NCBI GenBank assembly: GCA_944326555.1
Contig: CALVEK010000010.1
Coordinates: 1-64,000 of the forward strand
Source of the DNA: Candidatus Gastranaerophilales bacterium
Lineage (GTDB): Bacteria; Cyanobacteriota; Vampirovibrionia; Gastranaerophilales; Gastranaerophilaceae
DNA: 64,000 nucleotides
Direction of reading: 5' to 3'
Shown here: positions 1 to 64,000 of the stretch, piece by piece
How positions within the stretch are numbered: position 1 is the stretch's first letter
Layout of the letters: each line of letters starts with the position of its first letter
Notes under the pieces: model-generated
Told to the model about the DNA's origin: nothing
Databases searched by the model: none
Seen by the model: only the letters and a program-made list of their open reading frames with translations
Position numbers and translations under genes: made by a program

Positions 1-2497
1 CGTAGTTAAATGTTTGCACTTGGGTTGTATATGCACCTGCTTGGGTTGCTACGCTTGGGGCGACTACTGCAGGGTTATAGTCTTCGTGGGTTCCTGTTGA
101 GCCTCTTGTAAACATGAAGTATCCCAATTTATCTTCAGGATTTACTGCATAGCTTACGTCGTATTTATAGATTGGGGAGTAGGCTACAGGGTTATCGCCT
201 GTATATTGGACTGCATTTGCGTAATCCATGTTATTTGCAAAGAGGATGGATGTTGTATCCTGATTTGCATCTGATAGCAGGTTGAGGTAGTTTACGTTTA
301 GTTTTGCATCATTTGTAATATTGTAGTTTGATGCATTGATTGTATCCATTTGTTTATTTGCAAGGTCAACGTCAACTGCGAGGTTGGTTGTAGAAGAAAG
401 GTTGAGTGTAGGGATTGTCATTGCTCCTGCTTGGTTGTTTACCATTGACATTGTGCCTGAGTTTAGGGTTAGAGATTGTGATTGGTCAAACACGTTGTCT
501 CTGCCAAGGTACAGGTTTGTGTTATCGAGTGATATATTTGCGTTTATTACGTCGTTGTTTAAGATTACTTTGCCTGTTGTATCTCCTGTTACTTTGATGT
601 CATAGGCGGTTTCAGGTGTGGTTACTAAATCACCTGTATCTATATCCGCAGCACCGCCTTTTATGGTGTCATCAAAGAGGATTGTTCCGTTGTTTTGGGC
701 TTTTAGGGTAAGTGTTGCAGGGTTTTTGTCGATCTGCTGTATTGTTGTAAAATCCATATACATATATTTGCCGGAGGATGGGTCTTTTTGTGCATATCCA
801 TACATGGCAATAGCGTTTTGTTCTTCTATTCCATTGGAGATAGTTTTGTTACCTGAAAATACCGAGTTTCCATCATCTGCAGTTATATTAATTGCACTTA
901 TACTAAGTATTGCACCGCCAACAGCCGCAGCATTTTTTGATTCTGCATGGTTATTTATGAATGAAGAGTTTTTGATTTCTCCGATTATTCCTAGATTAAC
1001 AATCGCTCCGCCATAGGTAGAAGAATCAGATTTAGCATAGTTGCCTATAAAATCGCCTGTGATAGATTCGATTGTTCCACTGTTATGAATCGCTCCGCCA
1101 GTGGTCTCAGAAGAACCTTGAGCATAGTTGCCTATAAAATCACCTGTGATATTCTCGATTGTACCATTGTAGTTATAAATCGCTCCGCCATAGGCAAAAG
1201 AATTAGTTGATTGAGCATAGTTGCCTATAAAATCGCCTGTGATAGATTCGATTGTTCCACTGTTATAAATTGCTCCGCCATCGGCAGAAGAATTAGTTGA
1301 TTGAGCATGGTTTCCTATAAAGTCTCCTGTAAGAGATTCGATTGTTGCATTACTACCACTGTTATAAATCGCTCCGCCATAGACAAAATAATAAGTTTGA
1401 ACATAGTTGCCTATAAAATCTCCTGTGATAGATTCGATTGTTCCACTGTTATAAATCGCTCCGCCATAGGCAGAAGAATTAGTTGATTGAGCATGGTTTC
1501 CTATAAAGTCTCCTGTAAGAGATTCGATTGTTGCATTACTACCACTGTTATAAATCGCTCCACCTTGGACAGAAGAAGAATTACTTTGAGCATAGTTGGC
1601 TATAAAATCGCCTGTAATATCTCCGATTGTTCCATCTTCATTATAAATCGCTCCGCCTTCAGCATAATAGGAATCTGCTTGCACATAGTTACCTATAAAA
1701 TCACCTGTGATAGATTCGATTGTTCCTGAGTTATAAATCGCTCCACCATAGGCAGAATAACCTGAACTGTTAGTCTGAGCATAGTTTCCTATAAAGTCTC
1801 CTGTGATAGATTCGATTGTTGAGTTTTCATAGTTATAAATCGCTCCGCCATAGGCACCAGAAGATCCTTGTACATAGTTGCCTACAAAATCAGCATTGAT
1901 ATCTCCAAGTTTGGCATCGCTACCATTGTTATAGATTGATCCACCGTATTGGTAGCCTGAGGTTGAGCCTGTTGTTTGGTTTACAAAGCTACCTCCGTTT
2001 ATGTTTGTTGATGAGTTATCTGTGCTGTTTTTAAATCTTGTATGAGATTGCGTGGTATCGTATTTTGCTGTTATTTGAGCGTCTGATTGATTTTGTGTTT
2101 CTATCAGTTTTATTCCGTCTGCTGTCTTTTCCCATTTAAAATATTTTACTCCGTCTCCCTCTCCGTATTCTGTTTGTTTTAGTGATACTTCATAATACAC
2201 AGGCATCAATTTATTTTGTGTATTATCCCATTCGTACATGGTGATTGTATTATCGCCCTTTGTATCAACTTTTGTGAGAGTATAGGCTGATTCAGGGTAG
2301 TATCTTATCGGGTCTGTATCAGGGATGGGTTGGCCTTTTAGTGTATCCAATGTTGGTGTAGGTGCTTTTATTTCTATATTAACAGCACTCTCTGCCATTG
2401 CCGTTAAATTAAAAAATAAAGAAGAAAAAGTAATAAAAAATGCGATATTCATTATTTTTACCACTTTTTTATCTATCCAACTATTGATTTCTATCAT
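1..2497 (-). CDS. Large secreted repeat protein (beta-helix/autotransporter-like), 3' end beyond window
   Basis: An open frame of about 832 codons runs without a stop from an ATG at 2497 off the left edge. The start is set by a GAGGG ribosome site (2505-2509); an ATG 15 codons downstream has none. The N-terminus has lysines, then a hydrophobic stretch ending in LTAMA-ES, a plausible signal peptide. Eleven to twelve repeats of about 29-35 residues follow, with consensus GGAIYN..GTIES(I/L)TGDFIGN(Y/H)AQ, then a Thr/Asn/Asp-rich region resembling passenger domains. Gly-Gly-Ala-Ile-Tyr repeats with spaced hydrophobics fit a parallel beta-helix as in Pmp/autotransporter passengers. Whether a beta-barrel, a sortase-type or another anchor follows lies outside the window. 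Surface exposure is inferred. Confidence 0.85.
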   Translation of the reverse strand, partial: MIEINSWIDKKVVKIMNIAFFITFSSLFFNLTAMAESAVNIEIKAPTPTLDTLKGQPIPDTDPIRYYPESAYTLTKVDTKGDNTITMYEWDNTQNKLMPVYYEVSLKQTEYGEGDGVKYFKWEKTADGIKLIETQNQSDAQITAKYDTTQSHTRFKNSTDNSSTNINGGSFVNQTTGSTSGYQYGGSIYNNGSDAKLGDINADFVGNYVQGSSGAYGGAIYNYENSTIESITGDFIGNYAQTNSSGYSAYGGAIYNSGTIESITGDFIGNYVQADSYYAEGGAIYNEDGTIGDITGDFIANYAQSNSSSVQGGAIYNSGSNATIESLTGDFIGNHAQSTNSSAYGGAIYNSGTIESITGDFIGNYVQTYYFVYGGAIYNSGSNATIESLTGDFIGNHAQSTNSSADGGAIYNSGTIESITGDFIGNYAQSTNSFAYGGAIYNYNGTIENITGDFIGNYAQGSSETTGGAIHNSGTIESITGDFIGNYAKSDSSTYGGAIVNLGIIGEIKNSSFINNHAESKNAAAVGGAILSISAINITADDGNSVFSGNKTISNGIEEQNAIAMYGYAQKDPSSGKYMYMDFTTIQQIDKNPATLTLKAQNNGTILFDDTIKGGAADIDTGDLVTTPETAYDIKVTGDTTGKVILNNDVINANISLDNTNLYLGRDNVFDQSQSLTLNSGTMSMVNNQAGAMTIPTLNLSSTTNLAVDVDLANKQMDTINASNYNITNDAKLNVNYLNLLSDANQDTTSILFANNMDYANAVQYTGDNPVAYSPIYKYDVSYAVNPEDKLGYFMFTRGSTGTHEDYNPAVVAPSVATQAGAYTTQVQTFNY
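1216..1566. repeat. 186-bp tandem duplication inside the repeat protein
   Basis: Bases from about 1216-1380 recur almost unchanged at about 1402-1566, an offset of 186 bp. The duplicated block is a two-repeat coding unit: one repeat with GSNATIESLTGDFIGNH and one with GTIESITGDFIGNY. The 186-bp offset keeps the reading frame (62 codons), so loss or gain of a unit would change protein length without disrupting it. Confidence 0.85.
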
Positions 2498-2597
2498 AGA
2501 AATACCCTCATTCGTACTTAGTGTAAAATTATCTAACCTCACTTTATATATTGCCCTGTTTTTTAGTTCTTTAAACATAGGCTCAAAATTTTTATTA

Positions 2598-2625
2598 TTG
2601 ACACAAGTAAAAAAGTTTTTATAAA
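2598..2625 (+). promoter_or_regulatory. Sigma70-type promoter of 2634 gene, predicted leaderless
   Basis: TTGACA (2598-2603), a 16-bp spacer and TATAAA (2620-2625). Transcription should begin around 2632-2633, one or two bases before the ATG at 2634. No Shine-Dalgarno sequence precedes that ATG. Confidence 0.65.
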
Positions 2626-2633
2626 ATCAGATT

Positions 2634-3107
2634 ATGAAAAAAGCTATCGTTACAATATTTGTTTTTCTAAGTATTATATGTTGCCTTCCTCAATTTTCTT
2701 TAGCGAAAAGCAGAGTTGTAACTGTTGTCAGCGATGCAGAAATAGTCAGTAACGGCCTTTATTTTAGGGTTTGCGAGATAAATCGCACAAAAGGTAAAAT
2801 ATCATTGACCGTTCAAGCAAAAAACAAATCTATGCTTAGTCAAGCTGTATATATCGAATTAAAAAGCAACAAAAACACATACAAACCTCGAAAATTATCA
2901 TCAATAAAACTATTCAACCCCTTAAAATTTAACAAAACCATAACAGAAAAATTGGTTTATGAAGTTGATGATTCAGCACAGAATTATGAGCTTGTGTTAT
3001 ACAGCAAAGATATTTTTAAGAAAAATAAGAAGCAAGTTATAACGAAAATGAATTTGAATGATATAAAAAAAGAATTGGACAAGAAACAAACAACCACAAT
3101 GTTTTAG
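2634..3107 (+). CDS. Secreted protein of unknown function, 157 aa
   Basis: The N-terminus is a clear signal peptide: MKKA, then a hydrophobic run and a cleavage-like SLA-KS at about residues 23-26. The mature part of about 130 residues is rich in Lys, Val and Thr, with alternating hydrophobics (GLYFRVCEINR, KISLTVQAKNKS, YIELKS) that suggest a small beta-sandwich, perhaps immunoglobulin-like. It ends in a basic helix (NDIKKELDKKQ). No family was recognised. It is divergent from the repeat protein at 2497 and lies upstream of the TPR protein at 3196, which has its own promoter. The start is fixed by the signal peptide. Confidence 0.8.
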   Translation: MKKAIVTIFVFLSIICCLPQFSLAKSRVVTVVSDAEIVSNGLYFRVCEINRTKGKISLTVQAKNKSMLSQAVYIELKSNKNTYKPRKLSSIKLFNPLKFNKTITEKLVYEVDDSAQNYELVLYSKDIFKKNKKQVITKMNLNDIKKELDKKQTTTMF

Positions 3108-3159
3108 AGGGAAACTTATTCTCTGTGTTTTAGGCAATTTTACTGAATTTTTAGAGGCA

Positions 3160-3188
3160 TTGCTTTTTTTTGAGAAACATAAGATAAT
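3160..3188 (+). promoter_or_regulatory. Promoter of TPR gene, predicted leaderless
   Basis: TTGCTT (3160-3165), a 17-bp spacer and GATAAT (3183-3188). The expected transcription start is 3195-3196, at or next to the ATG at 3196. No Shine-Dalgarno sequence is present. Confidence 0.55.
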
Positions 3189-3195
3189 ATAAACC

Positions 3196-5181
3196 ATGAG
3201 AAGAGAATTAACTTTAGCTTTATCTTTATTGTTGGCACTTTCTCCTGTTGGAGTTTATGCAAAGATGTCGCCTGAGTCGTATAAATTATTTCAAGAATCA
3301 AATATTCTTGAAAAAGATGCGAACTATTCACAAGCTATAGAAAAAATTAAAACAGCCATTGATTTATCGCCTGATGAAGCTATTTTATACATCAAATTAG
3401 GCGGAATTTACTCAGAAATGGGTGATTGGCAAAATGCACTTATTGCATACAAAAAAGCTATCAGACTAAAGCCCAATGACGCAGTTGTTTATATAAGTAT
3501 CGGTAATATTCTCCAACAACAACATGATTACGAAAATGCGTTTTCTGCATACAACCAAGCATTAACTATATTTCCTGAATACAAATACAACTATCTGAAC
3601 CTTGCTAACGTAAAATATCTGCAAGGAGACAATCAGGAAGCAATAAAATATTTCAAAACATTTTTAGGTTACTACCCGGATGATGTAGAGGCCAGAGAAA
3701 ATCTTGCATCGATTTATTTAAAACTAGATAAATATCAAGATGCAGCAGATGAATATGCAACTCTTTATACAAAAAATCCTACAGGATTCAATGAATATGC
3801 AAACTACGGATTGGCCTTACTTCGTTCCGGAGATTACACCAATGCGGTTGAAATGTTTAAAAAAGCCGTAAGAATTGAACCTAATGACTATGCTTCCCAT
3901 GGAAACATGGCTCTAGCGTACGTAAGACTATCAAAAGATGATTTGGCATTGATTGAATTCAGAAAAGCCTTCGAAATTAAGCCTGATTTGGATGATTTAA
4001 AATTTGATTATGCAAATCTTTTGGCTGATATGGGAAAAACGCAAGAAGCTATCGCGATGTACAAAGAATACATTCAATACAAACCCAAAGATGCAATGGC
4101 TTATTACAATCTCGGTATAATTTACCAGAAAAACTCAAAATACGAAGATGCAATAACTGTCTACAAAAAAGCAACAGAACTCGCGCCCACTAACATGGAC
4201 ATTAAAAAAGAGTTGGCAAGAACTTATCACCTTTGCAAAAATTACACAGACGCGATTAAGGTCTATGATGAAATCCTAGCTCAAGACAAGAATGACTATA
4301 ACACGCAATTCAACAAGGCTATTGCTCTTCATGCACTTGCAAATTACGAGAGTGCTATTGCTATATACAAAAATTTGTACGCTCAAAGAACAGAACCTAA
4401 AGTTAAGGAATATCTGGGTAAAGCGTATATTTCACTTGGTGATAGTTACAAAAAAAATGGTCAGCCTAAAAAAGCATTAAATTGTTATGAGGAAGCAGCA
4501 AGTCTGGATGCAAATGATGCTGCTGCATACAGAGCACTCGCCCTAGCTTATGATGAAATGGGTTCTAAAACCAAAGCAATTGAAAAATTTGAAAAAGCAA
4601 TGGAAATTGACCCAAATAACCAAGATACAGTTATTGATTATGCCAACACTTTGTCTAAATATGACAAAAATCAAGAAGCTCAAGATGTTTTCAATAAAGC
4701 ATTATCGATGGACAGCAAAAACATCGATGCACACGTGGGTCTAGCTGATTTATATATGAAAGACAAAGCCTACGATAAAGCTATATTTGAATATCAGAAG
4801 GCATTACAACTTGATCAAAATGATGAAGAAGTTTTGTTGAAACTTGGTAATGCATATAAAGCAAAAGAAGATATAAAGGCAGCGTTAGAGCAATATAACA
4901 AAGTAATTTTCTTGAATATCAAAAACACAAATGCAACTTACAATGCAGGTCTTTGCTATGCAGAACTAAAAGATATGGAAAATGCTAAAAAATCTTTTAA
5001 AAGCGTAATAGCTCTTGATCCAAACTACGCATATGCATACTATGCGCTTGGTATGGCATACGAAAACGAAAATGACTACGCTAATGCTATTATAAATTAT
5101 GAAAAATTTATGACTCTGGCTGAAGACAATAATCTGAAAGCACAGGTTAAAGCACAAATTGAATACCTGAAAAACAAATAA
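3196..5181 (+). CDS. Secreted TPR-repeat protein, 661 aa
   Basis: Residues 1-22 form a signal peptide (MRRELTLALSLLLALSPVGVYA), so the protein is exported to the periplasm or envelope. The rest is almost entirely tetratricopeptide repeats of 34 residues with the usual W/Y-LG-Y-A-A-F-P signature (for example YSQAIEKIKTAIDLSPD, DWQNALIAYKKAIRLKPND, YDKAIFEYQKALQLDQND), about 17 in all. TPR arrays act as protein-binding scaffolds; no catalytic domain is visible. The partner is unknown. The next gene starts one base after the stop, and a YkgJ-type gene follows. A second, unrelated-length TPR protein at 56780 also neighbours a YkgJ-type gene. Confidence 0.9.
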   Translation: MRRELTLALSLLLALSPVGVYAKMSPESYKLFQESNILEKDANYSQAIEKIKTAIDLSPDEAILYIKLGGIYSEMGDWQNALIAYKKAIRLKPNDAVVYISIGNILQQQHDYENAFSAYNQALTIFPEYKYNYLNLANVKYLQGDNQEAIKYFKTFLGYYPDDVEARENLASIYLKLDKYQDAADEYATLYTKNPTGFNEYANYGLALLRSGDYTNAVEMFKKAVRIEPNDYASHGNMALAYVRLSKDDLALIEFRKAFEIKPDLDDLKFDYANLLADMGKTQEAIAMYKEYIQYKPKDAMAYYNLGIIYQKNSKYEDAITVYKKATELAPTNMDIKKELARTYHLCKNYTDAIKVYDEILAQDKNDYNTQFNKAIALHALANYESAIAIYKNLYAQRTEPKVKEYLGKAYISLGDSYKKNGQPKKALNCYEEAASLDANDAAAYRALALAYDEMGSKTKAIEKFEKAMEIDPNNQDTVIDYANTLSKYDKNQEAQDVFNKALSMDSKNIDAHVGLADLYMKDKAYDKAIFEYQKALQLDQNDEEVLLKLGNAYKAKEDIKAALEQYNKVIFLNIKNTNATYNAGLCYAELKDMENAKKSFKSVIALDPNYAYAYYALGMAYENENDYANAIINYEKFMTLAEDNNLKAQVKAQIEYLKNK

Positions 5182-5182
5182 G

Positions 5183-5614
5183 ATGAATAACTTATCAAAA
5201 ATCATTGTTGCATGTTTTATTATATTTTCTTCGTTGATGTTATGTGCGTTCAGGTGGGGCAATATTGGTGAAAAAGGAGCATTACTCTTTTTTAGCAGCC
5301 AACCGATTCCCGTACAAAACATCAAAAATGTTGGCCGATTTTTTAGAGCAAAAGAAAAAGTATACTACATGCTTGTTAACCCCAAAGGTTTTAGAGATGA
5401 ATACATAAGGGTACAAATTGTAAAAAAAGAAGAAAAGACCTATCACTGGGGATACAAAATATACTGGTCTAAAGACTATCATATTGATTCTTCTGTCGAC
5501 TATTTTGGTTCTTATTTTGTAATTGATGAACCAGGGTATTATTTTATGCAAATATTCTCTTTTGATGACTTTGACAGAGTAATAGCAAGAAACGACTTCT
5601 GGATAAAAGGATGA
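5183..5614 (+). CDS. Small exported protein of unknown function, 143 aa
   Basis: The start lies one base after the TPR stop, with no strong ribosome site, which suggests translational coupling. Residues 1-22 are hydrophobic and signal-like (IIVACFIIFSSLMLCAF); a lipobox reading (LMLC) is possible but weak. The mature part is rich in aromatic and basic residues (YYMLVNPKGFRDEYIRVQI, YHWGYKIYWSKDYH) and looks like a beta-sandwich. No family was recognised. It overlaps the next gene by 4 bases (ATGA), so the TPR protein, this protein and the YkgJ-type protein are very likely one operon. Confidence 0.8.
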   Translation: MNNLSKIIVACFIIFSSLMLCAFRWGNIGEKGALLFFSSQPIPVQNIKNVGRFFRAKEKVYYMLVNPKGFRDEYIRVQIVKKEEKTYHWGYKIYWSKDYHIDSSVDYFGSYFVIDEPGYYFMQIFSFDDFDRVIARNDFWIKG

Positions 5615-6018
5615 TAAAAACTCTTTGTCAGTACATAAAATTTTATTTTTTCAAAATATTTACCTCAAAATACAAAATTGAAGGAAAATGCAATCAGTGT
5701 GGAGAGTGCTGCAAAAACATAGTATTCATGATAGATGACAAATATGTTTGTAGTGAAGAACAATTTGAAAAAATGAAGAATTTCGACAAAAAATATCATC
5801 ATTTTGAAATCAACAAAAAAAATGAAAAAGGCGTTCTTTTATTCCGTTGCAAATCCTTGGATGAAAACAACAAATGTAGAGACTACTTTTGGCGTTCCAT
5901 CTATTGCAGAGCATACCCAAATATTACGGAAAAAATAAGATTGGGTGGATGTGAAACATTTGAAACTTGCGGGTTTAAAATTGTTCCTGACAAAAAATTT
6001 GAAGATTTTTTGGAATAA
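5611..6018 (+). CDS. YkgJ-family cysteine-cluster protein, 135 aa
   Basis: It carries the family's metal-binding cysteine pattern: CNQCGECC near residues 28-35, then CKS, a CR pair, YCRAYPN and GGCETFETCGF. YkgJ/Fli(N)B-like proteins are thought to bind zinc or an Fe-S cluster through this CxxCGxCC...C...C...CxxYP arrangement; the biochemical role is not settled. There is no signal peptide, so it is probably cytoplasmic despite its exported operon partners. It starts inside the stop of the gene before it. A related protein at 56240 shows the same pattern, also beside a TPR protein. Confidence 0.85.
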   Translation: MIKTLCQYIKFYFFKIFTSKYKIEGKCNQCGECCKNIVFMIDDKYVCSEEQFEKMKNFDKKYHHFEINKKNEKGVLLFRCKSLDENNKCRDYFWRSIYCRAYPNITEKIRLGGCETFETCGFKIVPDKKFEDFLE

Positions 6019-6165
6019 AATTTTTATTAAAAAAGTGTTACAAGCACAGAATTTTAAGCAATCTCAAAAGACTTTTTGTTTTTATTGGGCTGTGTAGTGT
6101 TCTTAATTCCAGTATATCTTTTCTATAAGGATATGGATTTTGAAAAGTGAAAGGTCCAAGAAAAA

Positions 6166-6708
6166 TTGATTATCAGCAACAAGTACATAAAAAGAGGCTT
6201 GGAATATGCAGGCAAACGTCTGCACGCACCTGAACAGCGACTGATTCTTGGAGCTACTGCACTGGCAACACAGCCTTTTATAGATTTGAACAACAAAAGT
6301 GTAGATAAAGAAACCAGAATGACATCGGTTGCAAGAACACTTGCAAAAATTATTGCAGGTACACTTGTCGGAGTTATTGTCAGACAAGCAGGTATCAGTT
6401 TAGTTAAACACTATACGCAGTTTGAACCAATAATAGACAAACAAAAAAATCTTGTAACAGGAATCATTCGCAAAAAAGGTAAAGATTTTTTTGTTCCAAT
6501 GTTTGCGGGAAAAAACAAATTCATCAGTATGTCGCCGGAAGAATTACAAAAAAGATTCAATCTTTATACAAAAGCAATGGGAACATTCGCTGCGACTGTG
6601 GCAATGATATTTACAAATTTCTTAATTGATGCTCCGCTTACAAAATACTTAACAGAAGTATTTCAAAATAAAATTTGCAACACGACTAAAGAAGGAGGTA
6701 AAAACTAA
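6166..6708 (+). CDS. Hypothetical helical, probably membrane-associated protein, 180 aa
   Basis: The only usable start in this frame is TTG at 6166, because an in-frame stop lies at 6148; AAAGG (6150-6154) is 11 bases upstream. Hydrophobic segments occur around residues 27-39 (LILGATALATQPF), 60-78 (ARTLAKIIAGTLVGVIVRQAG) and 145-163 (TFAATVAMIFTNFLIDAPL). No known family was recognised. The next gene overlaps its stop by one base and encodes a protein of similar character, so the two probably act together. A longer protein at 60260 has the same style of short Ala/Gly-rich helices, which may indicate a lineage-specific family. Confidence 0.7.
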   Translation: MIISNKYIKRGLEYAGKRLHAPEQRLILGATALATQPFIDLNNKSVDKETRMTSVARTLAKIIAGTLVGVIVRQAGISLVKHYTQFEPIIDKQKNLVTGIIRKKGKDFFVPMFAGKNKFISMSPEELQKRFNLYTKAMGTFAATVAMIFTNFLIDAPLTKYLTEVFQNKICNTTKEGGKN

Positions 6709-7451
6709 TGGCAATACCTTCTTGTATTCAAAAATTTTGTGATTATATGTACAAACATTATTCCAAAGACGGAGGACAATTGCTTGTACACATGGGTGCT
6801 GCAGGATGGGTATTCGGTTCTGCTGCACAATTAACAATGCTCGCTGCAGACAAAAAAATAGATAAAAATCAAAAGAAATTTCTGCTTCCTCAAGAAGCTG
6901 CAGATGCAGCTGTGAATGTTATTATGTATTACTCTATTTGTGATGTAATTAAAAAAGGTGCAGACCATATTGTTGAAAAAGGCAAATTCATTACAGACAA
7001 AGTGGCAGATTCCATACTCAGCTTAAAACCTGATTCAATGAAAAACTTACAAACAGCAGAATGGAAAAACTTATTCACAAAAGAAGAACTAAAAAGCTCT
7101 ATATCAAACCTTTTAAAAAATCCTGAAAATCTGGATATAGTGAAAAACGTATCAGACGCAGAAAAAACAAAAATAATTGAAGCAGCAAAAAAAGCACTTT
7201 CAACCTTTGAAAATCATAAAAATAACGTCGGAACAGTTGCAGCTATTGCAGCATCAGTTATTGCCTGCAATATTGTTACACCTTATGCAAGAAACAAAGT
7301 GGCCGCAAAAGTTCAAAAAAGTCTTCAAAAAGAAGAAAATCTTGAAATAAGAAAAAGACAAATTTCAGAAAATATAACAACAAAAAATCCTCTACCGCCA
7401 TCTTTTAAAGCATTTAACAATTACAATTCTCTTTCAGGATTAAAAATTTAA
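6708..7451 (+). CDS. Hypothetical helical protein, partner of 6166 product, 247 aa
   Basis: The start is supported by GGAGG (6694-6698) and by the one-base overlap with the previous stop. Hydrophobic stretches lie near residues 25-45 (HMGAAGWVFGSAAQLTML), 60-78 (AADAAVNVIMYYSICDVI) and 175-192 (VGTVAAIAASVIACNIVT). The middle is charged and helical, and the C-terminus is Lys/Asn-rich and ends with PPSFKAFNNYNS. No family was recognised. It and the 6166 product look like a co-translated membrane pair. Confidence 0.75.
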   Translation: MAIPSCIQKFCDYMYKHYSKDGGQLLVHMGAAGWVFGSAAQLTMLAADKKIDKNQKKFLLPQEAADAAVNVIMYYSICDVIKKGADHIVEKGKFITDKVADSILSLKPDSMKNLQTAEWKNLFTKEELKSSISNLLKNPENLDIVKNVSDAEKTKIIEAAKKALSTFENHKNNVGTVAAIAASVIACNIVTPYARNKVAAKVQKSLQKEENLEIRKRQISENITTKNPLPPSFKAFNNYNSLSGLKI

Positions 7452-7480
7452 TTGAATAATGACTGTTTTTCTCCTACACT
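7452..7480 (+). promoter_or_regulatory. Promoter of waaA
   Basis: TTGAAT (7452-7457), a 17-bp spacer and TACACT (7475-7480). A short leader carries GAGGAG six bases before the ATG at 7501. Confidence 0.5.
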
Positions 7481-7500
7481 AAGAAAAAAGAGGAGTTAAG

Positions 7501-8772
7501 ATGTTATTATTTTGTGTATTTTACAATATTGTACTTATTTTAGCAGCAATTATTCTTTTGCCTGTTATATTAATAGCTCTCACTTTTGTACCAAAGTTTA
7601 GAGCATGTTTTTGGACAAAATTGGGATTTTATCAAGGTATAAAATTGGATTCTAAAAAAGAAACTATTTTCTTCCACGCAGTATCAGTCGGAGAAGTAAA
7701 TGCAATAGAAACTCTTGTTAAAAAAACAAGAGAAACTTTGCCAAATGCAAATATAGTTCTTTCAACAACAACAAGAACAGGACAAGAAATTGCGAAAAAA
7801 AAGTTATCATCAACAGTAGATGCCATAACATACTTCCCCTTTGATTTTTTCTTTTCTGTAATGTCGTTTCTAAATACTGTCAAACCAGACAAAATGATTA
7901 TTGCAGAAACAGAAATATGGCCTGATTTTGTCTGTATAGCAAAACAAAAACAAATACCGACTTACATAGTTAACGGTAGATTATCTCCACATTCTTATAA
8001 AGGATACAAAAACTTTTCTTTCTTCTTTAAACCTGTGCTTGCGCAGTATGAAGGAATACTTATGCAAACACAAGGAGATATGGAAAGAATTCTTGATGTC
8101 GGAGCTCCTGCACAAATAACAAAAGTAATGGGAAATCTGAAGTATGACATATATCCGACGATGGACCAAAATCAAATCACTGAATTGGCAGAAAATCTAC
8201 AATTGAATAACGCAAAAATGATTGCAGCAGCAAGCACTCACAAAGGTGAAGACGAAATAATACTAAAAACATTTTGCAACCTAAAAAAACAATATAAAGA
8301 TTTAAAACTTCTAATCGCACCAAGACATCCCGAAAGATATGATTCGGTAGAAAATTTTTTGAAAGAAACAGGTCTTAAATATGGAAGAAGAAGCAAAAAT
8401 GAGACTTTTCAAAATAACGATATTATAATGCTTGATACAATGGGCGAGCTGATGAAAATGTTCTCTATATGCCATTTTGCTTTTATTGGCGGAAGTTTTT
8501 CCAATACCGGAGGTCATAACCCGCTTGAAGCAAATATCTGGGGTAAGCCTGTACTTTCAGGAGACTGTGTTTTTAACTTCAAAGATATATATGAATTTCT
8601 TACAAAGACAGATGCAGCAAAGTTATCATCTTCTCAAGAAGAGCTGGAAAAAGATATGGAAAAATTACTTTCGGATGAAGAATTCTATAATAAAGCGTGT
8701 ATTGATACACAAAAAATATTTGAACAAAACAGAGGCGCAGTTGATTTTGTCATAAATGAATTAAAAAAATAA
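7501..8772 (+). CDS. waaA: 3-deoxy-D-manno-octulosonic acid (Kdo) transferase
   Basis: The enzyme transfers Kdo from CMP-Kdo to lipid A precursor at the inner face of the cytoplasmic membrane, the first core step of lipopolysaccharide synthesis. The protein has the usual length (423 aa), an N-terminal membrane anchor (residues 1-28) and the family landmarks HAVSVGEV (about residue 60, with the catalytic Glu), LSTTTRTGQEIAKK, ETEIWPDF, NGRLSPHSY, MGNLKYD, APRHPERY and FIGGSFSNTGGHNPLE. It shows that the organism makes an LPS-type outer membrane. It follows its own promoter and ends at a bidirectional terminator facing rpsR. Confidence 0.95.
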   Translation: MLLFCVFYNIVLILAAIILLPVILIALTFVPKFRACFWTKLGFYQGIKLDSKKETIFFHAVSVGEVNAIETLVKKTRETLPNANIVLSTTTRTGQEIAKKKLSSTVDAITYFPFDFFFSVMSFLNTVKPDKMIIAETEIWPDFVCIAKQKQIPTYIVNGRLSPHSYKGYKNFSFFFKPVLAQYEGILMQTQGDMERILDVGAPAQITKVMGNLKYDIYPTMDQNQITELAENLQLNNAKMIAAASTHKGEDEIILKTFCNLKKQYKDLKLLIAPRHPERYDSVENFLKETGLKYGRRSKNETFQNNDIIMLDTMGELMKMFSICHFAFIGGSFSNTGGHNPLEANIWGKPVLSGDCVFNFKDIYEFLTKTDAAKLSSSQEELEKDMEKLLSDEEFYNKACIDTQKIFEQNRGAVDFVINELKK

Positions 8773-8800
8773 AATAATAATTTTCCAAATTCTATATAAA

Positions 8801-8839
8801 TAAAGAAAAAGGACACCAAAGTGGTGTCCTTTTTCTTTA
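8801..8839. terminator. Bidirectional terminator between waaA and rpsR
   Basis: A perfect 18-bp inverted repeat around a 3-base loop, with core GGACACCA-aag-TGGTGTCC and A-rich and T-rich flanks. It serves both converging genes. Confidence 0.95.
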
Positions 8840-8856
8840 CACATCAACGATTAATA

Positions 8857-9087
8857 TTAGTCATAAACGTAATTAATCAAAGCAGCTTCTCTTGCTTTTT
8901 TCACAGCTCTTGCAAGCATTCTTTGGTGTTCTGCACAAGTACCGGTAATTCTTCTTGGAAGAATTTTGCCTGCTTCTGTTAAATATCTTCTGATTTTTTG
9001 AGCATCTTTGTAATCAATTACTTCAACTTTGTCTGCACAGAAGTTGCAGCTTTTTCTTTTGTTTTTGTCGATTTGTGGTCTTGCCAT
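8857..9087 (-). CDS. rpsR: 30S ribosomal protein S18
   Basis: This 76-residue protein matches bacterial S18: CNFCADKVEVIDYKD near the start, the conserved LRRYLTEAGKILPRRITGTC-type core (here KIRRYLTEAGKILPRRITG) and the HQRMLARAVKKAREAALI helix. It binds the 30S platform together with S6. AAAAGGA lies upstream of the ATG. It is the last gene of the rpsF-ssb-rpsR operon, the order found in most bacteria. Two extra cysteines in the CxxC pair are typical of zinc-binding S18 forms. Confidence 0.97.
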   Translation of the reverse strand: MARPQIDKNKRKSCNFCADKVEVIDYKDAQKIRRYLTEAGKILPRRITGTCAEHQRMLARAVKKAREAALINYVYD

Positions 9088-9149
9088 TGTTTTTTCCTTT
9101 TCTAGTTATGTAAATATTGGCTTTTGCGCCCAGACTAACCTGATATAAG

Positions 9150-9551
9150 TTAAAACGGAATTTCGTCTTCACCAATCAAATCGTCTGAGAAATCGTCCTG
9201 TCCAAACTGGACAAGTGAATCTGGGGATTTTGAAGAAGATGATGAAGAAACAGAAGAACCGGCAAGTTTTTCAATAGCGTAGGCTTCTATTTCAACAATT
9301 CTTTTTTCAGAACCATCCTCATTTTTCACTGTGTTGTTTTGAAGTCTTCCTTCAACAATAACTCTGTCAGACTTATTTACGGTTTCTTCAATAGTCTGAG
9401 CAAGGTTACCTTTTGCTATAACTCTTACAAGAGTTTCCTCATTTTCAGAAATGTTCATTGCAAAGGCAGAAATCGGAACATTGTTAGAGGTAAAACGCTT
9501 TTCGGGCGCTCTGTAAACTGTACCTGAAATAACTGCTTTTGCCAGACTCAT
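9150..9551 (-). CDS. ssb: Single-stranded DNA-binding protein
   Basis: The protein protects single-stranded DNA and recruits replication and repair enzymes. An N-terminal OB fold (residues 1-105: AVISGTVYRAPEKRFTSNN, ENEETLVRVIAKG, SDRVIVEGRLQ) is followed by a Ser-rich linker and the acidic tip DDLIGEDEIPF that binds partner proteins. At 133 residues it is slightly short. I start it at the ATG at 9551, six bases after AGGAG, rather than at the GTG one codon upstream. It lies between rpsF and rpsR, its usual place. Confidence 0.95.
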   Translation of the reverse strand: MSLAKAVISGTVYRAPEKRFTSNNVPISAFAMNISENEETLVRVIAKGNLAQTIEETVNKSDRVIVEGRLQNNTVKNEDGSEKRIVEIEAYAIEKLAGSSVSSSSSSKSPDSLVQFGQDDFSDDLIGEDEIPF

Positions 9552-9578
9552 CACTTACTCCTGTTCGTTATCAAAATA

Positions 9579-9875
9579 CTATGCACTTACCTTAGATTCT
9601 TCCATGAACATTGTTCTTAGAATGCTATCATTAAGGCTCAATTGTCTCTTGAATTCAGCAACTTTATCAGGAGCCAATTCAAGTCTTTGAGCTACATAAT
9701 GACCATCTCTAAAGTTTTGGATATCGTGCGCAAGTTTTCTTCTACCCATTTTGTCTGTAGAAGAAACAGAACCGCCAAGAGCTTTAATGCTTTCTTCAAT
9801 TTTTGCAATAACTTTATCAGCTTCTTCTGCGTCCATATTAGGTTTAATAATTGTAAGTAATTCGTACTTTTTCAA
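9579..9875 (-). CDS. rpsF: 30S ribosomal protein S6
   Basis: The 98-residue protein has the S6 start pattern (KKYELLTIIKPNMD) and core (GRRKLAHDIQNFRDGHYVAQRLELAP). S6 pairs with S18 on the 30S platform. The start codon is TTG, with AAGGAG seven bases upstream. It opens the rpsF-ssb-rpsR operon, and its promoter is seen just upstream. Confidence 0.96.
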   Translation of the reverse strand: MKKYELLTIIKPNMDAEEADKVIAKIEESIKALGGSVSSTDKMGRRKLAHDIQNFRDGHYVAQRLELAPDKVAEFKRQLSLNDSILRTMFMEESKVSA

Positions 9876-9896
9876 TTTTTTGCTCCTTAACTAGTA

Positions 9897-9925
9897 ATAA
9901 TACGTGTAAGAGAACGTTAACACAA
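9897..9925 (-). promoter_or_regulatory. Promoter of the rpsF operon
   Basis: On the minus strand, TTGTGT (9920-9925), a 17-bp spacer and TATTAT (9897-9902), about 22 bases before the TTG start of rpsF. Confidence 0.55.
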
Positions 9926-9996
9926 ACATATTTTGAATACAAACAGTTTTAGCCCAAATCTTACAGATATGTAATATTTTTAGTATTGTTAAGAGT

Positions 9997-10024
9997 TTGT
10001 TTTTATATTTGTCTCATTTATAAT
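9997..10024 (+). promoter_or_regulatory. Promoter of ruvC, predicted leaderless
   Basis: TTGTTT (9997-10002), a 16-bp spacer and a perfect TATAAT (10019-10024). The expected transcription start is 10031-10032, which is the A of the ATG. No Shine-Dalgarno sequence is present. Confidence 0.65.
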
Positions 10025-10031
10025 TGTACTT

Positions 10032-10535
10032 ATGAGAGTATTGGGAATAGATCCGGGAATAGCAATAGTGGGATACAGCATCTTAGATGTTGATGATGAC
10101 GGCTACAAGTTAATAACATCCGGTTCTATACAAACAGACAAAAATAAAACAGAAGCAGGACGTCTTTTAGAAATTTCAAAGGACATAGAAGAAATTGTCA
10201 AAAAGTATAATCCCGATACAGCAGGAATTGAAAAACTATATTTCTTTAAAAATCAAAAAACAATAATACCTGTCGCCCAAGCTCGCGGAGTAATAATAAT
10301 GACACTTGAAAAAAGTGCAATCATAGCAGAGGAATATACTCCGCTGGTTGTAAAACAAACAATTACAGGTTATGGACGTGCGACCAAAGAAGAAGTAGCT
10401 ACAGCTGTTGAGAAAATGGTTGATAAAAACGGCAAAAATTGGCCAAAACTTGATGATACAATAGACTCAATTGCAATTGCCGTATGCCACGCGAGAAATA
10501 TATCTTGCAATCTTTCTCAATATGCAACTGCTTGA
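10032..10535 (+). CDS. ruvC: Holliday junction endonuclease RuvC
   Basis: RuvC resolves Holliday junctions in the RuvABC system by symmetric nicking. The 167-residue protein has the RNase H-like fold landmarks: LGIDPGIAIVGYSILD (first catalytic Asp at residue 7), GIEKLYFFKNQKT (catalytic Glu at about residue 67), KQTITGYGRATKEEV and DDTIDSIAIAVCHARN with the last two acidic residues. The length is normal. It lacks a ribosome site, and its promoter places the 5' end at the start codon. ruvA and ruvB are not adjacent. Confidence 0.96.
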   Translation: MRVLGIDPGIAIVGYSILDVDDDGYKLITSGSIQTDKNKTEAGRLLEISKDIEEIVKKYNPDTAGIEKLYFFKNQKTIIPVAQARGVIIMTLEKSAIIAEEYTPLVVKQTITGYGRATKEEVATAVEKMVDKNGKNWPKLDDTIDSIAIAVCHARNISCNLSQYATA

Positions 10536-10575
10536 ATACAAGACAGAAATTTCAAATAAATATAGGGGAAAATAT

Positions 10576-11052
10576 ATGCTATCAAACAAAATATTTCTTA
10601 AGAGATTATCAATCTTATCGGGAGTTATGGGGCTTATTTTGGGTATAATAACAATTATACCTTTTATATGCAATTTCTCTTTCTTTGCCCTAATCCTCTT
10701 ATCTGCACCTATTTTATTCATTTACCTAAAAAAACTAAGTCTTCTTGGCTATGTTGAACCCAAACAAGGTGCAATATATGGTGCAATTATAGGTTTTATC
10801 TCATTTATCGGCTTTTCAATCTCCTTTGTACCTTTGGCAACAATTATCGGCTTTATATACAAAGGTTCATTCTATCTTGGAGTCAGCCTGCTTTTCCGTT
10901 CCGGTATTTTTGTTACAATTATGATGGTTCTGTTCGTCGCAATACTTGCGGCATTGATGAACGCTTTTTCCGGATTAGTAACAATGTACATATATAACCA
11001 AATTGAAACAAAGCCGGAAGAAGCAAAAACAAATATAGAAATACAAGAATAA
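10576..11052 (+). CDS. Small integral membrane protein of unknown function, 158 aa
   Basis: I start it at 10576, seven bases after AGGGG; a longer frame exists upstream but would overlap ruvC and lacks a ribosome site. The sequence holds four to five membrane segments: LSGVMGLILGIITIIPFI, FFALILLSAPILFIYL, GAIIGFISFIGFSISFVPLA and a last long one over FVTIMMVLFVAILAALMNAF. The C-terminal tail is polar and acidic (KPEEAKTNIEIQE). It resembles small DUF-type membrane proteins with glycine-rich helices, but no function can be assigned. mtnA follows 37 bases later, probably in the same transcript. Confidence 0.75.
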   Translation: MLSNKIFLKRLSILSGVMGLILGIITIIPFICNFSFFALILLSAPILFIYLKKLSLLGYVEPKQGAIYGAIIGFISFIGFSISFVPLATIIGFIYKGSFYLGVSLLFRSGIFVTIMMVLFVAILAALMNAFSGLVTMYIYNQIETKPEEAKTNIEIQE

Positions 11053-11089
11053 TCTAAAAATAAAGTAAAAATATTATAAAGGAATGGTT

Positions 11090-12154
11090 ATGGAATTCAA
11101 ATCTAAAATAAAAACTATAGAGTGGAATAGAGCAAAAAATTTATCGAGAATGGTTGACCAATTGGTTATACCTTATGAATATAAACTTGTCGATATAAAA
11201 ACATCCAACGAAATGTTTAATGCGATAAAAACAATGATAGTAAGGGGAGCGCCAGCCATAGGAATCGCAGGAGCCCACGGAATGGCTTTGGCAGCATTGG
11301 AAATTTCACAGAAGACAACAAAAAAAGATGAATTTTTAAAACTTTTAAAAGAAAAAGCAGAGTTTTTAAAAAGCGCAAGACCTACTGCAGTAAATCTTAT
11401 GTGGGCAGTAGACAAGCAGTACAATCTTGTAAAAAATGCATCAGCAAGCGTAAACGAAATGGTACAAATGCTAATAGATAACGGCATAGTACTTGAAAAT
11501 GAAGATATTGAAATTAACAAAAAAATAGGTGATAACGGAGCAGAGCTTGTTCCCAAAAAAGGAGCAACAATTTTAACACATTGCAACGCAGGAGCCTTGG
11601 CAACAGTAGGATACGGAACAGCTCTTGGCGTAGTTCGTTCGGCATTTGCAAAAGACAATACAATTCAAGTATTTGCCGATGAAACAAGACCTCGCCAACA
11701 AGGCGCAAGAATAACTACCTTTGAACTGGTGATGGATAATATTCCTGTAACTCTCATCACAGACGGGATGAGCGGGTATTTTATGAACAAAGGGATGATA
11801 GACATGGTTGTTGTCGGAGCAGACAGAATTGCAGCAAATGGTGATACAGCCAATAAAATCGGAACATATAATCTCGCTATAGTTGCAAATTATCATAATG
11901 TACCTTTCTACATAGCAGCACCACTATCAACTATAGATACTTCTATAGAAACCGGCAAAGATATACCTATCGAAGAAAGAGACCACGAAGAAGTAACTCA
12001 CATAAACGGCAAAAGTATTTGCGCAGACGGTGTAAAAGTAATAAACCCAGGTTTTGATGTTACGCCTCACGAACTCATAAAAGGTATCATTACAGAAAAA
12101 GGAGTGCTATACCCGCCGTATAACGAATCAATTGAAAAAGCATTTGAAATGTAG
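11090..12154 (+). CDS. mtnA: S-methyl-5-thioribose-1-phosphate isomerase
   Basis: The enzyme converts methylthioribose-1-phosphate to methylthioribulose-1-phosphate in methionine salvage. It belongs to the aIF2B-like isomerase family: MIVRGAPAIGIAGAHG (residues about 46-61), RPTAVNLMWAVD, ILTHCNAGALATVGYGTALG (catalytic Cys), DETRPRQQGARITTFEL and VVGADRIAANGDTANKIGTY (catalytic Asp). The start at 11090 has AAAGGA six bases upstream; the ATG two codons earlier is too close to it. Other salvage genes are not nearby, so a related role on another sugar-1-phosphate cannot be excluded. Confidence 0.9.
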   Translation: MEFKSKIKTIEWNRAKNLSRMVDQLVIPYEYKLVDIKTSNEMFNAIKTMIVRGAPAIGIAGAHGMALAALEISQKTTKKDEFLKLLKEKAEFLKSARPTAVNLMWAVDKQYNLVKNASASVNEMVQMLIDNGIVLENEDIEINKKIGDNGAELVPKKGATILTHCNAGALATVGYGTALGVVRSAFAKDNTIQVFADETRPRQQGARITTFELVMDNIPVTLITDGMSGYFMNKGMIDMVVVGADRIAANGDTANKIGTYNLAIVANYHNVPFYIAAPLSTIDTSIETGKDIPIEERDHEEVTHINGKSICADGVKVINPGFDVTPHELIKGIITEKGVLYPPYNESIEKAFEM

Positions 12155-12166
12155 AAAAGTCAAAGA

Positions 12167-12196
12167 TTTCTCAATTTTCTTTTTGAGAAAATTTTT
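12167..12196 (+). terminator. Terminator after mtnA
   Basis: TTTCTCAA (12167-12174) pairs with TTGAGAAA (12183-12190) around an 8-base loop, followed by ATTTTT. Its T-run merges into the promoter of the next gene. Confidence 0.6.
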
Positions 12197-12204
12197 GCTA
12201 AAAT
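12196..12204 (+). promoter_or_regulatory. Extended -10 promoter of 12255 gene, fused to a terminator
   Basis: TG (12196-12197), one base and TAAAAT (12199-12204) form an extended -10, directly continuing the U-tract of the mtnA terminator. The same core, TTTTTGCTAAAATG, recurs before nadE. A second option is TTGCTA (12195-12200) as a -35 for TAATAT at 12218-12223. Confidence 0.5.
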
Positions 12205-12254
12205 GTTTTATTATTAATAATATTGAGCAATATTAGTTTTATCAGGGATAAAAA

Positions 12255-12911
12255 ATGAGTACGTTTTCCAAAAGAGATGCAAAAATATACAACAAGTTCA
12301 GAACATTTTTTCAATGGCTTGCGTGTAATGTTTTCTTTGGTACATACATAAAATTGATGTATGACTATAAAGTAGAGGGCAAAGAAAATATTCCTGAAGA
12401 AGACAGATTCATAGTTGCAGCAAACCATATATCCGGAAGAGACCCATTTCTTTTGCCTTTTGCACTCGATTTACCTATTGCATTTATGGCTAAAGAAGAA
12501 CTTTTTGATAAATTTTTCTCAAGGACATTAATGGATTATTGCGGAGCATTTGCAGTAAGAAGAGATAAAGTTGAAGTCTCTACAATCAAAACCGCTTTAA
12601 ACATAAAAAATACAAAATGGATGCTGGGACTTTTCCCGCAAGGAACAAGAGATTCCAGTAACAGAGTTGAAAAAATTACCAAAGGTTTTGCATCATTTGC
12701 TAAAGCAACAAAAACAGGCATATTACCTGTTGCCATAATCGGCTCTGATGAAAAACCAAAATGGCCTTTTTCAAACAAACTTACAGTAAAAATAGGAAAA
12801 CTTATACCTTACAGTGATGATATAGAAGACATGATGCAGCAATGGTGCGATGTTATATCTGACTTAACTGGTAAGGAGTATGTATTAGATCAGGAAGTAA
12901 AAGAAAGTTAA
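12255..12911 (+). CDS. 1-acyl-sn-glycerol-3-phosphate acyltransferase-like protein (first of two)
   Basis: PlsC-type enzymes add the second acyl chain to lysophosphatidic acid at the cytoplasmic membrane. The 218-residue protein shows the acyltransferase motif I as NHISGRD (HxxxxD, about residues 57-63), motif II around GAFAVRRD, motif III as FPQGTR (about residues 126-131) and a motif IV region LPVAIIGSDE. AGGGAT lies upstream of the start. A paralogue follows 29 bases after its stop, so they are likely co-transcribed. Which one makes phosphatidic acid, and whether the other uses another acyl acceptor, cannot be told. Confidence 0.88.
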   Translation: MSTFSKRDAKIYNKFRTFFQWLACNVFFGTYIKLMYDYKVEGKENIPEEDRFIVAANHISGRDPFLLPFALDLPIAFMAKEELFDKFFSRTLMDYCGAFAVRRDKVEVSTIKTALNIKNTKWMLGLFPQGTRDSSNRVEKITKGFASFAKATKTGILPVAIIGSDEKPKWPFSNKLTVKIGKLIPYSDDIEDMMQQWCDVISDLTGKEYVLDQEVKES

Positions 12912-12940
12912 AGAAACTTAAAACTGTTTCGGGGTAATAA

Positions 12941-13633
12941 ATGACAAGAAATTACGCAAGAAGATATGCAAATGAATTTAATATTTTCAGAGCCATTTAT
13001 CAAGCGCTTTGGTGTTTATTCGTAGCCATACCTGTTTTTTGGTTCTTCTACAAATTTGAAATAAAGGGAAGAGAAAACATCCCCAAAGACGGGAAATTTA
13101 TATGCGCAGCAAACCATGTATCACACCTTGATCCATTTTTGGTTTCTGTTGCAATAAGAAAACCTATTGCATATATGGCCAAAAAAGAGCTTTTTGAAAA
13201 CAGTTCATTTTTCACACTAAATATGGATTGGCTTGGAGCATTTGCAGTTAATAGAGAAAAACTGGAAGTATCAACAATAAAAACCGTAAAAGAATTATAC
13301 AAAACGAAATGGTTGCTCGGCATTTTCCCACAGGGGGGAATTCGTAAAAATCACACAATAGAAAAAATTAATAAGGGTTTTGCCGTTATTGCAAAAGCCG
13401 CAAAGTGGGACATCTTACCGATATCTATTACCGGATGCGAAAAATACAATTGGATACCATTTGGAGCAAAAGTCATAGTACAAATTGGCAAGCCAATTTC
13501 TTACAAAATGTCTCAAGATAAAATTATTGAAAACTGGGGAAAACAAGTTGCTACAATGAGCAACTACCAATACATAGAAACAGAGACAGAAAACGCAGAG
13601 ACACAAGAGCAACAAGAATTTGCAGATGTTTAG
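12941..13633 (+). CDS. 1-acyl-sn-glycerol-3-phosphate acyltransferase-like protein (second of two)
   Basis: It is a 230-residue paralogue of the previous protein. Motif I is NHVSHLD, motif II WLGAFAVNREK and motif IV ILPISITGCEK. Motif III, normally EGTR and FPQGTR in the neighbour, reads FPQGGIRKN here, so one residue is inserted and the Thr is lost before the Arg that contacts substrate phosphate. The N-terminus has a hydrophobic segment (YQALWCLFVAIPVFWFFY, residues 18-35) and the C-terminus a Glu/Gln-rich tail. The altered motif suggests a different acceptor or weak activity; this is inference. Confidence 0.85.
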   Translation: MTRNYARRYANEFNIFRAIYQALWCLFVAIPVFWFFYKFEIKGRENIPKDGKFICAANHVSHLDPFLVSVAIRKPIAYMAKKELFENSSFFTLNMDWLGAFAVNREKLEVSTIKTVKELYKTKWLLGIFPQGGIRKNHTIEKINKGFAVIAKAAKWDILPISITGCEKYNWIPFGAKVIVQIGKPISYKMSQDKIIENWGKQVATMSNYQYIETETENAETQEQQEFADV

Positions 13634-13855
13634 CTCTAATAACTTCGTTTAAATATCATTGATCTTTTGTTAAGTTTTGTAAACATTAAAAAGTGTACAA
13701 AATACAACTTTTTATTGGAAATTTAATAGAAAATTTTTAAAATTTTGCAAAAAACCAAGTGATTTTGCAAAATAATCACGAAAAAACAACAAAAAAACAA
13801 AAAAATAACCCGTTTTTCACGAATTATTGTTCATTACTACAAAACTAGTAAGGTA
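13634..13855. other. AT-rich gap before the AAA+ leader, no gene seen
   Basis: This A/T-rich stretch between the second acyltransferase and the leader promoter holds no convincing open frame or strong terminator. A direct near-repeat of GATTTTGCAAAA-like bases (13731-13772) is the only pattern noticed. Confidence 0.5.
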
Positions 13856-13884
13856 TTGACGAAAATAGAAACATAGTGTAGTTT
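13856..13884 (+). promoter_or_regulatory. Probable promoter of the AAA+ leader
   Basis: TTGACG (13856-13861), a 17-bp spacer and TAGTTT (13879-13884). The -10 is weak in its middle but keeps TA....T. A start near 13891 would place the AAGGA at 13913 about 22 bases into the transcript. Confidence 0.45.
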
Positions 13885-13925
13885 AGATATATCAAATACA
13901 AACGTAGTAGAAAAGGATAAATTCG

Positions 13926-14075
13926 TTGACCATAAAAATGCTATCCGAATTGTTATTGTTGAATAATATCTTTATTTTTATTGGAATGCGTGCCGTAATT
14001 ACACATTATTCCAAGTCATTTCATGTCTTACGCCATAGCAACCTAAGACTCGGGTACGCAATAGCAAGTTTTTAA
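13926..14075 (+). CDS. Putative 49-codon leader ORF upstream of AAA+ operon
   Basis: A TTG at 13926 lies eight bases after AAGGA (13913-13917) and opens a 49-codon frame ending in TAA at 14073-14075. An internal ATG is at 13938. The predicted peptide starts MTIKMLSELLLLNN, has a hydrophobic first half (IFIFIG) and a basic second half with three His and three Arg (THYSKSFHVLRH, NLRLGYAIASF). The second half is richer in G and C than its surroundings and overlaps RNA pairings, so the segment may be under RNA rather than protein constraint. Its position before a terminator fits a translated attenuator leader. No homologue was recognised. Confidence 0.4.
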   Translation: MTIKMLSELLLLNNIFIFIGMRAVITHYSKSFHVLRHSNLRLGYAIASF

Positions 14076-14143
14076 ATGTAAAAAACACACTTTATCTATA
14101 AAAATTGCATCCGCGAGTCTGTTAAAGATAAGCGGTTTTTTTT
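13988..14143 (+). promoter_or_regulatory. Candidate transcription attenuator of the AAA+ operon
   Basis: Three exclusive pairings are visible. (1) GUCUUA (14025-14030) with UAAGAC (14044-14049), enclosed by GCGUGCC (13988-13994) with GGUACGC (14053-14059). (2) AGACUCG (14046-14052) with CGAGUCU (14114-14120), which would use up the terminator's 5' arm. (3) The terminator CCGC-GA-GUCU / AGAU-AA-GCGG (14111-14135) followed by eight U. No good promoter lies between the terminator and the AGGAG of the AAA+ gene, so the operon must be transcribed through it. Confidence 0.55.
14111..14143 (+). terminator. Intrinsic terminator in AAA+ operon leader
   Basis: CCGC (14111-14114) pairs with GCGG (14132-14135), with an inner GUCU/AGAU helix and a 5-base loop, followed by TTTTTTTT. 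It lies 18 bases before the Shine-Dalgarno sequence of the first AAA+ gene. Confidence 0.8.
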
Positions 14144-14174
14144 GAATTAAAAATCAAAACAGGAGTATAATTTA

Positions 14175-15806
14175 ATGACAATCAATGCCATTCAAAGCTA
14201 CAGAACTACAGGTTACACTACATTAAAAAAATCAAAGAACGAAAATTCCACAGCAATTAGTAAAATGTCTGCTAATCTACCTGCAAATAACACTAACCGC
14301 TTGCAACTGGCAGACAGTAACTACGGGGTACTACTTTTAAAACAAACAAATAAACCCGTTTTTAAGGGAATTATAACACCTACAGCACCTGCAATAATAA
14401 CAAAAAACATTCCGCTTGAAGAAAAAATTGCAACAATTTTTGAACACTTTAACCACGGAGATTTACTACTTATCGGTAAAGATTTAAAAACAGTAAAAAA
14501 TGCAATGAAAGAGTCTGTAGACCAAATAAAAAGTGTCATAAAAAAAGTATTATTTATTGAAGATACACAACTGACTAATCCATTGGCATTCTTTAAAAAT
14601 GATAGAGGACAAAAAGAGTTTGTAAACCTTGGAAAAGAAAAAGTATTTCTGTCAGACGGCAAAGGTGCAGGAATGTTTTTTAACCAAGGAGAAAGCATGC
14701 CTGTTGAGATTGGAGATACATTAAGAATCAAGGATACTGTGATTAAAATCAAACTTTCCGCAACACAAGAAAATGCTGCAAAAAAGGGAGAAAAAGGCGA
14801 AACTCTTGAACTATTTAAAAACCTTTATACAAAGGTTATACCAATGCAGAAAAAAGTTGAAAAATCCATTGAAAATGTAAATAGCAAAATTCTTGATGAT
14901 TTGGCATACGAAGAAGGTTCATTCAAAAAGAAACTTTCTCTTTCTGATGTTGGAGGTCAAGATAAAGCAATAACACAACTAAAAAAAGGCATACTACTTC
15001 CGATTAGAAATCCCGAATTTTATAAAGGAAGGGAAATAAATAGAGGATTCATTTTAGAAGGAGCACCTGGGACAGGTAAAACACTTGCTGCAAAAGCTCT
15101 TGCCAACGACACAGGAATGAACTTCATTCAAATAAACGGACCCGAATTAGAAAGTAAATGGGTCGGTGAATCTGAAGCCAATCTAAGAGCATTATTTCAG
15201 CAAGCCAAAGATAACCAACCATCAATAATCCTTTTTGATGAAATAGATGCAATAGCAAAGAAAAGAGGTGGACAAGACGTATATGGAGACAAATTTGTAA
15301 ACCAATTTCTTGCAGAAATGACTCAGTTGTACGATGACGGAGACAACGTATTTATACTTGCTACAACAAACAGAGCAGACTTGCTTGACGATGCCATTGT
15401 AAGATCTAAAAGATTTGGCAAAGTCATTACCTTTGGTCTACCAGAAGATGTAAAGGGAACAAAGCAAATTCTTGATATTCATACAAAAAATAGAACACTG
15501 GCATCTGACTATAATCCGGAAGAAATAGCTCAAAATCTCTTTGATATAAAAGCATCAGGAGCTGATATAGCTCAGATTGTTGAAGATGCCCACGATCAAG
15601 CATTTGAAAGACTCGGGCTTTTTGAAAAAATGGAATTTGGATTGGCAACAAAGGAAGATTTGAACAACCTTAAAATAACAAAATCTGATTTTGAAAAAGC
15701 TATAGAAAACTTTAAAGAACAAAATATGGCACAGAAAAAACAAGCCAAAAACCAAAGAAATCCGATAGGATTCATACAAAAAGTAAAAGCAGAAAAACAA
15801 GGATAA
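14175..15806 (+). CDS. AAA+ ATPase with uncharacterised N-terminal domain (first of pair), 543 aa
   Basis: A single FtsH/Cdc48-type AAA+ module occupies about residues 255-510: LSDVGGQDKAITQLKK entry helix, Walker A GAPGTGKT (about 295-302), pore-type segment SKWVGESE, Walker B IILFDEID (351-358), sensor 1 in ATTNRAD (396-402) and arginine fingers in VRSKRFGK. There is no protease motif, so it is probably an unfoldase or remodeller. Residues 1-250 hold no known domain; NYGVLLL..KPVFKG (50-65), PLEEK (80-84) and GDLLLIGKDLK (95-105) recur in the next protein. The start has AGGAG nine bases upstream. It lies behind an attenuator-like leader, and its paralogue follows 28 bases later. Confidence 0.88.
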   Translation: MTINAIQSYRTTGYTTLKKSKNENSTAISKMSANLPANNTNRLQLADSNYGVLLLKQTNKPVFKGIITPTAPAIITKNIPLEEKIATIFEHFNHGDLLLIGKDLKTVKNAMKESVDQIKSVIKKVLFIEDTQLTNPLAFFKNDRGQKEFVNLGKEKVFLSDGKGAGMFFNQGESMPVEIGDTLRIKDTVIKIKLSATQENAAKKGEKGETLELFKNLYTKVIPMQKKVEKSIENVNSKILDDLAYEEGSFKKKLSLSDVGGQDKAITQLKKGILLPIRNPEFYKGREINRGFILEGAPGTGKTLAAKALANDTGMNFIQINGPELESKWVGESEANLRALFQQAKDNQPSIILFDEIDAIAKKRGGQDVYGDKFVNQFLAEMTQLYDDGDNVFILATTNRADLLDDAIVRSKRFGKVITFGLPEDVKGTKQILDIHTKNRTLASDYNPEEIAQNLFDIKASGADIAQIVEDAHDQAFERLGLFEKMEFGLATKEDLNNLKITKSDFEKAIENFKEQNMAQKKQAKNQRNPIGFIQKVKAEKQG

Positions 15807-15834
15807 ATGTAGACAAATAAACCAAGGAGAATAT

Positions 15835-17397
15835 ATGCAAATTTTGCCGATATCAAATATTAGCCTTAACCCAAAAATTAATAATGAAAAAAGCAAACCA
15901 CAGGAAAAAACACCACCAAATATTCCTGCAACACAGAGTAGCATTAACTTTTTAACAGACAAGAATTATGGAGTATTACTTGTAAACAAAAAAACAACTG
16001 CACCATCTTTTAAGGGTGGTGTCAGCTCTTTGGTTCCACAAATAGTTGGAAAAATACCGCTTGAAGAAAAAGTATCCTGGATAATAAATAATATGCTTTA
16101 TGGTGATATATTACTTGTCGGCAAAAACCTTAAAAAAGCACAAGAACTTTTAAAAGAATCAAGAAATACAATTAAAAGTGTAATTCGAAATATATATTTT
16201 GTTCCTTCAAGCGAACTAAAAGACGGTGCATTATTATTTCAAAGAGCAGAAGATGGCGCCCCATTTGTTACTAACCTTGGCAAAAAGATGGTTAAATTAA
16301 GTATACCACCGCACGTACCGGTAACACCCAAAATAATTCCTTTACAAAAAGGTCAAGGTTGGTATGCTTTGCAAGATTCATCTATTTTTAGAGAAAACTT
16401 TTTGTTAAATATCAATTACCAAACTACTCAAGACTTATCACCATTTACAGAAATGTTTTCGACTAAATACACATTTAAAGATGAAACTAAAGGAGCAATC
16501 GAAGTATTAAACAAAAAAACAATAGAATCACTAATTCCTCAGCAAGAGGAAAAAGGCAGAAGTATCTCTTTTAAAGACGTAGGGGGAATGGACTCTGTAA
16601 TCAAGAGATTAAAAAGAGACATCCTGCATCCTATAAAATACCCTGCAGCACATGAGGGAATTCAAAGCCATGGAGTACTTTTATACGGACCTCCTGGAAC
16701 AGGGAAATCACTGGTTGCAGAAGCTCTTGCAAACGAAACAGGTGCAAATTTCTTTAAACTCAACGGACTTGAACTTTCTTCCAAATGGGTAGGTGAAACC
16801 GAAAAGAACTGGAGAAAGCTGTTTGACGAGGCAAAAGAAAACCAGCCAAGTATTATTTTCTTAGATGAATTTGAAGCCGTAGCAAGAAAAAGAGGCGGAC
16901 AAAATGTATACGCAGATGACACGGTCAATCAAATGCTTACACTGTTGAGTGATATTGAAAAAAACAACGATAAAGTATTTTTAATCACTGCAACTAATAA
17001 CAAGGATTTAATAGACCCAACAGTACTAAGAGCAGGAAGAATCGGTAACCATATATTTGTCGGCCCCCCTGAAAATGCTGAGGGTACAAAACAAATCCTC
17101 GATATCCATACAAAATGCAAACCTATAGACAAAGAGTTTGATAAAATTGCATTTGCAAAAAAACTTTTTGAAGCAAAAGCTACAGGCTCTGATATTGCAG
17201 ATATAACATACAAAGCAAAATTGAACGGATATGAAAGAACAGGAATAACCGAAAAAATGGATAAGGGTACTTTCAAAAACTCAGACCTTAACGACTTCAA
17301 AATAACTGCAGAAGATTTTGAAAAGGCATTTGAAGAATTTATATCAACAAAAAATGCAACTTCAAGAAAACCTGTTGGTTTCAACAAAAACAAATAA
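15835..17397 (+). CDS. AAA+ ATPase with uncharacterised N-terminal domain (second of pair), 520 aa
   Basis: A paralogue of the previous protein with the same layout. Shared N-terminal landmarks are NYGVLLV..APSFKGG (44-62), PLEEK (75-79), GDILLVGKNLK (90-100) and NLGKK. The AAA+ module has FKDVGGMD, Walker A GPPGTGKS (285-292), SKWVGETE, Walker B IIFLDEFE (340-347, Phe-Glu in place of Ile-Asp), sensor 1 in ATNNKD and arginine fingers in LRAGRIG. Residues 155-235 differ from the first paralogue. AAGGAG precedes the ATG. Tandem paralogues suggest a hetero-oligomeric ring, which is inference. Transcription ends at the terminator at 17448. Confidence 0.88.
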   Translation: MQILPISNISLNPKINNEKSKPQEKTPPNIPATQSSINFLTDKNYGVLLVNKKTTAPSFKGGVSSLVPQIVGKIPLEEKVSWIINNMLYGDILLVGKNLKKAQELLKESRNTIKSVIRNIYFVPSSELKDGALLFQRAEDGAPFVTNLGKKMVKLSIPPHVPVTPKIIPLQKGQGWYALQDSSIFRENFLLNINYQTTQDLSPFTEMFSTKYTFKDETKGAIEVLNKKTIESLIPQQEEKGRSISFKDVGGMDSVIKRLKRDILHPIKYPAAHEGIQSHGVLLYGPPGTGKSLVAEALANETGANFFKLNGLELSSKWVGETEKNWRKLFDEAKENQPSIIFLDEFEAVARKRGGQNVYADDTVNQMLTLLSDIEKNNDKVFLITATNNKDLIDPTVLRAGRIGNHIFVGPPENAEGTKQILDIHTKCKPIDKEFDKIAFAKKLFEAKATGSDIADITYKAKLNGYERTGITEKMDKGTFKNSDLNDFKITAEDFEKAFEEFISTKNATSRKPVGFNKNK

Positions 17398-17447
17398 ATC
17401 AATAAAAATCTATTGATAAAATTATTTAGACACAATACCAAATTCTC

Positions 17448-17487
17448 AAGTCCTGTAATACAAATAAAAAACAGGACTTTTTATTTT
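17448..17487 (+). terminator. Terminator of AAA+ operon
   Basis: AAGTCCTGT (17448-17456) pairs with ACAGGACTT (17471-17479) around a 14-base loop, followed by TTTATTTT. Confidence 0.85.
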
Positions 17488-17494
17488 CTGTTTT

Positions 17495-17503
17495 TGCTAA
17501 AAT
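17495..17503 (+). promoter_or_regulatory. Extended -10 promoter of nadE just after the terminator
   Basis: TG, one base and TAAAAT (17498-17503) directly follow a T-run, in the core TTTTTGCTAAAATGG, almost the same as at 12192-12205. The leader would be only 8-17 bases long. Confidence 0.5.
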
Positions 17504-17526
17504 GGAATAAAGAGGATATGAAGACT

Positions 17527-19497
17527 ATGAATAACAATCTCTATACATTAACCGAAAAAATTGATAAAGACCTTTTAGAAAATAATTTGTCAGAAACAGA
17601 AAAAGAAGAATTGGCAAAAGAAATCAAAGAATTTCTTCCTAAAAACTCAATTGTTTTAGCTCAAATAAATCCGACATCAGGAGACATAAAAGGAAATGCA
17701 AAAAAGGCTCTAAAATGGATTGAATGGGCCAATCGTCTTGAACTTTCTGCAATTATATTCCCTGAAATGTATTTAATCGGTTATCCTATAGGAGATTTTA
17801 TAGACAGATTCCCTATTATTGTGGAAGAAAATATCGAATGGTTGCAGGCTCTTGCAACCAAAACGACAAAAACAAAAGTTTTAATGGGATTCGTTGAATT
17901 TAATAAAAGCAAGCAAGGCAAAAAATACTATAACTCGATTGCAGTAATGTCTAACGGTAAAATAGAAAAAACAATAAGAAAAACTTTATTGCCAAACTAT
18001 GCTGAATTTAACGATTACAGACACTTTGAACCAGCAAAGACAGATTCAAAAAACAGAATTATTGACATAGCTGACAAAAAAGCCGGAATCATTGTTTGCG
18101 AGGATGGATGGAATGATTTTGACTTTTTTGAAAAAAACTTATATGAAACAGACCCTGTTGAATGTGTTGTAAATGAGCAGCACCCTGATTATCTTATAAA
18201 CTGTTCATCATCGATAACACGTGCAAAAAAAGAACAATTAAAGCACAACATGCTTTCTTTTGCAGCGAAAAAGCATAAAACTCCAATTGTATATGTAAAT
18301 CAAGTCGGCTCAGGAGAATGTGTATCATTTGAGGGTGCAAGCAGAGTATACGATGAAAACGGAAATCTTACATATATGGCACAATCATACGCAGAGCAGT
18401 TTTTTATCGTTGATGTTAATGATAAAGACGGAAAAATAAATCCGCTACCAAAAGGTTTAGAAAAAACACTCACTGAGCAAAAGGCCTTTAGCTTAGACCA
18501 CGAGCCGGATTTGGAAAGGACATACCTTACAATAATTCAATCTATCAAAGACTATTTTAAAAAGACAGGCTTTAAAAGGGCAGTACTTGGGCTTTCAGGA
18601 GGATTGGATTCCACAGTCAGTGCCGTTTTACTTTCAGATGCATTAGGAGCAAAAAACGTTTTCGGCATCAGTATGCCATCTAAAATAACCAGTCAGGAAA
18701 GTAAAAATGATGCCAAAGAGTTGGCTAACAATCTTGGAATAAATTTCACAGAAATACCAATCAAAGAAATGTGTGATACTACAAGAGAAAAGTTTGATAA
18801 CTTATTCTCAACCATAGAAAAAGATTGGGATGTCAGATATAAAGAATCCTTCACAAATGACAACATACAGGCTCGTTCAAGAGGAATGATATTATGGGGT
18901 GTTGCAAATGAATTTCAGGCTTGTCTTCCTATTGCAACATCTGATAAGTCAGAGCTTTATATGGGTTATGCAACAATAAACGGAGATATGTCTGGCGGTT
19001 TTGCACCTCTTGCCGATGTATCTAAAACTAAGCTCTTTGCACTTGCAAGATGGCTAAATAAAAACAGAGAACAAAAAAATGCTATACCGGAATCAATCAT
19101 AGCAAAAAGACCTGGAGCAGAACTTGCAATTAACCCAAAAACAGGAAAGCCTCTCCTTGCTGAAGAAGCTCTTATGCCTTATGAATTTTTGGATGAAGTA
19201 ATATGGAGAGTAGAAAACTTGCAACAAACAATAGGTGATATGTTGCAAGAAGAATTTTTGTATGAAAAACACATGCGAAAAGAGAACTCTCCAGTATCAA
19301 AAGAACAAAAACTTGAATGGCTGCAAAAATTCTTTAGAAGAATGTCAACATCGCTTTACAAGTGGACAATTATGCCACCTTCTCCTATCGTAGATGCACG
19401 TTCAATTAACAAAGCAGAATACAAACAACCGATTATTTCTTCAAAAATCAATTATCACAAAACAAGTTACGAACAAAAGCTAAAAGAACTCGGATAA
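17527..19497 (+). CDS. nadE: Glutamine-dependent NAD+ synthetase
   Basis: The enzyme amidates deamido-NAD+ with ammonia taken from glutamine, the last step of NAD synthesis. The N-terminal CN-hydrolase domain has the triad Glu in IIFPEMY, Lys in RKTLLPNY and Cys in VCEDGWND. The C-terminal synthetase has the PP-loop LGLSGGLDST, then SKITSQESKNDA and ATSDKSELYMGY. I start it at 17527 (AGAGG 11 bases upstream); an ATG three codons earlier is nearly on top of that site. A longer frame reaching to 17413 would begin before the preceding terminator and is rejected. About 656 residues, normal for two-domain NadE. It ends one base before the convergent permease gene. Confidence 0.94.
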   Translation: MNNNLYTLTEKIDKDLLENNLSETEKEELAKEIKEFLPKNSIVLAQINPTSGDIKGNAKKALKWIEWANRLELSAIIFPEMYLIGYPIGDFIDRFPIIVEENIEWLQALATKTTKTKVLMGFVEFNKSKQGKKYYNSIAVMSNGKIEKTIRKTLLPNYAEFNDYRHFEPAKTDSKNRIIDIADKKAGIIVCEDGWNDFDFFEKNLYETDPVECVVNEQHPDYLINCSSSITRAKKEQLKHNMLSFAAKKHKTPIVYVNQVGSGECVSFEGASRVYDENGNLTYMAQSYAEQFFIVDVNDKDGKINPLPKGLEKTLTEQKAFSLDHEPDLERTYLTIIQSIKDYFKKTGFKRAVLGLSGGLDSTVSAVLLSDALGAKNVFGISMPSKITSQESKNDAKELANNLGINFTEIPIKEMCDTTREKFDNLFSTIEKDWDVRYKESFTNDNIQARSRGMILWGVANEFQACLPIATSDKSELYMGYATINGDMSGGFAPLADVSKTKLFALARWLNKNREQKNAIPESIIAKRPGAELAINPKTGKPLLAEEALMPYEFLDEVIWRVENLQQTIGDMLQEEFLYEKHMRKENSPVSKEQKLEWLQKFFRRMSTSLYKWTIMPPSPIVDARSINKAEYKQPIISSKINYHKTSYEQKLKELG

Positions 19498-19498
19498 T

Positions 19499-20728
19499 CT
19501 ATTCATATCTTAAAGCATCAATCGGATTTAAGAGCGATGCCTTGTAGGCAGGATAATAGCCAAAAAGTATCCCGACTAAGCCGGAAAAGCCAAAGGATAT
19601 CAAAACGGGTGTAGCTGAAATTATAACGGTCATGTCGGAGAACAAGCCGACTATTTTTGAGCCCAATATACCTATAACCACACCTATTACACCACCTGCT
19701 AAAGACAATAAAAGTGCTTCTACAAGGAATTGAATCCTTATATCCATGGCTGTTGCACCTATTGCCATGCGGATGCCGATTTCTTTGGTTCTTTCGGTTA
19801 CGGAAACAAGCATAATATTCATAATACCAATACCGCCGACTAACAAAGAAACTGATGCGATAGAACCAAGGAGTAACGCCATTGTATTTGATGCTTGTTT
19901 TGCTGTTTCCAACATTTGAGTAAAGTTTCTTATTGTAAAATCATCATCCTTGGTTTTTCCAAGGTTGTGTCTTTCTCTCAAAAGTATCGTAATTTCTTCT
20001 TGAGCCGACTCAAGGCTGTTTTCGTCTTTTGCCTGAACACTTATATGCTTAACCATTCCGGGGAAATCCGTTCCAAAAAGTTTCTTTTGAGCTGTAGTAA
20101 TAGGAATTAACACAGTATCATCCTGATCTTGACCCATACCGTTTTGACCTTTAGCCTTTAGTATTCCGATAACTTTAAAAGGCATACCGCCAATTCTTAT
20201 AGTTCTGTTGACAGGGTCCATATCTCCAAAAAGATTTGTTGTAACGGTTGTACCTAAAACAGCAACCTTAGTCGTATTTTTCAAATCATCTTCCGAAATT
20301 CCACGACCAGATTCAATTTCCCACATACGTATCGGCATATATCCGGGGGTAATACCGTTTACGGTTGTTGACCAGTTTTGGTTAGAATAAACAAGTTGCT
20401 GTACTTGGCTAACGGTAGGAGCAACTTCCAAAACTGACGGACAATGCTTCAACATCGCTTCGGCATCTTTGATTGTCAATGTAGGTTGAGTACCGCTACC
20501 CATCCTAACACCACTTGATGTTGTAGAGCCTGACATAACCATTAATAAATTAGACCCCATTGATGCAATGTCTTTGTTTATACGTTCTTTTGCTCCTTCA
20601 CCAATGGATAACATTATGATTACTGCACTAACACCGATAATAATACCCAAACTTGTCAAAATTGAACGCATTTTATTGACTCTTAACGAGCGCAGTGAAA
20701 TTTTAAAAGTAGATTCAAAATCAATCAC
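19499..20728 (-). CDS. MacB-type ABC transporter permease (FtsX fold)
   Basis: This 409-residue protein has one N-terminal membrane segment (SLRVNKMRSILTSLGIIIGVSAVIIML), a large periplasmic domain and three C-terminal segments with the FtsX landmarks GGIGIMNIMLVSVTERTKEIGIRMAIGA and LVGILFGYYPAYKASLLNPIDALRYE. In MacAB-TolC systems the permease works by mechanotransmission, moving substrates from the periplasm out through TolC. Here the ATPase is a separate gene overlapping by 4 bases. It is the last gene of a tolC-hlyD-ATPase-permease operon. The substrate (drug, peptide, siderophore or lipoprotein) cannot be told. Confidence 0.9.
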   Translation of the reverse strand: MIDFESTFKISLRSLRVNKMRSILTSLGIIIGVSAVIIMLSIGEGAKERINKDIASMGSNLLMVMSGSTTSSGVRMGSGTQPTLTIKDAEAMLKHCPSVLEVAPTVSQVQQLVYSNQNWSTTVNGITPGYMPIRMWEIESGRGISEDDLKNTTKVAVLGTTVTTNLFGDMDPVNRTIRIGGMPFKVIGILKAKGQNGMGQDQDDTVLIPITTAQKKLFGTDFPGMVKHISVQAKDENSLESAQEEITILLRERHNLGKTKDDDFTIRNFTQMLETAKQASNTMALLLGSIASVSLLVGGIGIMNIMLVSVTERTKEIGIRMAIGATAMDIRIQFLVEALLLSLAGGVIGVVIGILGSKIVGLFSDMTVIISATPVLISFGFSGLVGILFGYYPAYKASLLNPIDALRYE

Positions 20729-21462
20729 AATATGCCCTCCGATTGTACCTTATCCAGTGCGTCCAATCCCTTTTGAAATTCATTTCTTTCATCAGAAATA
20801 ATCTGACCGTCTTTAAATCTGACTATTCTTTTACAATACTCAGCGATATCAGGCTCGTGAGTAACAAGAATAATCGTTTTTCCGGCAACGGCGTTTAGTT
20901 TAACAAAAAACTCCATAACTTCTATAGAAGTTTTTGTATCAAGGTTACCTGTTGGTTCATCGGCAAGAATAATGGGCGCATCATTAACAATTGCACGAGC
21001 TATGGCAACCCTTTGTTGCTGACCGCCTGACATCTGATTTGGCATGTGTGATTCTCTTTTTTCAAGCCCTACAATCTTTAATGCAGCCTTTGCTCTTTTA
21101 ATTCTTTCTTCCGGTGGAACTCCTTTATATATCATAGGCATCTCGACATTTTCAAGGGCAGATGTCCTTGATATAAGGTTAAACCCCTGAAAGACAAACC
21201 CCAGTTTTATGTTTCGAATTGAAGACAATTCGTCCATTGACAACTTGCTCACATCAATCCCGTCTAAAAAATAGCTGCCTGAGGTTGGCTTATCAAGGCA
21301 CCCGAGTATGTTCATACAAGTAGATTTTCCTGAACCAGATGCACCCATGATTGCAACAAAATCGCCTTTTTCTACAGTCAAAGAAACATTGTTCAATGCA
21401 TTGAAAAAAGAATCACCGGTTTGATATGTCTTTATTAGATTTTTTATTTCTATTAAACTCAT
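20725..21462 (-). CDS. MacB/LolD-type ABC transporter ATPase
   Basis: A 245-residue ATPase with Walker A GASGSGKST, Q-loop GFVFQGFNL, signature MSGGQQQRVAIARA, Walker B IILADEPTGNLD and H-loop VTHEPD. It belongs to the MacB/LolD/FtsE class that drives FtsX-fold permeases. The stop overlaps the permease start (ATGA), and the adaptor gene is 9 bases upstream, so the three are co-translated. It powers export with the periplasmic adaptor and TolC-type channel encoded upstream. Confidence 0.93.
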   Translation of the reverse strand: MSLIEIKNLIKTYQTGDSFFNALNNVSLTVEKGDFVAIMGASGSGKSTCMNILGCLDKPTSGSYFLDGIDVSKLSMDELSSIRNIKLGFVFQGFNLISRTSALENVEMPMIYKGVPPEERIKRAKAALKIVGLEKRESHMPNQMSGGQQQRVAIARAIVNDAPIILADEPTGNLDTKTSIEVMEFFVKLNAVAGKTIILVTHEPDIAEYCKRIVRFKDGQIISDERNEFQKGLDALDKVQSEGIL

Positions 21463-21471
21463 TATTTTGAC

Positions 21472-22638
21472 CTAAAACATTCTCATTCTTGGTTTTGGCG
21501 CTTGTGCGGTTTTATCTTTTTCGTTTCGTTTCTTTAAAATGACCTTATCACCTTCTTTTAATTGTTCTGATATAATTTCTGTTTTATCAGAATCTTTGGC
21601 GCCTGTTTTTATCGTAATTCTTTGAGGTTTATTGTCTTTTATTACCCACAAGCCCTGATCTTTGTACTTTTTACCGCCTGTAATCTCAGCAGGTGAAAAG
21701 CGTAACGCCTCAGTCGGAACACAAATTACATTCTCACTTTTGTTCGTTATTATTGAAACATTTGCCGTCATTCCGGGAATCATTTTTTGATCCTTGTTAT
21801 CTACATCAACAATTACTGTATAAGTTACAACGTTAGATACAGTTGTCGGTGCAATTCTTACTTCCTTAACAAGCCCATGGAATACGGAATCTGCATAACC
21901 ATCAAGCGTATATTCGACCTCTTGGCCTTTCTTGATTTTACCGATATCCGCTTCTGAAACATTAACTTCAATCTGCATATTAGTTAAATCTTGAGCAACC
22001 TGAAACAAAGTTGGCGTCTGGAAACTTGCGGCAACTGTTTGTCCCACATCAACAGCTCTTGAAACGACAATTCCATCGACAGGAGAGACAATTCTTGTAT
22101 ATCTTAAATTGGTAAGGTTATTATTCAATGTAGCTTGTGCTTGGTTGATTGTACCTTGTGCTGCAGCAATTTGTGCCAAATCAGACTTATATGTAGCCTC
22201 AGCCAAATCTAAATCACTCTTTGCAACATAATTTTTGGTATAGAGTTTTTTATATCTTTCATAATTTTTTTTGTCGTAAACTAGCATAGCTTCTACTTTA
22301 GCTTTATTAGACTTTGCTGCTTCCAAATCGCCTCGTGCCTTATCTACCTGTGCTTGAAACAACGAGGGGTCTATTTGAGCCAAAAGCTGACCCTTTGTTA
22401 CTTTAGAGTTGTAGTCGACATAAATTTCTTTTATCATGCCGGAAACCTGCGAACCAATATCAACGGTATTTACAGGATTTACCGTACCTGATGCTTCTAC
22501 CGCTTCAATAATAGTCTTTTTCTTGGCACTCACCGTAACGTATTCTGCGTTTGGATTTTTTTTGAATAAAAATGCAAAACCGCAAACAAAAACTATTGCT
22601 AATATTATAGATAAAGATATCACTAAACGTTTTTTCAT
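21472..22638 (-). CDS. MacA-type periplasmic adaptor (HlyD/RND-MFP family)
   Basis: The 388-residue protein has an N-terminal membrane anchor (residues 4-25) and the adaptor order: lipoyl half GSQVSGMIKEIYVDYNSKV, a long alpha-helical hairpin (residues 90-180, Ala/Gln/Lys-rich), the second lipoyl half RIVSPVDGIVVSRAVDVGQTV and a beta-barrel with GMTANVSI. It bridges the inner-membrane pump and the outer-membrane channel. It overlaps the TolC-type gene by 4 bases. MacA-like rather than RND-like assignment rests on the neighbouring ABC genes. Confidence 0.9.
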   Translation of the reverse strand: MKKRLVISLSIILAIVFVCGFAFLFKKNPNAEYVTVSAKKKTIIEAVEASGTVNPVNTVDIGSQVSGMIKEIYVDYNSKVTKGQLLAQIDPSLFQAQVDKARGDLEAAKSNKAKVEAMLVYDKKNYERYKKLYTKNYVAKSDLDLAEATYKSDLAQIAAAQGTINQAQATLNNNLTNLRYTRIVSPVDGIVVSRAVDVGQTVAASFQTPTLFQVAQDLTNMQIEVNVSEADIGKIKKGQEVEYTLDGYADSVFHGLVKEVRIAPTTVSNVVTYTVIVDVDNKDQKMIPGMTANVSIITNKSENVICVPTEALRFSPAEITGGKKYKDQGLWVIKDNKPQRITIKTGAKDSDKTEIISEQLKEGDKVILKKRNEKDKTAQAPKPRMRMF

Positions 22639-24191
22639 CTTACCCCCATGGATTTTTGGAATCGTTCTTTTGCGACATTGTAATCAAAAACAGCCTGAAC
22701 AAAAGCCAGCTGTGCGTTATTATAATTTGTTTGTGCTTGTTGTAGTTCTATAAAATTACCCAAACCGACAGTATATCTGCCATCAGCAAGTTCAAAATTT
22801 TCCAAAGTTTGCTGAACTTTTTCTGCCATTTTAGGAATCTTTCTTTGTAGTACAACCATGCTTATATAATTATCTTGTAGTTCAAAATATATGTTCTTTT
22901 TTGCAAGCTCTACATTTTCCTTGGCCATCTCAAGATAAGAATGACCTTGGTCAACGTTATATTTTATACCCATTATATTCAAAGTAGGTAAATCAAGAGA
23001 AACCCCTATATTTGTACCTGTATTCGCCACATCACTGTTTTTTCTGTAATTGTATCCTGCGCTAACACTTAAAACAGGCATATATTGTCTTCTTATAACC
23101 TTCAAAGATTCCTCTTGAACCTTTTCAACCATCATAAGAGACTTTAAGTCGGGTCTGTTTTCATAAGCCTTTTGTATAGCATCATTTAGGGGTAAAATTA
23201 ACGGTTTAAATTTATAATCCTGCAGAATATCTTGCTTTTCTATACCTGAGGTCAAAATAGCAGTTTGCTCGTACTCTTTATCTCCGCTCTTTTTAACATA
23301 AGAAATATTTACGTTATTCTGTTTAGGAGACTCCGTGCGTTTAAAATTAAAACTTTCAGTATTCTTTAATGAATACTCGGGAGCATCAGTGAGATACATT
23401 GCATTGTTCAAATTTATTATTGCCTGCTCGTACTTCCCTTGAGCATCTATAAGAGAGACCTCTGCATCAGTCAAATATACTTGAGCATTAACAACATCAA
23501 TCTTTGACTTTAAGCCTTCTTTAAATAGAGCGTTTGTTCTATCATAATTAAGCTGATTAATTCTCACAGAACGCTCATACACATCTTGATTTGCCAATGC
23601 AGCAAGAGCCTCAAAATAAGCGAGTTTAACATTATATACCGTATTTAGTATAGTGTTTTCTAAATCATAACCGACAGATTCTTTGTTGTATTTTTGCATA
23701 TTGATTCTGGCTACGGTTTTTCCAAAATCCCATATAAGTTGATTAATTCCAAGATTTAATTGGTAGTAATTGTTATTTCTTGATGTACTTCCACCTTGGT
23801 TATAAAATCCGCCGCCACTTCCTGAATTTCTGTTTTGTTGAGAAGTAAAGCCTGTACTTGCAGTGATATTTGGGAAATATCCTGATTTAGCAATACCCAA
23901 CTCAGAATGAGCAATATCTTTTTTTGATGTATAAATCTTGATATTAGGGTCATTTTTTAAAGCTATATCAATACAATCTTCTAAGGAATACTCTGTAGAT
24001 TCTTTAACAACTGTGGCTTTTTCTGCGACTCGTGTTTCTGATTGTTTCTGTTCTTGAGTCTGTTTCTTCTTTTTAATAAACGGGAGAGTAATCCCCTTTG
24101 AATAACATACTGAAGGAGAAGCAAGCACAAGGCTTGCAGCCAATAATAATATTACAACTCTTTTCATATCTGATTTTTTTATAAACTTCAT
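22635..24191 (-). CDS. TolC-type outer membrane efflux protein (ABC system)
   Basis: The 518-residue protein has a signal peptide (hydrophobic VVILLLAASLVLASPSVCYS) and two copies of the OEP repeat: SLEDCIDIALKNDPNIKI near residue 70 and LNDAIQKAYENRPDLKSL near residue 350, each followed by long heptad-rich helices, and QTNYNNAQLAFVQAVFDYNVAKERF near the end. It forms a trimeric channel through the outer membrane and periplasm. It is the first gene of the export operon. The ATG at 24167 (eight codons in) would give a more standard signal peptide; neither start has a clear ribosome site. Confidence 0.9.
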   Translation of the reverse strand: MKFIKKSDMKRVVILLLAASLVLASPSVCYSKGITLPFIKKKKQTQEQKQSETRVAEKATVVKESTEYSLEDCIDIALKNDPNIKIYTSKKDIAHSELGIAKSGYFPNITASTGFTSQQNRNSGSGGGFYNQGGSTSRNNNYYQLNLGINQLIWDFGKTVARINMQKYNKESVGYDLENTILNTVYNVKLAYFEALAALANQDVYERSVRINQLNYDRTNALFKEGLKSKIDVVNAQVYLTDAEVSLIDAQGKYEQAIINLNNAMYLTDAPEYSLKNTESFNFKRTESPKQNNVNISYVKKSGDKEYEQTAILTSGIEKQDILQDYKFKPLILPLNDAIQKAYENRPDLKSLMMVEKVQEESLKVIRRQYMPVLSVSAGYNYRKNSDVANTGTNIGVSLDLPTLNIMGIKYNVDQGHSYLEMAKENVELAKKNIYFELQDNYISMVVLQRKIPKMAEKVQQTLENFELADGRYTVGLGNFIELQQAQTNYNNAQLAFVQAVFDYNVAKERFQKSMGVR

Positions 24192-24313
24192 TTAAAATTA
24201 TGACTTTCTATATTCAATAACGATTTTACTAAAATTTTGTTCAAAATAAATCATCCTGATATTTTATATGAAAAGAAACATGAAATAGCAATTAGCCAAG
24301 ATATTAGAATATA

Positions 24314-24322
24314 TGTTATAAT
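24314..24322 (+). promoter_or_regulatory. Extended -10 promoter of ompH operon
   Basis: TG, one base and a perfect TATAAT (24317-24322), giving a leader of about 27 bases that contains GAGGAGAAGG before the ATG at 24357. Confidence 0.55.
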
Positions 24323-24356
24323 TTGTTTGAAAAATGGAAAATTTTGAGGAGAAGGT

Positions 24357-24827
24357 ATGAAAAAATTGATATTAGTTGCAACCCTTACGATAATAGCAGG
24401 TCTTTTGACACAAAACACAACTCTTGCAGAGACAGCAAGCAATATTAATACATCTAAAAAATATGCTGTTGTAGATGTAAAAAAAGTTGTCGAAAGTTCT
24501 AACAGCGTAAAAGCAGTTAAAGAAGAAAGAAAAAAACAAAAAGAAGCTGTTATAAAATTCATAAAAGACGGTAATGCACAAGTTGCAGCAGAAAAAGATC
24601 CTGCCAAAAAAGAGGCACTAAAGAAAAAATTAAATAATGACCTTAAATATATGACAAAAACTTATGATACAAAATACAAAGCTGAATTAAAGAAAATAAA
24701 TGACAGTATGTCTGCTGATATTGCAAAAATAGGTAAAGAACAAAATTATGACCTAATATTAACAACAGATGCAGTTTTGTATGGCGGTAAAAATATTACA
24801 AATGAAGTAATTAAGGCAGTGAAATAA
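24357..24827 (+). CDS. OmpH/Skp-like periplasmic chaperone
   Basis: A 156-residue protein with a signal peptide (cleavage near TLAE-T, residue 24), then YAVVDVKKVVESS, a long charged coiled coil (residues 48-118, Lys/Glu/Ala-rich) and the C-terminal strand pattern YDLILTTDAVLYGGKNITNEVIK. This is the standard OmpH/Skp layout. Skp binds unfolded outer-membrane proteins in the periplasm. It heads a transcript with the flippase gene that follows two bases after its stop, an unusual partner; skp more often lies next to bamA or lpxD. Confidence 0.88.
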   Translation: MKKLILVATLTIIAGLLTQNTTLAETASNINTSKKYAVVDVKKVVESSNSVKAVKEERKKQKEAVIKFIKDGNAQVAAEKDPAKKEALKKKLNNDLKYMTKTYDTKYKAELKKINDSMSADIAKIGKEQNYDLILTTDAVLYGGKNITNEVIKAVK

Positions 24828-24829
24828 TT

Positions 24830-26293
24830 ATGAATGAAAAAGTTGAAAATTATATAAAGCAAGTTGTCGTACCCACGCAAGACATATTTAGGGATATGTT
24901 AAAATATGCACCGTCTAAATTATTTGGACTTTTTGGAAATGCAGTTATCATTCCCGTATATACAAATATGCTTTCTCCGTCAGAATACGGTATTTATGCG
25001 ATATCTTTAGCTGTATTGAGTTTTCTATGCATAATATTCTCTGACTGGGTAGGACTTTCAGGTTTAAGATTTTTTAGAATTAATCAAATAAGTGAAGAAA
25101 TACCAAAGTATCTTTCAACATTAACCTTATTACTTTGTTCAAACCTAGCAGTAATGTATGTGCTCGCAATTACGTTCAGGCAAAAATTTTATGAATACTT
25201 CAATATCTCTCCCAAAGTATTTCTTTTTGTGTTGGTGTTAATAATCCCAGTTGCAATAAGAGCCCTATTATTTCAAGTACTAAGAGCTCAAATCAAACCC
25301 GGAGCTTTTACTGTTTCAACAATAATTAATCAGCTTATGACCATAGTTATTGCAGTACTTTTGCTGAAGTATACAAATCTTGGTGCAATGTCAATTCTGC
25401 TTGCAATGGCTGTATCTATTACTGTAATAGATATTGTACTTATATTTCAAAGCAATATCATTAAATATTTCAGATTTGAAAAACCTGACTTAAAAATATT
25501 AAAATCGATCATGTTTTATGGAGCACCTCTTGCAATTGCATCTTTAGGTTTGTGGATGATAAATCAAAGCAGTAAATTTATTACCACTCATTTTTATGGA
25601 CTAAGAGATGCCGGACTAGTCGGTGTTGCATATAATATGACATTTCCCATCCTTTTAACATTATTTGCAATAATTACAATTGCGGCATATCCAAGAATAA
25701 TAAATTTATATGAGGATAAAGTAGATATTCGCCCTCTTGTATCAAAACTAAGTGCATACTACTTAATTGTTGCAATACCTATTGTTGCTTTTATAGCAGT
25801 ATATTCTCCAGATTTAATGACACTTTTTGCTAACTCAAAATATCAAAATGCCTATGTATTATTACCTTATTTCTCATTAAGTGCATTGTTTTTGAGTTTG
25901 GCAGATTACACAACAATGCAGTATCATTTAGCAAATAAAACGTATATCCTAACTTGTCTAAAAATTTCAACAGGGGTAGTAGGACTAATATTAAGTATAT
26001 TCTTAATAAAATCATTTGGACTTATCGGAGTGGGAATAGGAACTCTTGTTTCAAATGCACTATATTTCTTATTATCAGTTGTAATAAAACTGGAGGGATT
26101 GGAATGGAAAATTCCTTTCAGGGCATTATCTCATATAGCTACCAGCTTTTTACCAACAGGCGGTCTCTATTGGATATTAAAACTTGCTAATGTAAATTCT
26201 ATAATCCAAATGCCATTAGTTTTATTGTTTTACTATTTGACATTCTATGGAATAAGAAAACTTTTTGAAGAACCGTTACTAAAAGATAATTAA
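24830..26293 (+). CDS. Wzx-type polysaccharide flippase (oligosaccharide flippase family)
   Basis: This 487-residue membrane protein has about 12-14 hydrophobic segments and the family start pattern APSKLFGLFGNAVIIPVYTNMLSPSEYGIYA (split across residues 26-56). Later features include an ISVARFFRI-like GLSGLRFFRI and GVAYNMTFPILLTLFAII. Members flip lipid-linked oligosaccharides across the cytoplasmic membrane for O-antigen, capsule or exopolysaccharide. No glycosyltransferases lie nearby, so the sugar product is unknown. It is translated from the ompH transcript and followed by a small secreted protein. Confidence 0.88.
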   Translation: MNEKVENYIKQVVVPTQDIFRDMLKYAPSKLFGLFGNAVIIPVYTNMLSPSEYGIYAISLAVLSFLCIIFSDWVGLSGLRFFRINQISEEIPKYLSTLTLLLCSNLAVMYVLAITFRQKFYEYFNISPKVFLFVLVLIIPVAIRALLFQVLRAQIKPGAFTVSTIINQLMTIVIAVLLLKYTNLGAMSILLAMAVSITVIDIVLIFQSNIIKYFRFEKPDLKILKSIMFYGAPLAIASLGLWMINQSSKFITTHFYGLRDAGLVGVAYNMTFPILLTLFAIITIAAYPRIINLYEDKVDIRPLVSKLSAYYLIVAIPIVAFIAVYSPDLMTLFANSKYQNAYVLLPYFSLSALFLSLADYTTMQYHLANKTYILTCLKISTGVVGLILSIFLIKSFGLIGVGIGTLVSNALYFLLSVVIKLEGLEWKIPFRALSHIATSFLPTGGLYWILKLANVNSIIQMPLVLLFYYLTFYGIRKLFEEPLLKDN

Positions 26294-26298
26294 AAAAA

Positions 26299-26856
26299 GT
26301 GAAAAGATTTGTTTTTGTAATAGCTTTCATAGTTTTCATGTTGGTACATACACCTGTATATTCAGAAGGTACCATACTCAAGGGCAGTATTTTATATAAC
26401 GTTGAATCAGCAAAAAAACTTGCCTTTGAAGGACTTGATTTAAAACTTGATAAAACAACTTTTAGTGACAAGTTAATAGATGAAAACAACAAAGAAAATA
26501 GAGAAGCCCTAAAAAGCGGAAAAAAACTTGACGGTCGATATCTTATGTCGTTTTCTATGGCAAAAGGATTTATAAAAGGCTATGCATTGGTATATGAAAA
26601 TAAACCGGAATACACATATTATTATTCAACAAGCGGATATCTTGTTGCGATAGATGTAGACAACAAACCATCACAAAATACATTTCCATATAAAGTCGGA
26701 AAATATAGTGCAGTTACAGGTAATCTTGTTTCTATCGGTTTATACATTTCAGAAGATGAACAGTACGTTTACACAAAAGACGGGAAACTCAAAGCTCATT
26801 GGATTGGCGATACAGGATATAATGCAAAAGGTCGCCCTATAGCCACAAGATACTAA
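26299..26856 (+). CDS. Secreted protein of unknown function, 185 aa
   Basis: The start is GTG, six bases after the flippase stop and without a good ribosome site. Residues 1-24 form a signal peptide (RFVFVIAFIVFMLVHTPVYS-E). The mature part begins with an Asp/Lys-rich helical region and ends with short beta repeats like GKYSAVTGNLVSIGLYIS, YVYTKDGKLKAHWIGD and GYNAKGRPIATRY, recalling MORN or YwqK-type antiparallel repeats. No function is assigned. Its 3' end overlaps that of the convergent dehydrogenase by 4 bases. Confidence 0.75.
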   Translation: MKRFVFVIAFIVFMLVHTPVYSEGTILKGSILYNVESAKKLAFEGLDLKLDKTTFSDKLIDENNKENREALKSGKKLDGRYLMSFSMAKGFIKGYALVYENKPEYTYYYSTSGYLVAIDVDNKPSQNTFPYKVGKYSAVTGNLVSIGLYISEDEQYVYTKDGKLKAHWIGDTGYNAKGRPIATRY

Positions 26857-27866
26857 TTAACATTATTATCTACAACACCATCTACAAAGCTGTTTATATT
26901 ATGCATTGCAGTATTCAATATTCTATGTATAGCTTCTAAGGTATTATAAGCGATGTGAGGAGTAATAACTACATTGTCTAATTGTTGAAGTCGAGTATTA
27001 AGGATTGTTTGTTTTAAAGCACAATCCGTTAATCTGTTTATATCAACAAGGTAATCCGAATCAGAAATTGTTTCTTCGCTTTCAAGGACATCAAGACCAG
27101 CACCTGCAATTTCTTTTTGCATCAACGCATTATACAGAGCCTGCGTATCAATAAGTTCTCCTCTTGCTGTATTAACAAGTATTGCTGTTTTTTTCATTTT
27201 TTTAAATGCAGAATCGTCAAACATGTGATAGTTATGTTTTGTCAAAGGAGCATGTAAAGAAATAAAATCAGATTCAGCCAATAATTTTTCAAAAGAAACA
27301 TAATCTACCTTATACAACTCTTTTATTTGAGAATTTTCACTAATATCATATCCCAAAATTTTCATATCAAATCCGTAAGCTAGTTTTGCAAATTCTTTTC
27401 CTATTGCTCCAAGCCCTACAATACCAATTGTCTTTCCGCCAAGCTCATTACCAATAAGAGTTTGTGCTTGAACATCCATTTCTTTATAATCTAAATATGA
27501 TTTTGTAATTTTTCTGCATATATCAAGCAATAAACCTATAGCAAACTCAGCAACACTTTTGTTACCGTAGTTAGGAGTATTTTCAACAACAATCCCTCTT
27601 TCATTACAGTAATCCAAATCTATATGATTAAACCCCACGGAGCGAAGAGCAATTAACTCGAGATTTGTAAAATGTTTTAAAACATCTTTGCCGACTCTTG
27701 AAGTTGTGAAACAAGAAATTATACGAGCATCTTTGTAATTTTGAGGGAGTTCATCTAAATTATTCAATGATTTATCTGTAAGATAATATTCAAATTTACC
27801 ATCATTGGCTTTTTTTAAAAAATCCATCTCTTCTTGAGCAACGTCAAAATATACAATTTTTGTCAT
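26853..27866 (-). CDS. D-2-hydroxyacid dehydrogenase (D-lactate dehydrogenase-like)
   Basis: This 337-residue NAD-dependent enzyme reduces a 2-keto acid, most likely pyruvate to D-lactate, in fermentation. Visible landmarks are LRSVGFNHIDLD (substrate region with the catalytic Arg nearby), NAD motif GIVGLGAIGKEFA, NTARGELIDT with catalytic Arg, AGLDVLESEE with catalytic Glu and ITPHIAYNT with catalytic His. The closeness to D-LDH rather than phosphoglycerate dehydrogenase rests on length and on ALRSVGFN..D; other 2-keto acids are possible. TAGGAG lies six bases upstream of the start. Confidence 0.88.
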   Translation of the reverse strand: MTKIVYFDVAQEEMDFLKKANDGKFEYYLTDKSLNNLDELPQNYKDARIISCFTTSRVGKDVLKHFTNLELIALRSVGFNHIDLDYCNERGIVVENTPNYGNKSVAEFAIGLLLDICRKITKSYLDYKEMDVQAQTLIGNELGGKTIGIVGLGAIGKEFAKLAYGFDMKILGYDISENSQIKELYKVDYVSFEKLLAESDFISLHAPLTKHNYHMFDDSAFKKMKKTAILVNTARGELIDTQALYNALMQKEIAGAGLDVLESEETISDSDYLVDINRLTDCALKQTILNTRLQQLDNVVITPHIAYNTLEAIHRILNTAMHNINSFVDGVVDNNVN

Positions 27867-27951
27867 AAAAAACTCCTATACTAATCATTCTTTAATGACA
27901 ATATAAGAGCCTTTTACAAATAATTTAATTGCCCAAAAGTCCTAAACAATT

Positions 27952-30327
27952 TTAGATACTTGCTAAATCATCAATATTTTCAAAATTGTCTTTCATTGTC
28001 CATACCCCACAGGGACATACACCTGCACAGATTCCACAGCCAATACATCTTTCTTCATTAGAAACATATATTGTTTCACCTTTTTCATTTGTATATTTAC
28101 TGATTGCCTGCTCAGGACATGCCTGCAAACAAAACTCGCAATCACGACAAAGTCCGCAAGACATACATCTGTCTTTTTCCTCCCATGGCTCAATTTCTTG
28201 AACTTTTAAAGCAGATACACCTTGGTAGTATTCTGTCTTAACTTTATCCCTAGGCAAAACAGGCATTTTTTCAAAAGTATCAAGTTCTTTACCCGTAAGT
28301 AAATTGATAACGTTCTTAGCAGCGTTATTACCATCTGCTATTGCATTTGTAAATAATCCTTGTTTAATCGCATCACCTGCAGCAAAAACGTTATCGAGAA
28401 CAGTTTGTTTATACTGATTTAGTTTTAACATGCCTCGCTCATCCAACATATTCAGAGCAAGAAAATCAAACATTGGTCTGTCGCCAATTGAAATTATTAC
28501 AGTATCGGCTTCCAATAAAGTACCGTCTCTAAGTACAACACCCTCATCCGTAACTTTTTCGGTGAAACAAGGATATAAAATTTTTACACCCAATGATTTA
28601 CAGTGATTAATTTCTTTATCAAAAGCAGCAGGTTTTTGTATATCAATCGCAGTTACATCCTCAGCACCCAAATTGTATGCTTCAAGAATAACATCCATTG
28701 CCGCATTACCTGCACCGATAACAACAACCTTTTTACCAATATTAATTTTTTTCCCATTTTTTACGGCTTTGAGAAAATCCAACCCCTTAACAAGTTTTTC
28801 ATGACCCTCAAAAGGAATAACAACAGGATTATGAGCACCGCAAGCTATAATTACGGCATTATATTTTGACCTTATTTCTTCAAAAAGCTCTTTTGTAAGT
28901 TTTGCAGAAAGTTTAAAATCTATACCGCAATTTTTTATACGATTTATTTCGGCATCCAAACATTCCTTTGATAATCTTTCGTAAGGAATTACCTGTCTTA
29001 ATTTACCGCCGATATCAGCATCTTGTTCATATACAGTAACTTTATAGCCATTTTTTCTTAAAAGCCATGCCGCAGATAAACCGGCTACACCTGCACCAAT
29101 AACAGCAACAGTCTCATCTTTTGTAAGCGGCATAGACGGTGCAGGAACATCTCTGCTCATCATTCCCAATGCATCAAACTTTATCGGTTCATCAACATAG
29201 CCTCGATTACATTCTTCCATGCACAAATTAGGACACAAATTTCCGCACACACAAGCAGGAAATGGAGAATATTCCAAAACCAGTTCTATTGCCTCTTTTA
29301 ACTTGTCATTTTTTATTAAATTAATTCTCTTTTGTGTCGGTATACCTATAGGACAATGATTTTCACAGGGTGCAGATTGAGTATAATTGTCCCAGCTTGG
29401 ATATCTCAAACGATGATCACCTTTGTTAACAATAGAATAGACCTTAAAATCATCCTCATATACATCAGAAAATATACCACCGTCATTTTCCTTAAACCAA
29501 CGATTTAACCTAAAATCTTTCATTGGAATAAGATGATTAGCTTTTCTCTCTTCAAATGTTTTTGCAACGATTTTTTTCCACTGAGAAAAGTCATATAACG
29601 TATCAAGCAAATCTTCTCTTTCAATTTTATTAAGAAAGACTTTTAAGCCATTTTTTAAGAAAGCAATATCATTTTCATCAATATCTAAAAGATAGACATC
29701 TTCAGAAAGATTGTTAACATTACCTCTTACGTATATCGTTCCGCCAACCATTCCTACACAAGAACGACTGCCAATAACAGAACCCATATTTTCGCAATCA
29801 ACGCCGCACACAACAGCTGTACCGCCGCCCATAAATTCAAATGAAAAAGAACCAGTATTCTTTAATACCCAAAACTCGGGAGCAGGGTACTTCGGATCAT
29901 GTTTCATCAACGCACCTGAGCGAGTCCCAACACGCCCTGCGACATATATTTTGCCGCTTGCCGCACAATGAGCAGTAGTATCACCGCCATCGCCTTTAAG
30001 TATAATTTCAGCCCCAGAATTAAGCCAGCCGACATCAGCAGGGGCAGAACCGTCTATTGTTATCTTTGTATTCGGCATCCCCATAGAACCGACTCTCTGC
30101 CCGGGATTAACAACATTGAACTCCAATTCTGTACCGTCATCACTCCAAAGAGGACCGCCAATATTGTGTTGACCTGATGCAGTAATTTCAAAAGAAGTAT
30201 ATCCCTCTTTCATCTTTTCATATATAATCTGCAAAAGTTCTTGAGTCGATAACCTTTTATTTGGTTCTTTATAATTTAAACTGTCTATCTTGAATTTTTT
30301 CATCGAATTTCTATCTTTCAAATACAT
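27952..30327 (-). CDS. Glutamate synthase subunit: GXGXG domain fused to GltD-like FAD/NAD(P) module and ferredoxin
   Basis: This 791-residue protein joins three parts. Residues about 35-240 are the GltB C-terminal beta-helix with G-rich turns (GDGGDTTAHCAASGKIYVAGR, VGGTIYVRG). Residues about 300-700 are GltD-like: CPIGIPTQKRI and CGNLCPNLCMEECNRG for Fe-S clusters, AVIGAGVAGLSAAW for FAD, VVVIGAGNAAMDV for NAD(P)H and VFAAGDAIKQG. The end carries ferredoxin clusters CMSCGLCRDCEFCLQACP and CIGCGICAGVCP. It should pass NAD(P)H electrons to the FMN subunit of the next genes. A start at 30303 (MKKFK) is also possible. The fusion differs from the usual GltB/GltD split. Confidence 0.88.
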   Translation of the reverse strand: MYLKDRNSMKKFKIDSLNYKEPNKRLSTQELLQIIYEKMKEGYTSFEITASGQHNIGGPLWSDDGTELEFNVVNPGQRVGSMGMPNTKITIDGSAPADVGWLNSGAEIILKGDGGDTTAHCAASGKIYVAGRVGTRSGALMKHDPKYPAPEFWVLKNTGSFSFEFMGGGTAVVCGVDCENMGSVIGSRSCVGMVGGTIYVRGNVNNLSEDVYLLDIDENDIAFLKNGLKVFLNKIEREDLLDTLYDFSQWKKIVAKTFEERKANHLIPMKDFRLNRWFKENDGGIFSDVYEDDFKVYSIVNKGDHRLRYPSWDNYTQSAPCENHCPIGIPTQKRINLIKNDKLKEAIELVLEYSPFPACVCGNLCPNLCMEECNRGYVDEPIKFDALGMMSRDVPAPSMPLTKDETVAVIGAGVAGLSAAWLLRKNGYKVTVYEQDADIGGKLRQVIPYERLSKECLDAEINRIKNCGIDFKLSAKLTKELFEEIRSKYNAVIIACGAHNPVVIPFEGHEKLVKGLDFLKAVKNGKKINIGKKVVVIGAGNAAMDVILEAYNLGAEDVTAIDIQKPAAFDKEINHCKSLGVKILYPCFTEKVTDEGVVLRDGTLLEADTVIISIGDRPMFDFLALNMLDERGMLKLNQYKQTVLDNVFAAGDAIKQGLFTNAIADGNNAAKNVINLLTGKELDTFEKMPVLPRDKVKTEYYQGVSALKVQEIEPWEEKDRCMSCGLCRDCEFCLQACPEQAISKYTNEKGETIYVSNEERCIGCGICAGVCPCGVWTMKDNFENIDDLASI

Positions 30328-30377
30328 TCTTAACTCTAAAATCAGCCGAGAATCTTTATACTAAAACTGCGGCTAAA

Positions 30378-32036
30378 CTAGCAAACATGCTGAATATCAA
30401 GCCTTGTTGCCACATTCTTATCAACGGTAACAAGAGCATCTGAACGTCCAACAGGTAAGGAACTGTTACCGATTGGAGCCAATAACTTTTTCAACTCTGT
30501 ATCCGTTGCAATAAAATAATTCACAATATTTTGAGCAACTTTATCCACATCAAGTCTATCTACCAGCGTCTTGTTCTGGGTAGTAATACCGACAGGACAC
30601 AAGCCTGTATTACAAGCATTACAACGACCAAAGTCATTACCGATACACCCTGCAATCTGTAATATCAACTTACCCGTAAATACGCCGTTTGCTCCCAAAC
30701 ATATCATCTTAAAAGCATCAGCAGCCAGAGTACCGTTCATACCTATACCGCCTGCAGCCCAAAGAGGAATTTGCCCTTGTTTACCCTGATGAACAGCTGC
30801 CAAATAACAATCTCTAAGACGAGAAACAACAGGATGACCTGTATGGTCAAGAGAAACCTCATGCGCAGCACCCGTTCCTCCTGCGATACCATCTAAAAAG
30901 AATCCGCCAACAATATTGTAGGGGTCTCTCAAAAGATTGTTATATACGCTGACACTTGTAACAGAAGCAGCAACTTTAATAGCAACCGGCACTCTGAATT
31001 TAAAAGCAGAATTCATAGAAAGGAACATTTTTTGTACGCTTTCTTCTATTGAATACAAGCCCTGATGATTAGGTGGAGATAGCAGGTCTGATTTTGGAAC
31101 CCCTCTTATCTCTTGAATATGTCTTACAACTTTTTTGGCCATCAATAACCCGCCGTCCCCCGGCTTTGCACCTTGACCTATTTTTATGAGGACACCTGCA
31201 GGATCTTCAACCATCTCAGGCATTGCATTTATAATCCTATCCCAACCGAAATGTCCTGAAGCAATTTGCAAAATCATATACTTTAAATATCTGGATTTCA
31301 GCAATTTAAGAGGCATACCGCCCTCACCGGAACACATTCTTACAGGCAAACCGACAACTTCGTTAAGATAAGCAACAGCCATTGCAACAGCTTCCCACAT
31401 TCTTGTAGACAATGCGCCTATCGACATATCACCAATAATTATCGGATAAATCCATCTTGTACTTGGAGCCTTTGCAGCCATGTGCAAATTACCGTCCTCT
31501 CCCACTTCAAAAGGAAGTTTTTCAGGCGGTAAAACTCTACCAAACGGAGCAAGAATATCAAAAGTGTGTCTCATCGCATCCAGCGAAGGGTCAGTCATTT
31601 GGGAAATACGACCAATCTTGATTTTATCAAGAGTCCTGCCCTCAGTATGCAAGTTTGTACGTCCGCCTCTTTTCGGAGACTCTGCATTCTCCGCACGATG
31701 AATTACATTCACTCTGTTATGTTCTGAATATACCGGTTTTATTGCCTCATTAGGACATACTTTTTGGCACATTCCGCAACCTACACAATTTTTGTTTTTA
31801 GTAACAACCTGTTTTATCACAGGCTCGGCTTCCCAACACACCTGAGGTGTCGGAACAGTGCCCACACTTTTTACTTTTCTACGTCTTTCAACACCAACCT
31901 TTATGGCATTAAAAGTACAAGCTGCAACACATTTCCCGCACAAAGTACATCTTTGAGGGTTATATTCTATCTGCCATTTCAAATCATTTTTTGAAACGTC
32001 ATTGGTTTTTATATCACGAGTATCTATTGTGTCCAC
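30378..32036 (-). CDS. Glutamate synthase FMN-binding subunit with N-terminal 2x[4Fe-4S] ferredoxin
   Basis: The 552-residue protein carries the central GltB domain, where 2-oxoglutarate and ammonia form glutamate on FMN. The N-terminus has ferredoxin motifs CTLCGKCVAACTF (about residue 31) and CVGCGMCQKVCPN. The synthase part shows GDMSIGALS, IKIGQGAKPGDGG, GIAGGTGAAHEVSLDHTG, WAAGGIGMNG and the Fe-S-type CIGNDFGRCNACNTGLCPVG. This separate subunit resembles archaeal and Thermotoga-type split glutamate synthases. It overlaps the amidotransferase gene by 13 bases. Confidence 0.92.
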   Translation of the reverse strand: MDTIDTRDIKTNDVSKNDLKWQIEYNPQRCTLCGKCVAACTFNAIKVGVERRRKVKSVGTVPTPQVCWEAEPVIKQVVTKNKNCVGCGMCQKVCPNEAIKPVYSEHNRVNVIHRAENAESPKRGGRTNLHTEGRTLDKIKIGRISQMTDPSLDAMRHTFDILAPFGRVLPPEKLPFEVGEDGNLHMAAKAPSTRWIYPIIIGDMSIGALSTRMWEAVAMAVAYLNEVVGLPVRMCSGEGGMPLKLLKSRYLKYMILQIASGHFGWDRIINAMPEMVEDPAGVLIKIGQGAKPGDGGLLMAKKVVRHIQEIRGVPKSDLLSPPNHQGLYSIEESVQKMFLSMNSAFKFRVPVAIKVAASVTSVSVYNNLLRDPYNIVGGFFLDGIAGGTGAAHEVSLDHTGHPVVSRLRDCYLAAVHQGKQGQIPLWAAGGIGMNGTLAADAFKMICLGANGVFTGKLILQIAGCIGNDFGRCNACNTGLCPVGITTQNKTLVDRLDVDKVAQNIVNYFIATDTELKKLLAPIGNSSLPVGRSDALVTVDKNVATRLDIQHVC

Positions 32037-33133
32037 CTTTCAATATTTAAATCATTATCAACAACAACCATTTCTCTTTCATTTGGATAAATGTCCAAAC
32101 TTATATCACGATTCGGCATAAGTTCGTTTATACCTGTAACCTCAGAGGTTATTATCACGGTATCATCAGTTTTACCAACAACAACAGGTCTCAACTTTTT
32201 GGAATCGCAAGTCGTAAACATTGTACCGTTTGGAGTAACAGCAATTACTGAATTAGGTCCATTTACCTCTAAATGAGCAAGAGAGGCCTTAATCCTAAGC
32301 AATATTTCAGAATCAGTCCTTGATAAAATTTCATCATAAGGAAGCGGCGTAATTACATGCTTATAATACTTTAAAGGCCATTTTAAAATTTTATTTATGT
32401 AATGCAATGTATACAAAAAGCATTGAGAATCACTTTCAAAACCAATGTACCCTTTATGCAAGTTTTGTTGAAATAGTTTATTCTTTTCATAAAAAGTATT
32501 TTCACCATTAGCAAGGACTGTATACCCTTGCAAAAAGAAAGGATGAGCCGCATAACGGACTATATCATAGTTTGTATTTTGACGACATTGAGCAGTAATG
32601 TTTTTTGCACAAAACTCCTTATTTTCATTCCACAATCCAAAATATGTACCAATGTCTCTGGGATCGCCAATTTCCTTGAGGGTAAGCAAATCAGGCCAAA
32701 AGGAATAAACAAATCCCTCATCTGCATTTTCCAATGCTTTTCTTAGTTTTAATCTTGTATCAAGAAGCAAGGCTTCTTTTTCCTCTTTAGGTGCGTATTT
32801 ATAAGAATGAGGATAATTAAAAACCTCAAAAACATAGTTTGGCATAGGCTTAATATTCAAGCCCTCGATGTCATTACGCACATCGGGCGCCCACTGCATA
32901 ACTCTTACAAAGCCAATAGAATGAAGGATATCTTCTGCTATATGCATCCCTTCATTTGTACAAGCCATCGATAATATAGGCAGTTCCTTATAATTTTCAA
33001 AAACACCGCCAAGATCTTGCATTACAAAAGCAAACCCTGAATTATCATGTCCTTTTTGCTGTGAACGCATTAATTCCAGAGCTTTTAGCGGATGTAAATA
33101 TTTTTTTGATTTAATTGCGCCAATTCTACACAT
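32024..33133 (-). CDS. Glutamate synthase amidotransferase subunit (class II)
   Basis: A 369-residue class II glutamine amidotransferase domain as a separate protein. It starts MCRIGAI, so Cys-2 becomes the N-terminal nucleophile after Met removal. RSQQKGHDNSGFAF, the GFVRVMQWAPD stretch and YTVLANGEN (Asn-Gly oxyanion hole) are visible. It releases ammonia from glutamine for the FMN subunit next door. It is the first gene of the operon; AAGGAT lies eight bases before the start, and a good promoter is present. Together the three genes encode a complete glutamate synthase. Confidence 0.92.
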   Translation of the reverse strand: MCRIGAIKSKKYLHPLKALELMRSQQKGHDNSGFAFVMQDLGGVFENYKELPILSMACTNEGMHIAEDILHSIGFVRVMQWAPDVRNDIEGLNIKPMPNYVFEVFNYPHSYKYAPKEEKEALLLDTRLKLRKALENADEGFVYSFWPDLLTLKEIGDPRDIGTYFGLWNENKEFCAKNITAQCRQNTNYDIVRYAAHPFFLQGYTVLANGENTFYEKNKLFQQNLHKGYIGFESDSQCFLYTLHYINKILKWPLKYYKHVITPLPYDEILSRTDSEILLRIKASLAHLEVNGPNSVIAVTPNGTMFTTCDSKKLRPVVVGKTDDTVIITSEVTGINELMPNRDISLDIYPNEREMVVVDNDLNIERWTQ

Positions 33134-33169
33134 TTAAAAAATCCTTATTAAATAGGTGTTTGTAGAATT

Positions 33170-33199
33170 AGCATAATGTTTTTAATGCGACTGTGTCAA
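33170..33199 (-). promoter_or_regulatory. Promoter of glutamate synthase operon
   Basis: On the minus strand, a perfect TTGACA (33194-33199), an 18-bp spacer and TATGCT (33170-33175), leading to a leader of about 30 bases with AAGGAT. No NtcA-type GTA-N8-TAC site was found. Confidence 0.6.
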
Positions 33200-33248
33200 T
33201 AAAATCTGCAATTTTTAATAAAATCTTTATATCAATCTAAAATCAGCA

Positions 33249-35066
33249 TTACAAAGATACATCGCTTGCTGTCAATGGTGCTCCGATTACGCGTTCCAGA
33301 TTGGCAGCAGAGATGTGATATTGCATCAATGTATTATAGTATTGTAATTTTGCGTTAACATACTCTATTTGAGCATCCTTAAGTTCTATAGCATCACCTA
33401 AACCAACCTTGTATCTGCCTGAAGCAAGGTCATATCTTTCTTTAGCCACATCCATGGATGAACGAGCTACAGGGATAGATTGCTGCGCATTTTTTAGCTG
33501 AATATATGCCTGTTTGACATCAAGATAAATTTTTTGGCGTTGAGTTTCATAATCAGCTTGATCTTTCTTATAGGTCAAAGTAGCTTCGTCAACCTGTTGT
33601 TTTAAAAGCAATAGATTCAAATTAGTATATGAAAGCTGTGCTCCAATTTGATATCCATAATCTGTACTAGGTGTTTTCCCGCCATGAGTATAACTGCCAA
33701 AACCTTTTAAATCAGGAAAAAATGCAACTTTTGAAGATCTGACCAACACCTTAGAACCTTCCATTTTCTTTTTGGCAGCAGCCAAAGTCGGGTTTTGGTC
33801 GTAAGCAATTTTTAAAGCCTCATCAAAAGTTATATCATACCTTTTTTTATCAAGTCTGTCTTTAATATCAAACGGTGCAAATTCAGGAACCCCCATCGCG
33901 TTAGTCAATTGAGCAAATCCGCTTTCTACAGCATTTTTTGCCTGTACCAAAGTCAATTTTGTATTATCTAAATTATAAGCAGCTGTAGAAACATCTATTT
34001 TGGCTTTACTTCCAATGTTATAGTATGCAAGTGCCTGTTTTAGGTGAATTTGATACTGTATTACAGAGTCCTCATAAACTTCAACTTGCTGTTGTAAATA
34101 TAACTGATTATAATATGCGTTTTTAACCTGATAAACAACGTCATTTATATTTGCTTGCAATGTTTCTTGAGCACCTTCGTAAGTTTTCTTGGCAATATTT
34201 GCCTGAGCCCTTGTCTTTCCAAAATCATAAAGCAATAAGTTTACACCGACATTAGGCATATTCCACAAATTATATTCCTGCATCGGAAACTTAAAGTTTG
34301 TTACTAACATATCATTTTTTGAATATGAAAGCCCTGCATTAATGGTAGGAAAATAATTTGACCACGCCTGTGCAATTTTATTCTTATAAATATCTTTACT
34401 AATTAATTGAGACAAAATTGTCGGATTATTTTCTAATGCAATTTTTACACAATCATCTACAGATATAATTCTGTTAGTTGAAATAGCGGCCTCCATCTTG
34501 GGAGTTTCTGATGCATTAAAAGCGTCTATCTCAGAATTATTTTTCTCTGTTGAAGAAACATCTTTATTCAACTCAACTTCCGATAAATCAGGAGTTTGTT
34601 TTTTTGCTTTTGATTTATTAGGTTTTTTGAACCTTTTATTATTTATCTTTGCTTCTTTTTTTGTCTTCTTAGTATCATCATTATCAACAATGATTTTTAC
34701 GGATGGCTGTAACTTATCAGTTTTTGCAGTAACAGTAATTTCCTTATCCTTTTTAGCTTGTCGTTTAGCTTTATGTCTTGCCCACCAAGATTCTTTTACT
34801 TTTTGATTTTCTATATTTTTTGATTTTTCAGTTGTTTTTGTTTTGGATTTTTTTTGTATTGTTGTAGAACCAGCCTCAGCAAGTTTTACACCGGACTCTT
34901 TTTTCTTTATTACAGCAACTTTCTCTGTTTTTTTATTTGTCGTAGTCGCATTATTATTTTTCTTTGGCCAATTTAGCGACAAAGCGAGTGATGGCTGAAC
35001 CTGCAAAAACACAAATGTTGCCAACATTATAAATATAGTAAATCTTTTTCTTCTTCTCTCAATCAT
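33249..35066 (-). CDS. TolC-type outer membrane efflux protein with long Lys-rich N-terminal extension
   Basis: This 605-residue protein has a signal peptide (residues 1-29, ending ALA-like SLALS), then about 160 residues of low-complexity Lys/Thr/Asn-rich sequence (for example KKTEKVAVIKKKESG, RHKAKRQAKKDKE). The OEP domain starts near residue 200 (ISVDDCVKIALENNPTI) and repeats as FDEALKIAYDQNPTLAAAKK, ending in GLGDAIELKDAQIEYVNAKLQY. It should form the outer-membrane channel of the RND pump encoded upstream. The basic extension would be periplasmic and is not part of normal TolC; it might bind anionic peptidoglycan or LPS (inference). Confidence 0.9.
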   Translation of the reverse strand: MIERRRKRFTIFIMLATFVFLQVQPSLALSLNWPKKNNNATTTNKKTEKVAVIKKKESGVKLAEAGSTTIQKKSKTKTTEKSKNIENQKVKESWWARHKAKRQAKKDKEITVTAKTDKLQPSVKIIVDNDDTKKTKKEAKINNKRFKKPNKSKAKKQTPDLSEVELNKDVSSTEKNNSEIDAFNASETPKMEAAISTNRIISVDDCVKIALENNPTILSQLISKDIYKNKIAQAWSNYFPTINAGLSYSKNDMLVTNFKFPMQEYNLWNMPNVGVNLLLYDFGKTRAQANIAKKTYEGAQETLQANINDVVYQVKNAYYNQLYLQQQVEVYEDSVIQYQIHLKQALAYYNIGSKAKIDVSTAAYNLDNTKLTLVQAKNAVESGFAQLTNAMGVPEFAPFDIKDRLDKKRYDITFDEALKIAYDQNPTLAAAKKKMEGSKVLVRSSKVAFFPDLKGFGSYTHGGKTPSTDYGYQIGAQLSYTNLNLLLLKQQVDEATLTYKKDQADYETQRQKIYLDVKQAYIQLKNAQQSIPVARSSMDVAKERYDLASGRYKVGLGDAIELKDAQIEYVNAKLQYYNTLMQYHISAANLERVIGAPLTASDVSL

Positions 35067-35083
35067 AAGTACTCCAATATGTA

Positions 35084-38000
35084 TTATGGATTATTATTGT
35101 TTTCACTTTCAACTTTTGTGGTCTTTGTTCTATGCAAAACTCTATCAACCAGATGTTGAATAATTACATAGAAAGCAGGTGTCATAACAGTACCGATAGT
35201 ACCGGCAGCCAACATACCGCCAAACACTGTAGAACCTACAGATATACGAGATGATGCACCTGCACCGTGAGCCAAAATCAAAGGCAACATACCAACAACA
35301 AATGCGACTACCGTCATCATAATTGCCCTAAACCTGATTCTTGAAGCCTCAACAGCGGCATCTTCTATAGACATACCGTTTTCTTCGTGCAAGACCTTTG
35401 CAAATTCAACAATTAAGATAGCTTGTTTTGCAGCCAAACCGATAAGCATAATCATACCGACCTGAGAATAAAGGTCAAATGATTGGCCCATCATAAGCTG
35501 GAAAATAAGAGCACCAGCCGCAGCCAACGGACAAATCAAAAGTACAGCCAACGGAATTGACCAACTTTCGTACAAGGCAACAAGGAACAAATAAACAAAT
35601 AATAAAGCTAACGCAATAATAGACGTTGTTTGTCCGCCTGACTCAATTTCCTGCTTGGATGTACCTGACCATTCAAAGCCCATATCCTTAGGTAACTCAG
35701 CCTTAGCAACTTCTTCCATAGCTTTCATAGCTTCGCCAGAGCTTCTGCCTTGAGCAGGGTTACCTGAGAACTGTACGTTTCTGTATTGGTTATATCTTGT
35801 TATGGAACCTGCTCCGACTGTCTGTTTCAAAGAGACTATGGTTGTTATAGGCACCATCTTACCTGCCTTATTTTTAACATAAATACCGGACAGGTCATTT
35901 GCACTTCTTCTGAATCGTTGTTCTGCTTGCAACTGAACTCTGAATACACGACCAAGTTTGTTGAAGTCATTTACGTAATAAGTACCCAATGTCGAAGACA
36001 ATGTACTGTATAACTCACTTAAATCAATACCTTGAGCCATTGCCTGTGCATAATCAATATCAACAATGTACTGTAACATATTTGCCTGATATTGGGTATA
36101 AACATTACTCAAGTTTTTATTTTGATTAGCTGCTAATATAAGTTTATTAGCAAACTGTTCCATCTCTTGAGGAGAGTATTCTCCTTTTGACAGCATCTGG
36201 AATTCAAAACCACCAACCATACTCATACCGGATATGGCAGGAGGAGAGAAAACACCAATCTGCGCATCTTTAATTTGCGAAAACTCTTTTCTTATTCTTC
36301 CCAATATTGCGTTCAAAGACAAATCAGTTTCCTTACCTTGAACTAGTCTTACAGCCTTTTGGAAAATATTAAACTCACGTTTACTCCATTCATCAAGTCT
36401 TATAACCATGAATGCTTGGTTAGAAGGCCCCATACCAACAAAAACAATTCGTCCTTCAATACCCTCAATGTTTTTCAATAAATCTTCCATTCTTTCGGTA
36501 ACTTCTGTTGTTCTTGCGATAGAAGCACCGGCTGGAAGATTTATTTGCGCCATCAGTACAGCCTGATCCTCATCCGGAATAAAACCTGTAGGAATAATTT
36601 TAAACAAAACTAACATTAAAACAACTATAGAACCATATAATAATAAGGTCAGCTTTTGGTTATGCACAAGTTTTTTTACATAGTGCAAATATATGTCAGT
36701 TAGTTTTTGGAAATATACATTAAACTCTGTAAATAACCACTTTATTGCGGCAGATGCTTTGTTTGATGGTTTACGATTAGGATCTTCCGGTCTTAAGATT
36801 ATAGAACACAAAGCCGGAGAAAGCGTCAATGCACAAACTGCAGACAAAGCGATTGATACAGCAATACAAACAGCAAATTGCTGATACATCAAGCCTGATA
36901 ACCCTGGCATAAAACAAACAGGAACAAATACTGCCATCAACACTAGAGCCATTGCAACAAGTGCACCACCAACCTCTTGCATTGTCAACTGAGTCGCTTC
37001 TATAGGTGTTTTACCCTCTTCTAAATGCCTTTTTACGTTTTCAATTACAACAATAGCATCGTCTACTACCGTTGCTACAGCAAGAACCATTGCAAACAAT
37101 GTCAGCAAATTTATTGACATATCAAAAACAGGCAATGCAGCAAAAGTACCAACCAAAGATACCGGTATTGCTAACAAAGGAACCAATGTCGCTCTTGGAT
37201 CTCCAAGAAATACAAAAATAATAGCAACAACTATTATAGATGTTTCAATAATAGTTTTTACAACTTCTTTCATTGACTCTCTAATAAACAGAGTATCATC
37301 GTGTACCATAGATAATTTCATTCCATCGGGAATAGTTTTTTCAAGCTCTTTCATCTTTGCTTCAACGTGATTAACAATATCAATGGCATTAGCACCCGGT
37401 ATCTGAATAACCTGAATCAATGCTGCAGGATTACCGTCAACCCTACCATTTTTAGAGTAAGACTCAGAACCCAATTCTACTCTTGCAATGTCTTTTATCT
37501 TTATACTTGAACCATCCTGATTTGAACGAACAATAATATTCTCAAATTCTTGCGGTTCCAACAAACGGCCTTTAGTTCTTAAAGTAATCTGGAATTTCTG
37601 CTTATCTGGTCCTGGTTCTTGTCCCAAAGCACCTGCAGAGACTTGAACGTTTTGTGTATTTATCGCATTTTGAACTTCTGAAACAGACACATTAAGATTT
37701 GCCATTTTCTCAGTATCAAGCCATATTCTCATTGAATAATCGCCGGCACCATATACACCGACTTCACCTACACCCGGAAGTCTTGCTATCTCATCCTTTA
37801 CATAAATTGATGCATAGTTTGTAACATCAAGTTGAGAATATCTGCCATCAGTAGATGCAAGGTTTAAGATAGCAACACCAGCACCTGATACCCTTTGTTT
37901 AGCAGTAACCCCAAGACGTTTAACATCTTCAGGTAATTTGGGTTGTATTTGTTGTATTCTGTTTTGTACGTTTACAAGGTCAATGTTTCTATCTGAACCG

Positions 38001-38320
38001 ACCTTAAAGTATATTTGTAGTTGATATGATTCGTCAGAACTTGTCGAAATCATATACAACATGTCTTCAACACCGTTAACTTGAGCTTCCAAAATTGAAG
38101 CAACAGAAGACTCCACAACGTCAGCACTGGCACCAGGATATGATGCAGTAACTTGAATCTGTGGAGGAGTAATATTGGGATACTTTTCCAACTTCAATCC
38201 TGTTATTGAAATTATACCCAATATCGTAATAAAAATTGAAATTACTATCGCAAATCTGGGTTTTGCAATGAAAAAATATAAATCTTTTATGCTTGATTTT
38301 TCTTTATCTTTACCGCTCAT
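35084..38320 (-). CDS. RND-family (HAE1/AcrB-type) inner-membrane efflux pump
   Basis: A 1078-residue proton-driven transporter with 12 membrane segments in the usual two halves. Visible landmarks are the first helix [41 protein letters not shown], the TM4 acidic pair [21 protein letters not shown]10 [17 protein letters not shown] (Asp-Asp/Lys proton relay) and [13 protein letters not shown]. It exports hydrophobic drugs or bile-type detergents from the periplasm. It lies between its adaptor and TolC-type channel, giving a complete tripartite pump. The true substrate is not visible. Confidence 0.95.
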
Positions 38321-38340
38321 TAACTATCTTTCTTACTCTT

Positions 38341-39519
38341 TTAATCTTCCTTTTTAACCTCGTCAGAAGACGTATCTGTCTTTGAATTCTCAACAGGAAC
38401 TACAGGAGCACCGGTTTTCAATCTTTGGAAACCTGCAGTAATAACTGTTTCACCAGGATTTAATCCCTCAGTTACAATCCAGTTATCACCTTCCTGATTA
38501 GATATTTTTATATATTTTTGTTGTGCCTTATTGTCTTTATCTACAACCCAAACAAAAAAACCATTTGTACTATCAGAAACTGCAACCTGTGGAACGAGAA
38601 CAACTTTTACCGGTTTCTTGGCAATAGCAGTAACATTAACAAAGTCTCCAGGAACAAGTAATTGATCCTTGTTTTGGAAAGTAGCTCTTAAAGCAATCGT
38701 ACCTGCTGTTTGGTCAACTTCATTGTTAACAAACTCCATTTTTCCTTTTTCTTTGTACTCAGTTCCGTCAGAAAGACGAATAATCACATCCATATTTTCA
38801 AACTGATCACCTTTATCCTTAGATGAATTTTTCATAAATTTAAGATAATCTTCACTCTTAATATTAAAGTAAGTATAAATAGGACTTGTAGACACAATTC
38901 TTGTTAAGGGGCCAGACTGAGCATTAACCAAGTTCCCTTCTGTAATCATTATTTTTCCGACCTTGCCATCAACAGGAGAAACAATTTTTGTATAACTCAA
39001 ATTGAGTTGTGCAGCAGCAAGGTTAGCCCTGTTTACATCCAAAGACGCTCTATTTTGATCTCTTGTTGCCAAAGCCTGATCATAATAAGATTTGCTAACA
39101 AAGTCATTTTTAACAAGTTCCTCTGCTCTTTTTAATTCTTTTTGAGAATTAATCAAAGCTGCCTGAGATTGTCTTACGGCAGCTTGTGCTTGAGCTACAG
39201 CAATTTGATACTCATTTGGCTGGATTAAAAATAGAGTTTGCCCTTTTTTTACATAAGCCCCCTCTTGAAAATATCTTTTCTGCAACCAACCGTTTATTCT
39301 TGCCACAACATCAACAGAATACTTGGCTTCAACACGTCCAACTGATTCAGTCTTTGGATAAATCTCTGCCTCTGTCGTTTTAGCAACCTCTACAGATGCA
39401 GGTCTCTTTTGCATCTCTGCAGCTATCTTTGAAGCAATAATCCCTGCAACATTATTAAAAATAATAGGCAAAACTATTACAGCTATAACAATTATACCTA
39501 TCCATTTTTTCTTCGTCAT
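38341..39519 (-). CDS. RND efflux periplasmic adaptor (AcrA-type)
   Basis: The protein has an N-terminal membrane anchor (KKKWIGIIVIAVIVLPIIF), a barrel-sandwich hybrid (ARINGWLQKRYFQEGAYVKKGQ and IVSPVDGKVGKIMITEGNLV), an Ala/Gln-rich helical hairpin (residues 85-145) and a beta-barrel with LVPGDFVNVTAI. It links pump and channel. I start it at 39519 because GAGGA lies six to seven bases upstream; a frame eight codons longer has no site. About 392 residues. Its upstream region carries a 31-bp palindrome, probably an operator. Confidence 0.92.
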   Translation of the reverse strand: MTKKKWIGIIVIAVIVLPIIFNNVAGIIASKIAAEMQKRPASVEVAKTTEAEIYPKTESVGRVEAKYSVDVVARINGWLQKRYFQEGAYVKKGQTLFLIQPNEYQIAVAQAQAAVRQSQAALINSQKELKRAEELVKNDFVSKSYYDQALATRDQNRASLDVNRANLAAAQLNLSYTKIVSPVDGKVGKIMITEGNLVNAQSGPLTRIVSTSPIYTYFNIKSEDYLKFMKNSSKDKGDQFENMDVIIRLSDGTEYKEKGKMEFVNNEVDQTAGTIALRATFQNKDQLLVPGDFVNVTAIAKKPVKVVLVPQVAVSDSTNGFFVWVVDKDNKAQQKYIKISNQEGDNWIVTEGLNPGETVITAGFQRLKTGAPVVPVENSKTDTSSDEVKKED

Positions 39520-39538
39520 GTAAAAATCCTCTTCCCTA

Positions 39539-39569
39539 TACAATAATTGTTATCATAACAACAATTGTA
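39539..39569. promoter_or_regulatory. 31-bp palindrome upstream of RND efflux operon (candidate operator)
   Basis: Outer arms TACAAT/ATTGTA and a perfect 15-bp core TTGTTATCATAACAA on the plus strand (39547-39561), broken only by a 2-bp mismatch on each side. It ends 20 bases before the efflux start codon. Size and symmetry fit a TetR- or MarR-type dimer site. No such regulator is encoded in the window. Confidence 0.6.
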
Positions 39570-39631
39570 TATGAATGCAAAAATTTTACAATAGTATAAC
39601 CGGTGTATTAATACTATGATTCTCGCAAAAT

Positions 39632-40159
39632 CTAATACGAAGTTGCCCACATTCCATCAGTGAATTTCCAATTATTTTTCCATAGTGCTTCCGTACCGTA
39701 ACTTGCTGACGGAATTACTTTTTGATTATTCTTATTTATTTCATAACGAAAAATATCTTTTCCATTCATATTGGGAGGAGTATCTGCATTTACATCAACC
39801 TGTATTGTGCAAACACCACTTCCGCAACTCACAACTTGAATACGCATATTATCAACAGAATAAAGGTAAGCCCCTTCAGCATTTATATCAGTATGTTTTA
39901 CATTTGGAGCAATATAATTACTAAAAAAAGCTTTATTATCAGAAAAACTCCAACTACTAATCGGTCCTGATGTTAAAGAGGCATTGTCAACCGCCTCATT
40001 CAGATTTAGATATGCCTTTTTAGCAAGCTGCGCCATCTCTGTCCTTTGAGAATGTTTTCTTAGCCCAGGTATTGTCAAAGAAGCGACAACACCGATTACT
40101 GCCAAAACCAAAACTATTTCCACAAAAGACATCGCTTTTTTCTCTTTATATAAAAACAT
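39632..40159 (-). CDS. Type II/IV pseudopilin-like protein (first of pair in cluster)
   Basis: Start at 40159 because AAAGG lies seven bases upstream. A short basic leader (MFLYKEKKA) precedes MSFVEIVLVLAVIGVVASLTIPGL, the type III signal sequence with Glu at mature position 5 and a hydrophobic helix of about 20 residues. Prepilin peptidase would cut after Ala. A coiled helix (RTEMAQLAKKAYLNLNEAV) and a beta-rich domain with a CGSGVC pair follow. Type IV pili or type II secretion pseudopilins have this form. No assembly ATPase or peptidase gene lies nearby. It follows a related gene by 36 bases. Confidence 0.85.
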   Translation of the reverse strand: MFLYKEKKAMSFVEIVLVLAVIGVVASLTIPGLRKHSQRTEMAQLAKKAYLNLNEAVDNASLTSGPISSWSFSDNKAFFSNYIAPNVKHTDINAEGAYLYSVDNMRIQVVSCGSGVCTIQVDVNADTPPNMNGKDIFRYEINKNNQKVIPSASYGTEALWKNNWKFTDGMWATSY

Positions 40160-40195
40160 AATTAAACCTTTCATGTTTGAGAATCTTAAATCTTT

Positions 40196-40822
40196 TTACC
40201 ATTGTGTAATTTTCCAACCGTTCTGCATTATTGCATCACTATTACCATAAGAGTATGGCTCAACTTTTTTATTAACTTTGTTAACAATGAATTCAAAATG
40301 ATCATAACCAACAACATTTGGCTCTTTAGGGCCATTTAGGTCAACATGGACATGGCAAGACGAACCGTTACACTCCGCTATTTGCATTGCTATTCCATCA
40401 TTTAAAAGCACACTGTAACTTGCATTCAATCCAGCAGGATTAGAAAAATTATGAGACGCTGTCCCATCTAGTAACCTGTATGTAGTATTTGCAAAACAAT
40501 CTCCGTTACCCGCCGGGCAAACCTTTTGAACCGACAAAAATGGCCTAAAATATCTATCCATAACAGTTGATGCATTAGATAAATTCCACTTGCTCATATC
40601 ATCAGGAATGTTTCTTGCCGAATCAACATCAGATAGAGCCATATCAACAGTTTGATTTATTATTCCATAAGACTTTTTTAATAAATTTTCCATCTCTGTT
40701 CTGTGATTATTTTTAACCAAAGTAGGAACAGTCATAGCAACAACTACACCTAAAATTGTCAAAGTAAGCATTAATTCTGCAAATGTATAAGCAGCTTGTT
40801 TTTTTATTTTATTTACCTGCAT
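40196..40822 (-). CDS. Type II/IV pseudopilin-like protein (second of pair)
   Basis: The N-terminus is MQVNKIKKQAA followed by YTFAELMLTLTILGVVVAMTVPTL, with Glu at mature position 5 if the cut follows the second Ala. The helix continues through RTEMENLLKKSYGIINQTVDMAL, matching the neighbouring pseudopilin. The globular part has four Cys (CPAGNGDC, CNGSSC), which could form two disulfides; the preceding gene encodes a thioredoxin-like protein that might help. Its start lies within the end of that gene (10-base overlap). The cargo or pilus type is unknown. Confidence 0.85.
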   Translation of the reverse strand: MQVNKIKKQAAYTFAELMLTLTILGVVVAMTVPTLVKNNHRTEMENLLKKSYGIINQTVDMALSDVDSARNIPDDMSKWNLSNASTVMDRYFRPFLSVQKVCPAGNGDCFANTTYRLLDGTASHNFSNPAGLNASYSVLLNDGIAMQIAECNGSSCHVHVDLNGPKEPNVVGYDHFEFIVNKVNKKVEPYSYGNSDAIMQNGWKITQW

Positions 40823-41295
40823 AAGTCACCTTTTTTGATTAGTTTTCTGAATTTTGAATACCTTACAACTTCTTGATTAAGAGCATTCACCGATTCCAAA
40901 TACGGATTATCTATATGTACTCTATTATCGTATTTTGCATCAATTATGTATACAGTAGGAAAAGCTCCTATTTTATACTCTTTTGCCAATTTTTCATTTT
41001 CAGGCTTATCGACATTTATCAAAACAACGTTGAAATCGTCCTTGTTGATATTTCTTACCTTATCTAGTTTTGGCATGAACTTTCTGCAATAAGTACACCA
41101 GTCAACATAGAATACAGCAATCATAGGCTTATCGTCATTCTTTGCTTGCTCATACGTTAAACCTAAGTCATAATCGGATGGAAGCATATCAGCTTTAGGT
41201 AAAATTGCCATACAACTTGTTATCGTGATTGCACTTAATAATACTATTATGCCCGCAATGATAATATTTCTAACATTAGCTTTAAAAAAATTCAT
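40813..41295 (-). CDS. Membrane-anchored thioredoxin-like protein
   Basis: This 160-residue protein has an N-terminal membrane anchor or signal (IIIAGIIVLLSAITITSCMA; SCM could also be a lipobox-like Cys) and a thioredoxin fold with active site WCTYCRKFMPKL near residue 66, then VVLINVDKPENEKLAKEYKIGAFPTVYIID with the cis-Pro. The fold would face the periplasm and act in disulfide exchange. It overlaps glgC (one base) and the pseudopilin gene (10 bases). Acting on the cysteine-rich pseudopilin is a reasonable inference. Confidence 0.85.
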   Translation of the reverse strand: MNFFKANVRNIIIAGIIVLLSAITITSCMAILPKADMLPSDYDLGLTYEQAKNDDKPMIAVFYVDWCTYCRKFMPKLDKVRNINKDDFNVVLINVDKPENEKLAKEYKIGAFPTVYIIDAKYDNRVHIDNPYLESVNALNQEVVRYSKFRKLIKKGDLCR

Positions 41296-42530
41296 TAAAG
41301 TTTAGCTCCTTTTGGTACAACAGTAACTCCACCTTCTGAAACATAGAATCCTCTGGCTTCATCTTCTGCTCTATCAAATCCTATTTTCGTATACGGAGGA
41401 ATATCAACATTTTTGTCTATAATTGCTTTTTGTATATGAGAATGTCTTCCAATATTAACATCCTCCATAATTATGGAATCCACGACACTCGAAAAACTGT
41501 TAATTCTGACCTGAGGAGACAGGATACATCTGGATAATGCACCGCCTGAAATTACACACCCCTCTGATACAAGAGAGTTTGTAGCCATACCTCGTCTTTC
41601 AACTTCTTCCCATATAAATTTAGCCGGAGGATAGTTATAATTAAATGTTCTTATTGGCCATTTTTTAGTGTACAAGTTAAATTCAGGGTCATACGCCAAT
41701 AAGTCCATATTAGCCTGCCAATAGGCATCTATTGTCCCCACATCTCTCCAATAGCCTCTTTCAGACTCTTCCATACCAGGAAATTCATTCTTTGCAAAAT
41801 CGTATACATATATCTTATCGCCTTGTTCCAACATCTTTGGAATTACATTCTTACCAAAATCGTGGCTGGATGTTTGTATATCTGCATCAATTCTAAGTTC
41901 TTCTATCAATTTATTACGATTAAAAAAGTAATTTCCCATAGAAGCCAAACATTTTGTTTCATCTCCGGGGATATGTTTGGGCTTCGTTTTAGGTTTTTCA
42001 ATAAAATTCGTTAAATGCCAATTTTCATCAACTTCCATAATACCGTATTCACCTGCTTCTTCTATAGGGATAGGGATTGCAGATATTGTCAAATCGGCAT
42101 TATTTTTTTTGTGAAAATCTAACATTTGAGCCACATTCATTTTATAAACATGGTCCCCTCCAAAGACAGCAATATATTCACTATCTTCTGCAAGGATATG
42201 GTGTATATTTTGAAAAACAGCATCAGCCGTTCCTTTGTACCAATGTCCGTCAATCCTCATCTGCGCCGGTATCAAATCGACATACTGATTGATAATAGGA
42301 GACAAAGGCCAAGTTCTTACAATATGTTTATTAAGTGAGTCAGACTTATATTGAGTTAAAATTTTCAGCTTATAGAATCCCGAATTAATAAAATTATTTA
42401 TAACAAAATCGATAATACGGTATCTTCCACCAAACGGAACTGCAGGTTTAGCCCTATCTCGAGTTAAAGGGAAAAGTCTCTTACCCTCTCCACCGGCTAA
42501 AATCATTACCAAAGTATCATCAACTGACAT
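41295..42530 (-). CDS. glgC: Glucose-1-phosphate adenylyltransferase
   Basis: The enzyme makes ADP-glucose from ATP and glucose-1-phosphate for glycogen synthesis. The 411-residue protein has the nucleotidyltransferase start MILAGGEGKRLFPLTRDRAKPAVPFGGRYRIIDF (the GGEGKRL loop and the allosteric and catalytic lysines), GTADAVFQN, FGGDHVYKM, the EKP motif (FIEKPKTKP), YWRDVGTIDAYWQAN and a C-terminal left-handed beta-helix. AGGAG lies eight bases before the start. It is first in a transcript with the thioredoxin-like and pseudopilin genes, an odd grouping; other glg genes are not nearby. Confidence 0.95.
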   Translation of the reverse strand: MSVDDTLVMILAGGEGKRLFPLTRDRAKPAVPFGGRYRIIDFVINNFINSGFYKLKILTQYKSDSLNKHIVRTWPLSPIINQYVDLIPAQMRIDGHWYKGTADAVFQNIHHILAEDSEYIAVFGGDHVYKMNVAQMLDFHKKNNADLTISAIPIPIEEAGEYGIMEVDENWHLTNFIEKPKTKPKHIPGDETKCLASMGNYFFNRNKLIEELRIDADIQTSSHDFGKNVIPKMLEQGDKIYVYDFAKNEFPGMEESERGYWRDVGTIDAYWQANMDLLAYDPEFNLYTKKWPIRTFNYNYPPAKFIWEEVERRGMATNSLVSEGCVISGGALSRCILSPQVRINSFSSVVDSIIMEDVNIGRHSHIQKAIIDKNVDIPPYTKIGFDRAEDEARGFYVSEGGVTVVPKGAKL

Positions 42531-42641
42531 AAAACCAACTCCTGATTCTCCACTTAACCTGTCTCAATAATAGCACATTTTGCAAAAAATAGGAGAATAG
42601 AAGCACAAAAATAAAGCAAAAGAATGAAAAATATAGTAACA

Positions 42642-42670
42642 TTAGTACTATCTTATATTTGTAATAAAAT
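42642..42670 (+). promoter_or_regulatory. Promoter of leuC
   Basis: TTAGTA (42642-42647), a 17-bp spacer and TAAAAT (42665-42670). GAGGA lies in the short leader before the ATG at 42701. Confidence 0.5.
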
Positions 42671-42700
42671 AGAATAAATGACTGATATGAGGAATTTGCA

Positions 42701-43966
42701 ATGACAAGAGCAATGACAATTGCAGAAAAAATTTTGGCAAAACATGCAGGATTAGAAGAAGTAAAACCGGGTCAACTGATTACCGCAAAACTTGATATCA
42801 CACTTGCAAATGATATAACAGGACCTGTTGCAATAAAAGAGTTTAAAAAGATAGGCATAAAAAATGTCTTTGACAAAGAAAGAGTTGTATTTGTTCCTGA
42901 TCACTTTGTACCGAATAAAGATATAAAATCAGCACAACAAGCAAAAGAAGTTAGGGAATTTTCTAAATCACAAAATCTAAAAAATTACTTTGAAGTAGGA
43001 AGAATGGGTATTGAACATGCACTCTTACCTGAACAAGGTATAGTAACAGCAGGCGACTTAATAATTGGCGCAGACTCACACACTTGCACCTATGGTGCAC
43101 TTGGTGCATTTTCAACAGGTGTCGGTTCCACAGATCTTGCTTGTGCAATGGCTTCAGGAGAAACTTGGTTCAAAGTACCACCGACTATAAAGGTAGAATT
43201 CAACGGAAAACTTAACAAATGGGTAAGCGCAAAAGACCTTATTCTCCATCTTATAGGAGATATAGGTGTTGACGGAGCTTTGTACAAAGTTCTTGAGATA
43301 GGCGGCTCCGCCATTGAAAACATGGATATGGACGGAAGACTTACCATCTGCAATATGGCAATAGAAGCAGGTGCAAAAGCAGGTATAATAGCTCCTGATG
43401 AAATAACAAAACAATATCTTAAAAATAGAAGTCTTAGAGAACCTGTCTATTACTATAGCGATGAGAATGCGCAATATGAAAAAGTTCTTGTTTATGATGT
43501 ATCAAAAATTGAACCTACCGTCGCATTTCCACATCTGCCGGAAAACACAAAACCGATTTCTCAAGTCGGAGAAATAAAAATTCATCAAGCAGTGATTGGA
43601 AGTTGCACAAACGGAAGACTAGCCGACCTTGCGGTTACCGCAGAAATATTAAAAGGCAGAACAGTACATCCTGATGTAAGACTAATTGTGTTCCCCGGCA
43701 CACAAGATATCTATCTTGAGGCAATAAAATTGGGATATATAGAGACGATAATAAAAGCACAAGGAGCCGTTTCAACGCCAACCTGCGGACCTTGTCTTGG
43801 CGGATATGCAGGAATTTTGGCAGAAGGTGAAAGATGCATATCAACTACTAATAGAAACTTTGTAGGCAGAATGGGACATACAAAAAGTGAAGTATATCTT
43901 TCTTCACCTGCTGTTGCCGCTGCCAGTGCTGTTTTAGGTAAAATAGCATCACCTGATGAATTATAA
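42701..43966 (+). CDS. leuC: 3-isopropylmalate dehydratase large subunit (LeuC/homoaconitase family)
   Basis: The 421-residue protein has the aconitase-fold cluster ligands: GSCTNGR (Cys in [13 protein letters not shown]) and [10 protein letters not shown], plus [23 protein letters not shown] and [13 protein letters not shown]. It isomerises 2-isopropylmalate to 3-isopropylmalate in leucine synthesis with a small subunit LeuD. The length fits the archaeal/Thermotoga-type LeuC rather than the 470-residue E. coli type. leuD and other leu genes are not adjacent; the next gene is dgt. Homoaconitase activity is an alternative. Confidence 0.9.
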
Positions 43967-43978
43967 AAAGGAATAAAA

Positions 43979-45064
43979 ATGTTTGACACTACGAAACTTA
44001 ATGAAATAAATCTTAGAGAAGCACAAGAAGAAAAAGAGCTAAAAGAACTTAGTCCTTATGCTGCAAAAAGTTCGCAAAGCAGAGGAAGAGCAAGAGATGA
44101 AGAACCCTGTCCTTTGAGAACAGAATTTCAAAGAGATAGAGACAGAATTATTCACTCTAAGGCATTTCGAAGACTCAAGCACAAAACACAAGTGTTCTTT
44201 TCACCAACAGATGACCATTTTAGAACAAGGATGACTCATACCCTTGAAGTTTCTCAAATTGCAAGGACTATTGCAAGAGCTCTAAATTTAAACGAAGACC
44301 TGTCAGAAGCTATTGCACTCGGACATGATTTAGGGCATACACCATTCGGACACAGCGGTGAAGATGTACTAAATGAGATTATGGACTACGGCTTTAAACA
44401 CGCCGAACACAGTGTCAGAGTTGCAACCATAATAGAAGACTTAAATCTTACACAAGAAACATTGGATGGTATATTAAATCATTCAGGGTCTTTGAGAAAA
44501 GAAAGTCCTGCTTTTACGCTTGAAGGGAAAATTGTTAAACTTTCAGACAAAATTGCATACATAAACCATGATATTGATGACGCTATCAGGGCAAAAATTA
44601 TAAAAGAGTCAGATTTACCTCAAGACTGTATTGACTATTTTTCTATAGACAGAAGTGAACGTATTACAAAAATGGTTATGGATATTGTTCAAAACAGTAT
44701 AGGTAAAGATAAAATTTGCATGTCGGAAGATGCATTCTATCATATTGATAAACTCCGCACTTGGATGTTTAAAAATGTCTATACAAACGAAGTTGCAAAA
44801 AAAGAAGAAAGCAAAGTCAAAGGCATAATATACGGGCTTTTTAATCACTACGAAGCATTACTAAAAAAAAGATTTCCAAACCAAAATGAAGAAGAAATTA
44901 AAAGAACAGTTTGTGATTATATAGCCGGAATGACTGATAGATATGCAATACAAAAATACAAAGAAATATACATACCGCAATCATTCCAAAGCGGTTCAAA
45001 CGATGAATTCTTGTATACTCTGGCAAAAATAAACAACTTAAGTGTTCAATTAACTGTTTTATAA
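43979..45064 (+). CDS. dgt: dGTP triphosphohydrolase-like protein (HD domain)
   Basis: The 361-residue protein belongs to the dGTPase branch of HD hydrolases: DRDRIIHSKAFRRLKHKTQVF, TRMTHTLEVSQIARTIARAL (first His of the HD site), LGHDLGHTPFGHSGEDVL (HD pair) and ILNHSG, LSDKIAYINHDIDDA. It cuts dNTPs to nucleosides and triphosphate to control dNTP pools. AAGGA is six bases upstream, and the gene lies 12 bases after leuC. It ends nine bases before the convergent gene at 45074. Confidence 0.92.
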   Translation: MFDTTKLNEINLREAQEEKELKELSPYAAKSSQSRGRARDEEPCPLRTEFQRDRDRIIHSKAFRRLKHKTQVFFSPTDDHFRTRMTHTLEVSQIARTIARALNLNEDLSEAIALGHDLGHTPFGHSGEDVLNEIMDYGFKHAEHSVRVATIIEDLNLTQETLDGILNHSGSLRKESPAFTLEGKIVKLSDKIAYINHDIDDAIRAKIIKESDLPQDCIDYFSIDRSERITKMVMDIVQNSIGKDKICMSEDAFYHIDKLRTWMFKNVYTNEVAKKEESKVKGIIYGLFNHYEALLKKRFPNQNEEEIKRTVCDYIAGMTDRYAIQKYKEIYIPQSFQSGSNDEFLYTLAKINNLSVQLTVL

Positions 45065-45073
45065 TAAAGAACA

Positions 45074-45778
45074 CTACTTATCTTGTTTAATCTTTTGGGG
45101 CGGATCTATTTTAGGAACATATTTATCAGTCATTACGGAAGATCTTAACTTTCCGACAGAATATTTCAACCCGCCTAATAAAAGCGCCATCACAAAAATA
45201 CCTATAACTTCAGAGTATTTAGACCCTTTAAGTTCTTCTCCATTATCATTGTGAATTTCTTTAAAAAGTCCTTTTTCATAACTTATATAATATTTTTCAC
45301 CAGTTTTGGCATCTTTCAAAGTTGTAGACTCTAAAATATCATTTTTGTTGTAAACATTCACAAACTTTAATTGTTTTCCGTCTTCTTTTCTTAAAATTTC
45401 ACCAAAAACAGTGGTATGATCAGGAGATTTTATTCGCAAATGATTATATTTATACTCATCATTCTCTTTGTAAACACTGTCCTTAATAGAGGACAAAACA
45501 AAAGTTTTTTCCTGTATTTTGGGCAAACCTTGCTGATAATTACCTATACTTTCAAAGCAATCTTCCTGCAACTGATTCAAATTATAATAACTAAAATCTT
45601 CACTACAACCACTTAAAGCAAAGGCACCTGACATAGCAGCCATTAGAGGTAACAATCTGTCAACAGATGCGGATTTTACATCTTTATTATAATTTAAATT
45701 ATGGGCTTTGTTTTTTTTTGCATAAAAAGCCGTATTTTTAGGAGAATATCTGTATGAATTAACTGAACTTACTAACAC
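45074..45778 (-). CDS. Unknown protein with internal lipobox-like motif, 234 aa
   Basis: The start is GTG, close behind GAAGGAGG. The N-terminus is polar and basic (SSVNSYRYSPKNTAFYAKKNK) and is followed by a hydrophobic stretch ending in FALSGCSED at Cys-58, which reads as a lipobox but lies far from the start. The middle is charged with short strands. A single membrane segment lies near the C-terminus (GIFVMALLLGGLKYSV), followed by basic and Pro-rich residues. No family was recognised. It follows the 46394 gene by 13 bases and is probably in its operon. Confidence 0.72.
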   Translation of the reverse strand: MLVSSVNSYRYSPKNTAFYAKKNKAHNLNYNKDVKSASVDRLLPLMAAMSGAFALSGCSEDFSYYNLNQLQEDCFESIGNYQQGLPKIQEKTFVLSSIKDSVYKENDEYKYNHLRIKSPDHTTVFGEILRKEDGKQLKFVNVYNKNDILESTTLKDAKTGEKYYISYEKGLFKEIHNDNGEELKGSKYSEVIGIFVMALLLGGLKYSVGKLRSSVMTDKYVPKIDPPQKIKQDK

Positions 45779-45791
45779 AAAAGCCTCCTTC

Positions 45792-46394
45792 TTATTTGTT
45801 TAGAACATTTTCATGCCAATACTCTCTTGAACCATCAGACAATGTTCTTTTATTGACCTCTTGGTAATATTTAGAAATACTGCCATAGCTTTGTTCCACC
45901 TTCATTCCATTTAAAGAATCATCTACCCACATATAGTCTTTAACCTTATCAGAAGTAGTTAATCTGCGTTCAATCGCATACAATTTAACTGATTGTTTTT
46001 TATTTTCATTAATAAAATGCTTTCTTACAAAAGAAACTATCTTGTCAATCCCATTTTTCACAGTTGATTTTGTATAAGAAACAACTCTCTTTTCATTATA
46101 ATCATCTAATGTTGTAAATTTTTCTTTCACAGTGCCATCTTTTTGGAAAATTATTAACTTATCAACAAGAATAGGTTTCGCCGCTCCTCTGTACACACCG
46201 GCTTTACCTAAAATCGCGATATCTCCATTTTTCATTTTGCGTCCATAGACTCCATAAAAATCAGATGCAAGATTTTTCATATTATCAATTTCTTTAGTAA
46301 TATTATTTGCTATACTTGGCTCTATATCACTAATCAATGTCTTGATACGACCAACATCTTGTTTACAAAAATTTTGAAGTTGAACAGTAGTCAT
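45792..46394 (-). CDS. Hypothetical cytoplasmic protein, 200 aa
   Basis: I start it at the ATG at 46394, eight bases after AGAGGG; the longer frame begins before that site. The sequence begins MTTVQLQNFCKQDVGRIKTLI. It shows alternating strands (DIAILGKAGVYRGAAKPILVDKLIIFQKDG), a basic helix (IVSFVRKHFINENKKQS) and ends SDGSREYWHENVLNK. There is no signal peptide or membrane segment. No family was recognised. The neighbour at 45074 is probably co-transcribed. Confidence 0.72.
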   Translation of the reverse strand: MTTVQLQNFCKQDVGRIKTLISDIEPSIANNITKEIDNMKNLASDFYGVYGRKMKNGDIAILGKAGVYRGAAKPILVDKLIIFQKDGTVKEKFTTLDDYNEKRVVSYTKSTVKNGIDKIVSFVRKHFINENKKQSVKLYAIERRLTTSDKVKDYMWVDDSLNGMKVEQSYGSISKYYQEVNKRTLSDGSREYWHENVLNK

Positions 46395-46494
46395 TAATTT
46401 ATCCCTCTCACTTATAATGCGCATAAATTTTTAGAATCTGATTACATAAAACTTGTAATAAAAAATTTTGCGCTTTTTTAAAGAAATCTTAACA

Positions 46495-46525
46495 AAAAGG
46501 CGATTCGTACAACGAATCGCCTTTT
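46495..46525. terminator. Terminator after rpsI
   Basis: A perfect 14-bp inverted repeat with core AAAAGGCGATTCGT / ACGAATCGCCTTTT around a 3-base loop. On the minus strand it closes the rpsI end of the ribosomal operon. Confidence 0.95.
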
Positions 46526-46547
46526 GAATATTTGAATAAGAACAATA

Positions 46548-46946
46548 TTAACGTTTTGAGAATTGGAATCTCTTTCTTGCTCTTTTTCTACCATATTTTT
46601 TACGTTCTTTAACACGAGCATCTCTTGTCAACAAACCTTCAGCTTTAAGAACACTTCTTAATTCAGGATTGTATTCTAATAGCGCTCTTGAAATACCGTG
46701 TCTGATTGCGCCTGCTTGAGAGCAAATACCGCCACCAACAGCTTTAACTCTTACATCAAAGTTTTCCATGTTTTCTGTCAAAGCTAATGGTTTGTATACC
46801 ATAATCTTCATAGCAGGTCTGTTTCCAAGATAAGCATCCATTGTCTTACCGTTAATGAATACTCTACCTTTACCTTTAACCAATTTTACAACTGCAATAG
46901 AGGTTTTTCTTCTGCCTGTTGCCATTATTACTTTATTATCAGCCAT
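46548..46946 (-). CDS. rpsI: 30S ribosomal protein S9
   Basis: The 132-residue protein has S9 features: [19 protein letters not shown] at the start, [24 protein letters not shown] in the middle and the basic tail [17 protein letters not shown] whose end reaches the P-site tRNA. The start overlaps the rplM stop by one base. It is the last gene of the operon, ending at a strong terminator. Confidence 0.97.
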
Positions 46947-47383
46947 TATTTAGCCTCCATTTCATATACTACAGGTTTTTGAGCTTCATGCGGATGCTCA
47001 GGACCAGCGTAAACTTTGAGCTTTGTAAATTGTTGAGCCCCCAAAGTATTGTGAGGAAGCATTCCTTTTACAGCTTTTTCAATAGCTTTAGTAGGATCTT
47101 TTTCCATCAAATCTTTGAAAGATATAGATTTTAATCCACCAGGAAAACCTGTGTGATGGTAGTAAATTTTATCAGTTTCCTTTTTACCTGTAACCTGAAT
47201 TTTATCAGCATTGATAACGATTACAAAATCACCTGTATCAACGTTAGGTGTGTATTCAGGTTTATGTTTACCTCTCAAAAGATTAGCAACAGTTGCTGCC
47301 AAACGTCCAAGAATTTGACCTTCTGCATCAACTATATACCATTTTCTTTCAACTTCAAGAGGTTTTGCTGAATATGTTTTCAT
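46946..47383 (-). CDS. rplM: 50S ribosomal protein L13
   Basis: The 145-residue protein has [42 protein letters not shown] and the [22 protein letters not shown] signature of L13, an early assembly protein of the 50S subunit. It lies between truA and rpsI, the order found in cyanobacteria and many Firmicutes. Confidence 0.97.
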
Positions 47384-47398
47384 TTTCAGTTTTCTCCA

Positions 47399-48184
47399 TT
47401 ATTTAGTTTCTTTATAATCATCGTAACCTACTTCCATCAGGGTTAAACCATCAGGAGAAATAGTAGGACCTGCCTTTGTTCTGTCCTTTGCATCAAGAAC
47501 TTCTTTCATAAATTCGGGTTCAAATTTATTATGCTCTATCAATAGCAAAGTACCGACAATAGTACGAACCATATTATATAAAAAGCGATTCGCTACAATC
47601 TCAAAGATAATTTCATCATCTTTTTTTGAACAAAAAGCCTTATATACAATACAATCCTTAGCAGGATTTGTCGCCCTCATCGATTTAAAAGAAGTAAAAT
47701 CATGCACTCCAATCAAATAAGAAAGGGCTTTATTCATTCTCTCTATATCTAAGGGTTCTCGAACAAGAAGAGAATGCCCATCCCAGACAGAACGTTGTTT
47801 TCTGTTTACGATCTTGTATTGATACCGACGATACTTTGCACTAATTTGTGCATGAAAACTATCCTCAACTTCTTGGATAGATTTAACGCTTATATCATCA
47901 GGTAAAAGCCCGTTTAGAGAATTCAAAAACCTTGAAGCAACAATCGGTTTTTTTAACTCAAAATGAACAACCTGACCTTTTGAGTGCACGCCGGCATCCG
48001 TTCTGCCAGAGAATATTGTTTTTACTTTATACGAAGAACCGCTATCATCAGATTTAACGGTACTTCTTGTCAATGTACAAAGGGCTTTGTCAAGTTCAGA
48101 CTGAATTGTCTTTTCTCCAGGCTGAACCTGAGAACCCGAATAATTTGTTCCGATATATTCAACGATAATCGAATACTTCGGCAT
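47399..48184 (-). CDS. truA: tRNA pseudouridine(38-40) synthase
   Basis: TruA converts uridines 38-40 of tRNA anticodon arms to pseudouridine. The 261-residue protein has IVEYIGTNYSGSQVQPGEKTIQ (with one residue away from the usual GWQ), SGRTDAGVHSKGQVVHF with the catalytic Asp and RRYQYKIVNRK. GAGGG precedes two adjacent ATG codons; I chose the second (48184) for spacing. It lies between rplQ and rplM, as in cyanobacteria, and is translated with them. Confidence 0.94.
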   Translation of the reverse strand: MPKYSIIVEYIGTNYSGSQVQPGEKTIQSELDKALCTLTRSTVKSDDSGSSYKVKTIFSGRTDAGVHSKGQVVHFELKKPIVASRFLNSLNGLLPDDISVKSIQEVEDSFHAQISAKYRRYQYKIVNRKQRSVWDGHSLLVREPLDIERMNKALSYLIGVHDFTSFKSMRATNPAKDCIVYKAFCSKKDDEIIFEIVANRFLYNMVRTIVGTLLLIEHNKFEPEFMKEVLDAKDRTKAGPTISPDGLTLMEVGYDDYKETK

Positions 48185-48195
48185 CATACCCTCGA

Positions 48196-48633
48196 TTATA
48201 CGAGTTGAATCAATGCCATTTCCGCAGCATCGCCGCGTCTTGGAGGCATTCTGTAGATTCTAGTATATCCGCCATTTCTGTTAGCGTATTTTTTACCTGT
48301 TTCAGAGAACAATTTTCTTAAAATTGTCTGAGCAACAGCTTTCTTTTCTTTATCTGCTTTTTCTACGCCTTCAAGTACTTCGCCTGTTTCAAAATTCATG
48401 AATTTTCCTGTTTCTTTGTCAAATATGAATTTTGCAGCTAATCTTCTTGAGTGAAGAGTACCTTGTTTTGCAAGAGAAATAATATTTTCTGCATAAGGTT
48501 TAAGAGCTTTTGCTCTTGCCATAGTAGTTTTTATTTCACCGTGCAAAATAAGTTCAGTAGCTAAAGAACGCAACAAAGCATTTCTTTGATCTTGTGCTTT
48601 TCCTAATTTGTGTTTTTTAGACTGGTGTCTCAT
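48196..48633 (-). CDS. rplQ: 50S ribosomal protein L17
   Basis: This 145-residue L17 begins MRHQSKKHKLGKAQDQRNALLRSLATEL in family style and ends RNGGYTRIYRMPPRRGDAAEMALIQLV. It is 20-30 residues longer than usual, because of a charged insert in the middle (KETGKFMNFETGEVLEGVEKADKEKK). L17 binds domain III of 23S rRNA. It lies downstream of rpoA, the normal place. Confidence 0.96.
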   Translation of the reverse strand: MRHQSKKHKLGKAQDQRNALLRSLATELILHGEIKTTMARAKALKPYAENIISLAKQGTLHSRRLAAKFIFDKETGKFMNFETGEVLEGVEKADKEKKAVAQTILRKLFSETGKKYANRNGGYTRIYRMPPRRGDAAEMALIQLV

Positions 48634-48678
48634 TTTTATTTGTCCTTTTTCTTATTATTTCTATTATTACCGGAGGAA

Positions 48679-49662
48679 TTATACCAACTCGTCCATATCT
48701 ACACCTTCAGGATTTGGCATTAAATCCAAACCAAACTGGTGTAATTTTTCAATAACTTCGTCAGATGATTTCTTACCAAAGTTCTTGATATTCAACAAAT
48801 CATGTTCTGATTTTTTAAGTAATTCAGCCATGTTGTTTATGCTTGCTCTTTTTAAGCAATTGTACGCTCTAACTGACAATTCCAAATCTTCTATAGAAAT
48901 TGTAGGAGCATTTGTATCAACTTCTTCCTCTTCTTCAATAACTGCAGCTTGAGGAACAGTTACAACAGGAGTACCTGTAATTGCAGCAATCTGCATAAAG
49001 TGTTCGATAAGAATATTAGCAGATTGAGCAAGAGCAACATTTACATCAATAGAACCGTTTGACCAGATTTCAAGATTCAATTTATCATAATCAGTAACAT
49101 CACCTACACGAGTGTTTTCTACATTGTAGCTAACACGTTTGATAGGCATGAAAGTTGCATCAATCGGAAGCATATCAATAGGCATTGCTCCATTGTTATT
49201 TTTCAAAACATCCTGAGCAATATAGCCCTTGCCTGTTTCAACCATGATATCAGCGTGGATAGAACCGCCCTCAGCAACTGTACAAATTAACCAATCAGGG
49301 TTAACAATCTTAACTCCGGCTGGTAATTGAATATCAGAAGCAAGAACCGGTCCCGGTTTATCGATGTCTAATCTCAATTGTTGAGGTTCTTTTGAGTCAG
49401 TTTTTACAACCATACCCTTAAGATTCAACATTATATCAATTACATCTTCAACAATACCAGGAATAGCAGTGTATTCGTGAGTAATACCTTCTATTCTTAC
49501 AGCAGTAACTGCTGCACCTTCCAAAGAAGAAAGCAATACACGTCTTAATGCGTTACCGATTGTATTACCAAATCCTCTTTCTAATGGTTCAATAACGAAT
49601 TTACCGTACTGTGAACCATCTGAGTTAGTTGCTGTATTGTTGCATTTAATTTTTAATTCCAT
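48679..49662 (-). CDS. rpoA: RNA polymerase alpha subunit
   Basis: The 327-residue protein has the alpha N-terminal domain (FVIEPLERGFGNTIGNALRRVLLSSLEGAAVTAVRI, VEDVIDIMLNLKGMV) for beta/beta' assembly. A Glu-rich linker (VIEEEEEVDTNAPT) follows. The C-terminal domain (LELSVRAYNCLKRASINNMAELL, NFGKKSSDEVIEKL) contacts upstream promoter DNA and activators. It lies between rpsD and rplQ. Confidence 0.97.
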   Translation of the reverse strand: MELKIKCNNTATNSDGSQYGKFVIEPLERGFGNTIGNALRRVLLSSLEGAAVTAVRIEGITHEYTAIPGIVEDVIDIMLNLKGMVVKTDSKEPQQLRLDIDKPGPVLASDIQLPAGVKIVNPDWLICTVAEGGSIHADIMVETGKGYIAQDVLKNNNGAMPIDMLPIDATFMPIKRVSYNVENTRVGDVTDYDKLNLEIWSNGSIDVNVALAQSANILIEHFMQIAAITGTPVVTVPQAAVIEEEEEVDTNAPTISIEDLELSVRAYNCLKRASINNMAELLKKSEHDLLNIKNFGKKSSDEVIEKLHQFGLDLMPNPEGVDMDELV

Positions 49663-49718
49663 CTGTTTTTCTCCTAATTGTTGATTATTCGGATTAAGTT
49701 ATCTAAAACTTATGTGGA

Positions 49719-50318
49719 CTATTTTGAGTAGTACTCAATTACTAATTGTTCTTTGAATTCAGGATCGAGTTCTTCTCTTTCAGGAATTCTGTCAAAAACA
49801 ATTTTTTGAGCATTGGCATCAACTGTCATCCAAGCCGGACCAGCCACATCCAATGGTTCCATTACAGACTTAACGAATTCAGCACTTCTTGTTCTAACTG
49901 TAATTTCGTCGCCTGCTTTTACTAGGTAAGATGGAATATCAACTTTTTTACCATTAACAAGAATATGTCCATGGTTTACGATTTGTCTTGCTTGTTTTCT
50001 TGTAGTTGCAAAACCTGCTCTGAACAATACGTTGTCAACTCTTCTTTCTAAGAATTGAAGAAGAACTGTACCTGTAACGCCTTTTGTTCTTGCAGCTTTG
50101 TTATAGTATTTTGCAAATTGTTTTTCGCTTACTAAATATGTAAGTCTGATTTTTTGCTTTTCATTTAAGTGAATAGCATAGTCAGAAAGTTTTTTTCTTG
50201 CAGCACCATGCTGACCTGAAGCAGTCTGTCTCAAAGAAGAAACCAACTTTCTGTTAGATAAATCCGTTACACCGAAGTTACGGAATAATTTATTTGAAGG
50301 TCCTGTATACTTAGCCAA
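49719..50318 (-). CDS. rpsD: 30S ribosomal protein S4
   Basis: A 199-residue S4 with KLSDYAIHLNEKQKIRLTYLVSEKQF, LLQFLERRVDNVLFRAGFATTRKQARQIVNHGHILVNGKKVDIPSY (S4 RNA-binding domain) and a short C-terminal tail. There is no N-terminal Cys cluster, so it is the zinc-free form. S4 starts assembly of the 30S body. Its place between rpsK and rpoA is typical of many bacteria; in most cyanobacteria S4 lies elsewhere. Confidence 0.97.
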   Translation of the reverse strand: MAKYTGPSNKLFRNFGVTDLSNRKLVSSLRQTASGQHGAARKKLSDYAIHLNEKQKIRLTYLVSEKQFAKYYNKAARTKGVTGTVLLQFLERRVDNVLFRAGFATTRKQARQIVNHGHILVNGKKVDIPSYLVKAGDEITVRTRSAEFVKSVMEPLDVAGPAWMTVDANAQKIVFDRIPEREELDPEFKEQLVIEYYSK

Positions 50319-50343
50319 TTTTGACTCCTTTGTCGTTAATTAA

Positions 50344-50730
50344 TTATACTCTACGTTTTTTAGGCGGACGGCATCCGTTGTGAGGTATAGGAGTAACGTC
50401 CTTGATTAATGTGATTTCAAGTCCGGCAGCTTGAATAGCTCTGATAGCTGTTTCTCTACCTGAACCCGGTCCTTTGATATAGACTTCTACTTTCTTCATT
50501 CCTTGGTCAACAGATTTTTTTGCAACCTGAGCAGCAGCTGATTGAGCAGCAAACGGAGTACCTTTTCTAGCACCTTTAAAACCGCAGCCACCTGCAGATG
50601 CCCAAGCTATAGCATTACCCTGTGTATCGCAAGAAGTTACGATTGTATTGTTAAATGTTGATTGAATGTGAACAACACCCTGCAATACATTCTTTTTTTC
50701 TTTCTTTTTAGTTTTAATTGGTCTTGCCAT
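50344..50730 (-). CDS. rpsK: 30S ribosomal protein S11
   Basis: The 128-residue protein shows [46 protein letters not shown] and the tail [18 protein letters not shown] of S11, which sits on the 30S platform near the mRNA exit. It lies 25 bases before rpsD. Confidence 0.97.
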
Positions 50731-50777
50731 TTTTATTTCCTTTAATTATTACTCTTGTGTACTTAAACTAACAGTTA

Positions 50778-51143
50778 TTATTTTTTCTTAGAAACAGGAC
50801 CTGTCTTTTTACCACGTCTTGTTCTTGCGTTAGTTTTTGTTCTTTGTCCTCTTACAGGAAGTTTTCTTCTGTGTCTCATTCCTCTGTAAGAGTTGATTTC
50901 AGAAAGTCTCTTGATGTTAAGAGATTCTTCTCTTCTCAAATCACCTTCGATATGGTAATTTGTAAGTTCGTTTCTGAGCTTTTTAATATCGTCATCTGTC
51001 AAGTCGTCTGTTCTCAAATCTTCTGAGATTCCGCAAGCTGCGAGAATTTTAGAAGAACGAGTAGGTCCGATGCCGTATATATAGGTTAAAGCTATAACCA
51101 TTCTTTTGTTACGAGGTAAATCTACCCCAGCCAATCTTGCCAT
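50778..51143 (-). CDS. rpsM: 30S ribosomal protein S13
   Basis: The 121-residue protein starts [26 protein letters not shown] and has [44 protein letters not shown], with a basic tail [10 protein letters not shown] that approaches the P site. S13 forms bridges to the 50S subunit at the head. It is followed by rpsK. Confidence 0.97.
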
Positions 51144-51213
51144 TGTTTCTCCTTATGTTAACTTAGTGATTGTTTTTGACTTTTGTCTTGGACTGTTGAT
51201 ATTAAAGAGTCAA

Positions 51214-51327
51214 CTATCCTTGTCTTTGTTTGTGTTTTGGGTTTTTACAAATAACCGTAATTCTTCCTCTTCTTCTGATGAATTTACAGTCTTTGCACAT
51301 TTTCTTAACTGATGCTCTTACTTTCAT
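51214..51327 (-). CDS. rpmJ: 50S ribosomal protein L36
   Basis: A 37-codon gene read by hand: [16 protein letters not shown], then [21 protein letters not shown]. It is the zinc-binding L36 type with C-x2-C, a later Cys and His. AAGGA lies seven bases before the ATG. It lies between infA and rpsM, its normal place. Confidence 0.97.
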
Positions 51328-51408
51328 TTTTTTGTCCTTATCTAGTGTTTCATTTTTGCCGCGTAAATCCCGAGAGGCGGGATTCTTTTATAAATAAAGC
51401 CGAAGCTG

Positions 51409-51624
51409 TTATTTTAACCTGTATGTAATTCTTCCTCTTGTTAAGTCATACGGCGTCATTTCAACTTTTACTTTATCGCCGGGAAGAATCTTAATAAAAT
51501 TCTTTCTTATTTTCCCTGAAATATGAGCAAGAATTTCGTGTCCGTTTTCCAATTCAACTCTAAACATTGCGTTGGGTAGTGATTCTAAAATCTTGCCTTC
51601 AAATTCTATTACGTCTTTTGCCAT
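51409..51624 (-). CDS. infA: Translation initiation factor IF-1
   Basis: A 71-residue S1/OB-fold protein: [69 protein letters not shown], given in family order. It blocks the A site during initiation. GAAGG lies close before the ATG. It starts the rpmJ-rpsM-rpsK-rpsD-rpoA-rplQ-truA-rplM-rpsI run. Its usual upstream partners adk and map are not here. Confidence 0.97.
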
Positions 51625-52287
51625 TTTACCTTCTTTATTGTTTTTATTGCGTTTCGGCGGGGATTACGTTACATTTTTTGCTTTAGAAACAAGGTGTTTT
51701 TTGACATAATATGCCCCACTTTCTTAATCTTACATGCTCAAAACTCATAAGCAAGTGGTTTCCATTGATTTTATTAAATTTGAGGCAGATTTTTAAGAAA
51801 ACGCATGCTATTGTTTATTTAAAATAAAGATATATTTAACAAAATCGCCATTGTTTAACATTCACTTTTTACAGGCGTTTTGAGATTTTTTGTTAACTTT
51901 TATTAATTTTCTAATTATAGTATTTTAAAATAAACAATCATGCCAAATTGGCACAAAAACCACTTATTTAAATCAATAATATAAAAAACTATAACAAACT
52001 TAAAGAGCTATAACGCTCAAATTAATATAACTAAGACGACAAAACTCTATTAAAACATAAAATTCCAACAGAAATGTAAACAAATATTACAGAAATTTGT
52101 AATTTTATTTTTTAAAAGGCAATTCTCATTTCTAAAAATACTTTATATAAGAGTAAGGGAAATCCAAAATTTAAAGGAAGAAAAACAAATACATAAAACA
52201 CTTTAAGTTTTAAAACTTACAAAACAATAAGAAATTAATAAGTTTTATCCATATACTCTCTCTCTCTTAATATCCTCGTGTTTATTT
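51625..52287. other. Long AT-rich gene-free gap upstream of infA
   Basis: About 660 bases without a convincing protein gene. The left end must contain the minus-strand infA promoter. A palindrome TGCCAAATTGGCA lies at 51941-51953, and small hairpins occur at 52003-52014. A forward terminator at 52288 implies a plus-strand transcript ending there, whose start I could not fix. Confidence 0.5.
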
Positions 52288-52321
52288 AATGCTTGCAACA
52301 ACTTTGTAAGCATTTTTTTTT
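52288..52321 (+). terminator. Orphan forward terminator
   Basis: AATGCTTGCAA (52288-52298) pairs with TTGTAAGCATT (52304-52314) around a 5-base loop, with one G-U pair, followed by TTTTTTT (52315 on). No plus-strand gene ends before it, so it may end a small RNA. Confidence 0.8.
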
Positions 52322-52331
52322 GCTTTATAAT
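52304..52331 (+). promoter_or_regulatory. Promoter of 52360 gene overlapping the terminator
   Basis: TTGTAA (52304-52309) lies in the terminator's 3' arm; a 16-bp spacer leads to TATAAT (52326-52331). The -10 follows the T-run through TTTTTGCT, as at 12192 and 17491. Confidence 0.55.
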
Positions 52332-52359
52332 GAAAAATCCGACAACAAAGGTTTAAATC

Positions 52360-53226
52360 ATGACATTTTCAATAAATGACTTTAACAGTCTATTCCAACA
52401 TACAATAGCAAAAATTAAGAAAACACAATACTCGCAAACTGTTTCGGAAAAAATAAAAACAACACCGGTTAAAGACAGTTTCGAAAAAGCAAAAGAAATA
52501 AAAATTTTCGACATTATACATTTCACACCTAAAGAAAAAACAGCACAAAAAATACAAGTCGAACAAAATCCTTTTGATAAAGGCACCATATATAAAAAAA
52601 TTACAAATAAAGAAACAGGACAAAAAGAAAAAGTACCCTATGAAGTTGAAATAGCAAAATCACAAAAAGATTATACAGTTACATATCATATAGTTGACCC
52701 AAAGACGAAAGAAGAAATTGGTTTTGTCTCAATTGACGACTGGACAAAAGCTAAAAGCAATCCCAAATATGCTTTTTGGGTTGAAAACAGTCGCCTTCTT
52801 GATGATTTTTCAGAAATAGGTATCACAGGAGACAGAATTTCTATCGATTTTTTACAAAATAACAACGATAAACAATTTTCAGGCATAGGCAAATTAGCCG
52901 ACCAAATAGCTATTGAATACTGTCTTAAAGAGGGCATTCCAACAAACATTGTATCAGTTGCAAAGGAAAACTCACACGTTGCACATTACAAAAGAGGCAG
53001 AAGATTTATTGAGCTGGATAAAAATGATACTGACATTGATTATTATGAATTTAAAAGACAATTTGGAACAACAGATCCAAACAAAATAATAGAAGAGCGT
53101 ATTGCAAAAGCTCAAGGAAACGGTAAAATTGACACATCTGATTTATTCGGGCTTTATATGTATATGCCACAGGAAATAGTAAATAAATATCTTGAAAGAA
53201 TAAAAGAACATCCTATTCTGCATTAA
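52360..53226 (+). CDS. GNAT-like acetyltransferase-type protein, lineage-specific, 288 aa
   Basis: AAAGG lies eight bases before the ATG. After a Lys-rich N-terminal region, the middle follows a GNAT layout: YTVTYHIVDPKTKEEIGFVSI, then VENSRLLDDFSEIGITGDRISIDFL, an acetyl-CoA loop-like FSGIGKLADQIAIEYCLKEG (compare R/Q-GxGx(G/A)L) and VSVAKENSHVAHYKRGRRFIEL near the usual final strand. The assignment is by pattern only. It is the only plus-strand gene inserted in the ribosomal region and is bounded by terminators on both sides. Confidence 0.65.
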   Translation: MTFSINDFNSLFQHTIAKIKKTQYSQTVSEKIKTTPVKDSFEKAKEIKIFDIIHFTPKEKTAQKIQVEQNPFDKGTIYKKITNKETGQKEKVPYEVEIAKSQKDYTVTYHIVDPKTKEEIGFVSIDDWTKAKSNPKYAFWVENSRLLDDFSEIGITGDRISIDFLQNNNDKQFSGIGKLADQIAIEYCLKEGIPTNIVSVAKENSHVAHYKRGRRFIELDKNDTDIDYYEFKRQFGTTDPNKIIEERIAKAQGNGKIDTSDLFGLYMYMPQEIVNKYLERIKEHPILH

Positions 53227-53258
53227 AAAAAGCAATCTCATATAGAGATTGCTTTTTT
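53226..53258. terminator. Bidirectional terminator between 52360 gene and secY
   Basis: GCAATCTC (53232-53239) pairs with GAGATTGC (53245-53252) around ATATA, with A6-7 and T6 flanks that serve both strands. Confidence 0.92.
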
Positions 53259-53276
53259 GTTATATCAAATTATAGA

Positions 53277-54620
53277 CTACTCTTTCAAGAAACTTTCATA
53301 ATTTCTTGCAAGCAATTGTGTCTTAATCTGGTTGATAAAATCGAGAGCAACACCAACCATGATGATTAACGAAGTTGCACCAATACCCTGAAGTGTCGTT
53401 ATATTTGTAATATATGACGCTCCTGATGGAATCAAAGCAACAACACCTAAACATAATGCACCGAGCAAAGTTATTCTTGAAAGTATTTTATCAAGAGCTT
53501 CGGCTGTTGGTTTACCCGGTTTTATACCAGGGATTGATGAACCGTACTTTTTCAAATTGTTTGCAATTTCCTTAGGCTGCATATTAGGCATAATAGATGC
53601 GTAAAAGAAAGTTAAGAAAACAATGAGTAAAAAGTACAATACATAATGAACCCAACCTGACGGACTTAATGTAGTAGATAACCATGTTATAGTATCTTTC
53701 AGAGCACCGGCAGGCAAGTTAGTTTGACCGATTAAACTTATTATTGTCGTCGGGAACAACAAAATTGCAATGGCAAAAATGATAGGCATAACCCCACCCG
53801 GATTCATCTTAAACGGGATATAAGTATTAACACCACCGTATATTTTGTTTCCAACCTGTCTTTTAGGATTAACTATCAAAACTTTTCTTACAGCCTCTTG
53901 CATAACTACAATCAAAACCATAGTTGCAAAGAAGATTGCCAACAATACCAACAATCCAAGCTGCAAAGAAGAATCATTTGCAACAAGTTGCCCTGTTTTT
54001 TCAAAGTAATATGGAATTCTTGAAATAATACCGACAAAAATCAACAATGAGCCACCGTTACCAATACCTCTTTCTGTCATCAATTCAGCAAGCCACATAA
54101 CAAAAACAGAACCTGCTGTTAGTATGATTGCAGAACCTACAAAGAACATTGTATGGTTTATTCCGGGTAAAATGGCTGCCGGAGCTTGATGCAAGAGATA
54201 CAAAAGAAAAATACTTGCCTGAAAGAAAGAAATAAACACCGTAAAATATCTTGTGTACTGAGATATCTTTCTTCTTCCTGCTTCACCTTCTTCTTTTTGC
54301 AACTGCTCAAGATGAGGAATTATTACAGTCAATAATTGCATAATAATCGATGCGGTGATGTATGGTCCTATACCCAAAGCAAGTATAGAGATATTTGCAA
54401 GAGCACCACCTGAAAACAAATCAATAAAGCCGATGATATTGTTTCCCTGTGCAATTCTCGAAAATACATCATTGTTGATACCAAACAAAGGTAAGGCAAC
54501 ACCGAGTCTAAAAACTGCAATCATAGCAAAAGTAAATATCAACTTTGCCTTTAAACCCGATGCCTGAAACATCGATACCACATCGTCCATTGATGGTGGT
54601 TTCATTCTAGCATTTTGCAT
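53277..54620 (-). CDS. secY: Preprotein translocase subunit SecY
   Basis: The 447-residue protein forms the ten-helix protein-conducting channel of the cytoplasmic membrane. Visible landmarks are IFTFAMIAVFRLGVALPLFGINNDVF, the plug-region FSGGALANISILALGIGPYITASIIMQLL, GEAGRRKISQYTRY, NGGSLLIFVGII, KMNPGGVMPIIFA and the C5 loop YASIMPNMQPKEIANNLKKYGSSIPGIKPGKPT. It follows rplO as in other bacteria, but a hairpin separates them (54648-54680). It ends at a terminator, and adk/map do not follow. Confidence 0.97.
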   Translation of the reverse strand: MQNARMKPPSMDDVVSMFQASGLKAKLIFTFAMIAVFRLGVALPLFGINNDVFSRIAQGNNIIGFIDLFSGGALANISILALGIGPYITASIIMQLLTVIIPHLEQLQKEEGEAGRRKISQYTRYFTVFISFFQASIFLLYLLHQAPAAILPGINHTMFFVGSAIILTAGSVFVMWLAELMTERGIGNGGSLLIFVGIISRIPYYFEKTGQLVANDSSLQLGLLVLLAIFFATMVLIVVMQEAVRKVLIVNPKRQVGNKIYGGVNTYIPFKMNPGGVMPIIFAIAILLFPTTIISLIGQTNLPAGALKDTITWLSTTLSPSGWVHYVLYFLLIVFLTFFYASIMPNMQPKEIANNLKKYGSSIPGIKPGKPTAEALDKILSRITLLGALCLGVVALIPSGASYITNITTLQGIGATSLIIMVGVALDFINQIKTQLLARNYESFLKE

Positions 54621-54647
54621 TATTTATTTTCTCCAATATGTTTTAAA

Positions 54648-54680
54648 AGTCGGCTCTCGTTTAAAAAAGGAGAGCCGACT
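54648..54680 (-). terminator. Hairpin between rplO and secY (terminator/attenuator-like)
   Basis: AGTCGGCTCTC (54648-54658) pairs with GAGAGCCGACT (54670-54680) in a perfect 11-bp stem with an 11-base loop. On the minus strand the tail is TTTAAAA, so termination would be partial at best. It may set the lower secY level or be an RNA processing site. Confidence 0.6.
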
Positions 54681-54690
54681 AAAAGAAATT

Positions 54691-55143
54691 TTAAACTAAT
54701 TCAACCTTTCCGCCTGCTTTTTCAATTTTTTCTTTAGCAGATGGAGTAAAGTATCTTGCCTTAACTGTGAATGCCTTTGTGATTTCACCGTTGCCAAGAA
54801 CTCTTAATGCAACTGATTTTGGATGAGCTTTACCATTTTCAATAAGGTAATTCAAATCAATTTCTTTTGCATCAAGTTTTTCAATATCTTTAACGTTGAT
54901 TTCTGCAAAGTTCAATGCAGCAAAATTAGTGAAACCTTTTAATTTTGGCATTTGTCTGTAAGACGGCATTTGACCACCTTCAAAACCTCTTTTTGCACTT
55001 GAGCCTGAACGTTGTCCTTCACCGTTATGACCACGACCTGAAGTTTTACCTTTTCCTGAAGATCTGCCTCTGCCTACTCTTTTTGATCTGTGAGTGGCAC
55101 CTTCTGCAGGTCTTAAATCTTCTAATGTAATTTTATCTGCCAT
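54691..55143 (-). CDS. rplO: 50S ribosomal protein L15
   Basis: The 150-residue protein starts ITLEDLRPAEGATHRSKRVGRGRSSGKGKTSGRGHNGEGQRSG, the glycine/arginine-rich L15 extension, and continues GGQMPSYRQMPKLKGFTN and the LRVLGNGEITKAFTVKARYFTPSAKEKIEKAGG core. It binds 23S rRNA late in 50S assembly. It lies between rpmD and secY. Confidence 0.97.
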   Translation of the reverse strand: MADKITLEDLRPAEGATHRSKRVGRGRSSGKGKTSGRGHNGEGQRSGSSAKRGFEGGQMPSYRQMPKLKGFTNFAALNFAEINVKDIEKLDAKEIDLNYLIENGKAHPKSVALRVLGNGEITKAFTVKARYFTPSAKEKIEKAGGKVELV

Positions 55144-55163
55144 TTTTATATCCTTTTCTATAA

Positions 55164-55355
55164 TTATTTTACAACTTCTACAAGGTGAGGTACTTTATTT
55201 ACCATACCCATAATTGTAGCTGAGTTATAGTGTTCAACTACGTCATTAGTTTTTTTCAAACCCAAAGCTCTTACAACTTTGATTTGATCTTTTGTTGAAC
55301 CTATCAAACTTCTAACGAGCTTGATAGATACTTTTTCCAATTTATCTTTAGCCAT
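55164..55355 (-). CDS. rpmD: 50S ribosomal protein L30
   Basis: A 63-residue L30: EKVSIKLVRSLIGSTKDQIKVVRALGLKKTNDVVEHYNSATIMGMVNKVPHLVEVV in family order. Many cyanobacteria lack L30, so its presence is a small difference from photosynthetic relatives. It lies between rpsE and rplO. Confidence 0.96.
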   Translation of the reverse strand: MAKDKLEKVSIKLVRSLIGSTKDQIKVVRALGLKKTNDVVEHYNSATIMGMVNKVPHLVEVVK

Positions 55356-55384
55356 TATGTTAATTCCTTTTTATTATCGTGTAA

Positions 55385-56017
55385 TTAATTCAACATTTCT
55401 TTAAGAGACAAACCGCGATTTTTAGCAACATCGCCGAATGTTCTAAGATTTTTTAACGCATCCATTGTTGCATTAGCAGCATTGAGAGGAGATTTTGAGC
55501 CCAAAGATTTGCTCAAGATATTTTCAATACCTGCAAGTTCCAATACTGCACGAACCGCACCACCTGCGATAACACCGGTACCTTGAGAAGCAGGTCTCAA
55601 CATTACGGCACCAGCACCTGAACGGCCAACAATCGGGTGAGGAATAGTTGTTTTAAATATAGGAACTGTAACAAGGTTTTTTCTGCCTTCTGCAATAGCT
55701 TTTTGTATAGCGATAATAACTTCTGATGCTTTTGCACAGCCAACACCTACTTGACCTTTAGAGTTACCAACGATAACGATTGCTCTAAAGCTCAATTTTT
55801 TACCACCTTTAACAACTTTTGTTACACGTCTTATTTGAACAACTCTTTCTTTCCATTCGGATTGAGGAGCATTTTCTACTGTTTCAATTTTTCTTTTACC
55901 TTTTCCTTTAGCAGCACCTCTACCTTTTTTGGCAGGAGCTTTTTCTTCAGCAGGAGTTTCTACAACTTCTTCAGTTTCAACTGCTTCAACTTCTTGAATT
56001 TCTTTTGATTCTTCCAC
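55385..56017 (-). CDS. rpsE: 30S ribosomal protein S5 with acidic/basic N-terminal extension
   Basis: The start codon is GTG, seven bases after AAAGG. The S5 body begins near residue 55 ([31 protein letters not shown]) and includes GKGQVGVG-like [16 protein letters not shown] and the [24 protein letters not shown] loop. Before it are about 50 extra residues, acidic ([19 protein letters not shown]) then Lys/Gly-rich, giving 210 residues instead of about 165. It is the first gene of this cluster half; rplR does not precede it. Confidence 0.95.
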
Positions 56018-56067
56018 TGTATTACCTTTCCTTAGTAATCTTGTAAACTTAAACTTTTAAATATATA

Positions 56068-56126
56068 GACAATTTAACAACAAAGATAAGGCCGAAAAAT
56101 ATCAGCCGAGTGTATATTAAATTGTC
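56068..56126 (-). promoter_or_regulatory. Inverted repeat in rpsE leader
   Basis: A perfect 10-bp pair, GACAATTTAA (56068-56077) and TTAAATTGTC (56117-56126), encloses 39 bases with GGC/GCC pairs. It lies about 50 bases upstream of the rpsE start codon and could be a leader RNA structure for feedback control of the operon. Confidence 0.45.
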
Positions 56127-56227
56127 GGGTAACTTTTCTGACTTCTCCATAATACATGGTAAAAAAAACTTTGCAAGCATTGTTTTTCATCATTTTAAAG
56201 ATTAGTAACATTCAAACAAATTGGATA

Positions 56228-56233
56228 TATAAT
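56228..56233 (+). promoter_or_regulatory. Perfect -10 of 56240 gene, predicted leaderless
   Basis: TATAAT ends six bases before the ATG at 56240, placing the transcript start at about the start codon. The -35 is poor. No Shine-Dalgarno sequence is present. Confidence 0.45.
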
Positions 56234-56239
56234 AGTATT

Positions 56240-56635
56240 ATGTTCAACATAATAAAATCTTTATACTGGGAATTATTATCATACTTTGTTCCCGAAAAAA
56301 TAAGCTATGAAATAACAGGTCAATGCAAAAAATGCGGAAAATGCTGTAACTATATGTATAGCTTCGATACATATACAGAAAAAGAATTTAAATTTATGCA
56401 ATTTTTGTACCCTGCATACAAAAGATTTTACATAAAAGGCAAAGACGAGTTTGGCAACTTTATTTTTGCATGCAAATATGTAACAAAAGAAGGCCTATGC
56501 TCTGTTTATGATAAAAGATTAGCAATGTGTAAAAGATACCCTGCACCAAGAATCCATTACCCTGCAGACTTACACGAAGGCTGTGGTTATACTGTTCATA
56601 AAAAGCTCTTCAAAGATTACCTAAAAAAAGAATAA
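56240..56635 (+). CDS. YkgJ-family cysteine-cluster protein (second copy), 131 aa
   Basis: I start it at 56240 by comparison with the 5611 protein; an upstream ATG at 56156 would add 28 hydrophobic residues. It has CKKCGKCC (about residues 29-36), then CKYVTKEGLC, MCKRYPAPR and HEGCGY, the same metal-binding pattern as 5611. An aromatic N-terminal helix (IIKSLYWELLSYFV) could sit on a membrane. The function is unknown. The gene is followed 144 bases later by a secreted TPR protein on the same strand, repeating the YkgJ-TPR partnership of 3196-6018. Confidence 0.85.
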   Translation: MFNIIKSLYWELLSYFVPEKISYEITGQCKKCGKCCNYMYSFDTYTEKEFKFMQFLYPAYKRFYIKGKDEFGNFIFACKYVTKEGLCSVYDKRLAMCKRYPAPRIHYPADLHEGCGYTVHKKLFKDYLKKE

Positions 56636-56701
56636 ACACAGCAATACAATAATCTTATAACTGATTACAATTATTCTATTATACAATAATCATTAGTATT
56701 A

Positions 56702-56728
56702 TTGTTAAATTTGGAATATAATTATAAT
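56702..56728 (+). promoter_or_regulatory. Probable promoter of 56780 TPR gene
   Basis: TTGTTA (56702-56707), a 15-bp spacer and TATAAT (56723-56728). The spacer is shorter than ideal. Confidence 0.4.
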
Positions 56729-56779
56729 ATTGATTTCGCCATACAATAAAAAATATAAAAATTTATGAAAGGCAATAAA

Positions 56780-58996
56780 ATGAAAAAGAGATTCTTAACA
56801 ACGCTTTTCTTACTTATGACAGCCGGTTGTTTTGCAACTGCGGAAGAACAAATTGTACCTGTTGGATACCAAGGATACTCTGACTATCCGCAAGAAGTCA
56901 GTGCCTATTACACAAATGGTATGCAATTTATGAAAACTAACCGTTACACAGATGCTATTACTGAATTTAGAAAAGCATTAAGAGAGAATCCTCAAGACAA
57001 GTCATCAAGAGTCCAACTTATAAATTCATATATACTAAGAGCTCAGTACTACAACAATAATGCAGCAGATTACAATAAAGCAGCAAATGACTTACGTTCG
57101 GCAATATTCTACATAAAATATTATGAAAATTGCCCTGTTGATGCACAATATCTAAACGATTTAAACATATTACAAGATAATCTTAATAATATTTTGTATG
57201 CGATAAAAGCAGATCAAACACCCAAAGGCAGATATATGATGGGGAAATCCCTACGTGCTCAAGGAGAATTTGCGGCAGCGGTAGTTGAATTTCAGTCATC
57301 TCAAAATGACGTCAACTACAGAAAACAATCTTTAGCTAATTTAGGAGAGATTTATTACATACTAAATCTCAACGAACAAGCCGCAAATTATCTGGACCAA
57401 GCACTTGTTTTAGATCCGCAAAACACAGATTTACATTTGAAATTAGCCGGAGCTTATGAAAGATTGGGCAAACTTGTTCAAGCAGCAGAAGAGTATAATC
57501 TTGCACTCACAAAATCAGGAGACAATGAAGATATACTAATGTCTCTTGAAAGTATATGGAAACAAAGAGTAGAGCAAAATCCAAATGATGCGGAAGCTCA
57601 TGCAAATTTGGGGGCTGTTTACCAAAAGAAAAATAACTTTCAAGCTGCACTCGAACAATACAACAAAGCAGAAGAACTTAATCCTTCCAATGTAACAACA
57701 AGATTAAATCTTGGAACCCTTTTTCAGGCACAAAAAGACTACGACACTGCAATAGAAGCATACGATACCATTATTGCGGTTAACCCAAACTACATGCCTG
57801 CATACTTGTATAAAGCTCAGTGTTACAGAGCATTGGGAAACAAAGATGCTGCCATAGAAAACTACAAACTTGCTCTAAACCTTGAACCTTCAAACCAAAA
57901 CATAAAAGATGAACTTTTTGAATTATATGAAACAGATATGTCAGTTGATGAAAAACTTAATTTCATATACCAACAGGTACAAAAAGAACCTGCAAATTCA
58001 GATTTGGCTTATAAATATGCTTATGAATTACATAAAGCAAACAGACTGGCAGAAGCAATAACATACTATAATCAAACAATCAAATTAGATCCAAAAAATG
58101 CTGATGCATATATCAATCTTGCCCAAGCATATCAACAGCAGGGCAATTACAATCAAGCACGCACAACACTGAACAATGCAAAGGGGCTATTCCCAGAAAA
58201 CCAAACAATAAAGAAACAACTGGCCTCAATAGATGCTGAAACGAGCTCTTTACTCTACAGTAAGGCTTCCGAACTCTTTAATCAAAAAAAATACCAAGAA
58301 GCAATAGCAATGTATCAAAAAATTTCTCCTGCAACACCCGAATCACTTGTCGGAATAGGAGCAAGTTATCAGGCACTAAACGATAACAATTCAGCGGCAA
58401 ATTACTACGTAAAATCATTAGGTATGGACCCGAAAAACTCTGATACAGCATATTATGCAGCTCTTGCTTATGCTAATATGGAAAATTTTGATGCGGCAAA
58501 AGTGTATGCAAAAAAAGCATTGGAAAATAATGCAAGTAACAAAAATGCAAAAGAGCTTATGGCTTATGTTATAGAGCAGGAAAATACAGCAAAAATGGAT
58601 AAAGCAATGGAACTGTATGACCAAAAACAATATGATCAGGCACTTAGCATATTAAATACCGTGATATCACAAGATCCAAAAGACTCGAATGCATACTACT
58701 ACAGAGCTATGGTGTACGATGCAAAAAAACAATACATAAATGCAATCAACGATTACAAAAAATCAATTACTTATAACTCACAAATGACTATTGCAAATTA
58801 TTCAATAGCAGTAGACTATGACTACCTTAAACAATACACAAATGCACTTTTGTATTACAAAAAATATCTTGCACTAACACAAAAAGCCGGAGAAACTAAC
58901 GATTATACAAGATATTCTGCAAAAAGAATACAGGAATTAAAGCAGTATGAATCAAAAACAACAGCACAAAATACAAAACCAGCCCAAAAGAAATAA
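56780..58996 (+). CDS. Secreted TPR-repeat protein, 738 aa
   Basis: I start it at 56780, seven bases after AAAGG, which gives a compact signal peptide (KKRFLTTLFLLMTAGCFATA); the ATG five codons earlier has no site. LMTAGC could also be read as a lipobox, so it may be a lipoprotein. About 15 tetratricopeptide repeats follow (for example FQAALEQYNKAEELNPSN, YDTAIEAYDTIIAVNPNY, YDQALSILNTVISQDPKD), with a Lys-rich end. It probably scaffolds an envelope complex. Its 3' end overlaps dusB by 50 bases. Confidence 0.9.
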   Translation: MKKRFLTTLFLLMTAGCFATAEEQIVPVGYQGYSDYPQEVSAYYTNGMQFMKTNRYTDAITEFRKALRENPQDKSSRVQLINSYILRAQYYNNNAADYNKAANDLRSAIFYIKYYENCPVDAQYLNDLNILQDNLNNILYAIKADQTPKGRYMMGKSLRAQGEFAAAVVEFQSSQNDVNYRKQSLANLGEIYYILNLNEQAANYLDQALVLDPQNTDLHLKLAGAYERLGKLVQAAEEYNLALTKSGDNEDILMSLESIWKQRVEQNPNDAEAHANLGAVYQKKNNFQAALEQYNKAEELNPSNVTTRLNLGTLFQAQKDYDTAIEAYDTIIAVNPNYMPAYLYKAQCYRALGNKDAAIENYKLALNLEPSNQNIKDELFELYETDMSVDEKLNFIYQQVQKEPANSDLAYKYAYELHKANRLAEAITYYNQTIKLDPKNADAYINLAQAYQQQGNYNQARTTLNNAKGLFPENQTIKKQLASIDAETSSLLYSKASELFNQKKYQEAIAMYQKISPATPESLVGIGASYQALNDNNSAANYYVKSLGMDPKNSDTAYYAALAYANMENFDAAKVYAKKALENNASNKNAKELMAYVIEQENTAKMDKAMELYDQKQYDQALSILNTVISQDPKDSNAYYYRAMVYDAKKQYINAINDYKKSITYNSQMTIANYSIAVDYDYLKQYTNALLYYKKYLALTQKAGETNDYTRYSAKRIQELKQYESKTTAQNTKPAQKK

Positions 58997-59981
58997 TCTA
59001 ACCAAAATAGGTTCTGTGGAATTTGCAAGCTGTGTATCTTTAGCGCCAATGGCAGGAATTACAGATTTTTGCCTGAGACAACTTATAAGAAAATTCTCAC
59101 CGAACTGTCTTTTAACAACAGAGATGATAAGCTCTGAAATGTTAATGCAAAACAGACCTGACGAACATGAGAAAATATTAGCTTTTAAAGAAAATGAGTA
59201 CCCGTTAGCCTTTCAAATATCCGGTCATAAGCCGGCAATGATGGCAAAAGCAGCAAAAATTTTGCAAGCAAAGGGAGCAAACATAATAGATATTAATATG
59301 GGATGTCCTGTAAAAAAAGTGGTCTGTGGAGGAGACGGTTCTGCATTGATGAGAACACCCCAGATTGCCGCTGATATTCTAAAAGCTGTTAAAGACTCCG
59401 TTGACATTCCTGTAACGGTTAAATTCCGTCTTGGATATACGGCTCAAGAAAAAAACTTCATGGAATATGCAAAACTAATGGAAGAATCAGGGGCAGATGC
59501 AATGACAATACACTGCAGAACAAGATCACAGATGTATTCAGGTACTGCGGATTGGGACGCCATAAAAGATGTAAAAAAAGAAATAAATGTTCCTGTTTTT
59601 GCTAACGGAGATATAATCTCTCCCGAAAGTGCAAAAGAATGTATTGAAACATCAAAAACTGACGGCATCGCTGTTGGGAGAGGTGTTTTGGGCGCACCTG
59701 ATTTAATATACAGAATTGAACATTACTTCAACACCGGAGAAATTATTACTGAATTGACTGTGAAGCAAAAAATTGAACTACTAAAAGAACACATCCTTTC
59801 TGAAATTTCCTTAAGGGGAGAACATGTTGCTATTCAATTTGTTAGAAAATTTTATCCCTATTACATCAAAGGAATTAGAGATGCAGCAGTATACAGAAGT
59901 GCGCTTGTTACGGAAAATTCATTAACTAAAATATTTGAAATTCTGGACTTGATAACAGAAAAAGAATTTGTAATATCATAA
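58947..59981 (+). CDS. dusB: tRNA-dihydrouridine synthase
   Basis: An FMN enzyme that reduces uridines in tRNA. The 344-residue protein has SLAPMAGITDFCLRQL, INMGCPVKKVVCGGDGSALM with the catalytic Cys, VKFRLGY, TIHCRTRSQMYSGTADW, FANGDIISPESAKE and GVAVGRG-like GIAVGRGVLGAPDLI. The ATG at 58947 lies inside the TPR gene and adds about 20 residues; a GTG at 59016 would give a start nearer the family's. The subfamily (DusB) is inferred from motif spelling. A GIY-YIG gene follows by four bases. Confidence 0.9.
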   Translation: MNQKQQHKIQNQPKRNNLTKIGSVEFASCVSLAPMAGITDFCLRQLIRKFSPNCLLTTEMISSEMLMQNRPDEHEKILAFKENEYPLAFQISGHKPAMMAKAAKILQAKGANIIDINMGCPVKKVVCGGDGSALMRTPQIAADILKAVKDSVDIPVTVKFRLGYTAQEKNFMEYAKLMEESGADAMTIHCRTRSQMYSGTADWDAIKDVKKEINVPVFANGDIISPESAKECIETSKTDGIAVGRGVLGAPDLIYRIEHYFNTGEIITELTVKQKIELLKEHILSEISLRGEHVAIQFVRKFYPYYIKGIRDAAVYRSALVTENSLTKIFEILDLITEKEFVIS

Positions 59982-59984
59982 AAA

Positions 59985-60257
59985 ATGGAAAAAATTTTTT
60001 ATACATATCTTATACTGACAGAAAATAATACTCTATATTGCGGTTATACAGATAACCCGCAAGAGCGTTTTAAAAAGCATCTTTTAGGAAAAGCCGCCAA
60101 ATATACAAAATCTCACAAACCAATAAAAATGGTTTACCTGAAAAGTTTTCCATCAAAATCAGATGCAATGAAAGAAGAATACAGAATAAAACACCTTTCG
60201 AGGACACAAAAAGAAGAACTCATAAGATCCGACTCTAATATCTTAAATAAAGAGTAG
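59985..60257 (+). CDS. GIY-YIG domain protein (UPF0213/YhbQ-like)
   Basis: The 90-residue protein is a single GIY-YIG nuclease fold: FYTYLILTENNTLYCGYTDN (Tyr-Tyr... Tyr-Cys-Gly) and ERFKKH with the catalytic Arg, then Lys-rich helices and EEYRIKHLSR with the Glu. The family resembles structure-specific nucleases, but the cellular role of small stand-alone members is unsettled. It follows dusB closely and ends two bases before the convergent gene at 60260. Confidence 0.88.
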   Translation: MEKIFYTYLILTENNTLYCGYTDNPQERFKKHLLGKAAKYTKSHKPIKMVYLKSFPSKSDAMKEEYRIKHLSRTQKEELIRSDSNILNKE

Positions 60258-60259
60258 TT

Positions 60260-61534
60260 TTATTTTGTTTGCTTAAAAGATAGCTTTGTCTGTATTTTCT
60301 TTACATTTTCCAAACCGGGTTCAACAAATTTTTTGATTATATATTTGTGAACAAAATGATCTATCGGAACAGCAAGACAACCAAGAGCAATAAATCCTCC
60401 AACTGTCTTCAAAAATCCCAGTCTCATACCTTTTTGAGCTATGTACTTACTTAGCGTTATCCTTGTACGCTCAACATTTTTTGCAAAGTTTGTTATAACC
60501 TCAGCAGATTCAGGAGTTTCCATCAATTTTTCCAACATAGAAGCAGAGCTCTTTTGTGAACTTAAAAGTGTCTTTAAATGCTCACGAGTCGGAGCAGACG
60601 TTCTAATTTCATTAGCAAATTGAGAATATTCCTGATTTTGTGAATTTAAAATCTTCTTAAGAATCAAAGCAGGATTTTCTTTTATCAAAGCCTCTGTGTT
60701 TTTATCAAGATTTTTAGCAGCTTCTTCATATATTTTGAATACCTTGCTACTTGTATTTTTTTGAATATCTTCAACGGAACCATTTTCCATTAAATTCTGT
60801 AAATCAAATATTTCTTTGACCCTATCGCTCAAGAACCAATGTACATCAGCCTCATTTGCTTTGGCACTGGCAACAGGCTTGCTAGAATGGCCAAAAAATC
60901 TCACAAGTTTTGCACCTATACCCTCTTGTTTGAGGTAATGTCTTGTAGATTCCAATTGTTCTTTATAATCGTCATTTATAACTTTATTTATAGCCCTATC
61001 AAGACCTTTTACAATCTGACCGTCTTCAGCGATAAAATCGCCTCTTGTAAATTTACCTTTATCAAAATCTTTAGACAATTTTGAATACAACTCTTCTTGT
61101 GCAGTCGCAGAAAGATTTGAACCATCGAATTTAGTCATATACCCAGCGACACCTTGCCCCATCTTTACAGCTGCAGTAGGTAAAATTACACTAGCTAGAG
61201 CTTGGAACGTCGCTTGTTCTACAGCTGCGGCAGCTGAGGCTCTTGTATAATCTCCTTCTTTACCTCGTCTGTATTTGTCATATATGTCAGCACCCAAATA
61301 CATTAAAGCAGGAACCCATAAGGCCGCCTCTGCTGCTTTACCCCACACAGGCATTGCAGAAACAGCAGCCCCAACTTCATTTGAATACCCAAAAGCTCTC
61401 AAAGGATATTTTGCCAAAGGATCATTCGGGTTTTGAATAATTTCTTTTACTTCTTCCTTCTTCGTTTTTTGTTTCAGCGGTGTTAATTGCACTTTCGGCA
61501 TTATTATTGAATAAGTTGAATTTATTTGTGCCAA
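60260..61534 (-). CDS. Hypothetical helical membrane-associated protein, 424 aa
   Basis: The protein starts MAQINSTYSIIMPKVQLTP and has Ala/Gly-rich hydrophobic stretches at about residues 52-80 (EVGAAVSAMPVWGKAAEAALWVPALMYLG), 100-130 (ASAAAAVEQATFQALASVILPTAAVKMGQGV) and 385-402 (TVGGFIALGCLAVPIDHF). The middle is a long charged helical region. No known family was recognised. Length of hydrophobic runs and composition recall the shorter proteins at 6166 and 6708. It is probably a single gene facing the dusB/GIY-YIG operon tail to tail. Confidence 0.75.
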   Translation of the reverse strand: MAQINSTYSIIMPKVQLTPLKQKTKKEEVKEIIQNPNDPLAKYPLRAFGYSNEVGAAVSAMPVWGKAAEAALWVPALMYLGADIYDKYRRGKEGDYTRASAAAAVEQATFQALASVILPTAAVKMGQGVAGYMTKFDGSNLSATAQEELYSKLSKDFDKGKFTRGDFIAEDGQIVKGLDRAINKVINDDYKEQLESTRHYLKQEGIGAKLVRFFGHSSKPVASAKANEADVHWFLSDRVKEIFDLQNLMENGSVEDIQKNTSSKVFKIYEEAAKNLDKNTEALIKENPALILKKILNSQNQEYSQFANEIRTSAPTREHLKTLLSSQKSSASMLEKLMETPESAEVITNFAKNVERTRITLSKYIAQKGMRLGFLKTVGGFIALGCLAVPIDHFVHKYIIKKFVEPGLENVKKIQTKLSFKQTK

Positions 61535-61686
61535 TTTTTTATTCCTGTCCCAATCTAATCTGTCTCAAATCTCATTCCAAAATGGAACTCTATAATAATG
61601 TAAACTTCACAATATGTAAATAACCACTAAAAAAAATATTTTGTTATGTAGAATCAAATATTTATAAAAAATTTACAATACATATA

Positions 61687-61701
61687 CTCATATCATATGA
61701 G
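61687..61701. promoter_or_regulatory. 15-bp palindrome within promoter spacer of 61764 gene (candidate operator)
   Basis: CTCATATCATATGAG is a perfect 7-bp dyad about a central base. It lies directly before TATAAT (61703-61708), between a possible TACATA -35 (61679-61684) and the -10, the ideal place for a repressor. Confidence 0.55.
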
Positions 61702-61763
61702 GTATAATGCAAAGCAAGCTGTTACAATATCTCGTTGTAAGCAGAATATAGAAAGATTTAGTT

Positions 61764-62717
61764 TTGGATAAAGAAAAACTTAAGCAAAAATTTGAGCAAG
61801 TATATACAAATAAAATAGAGCCGCATTTAGTCTCGTTTGACAAGGAACGTGAAGTCGTCTTAAAAAAATTCATAAATTCTTCCGTCATGGCCGCTATGAT
61901 TTATGTTGTGCTTTATATAGTAACAATATTTTTTCCACAAATAGCAAAAGTAGGACAACCATTAATAATCTTTTTTGCAATTGCAACGATAGTAATAATA
62001 TACACAAAAACAGCAGGTGTCTTTATAAAAAAAGCAAAATCCAAACTTCTAACAGCATTGCTAAGTATTTTTGGCAAGTTCTATATATTGGATAAACCTA
62101 TTTTAACGCTCCAAGAAATAAAACAATACAAACTTTTTCCAAATACATCAGAAATAACAAATGATGATATTATTGTAGGAAACTATCAGACTTTAGAAGT
62201 CGGCATACAAGAATCAAAACTGACTCACGAAGCAGGTAGCGGAAAACACAGACATACAGTTACAGACTTTAAAGGTATTTTTGTAAAGGTAAAAATACCT
62301 AAAAATTTCCAAGGCACGACAGTTGTCCGTGCGGAACGCAAAGGCAACTCGACACCTAAAGGGTTAAAACGAGTACAACTTGAAGACCCGGAATTTGAAA
62401 AAATATTTAACGTGTATTCTGATGATCAGATAGAAGCAAGATATCTGTTAACAACAGCTTTCATGGAACGTCTAAAAAATGTCAGACATATTTTCAGCAA
62501 AAATACAGGAGGCCAAGAATATCTTCCTGACATATACTGCGTTTTTGATAAAGGTTTTTTAATTATTGCAATCTCAACTTCTGAGAACTTTTTTGAAGTA
62601 GCAAGTATATTTAAAACAATGATTCAAAAAGAAGCATATGAAGAAGTTTTCTATCAACTTGTTTCAATATTTGATCTTATATACAGCCTCAAACTTGAAC
62701 AAAACATAGGAATGTAG
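61764..62717 (+). CDS. DUF3137-type membrane protein, 317 aa
   Basis: The start is TTG with no strong ribosome site. A polar N-terminal helix is followed by two membrane segments (AAMIYVVLYIVTIFFPQI and PLIIFFAIATIVIIYT, residues 47-88), then a cytoplasmic beta-rich domain: HRHTVTDFKGIFVKVKIPKNF, TTVVRAERKG, FEKIFNVYSDDQIEARYLLTTAFMERL and FLIIAISTSENFFEV. This pattern matches the DUF3137 family by memory. Its function is unknown. A 59-codon membrane protein follows nine bases later. Confidence 0.8.
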   Translation: MDKEKLKQKFEQVYTNKIEPHLVSFDKEREVVLKKFINSSVMAAMIYVVLYIVTIFFPQIAKVGQPLIIFFAIATIVIIYTKTAGVFIKKAKSKLLTALLSIFGKFYILDKPILTLQEIKQYKLFPNTSEITNDDIIVGNYQTLEVGIQESKLTHEAGSGKHRHTVTDFKGIFVKVKIPKNFQGTTVVRAERKGNSTPKGLKRVQLEDPEFEKIFNVYSDDQIEARYLLTTAFMERLKNVRHIFSKNTGGQEYLPDIYCVFDKGFLIIAISTSENFFEVASIFKTMIQKEAYEEVFYQLVSIFDLIYSLKLEQNIGM

Positions 62718-62726
62718 AGGAGAAAA

Positions 62727-62906
62727 ATGACCAGAAAAAAAGATAGAAATAATTTTTTAAAGCTGATTATCTATGTATTAGACCAAATTAATCCGGAATT
62801 AGCAGAAAAAGTAAGAAAAGCCAGCAATATTTATAATCTTATAATTTTTGTTATCATAGCTATTTTCATAATTAATATAATTATGAAATCTCTTTCTCAA
62901 GGCTAA
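62727..62906 (+). CDS. Small single-pass membrane protein, 59 aa
   Basis: Read by hand: ATG at 62727, preceded by GAGGAG, with stop at 62904-62906. The N-terminus is basic (MTRKKDRNNFLKL), then VLDQINPELAEKVRKASN, then one membrane helix (LIIFVIIAIFIINIIM). It starts nine bases after the DUF3137 gene, so it is probably co-translated and may be a small partner of that protein. Confidence 0.75.
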   Translation: MTRKKDRNNFLKLIIYVLDQINPELAEKVRKASNIYNLIIFVIIAIFIINIIMKSLSQG

Positions 62907-62921
62907 TTTCTATGACCGTTG

Positions 62922-63338
62922 CTACAACTTTAACTCTTTTATATCGGCATTAAAATTCAAATCTACATAGCGGAATATTTTTTGTGGAATAGTTGGAGCA
63001 AAATAATAATTGTTATCTGCCGGTGTAAGCCTTAAAAAAGTGTAGTTTTTATCCTTTCTCATAACATTGAGCAAGAACTCTCTGCCGTCCTCTTCAAAAA
63101 TTATATATCCGTTTCTGGACTGCATCTCAAGAATTTCGTATTTATTAAAATTAACACTCGATAATGTGAGATAAAACAATTTTTCATAAGGTAACTTATA
63201 AAGCCTTATGCAATCTTTGTAATTTGTATAAGATGCGGCAGTCTTAGTATAAGATGCATCAATACTGTCTTGAGCAGCAAAAACACCCAAAGAAGATATA
63301 CAAAAAATGCATATTAAAAATAAAATAAACTTTCTCAT
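62922..63338 (-). CDS. Secreted protein of unknown function, 138 aa
   Basis: It has a signal peptide (RKFILFLICIFCISSLGVFA-AQ, cut near residue 22). The mature domain has short strands (YEILEMQSRNGYIIFEEDGREFLLNVM, YTFLRLTPADNNYYF) and two Tyr-rich segments. No family was recognised. Its ATG overlaps the polA stop by one base (TAATG), so it is translated from the polA mRNA. Confidence 0.75.
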   Translation of the reverse strand: MRKFILFLICIFCISSLGVFAAQDSIDASYTKTAASYTNYKDCIRLYKLPYEKLFYLTLSSVNFNKYEILEMQSRNGYIIFEEDGREFLLNVMRKDKNYTFLRLTPADNNYYFAPTIPQKIFRYVDLNFNADIKELKL

Positions 63339-64000
63339 TATTCAGCCTCCATCCATGATGGTCCATAAGCAAAATCAACAACCAATGGAACCTTCAACGG
63401 TTGATTTAGTTCCATTGCCTGTTTTACAAGGATTTTTACCATATCCAATTCATTTTTATAAGTTTCCAATATAAGTTCATCGTGCACTTGCATAATCATT
63501 TTGGATTTAAGATTATTGTCTTTTAATTTTTTATCCAAATCAATCATTGCCAACTTAATCAAGTCAGAAGCAGCACCTTGCAAAGGTGTATTAATAGCTG
63601 CTCTTTGAGCAAATTCCTTGATGTTGTGGTTAGAACTCATTAATTCGTCAAGTAAATATCTCTTTCTTCCATACATTGTTTTCGAATATCCAAATCGATA
63701 TGCATCTTGAATTGCATTTTCCATATACTCTTTGACTTTCGGATATGTTTCAAAATACTTATCAATAAAAAGCTGTGCTTCAGCATTAGAGATATTTAAA
63801 GCAGAGGCTAAACCATACCTTGTTTGACCGTACACAATTCCAAAATTGACAGCTTTTGCCCTGCTTCGTTGTTCCTTTGTAACATCTTTGATATCAACAC
63901 CGAATACTTTTGCAGCAGTAATTGCGTGAATATCTTCACCGGTATTAAATGCATGTATCAAATTTTCGTCATTTGATACATGTGCTAAAAGCCTCAACTC
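63338..64000 (-). CDS. polA: DNA polymerase I, C-terminal part (5' end beyond window)
   Basis: The last 220 codons of a family A polymerase, open at the right edge. It begins inside motif A (ELRLLAH), then has the O-helix motif RSRAKAVNFGIVYGQTRYGL with catalytic Arg, Lys and Tyr, the TMYGRKRYLLDEL and NTPLQGAASDLIKLAM segments, and motif C MQVHDELILE. It fills gaps in replication and repair. The fragment does not show whether the exonuclease domains are present. A secreted protein gene overlaps its stop. Confidence 0.96.
   Translation of the reverse strand, partial: ELRLLAHVSNDENLIHAFNTGEDIHAITAAKVFGVDIKDVTKEQRSRAKAVNFGIVYGQTRYGLASALNISNAEAQLFIDKYFETYPKVKEYMENAIQDAYRFGYSKTMYGRKRYLLDELMSSNHNIKEFAQRAAINTPLQGAASDLIKLAMIDLDKKLKDNNLKSKMIMQVHDELILETYKNELDMVKILVKQAMELNQPLKVPLVVDFAYGPSWMEAE

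Follow-up and report, generated by a model that had tools for sequence, protein, structure and literature searches.

A conserved RNA gene of Gastranaerophilales and its probable use as a ribosome-controlled attenuator upstream of an AAA+ ATPase gene

Attenuators of the trp/his type combine a leader ORF, alternative antiterminator and terminator structures, and a U-tailed terminator shortly before the controlled gene, and they regulate amino-acid biosynthesis. An attenuator RNA may also act in trans, as reported for rnTrpL of Sinorhizobium meliloti (Melior et al., 2019, cited in PMC7298713). The toiL uORF of Escherichia coli topAI senses translation stress via ribosome stalling at several positions (PMC12121999), and the cyanobacterial sRNA Yfr1 carries an ultraconserved undecanucleotide, ACUCCUCACAC (PMC2190773).

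The locus considered here lies in a window of 64,000 nt (the whole stretch of DNA that was analyzed) from a Gastranaerophilales genome of 2.08 Mb. Gastranaerophilales, neighbors of the cyanobacteria, are common in the gut and uncultured; our literature searches turned up no regulatory RNA described in this group. The full explanation that we favor, and consider fairly probable, is that of a conserved RNA gene combined with a ribosome-controlled attenuator, built by a leader, before an AAA+ gene. The locus shares with the trp/his-type attenuators the leader ORF, the alternative structures, and the U-tailed terminator; it differs in that the presumed regulated gene encodes an AAA+ ATPase, the His codons are scattered, the 1:2 helix is inconsistent, and the terminator is part of an RNA gene found on its own in other genomes. 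The likeness to rnTrpL is in an attenuation-released RNA acting in trans, which has been shown for rnTrpL and is proposed here; by the account in PMC7298713, however, rnTrpL is an attenuator by-product, whereas here the RNA gene occurs without an attenuator in 11 relatives. As in the case of toiL, a short uORF would control a non-biosynthetic gene, but toiL works through the ribosome-binding site and Rho, while here, by anatomy, the target would be an intrinsic terminator (PMC12121999). The short form of the RNA gene, defined below, resembles Yfr1 in being a single-copy short RNA with an unpaired (here, predicted) ultraconserved stretch followed by a U-tailed terminator hairpin (PMC2190773). 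Unlike Yfr1, it has a different sequence and different neighbors, and a 5′ hairpin is clear in only 3 of 11 short forms; the motif ACUCCUCACAC itself is absent from the window's genome, with a stray match in 2 of the 23 genomes of the genus. To our knowledge, a stand-alone RNA gene whose terminator serves as an attenuator in a sister species has not been described.

Coordinates are given in window numbering, with the TACTACA element, promoter, leader, RNA gene, and AAA genes on the forward strand. The neighbors are plsC1 (12255–12911), plsC2 (12941–13633), and a NAD+ synthase gene ending at 19497. The promoter TTGACG-N17-TAGTTT (13856–13884) lies inside the block TTGACGAAA-N7-ACATAGTGTA, and we infer the transcription start from the spacing. 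Upstream of it, a TACTACA element (13835–13841), seen at the same site in most relatives, is a possible operator half-site, and the inverse GTAGTA (about 13904–13909), following the promoter in several long forms, is a possible regulator site. The leader ORF (13926–14075; TTG start, 49 codons, peptide MTIKMLSELLLLNNIFIFIGMRAVITHYSKSFHVLRHSNLRLGYAIASF) is preceded by the Shine–Dalgarno (SD) sequence AAGGA (13913–13917). Region 1a, UGCGUGCC (13987–13994), is predicted to form a helix with GGUACGCA (14053–14060), and region 1b, GUCUUA (14025–14030), with UAAGAC (14044–14049). Region 2, the antiterminator strand AAGACUCGGGUACGCAAU (14045–14062), has region 3 as its partner and matches L112–L116 in position. 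The invariant core of the RNA gene, CACACUUUAUCUAUAAA (14086–14102), is followed by region 3, AUUGCAUCCGCGAGUCU (14104–14120), which comprises the terminator 5′ arm with upstream bases and is the alternative partner of region 2. The intrinsic terminator (14111–14143) consists of the stems CCGC/GCGG (14111–14114 and 14132–14135) and GUCU/AGAU, then U8 (14136–14143). Directly downstream is AAA1, the presumed regulated gene (14175–15806; SD AGGAG at 14161–14165), and its paralogue AAA2 (15835–17397) lies in the same gene run.

The preliminary description, made for 13926–14143, had proposed the leader ORF, the AGACUCG/CGAGUCU antiterminator, and the terminator with the AAA+ gene behind it, and each is indeed found where it was placed. 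The element is nevertheless larger than first described: it begins at the promoter (13856), and an RNA gene at its 3′ side, with a promoter of its own, had been missed. The best-conserved stretch is 14073–14143.

A DNA search with the 271-nt leader against 194 related genomes yields strong matches in about ten genomes of the genus (up to E = 1e-26, 88–93% identity), nearly all within 14073–14143; AAA1 and its homologues are just 35–44% identical. The conserved module is (A/U)UGUnnnAAnCACACUUUAUCUAUAAA-n-UUGCAUCCGC-hairpin-GCGG-U8. A scan of 383 genomes from the order for the 17-nt pattern CACACTTTATCTATAAA shows exactly one copy in each of 16 members of the window's genus (g1, 23 member genomes; the window's genome counted) and one in each of four genomes from a second genus, g46. 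With a covariance model, the diverged members G002, G013, G017, G018, and G020 were also recognized, and the loci of G006 and G016 were identified from position. Core, promoter, and terminator together are present in a single copy in 20–21 of the 23 genus members, plus four g46 members. G005 gives no match, and G008 and G010 carry plsC2 without a recognizable adjoining RNA within the stretch fetched. In a one-genome-per-species collection (about 85,000 species), 15 records contain the core with the terminator arm; 14 of them bear the title Gastranaerophilales and the other "uncultured bacterium". The combination was not found outside the order.

Core identity is 100%, the loci having been chosen by the pattern, and the flanks are 28–33% identical (28–31% from 60 nt on). 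The promoter is recognizable in all 24 loci, all of which align, with the −35 hexamer 99% identical; 15 of 23 genus members have a single copy of the pattern TTGACGAAA-N7-ACA(A/T)AGTGTA, invariably at this locus. Conservation of the terminator in relatives, earlier posed as a check, is borne out: 8 pairs are kept in 95.8% of cells (18 loci), and none of 500 shuffles reaches the covariation score. L110 keeps the core and has an entirely different terminator stem; in group D (L118, L122) the core is lost. In short forms the core is predicted to be mostly unpaired (mean unpaired probability 0.64–0.92). Hence, as in sRNA genes, there are an own promoter and terminator, a conserved and (as predicted) accessible region, and independence of the neighboring genes. 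In agreement with the earlier remark that no riboswitch consensus was recognized, Rfam 15 (riboswitches included) contains no family above the gathering cut-off for the window or for ten relatives' loci, and E ≤ 10 gives only noise.

Several other assignments were considered and rejected. Weak covariance-model matches in other genera (G090, G252, G250) proved on inspection to be only CCGC terminators. Reading the core as an ORF (TTG TTA AAA ACA CAC ...) fails, as the frame is not kept, the window has ATG then TAA, and third positions are invariant; reading it as the spacer of a second promoter (TTGTnn-N17-TAAAAT) fails, as the spacer is invariant and the hexamers variable. The 5′ hairpin is not a universal part of the short RNA, being strong in L100, L104, and L110 only. 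A search for trans targets via the 13-mer complement of the core reveals none that is conserved, with scattered matches at control level. The window's genome yielded no Hfq gene, a result compatible with an sRNA.

The loci are of two forms. In the short form (11 loci, L100–L110), the distance from promoter to core is 47–74 nt, with no ORF; in the long form (13 loci, the window and L111–L122), it is 171–244 nt, with a small ORF. Short forms are followed by nadE (G003, G012, and four g46 genomes), a convergent gene (G009, G022, G004), other genes (G021), or the contig end (G019). Those standing before a convergent gene only (L100, L103, L110) keep the core exactly, and the promoter and terminator remain. 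These copies bear on the alternative that survives best, namely, that the module acts in cis only, the core being a cis element (a pause, a loading site, or an antitermination protein site) and the solo copies relics after gene loss. It agrees with the position of the module, found before the AAA gene in 13 genomes and before nadE in six, 29–200 nt upstream; however, core and promoter are fully kept before a convergent gene alone, with flanks there 28–33% identical, and group D attenuators work, by their anatomy, without the core, so that we consider this alternative unlikely. In the explanation preferred here, the founding unit would be a ~70–95-nt Gastranaerophilales RNA gene with its own promoter, a single-stranded core CACACUUUAUCUAUAAA, and an intrinsic terminator, most likely acting in trans as an sRNA.

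Two further conserved stretches were seen near the module. In L106–L109 (g46), CTTAACCATTCAGACGATTGATCATTCCGACTCTATTTT lies before nadE, after the RNA terminator. The block AAGTGTnnnAAnnACAAT (about 13692–13706 in the window), 100–160 nt 5′ of the promoter, is present in most long forms and in g46 (L106–L109, L112–L122), and resembles an operator dyad or a second promoter.

An AAA gene lies downstream in 13/13 long forms (one truncated, a 76-codon remnant in G018) vs. 0/11 short forms (Fisher p = 4e-7, relatedness ignored). As the leader and the AAA gene flank the core on opposite sides, their joint presence or absence is not simple linkage. The two forms are scattered among each other on a FastTree tree of plsC1 and plsC2, which has weak support at its deep nodes, and hence several joint gains or losses of the leader and AAA segments are to be assumed. 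This co-occurrence is our main evidence, drawn from genome comparison, that the leader serves the AAA gene, while the promoter, core, and terminator would have a separate role. The AAA start codon is 29–66 nt past the U-run across long forms (31 nt in the window), which leaves little space for another promoter. In L111 (G018), which carries the 76-codon remnant, the leader's antiterminator strand shows drift (GCGGTCAGG).

AAA1 has a single AAA+ domain of the Cdc48/PAN/FtsH branch (PF00004, 3.6e-40; TIGR01243, 1.2e-57, below the TIGR01243 cut-off) and an N-terminal region of ~200 aa; AAA2 matches PF00004 at 3.2e-41. The regulated unit had been taken for an AAA+ pair. Two genes are indeed present in the window, but only AAA1 adjoins the terminator, and most relatives carry one AAA gene. 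The single AAA gene of G014 is 73% identical to AAA2 and 36% to AAA1; by sequence, AAA1 looks like a later insertion between the leader and an older AAA gene. The AAA proteins have a common N-terminal 'YG-LLV...FKG' motif (14175–14360 in the window, and homologues).

The architecture of leader ORF, 2:3, and 3:4 before an AAA+ gene is kept in 13 genomes of the genus, with partial compensatory change. In the window, the 2:3 duplex has −18.6 kcal/mol, compared to −11.5 ± 2.7 for shuffles (p = 0.022); in 13/13 leaders it is below the shuffle mean (individual p from <0.002 to 0.39). Own leader–module pairs have −15.4 kcal/mol vs. −12.3 when swapped, and none of 20,000 permutations is as good, related sequences not being independent in this test. 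The partners vary across five lineages: AGACUCG/CGAGUCU (14046–14052/14114–14120) extended by GCAAU/AUUGC (14058–14062/14104–14108) in the window; AGACUUGCG-U-AUGUAA/UUGCAU-C-CGCGAGUCU in L115; GACUUGCG/CGCAAGUC in L116, where the module itself is changed from CGCGAGUC; GCGGUU/AACCGC in group A; and GCGGCUUU/AAAGCCGC in group D. In an alignment of six leaders, 88.9% of cells are paired vs. 12–47% when slid, and two pairs are changed on both sides.

Covariation of the three helices, earlier suggested as a check on homologous leaders, is clear for the terminator and modest for 2:3 (31/500 shuffles reach the score, so that the counts are suggestive, not strong). Of the 1:2 helices, GUCUUA/UAAGAC, proposed earlier, is present in the window but restricted to this species; helices of this class occur in most leaders, though overall not significantly beyond chance (combined p = 0.066), with one compensatory pair in group A. 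The A3 P1 helix has a covariation score reached by 103/500 shuffles. The whole 295-nt leader folds no better than shuffles (z = −0.32), and its 3′ 159 nt mildly better (z = −2.3). The leader thus has the SD-preceded ORF and the putatively exclusive 2:3 and 3:4 pairings that characterize ribosome-dependent attenuators.

The modest covariation agrees with a second alternative, in which only an sRNA is made, the leader ORF and 2:3 are incidental, and leaky read-through or a promoter of its own drives AAA1. A promoter-like match, TTGAAT-N18-TATAAT, does exist at 14142–14171; however, its TATAAT is 3 nt before the ATG, overlapping the SD-to-start region, and such matches are no commoner than in shuffles (5 vs. 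3.5). Given also the joint occurrence of leader and AAA gene, the SD-ORFs at the same place in 12/13 long forms, and the 2:3 pairing in five lineages, we regard this alternative as quite improbable, and retain the combination of an RNA gene with a leader-built attenuator.

Twelve of the 13 long forms have an SD-ORF of 26–49 codons ending beside the core; in the exception, L113, the ORF at this position lacks a clear SD. In all 13, the ORF ends just 5′ of the same terminator module. Dinucleotide shuffles of each leader give p = 0.001–0.016 (0.0025 for the window, ≤0.016 for 11 further relatives). The leader peptides diverge strongly between lineages and form the groups MFWHTLKSEIVHCVRFSKRMFAYAVLI and kin, KHCHHAF...AYVTVEYNC and kin, MILKSHVHSNHNSVRFVKRVVFVRLF, the window's own, and that of L113. 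Between groups, the common part is a C-terminal (G/A)YA-like segment, the codons of which coincide with region 2. The peptides contain 6.3% His and 3.7% Cys (vs. 1.0 and 0.7% in the window's proteins). The His codons are scattered, with no run of one amino acid, and the regulated gene is non-biosynthetic; the His signal is a lead only, and part of the His/Cys enrichment may be forced by the RNA. That the ORF encodes a functional small protein, with the RNA structures as by-products, is very improbable, since, despite the conserved C-terminal (A/G)YA or AYVTV motif and the enrichment, the peptides are otherwise unalignable across lineages, vary from 26 to 49 residues, have no Pfam family match, and have their common codons at region 2.

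We modeled the favored switch co-transcriptionally, with the transcript extending to just 5′ of the terminator 3′ arm and a ribosome masking 29 nt. For most leaders, 2:3 is favored when no ribosome is present or when it is still within the first two thirds of the ORF, and in most species it is usually blocked with the ribosome over the last 8–12 codons. Among the exceptions, L112, L117, and L118 show little 2:3 pairing without translation (0.28–0.30) and need a stall, and L114 and L119 are barely affected by ribosome position. This model replaced an equilibrium one, in which, with the complete hairpin, the 3:4 terminator wins in most species regardless of a stall; hence, a kinetic decision is required, as it is for classical attenuators. 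As 2:3 is predicted, for most species, to form without hindrance in untranslated RNA before the terminator 3′ arm is made, the main brake looks like translation of the last third of the ORF, rather than 1:2.

According to the proposed mechanism, where an AAA+ gene is directly downstream, a leader (SD, short ORF, and antiterminator strand) between promoter and core would make a ribosome-controlled attenuator of the RNA gene's terminator. Once in the last third of the ORF, a ribosome would cover region 2, allowing the terminator to form, so that only the RNA is made. With a stall in the first two thirds, or no ribosome loading, region 2 would pair with the terminator 5′ arm, and RNA polymerase would read through into the AAA+ gene. 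The inducing signal would be translation stress or a shortage of charged tRNA, perhaps that for His.

More tentatively, as a serious possibility, one locus would yield either a trans-acting sRNA or an ATPase mRNA, a free-standing sRNA gene having been reused in place as an attenuator terminator, with the flanking leader and ATPase segments jointly gained or lost several times. For these bacteria, the locus is a defined single-copy RNA family to seek in metatranscriptomes, and suggests a connection between translation stress and an AAA+ ATPase that can be tested. It also offers an evolutionary series for direct comparison of the RNA gene standing alone with an attenuator that has the same core. 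From sequence and modeling, the mini-gene and RNA switch added in some species probably turn on the downstream ATPase gene when protein synthesis stalls.
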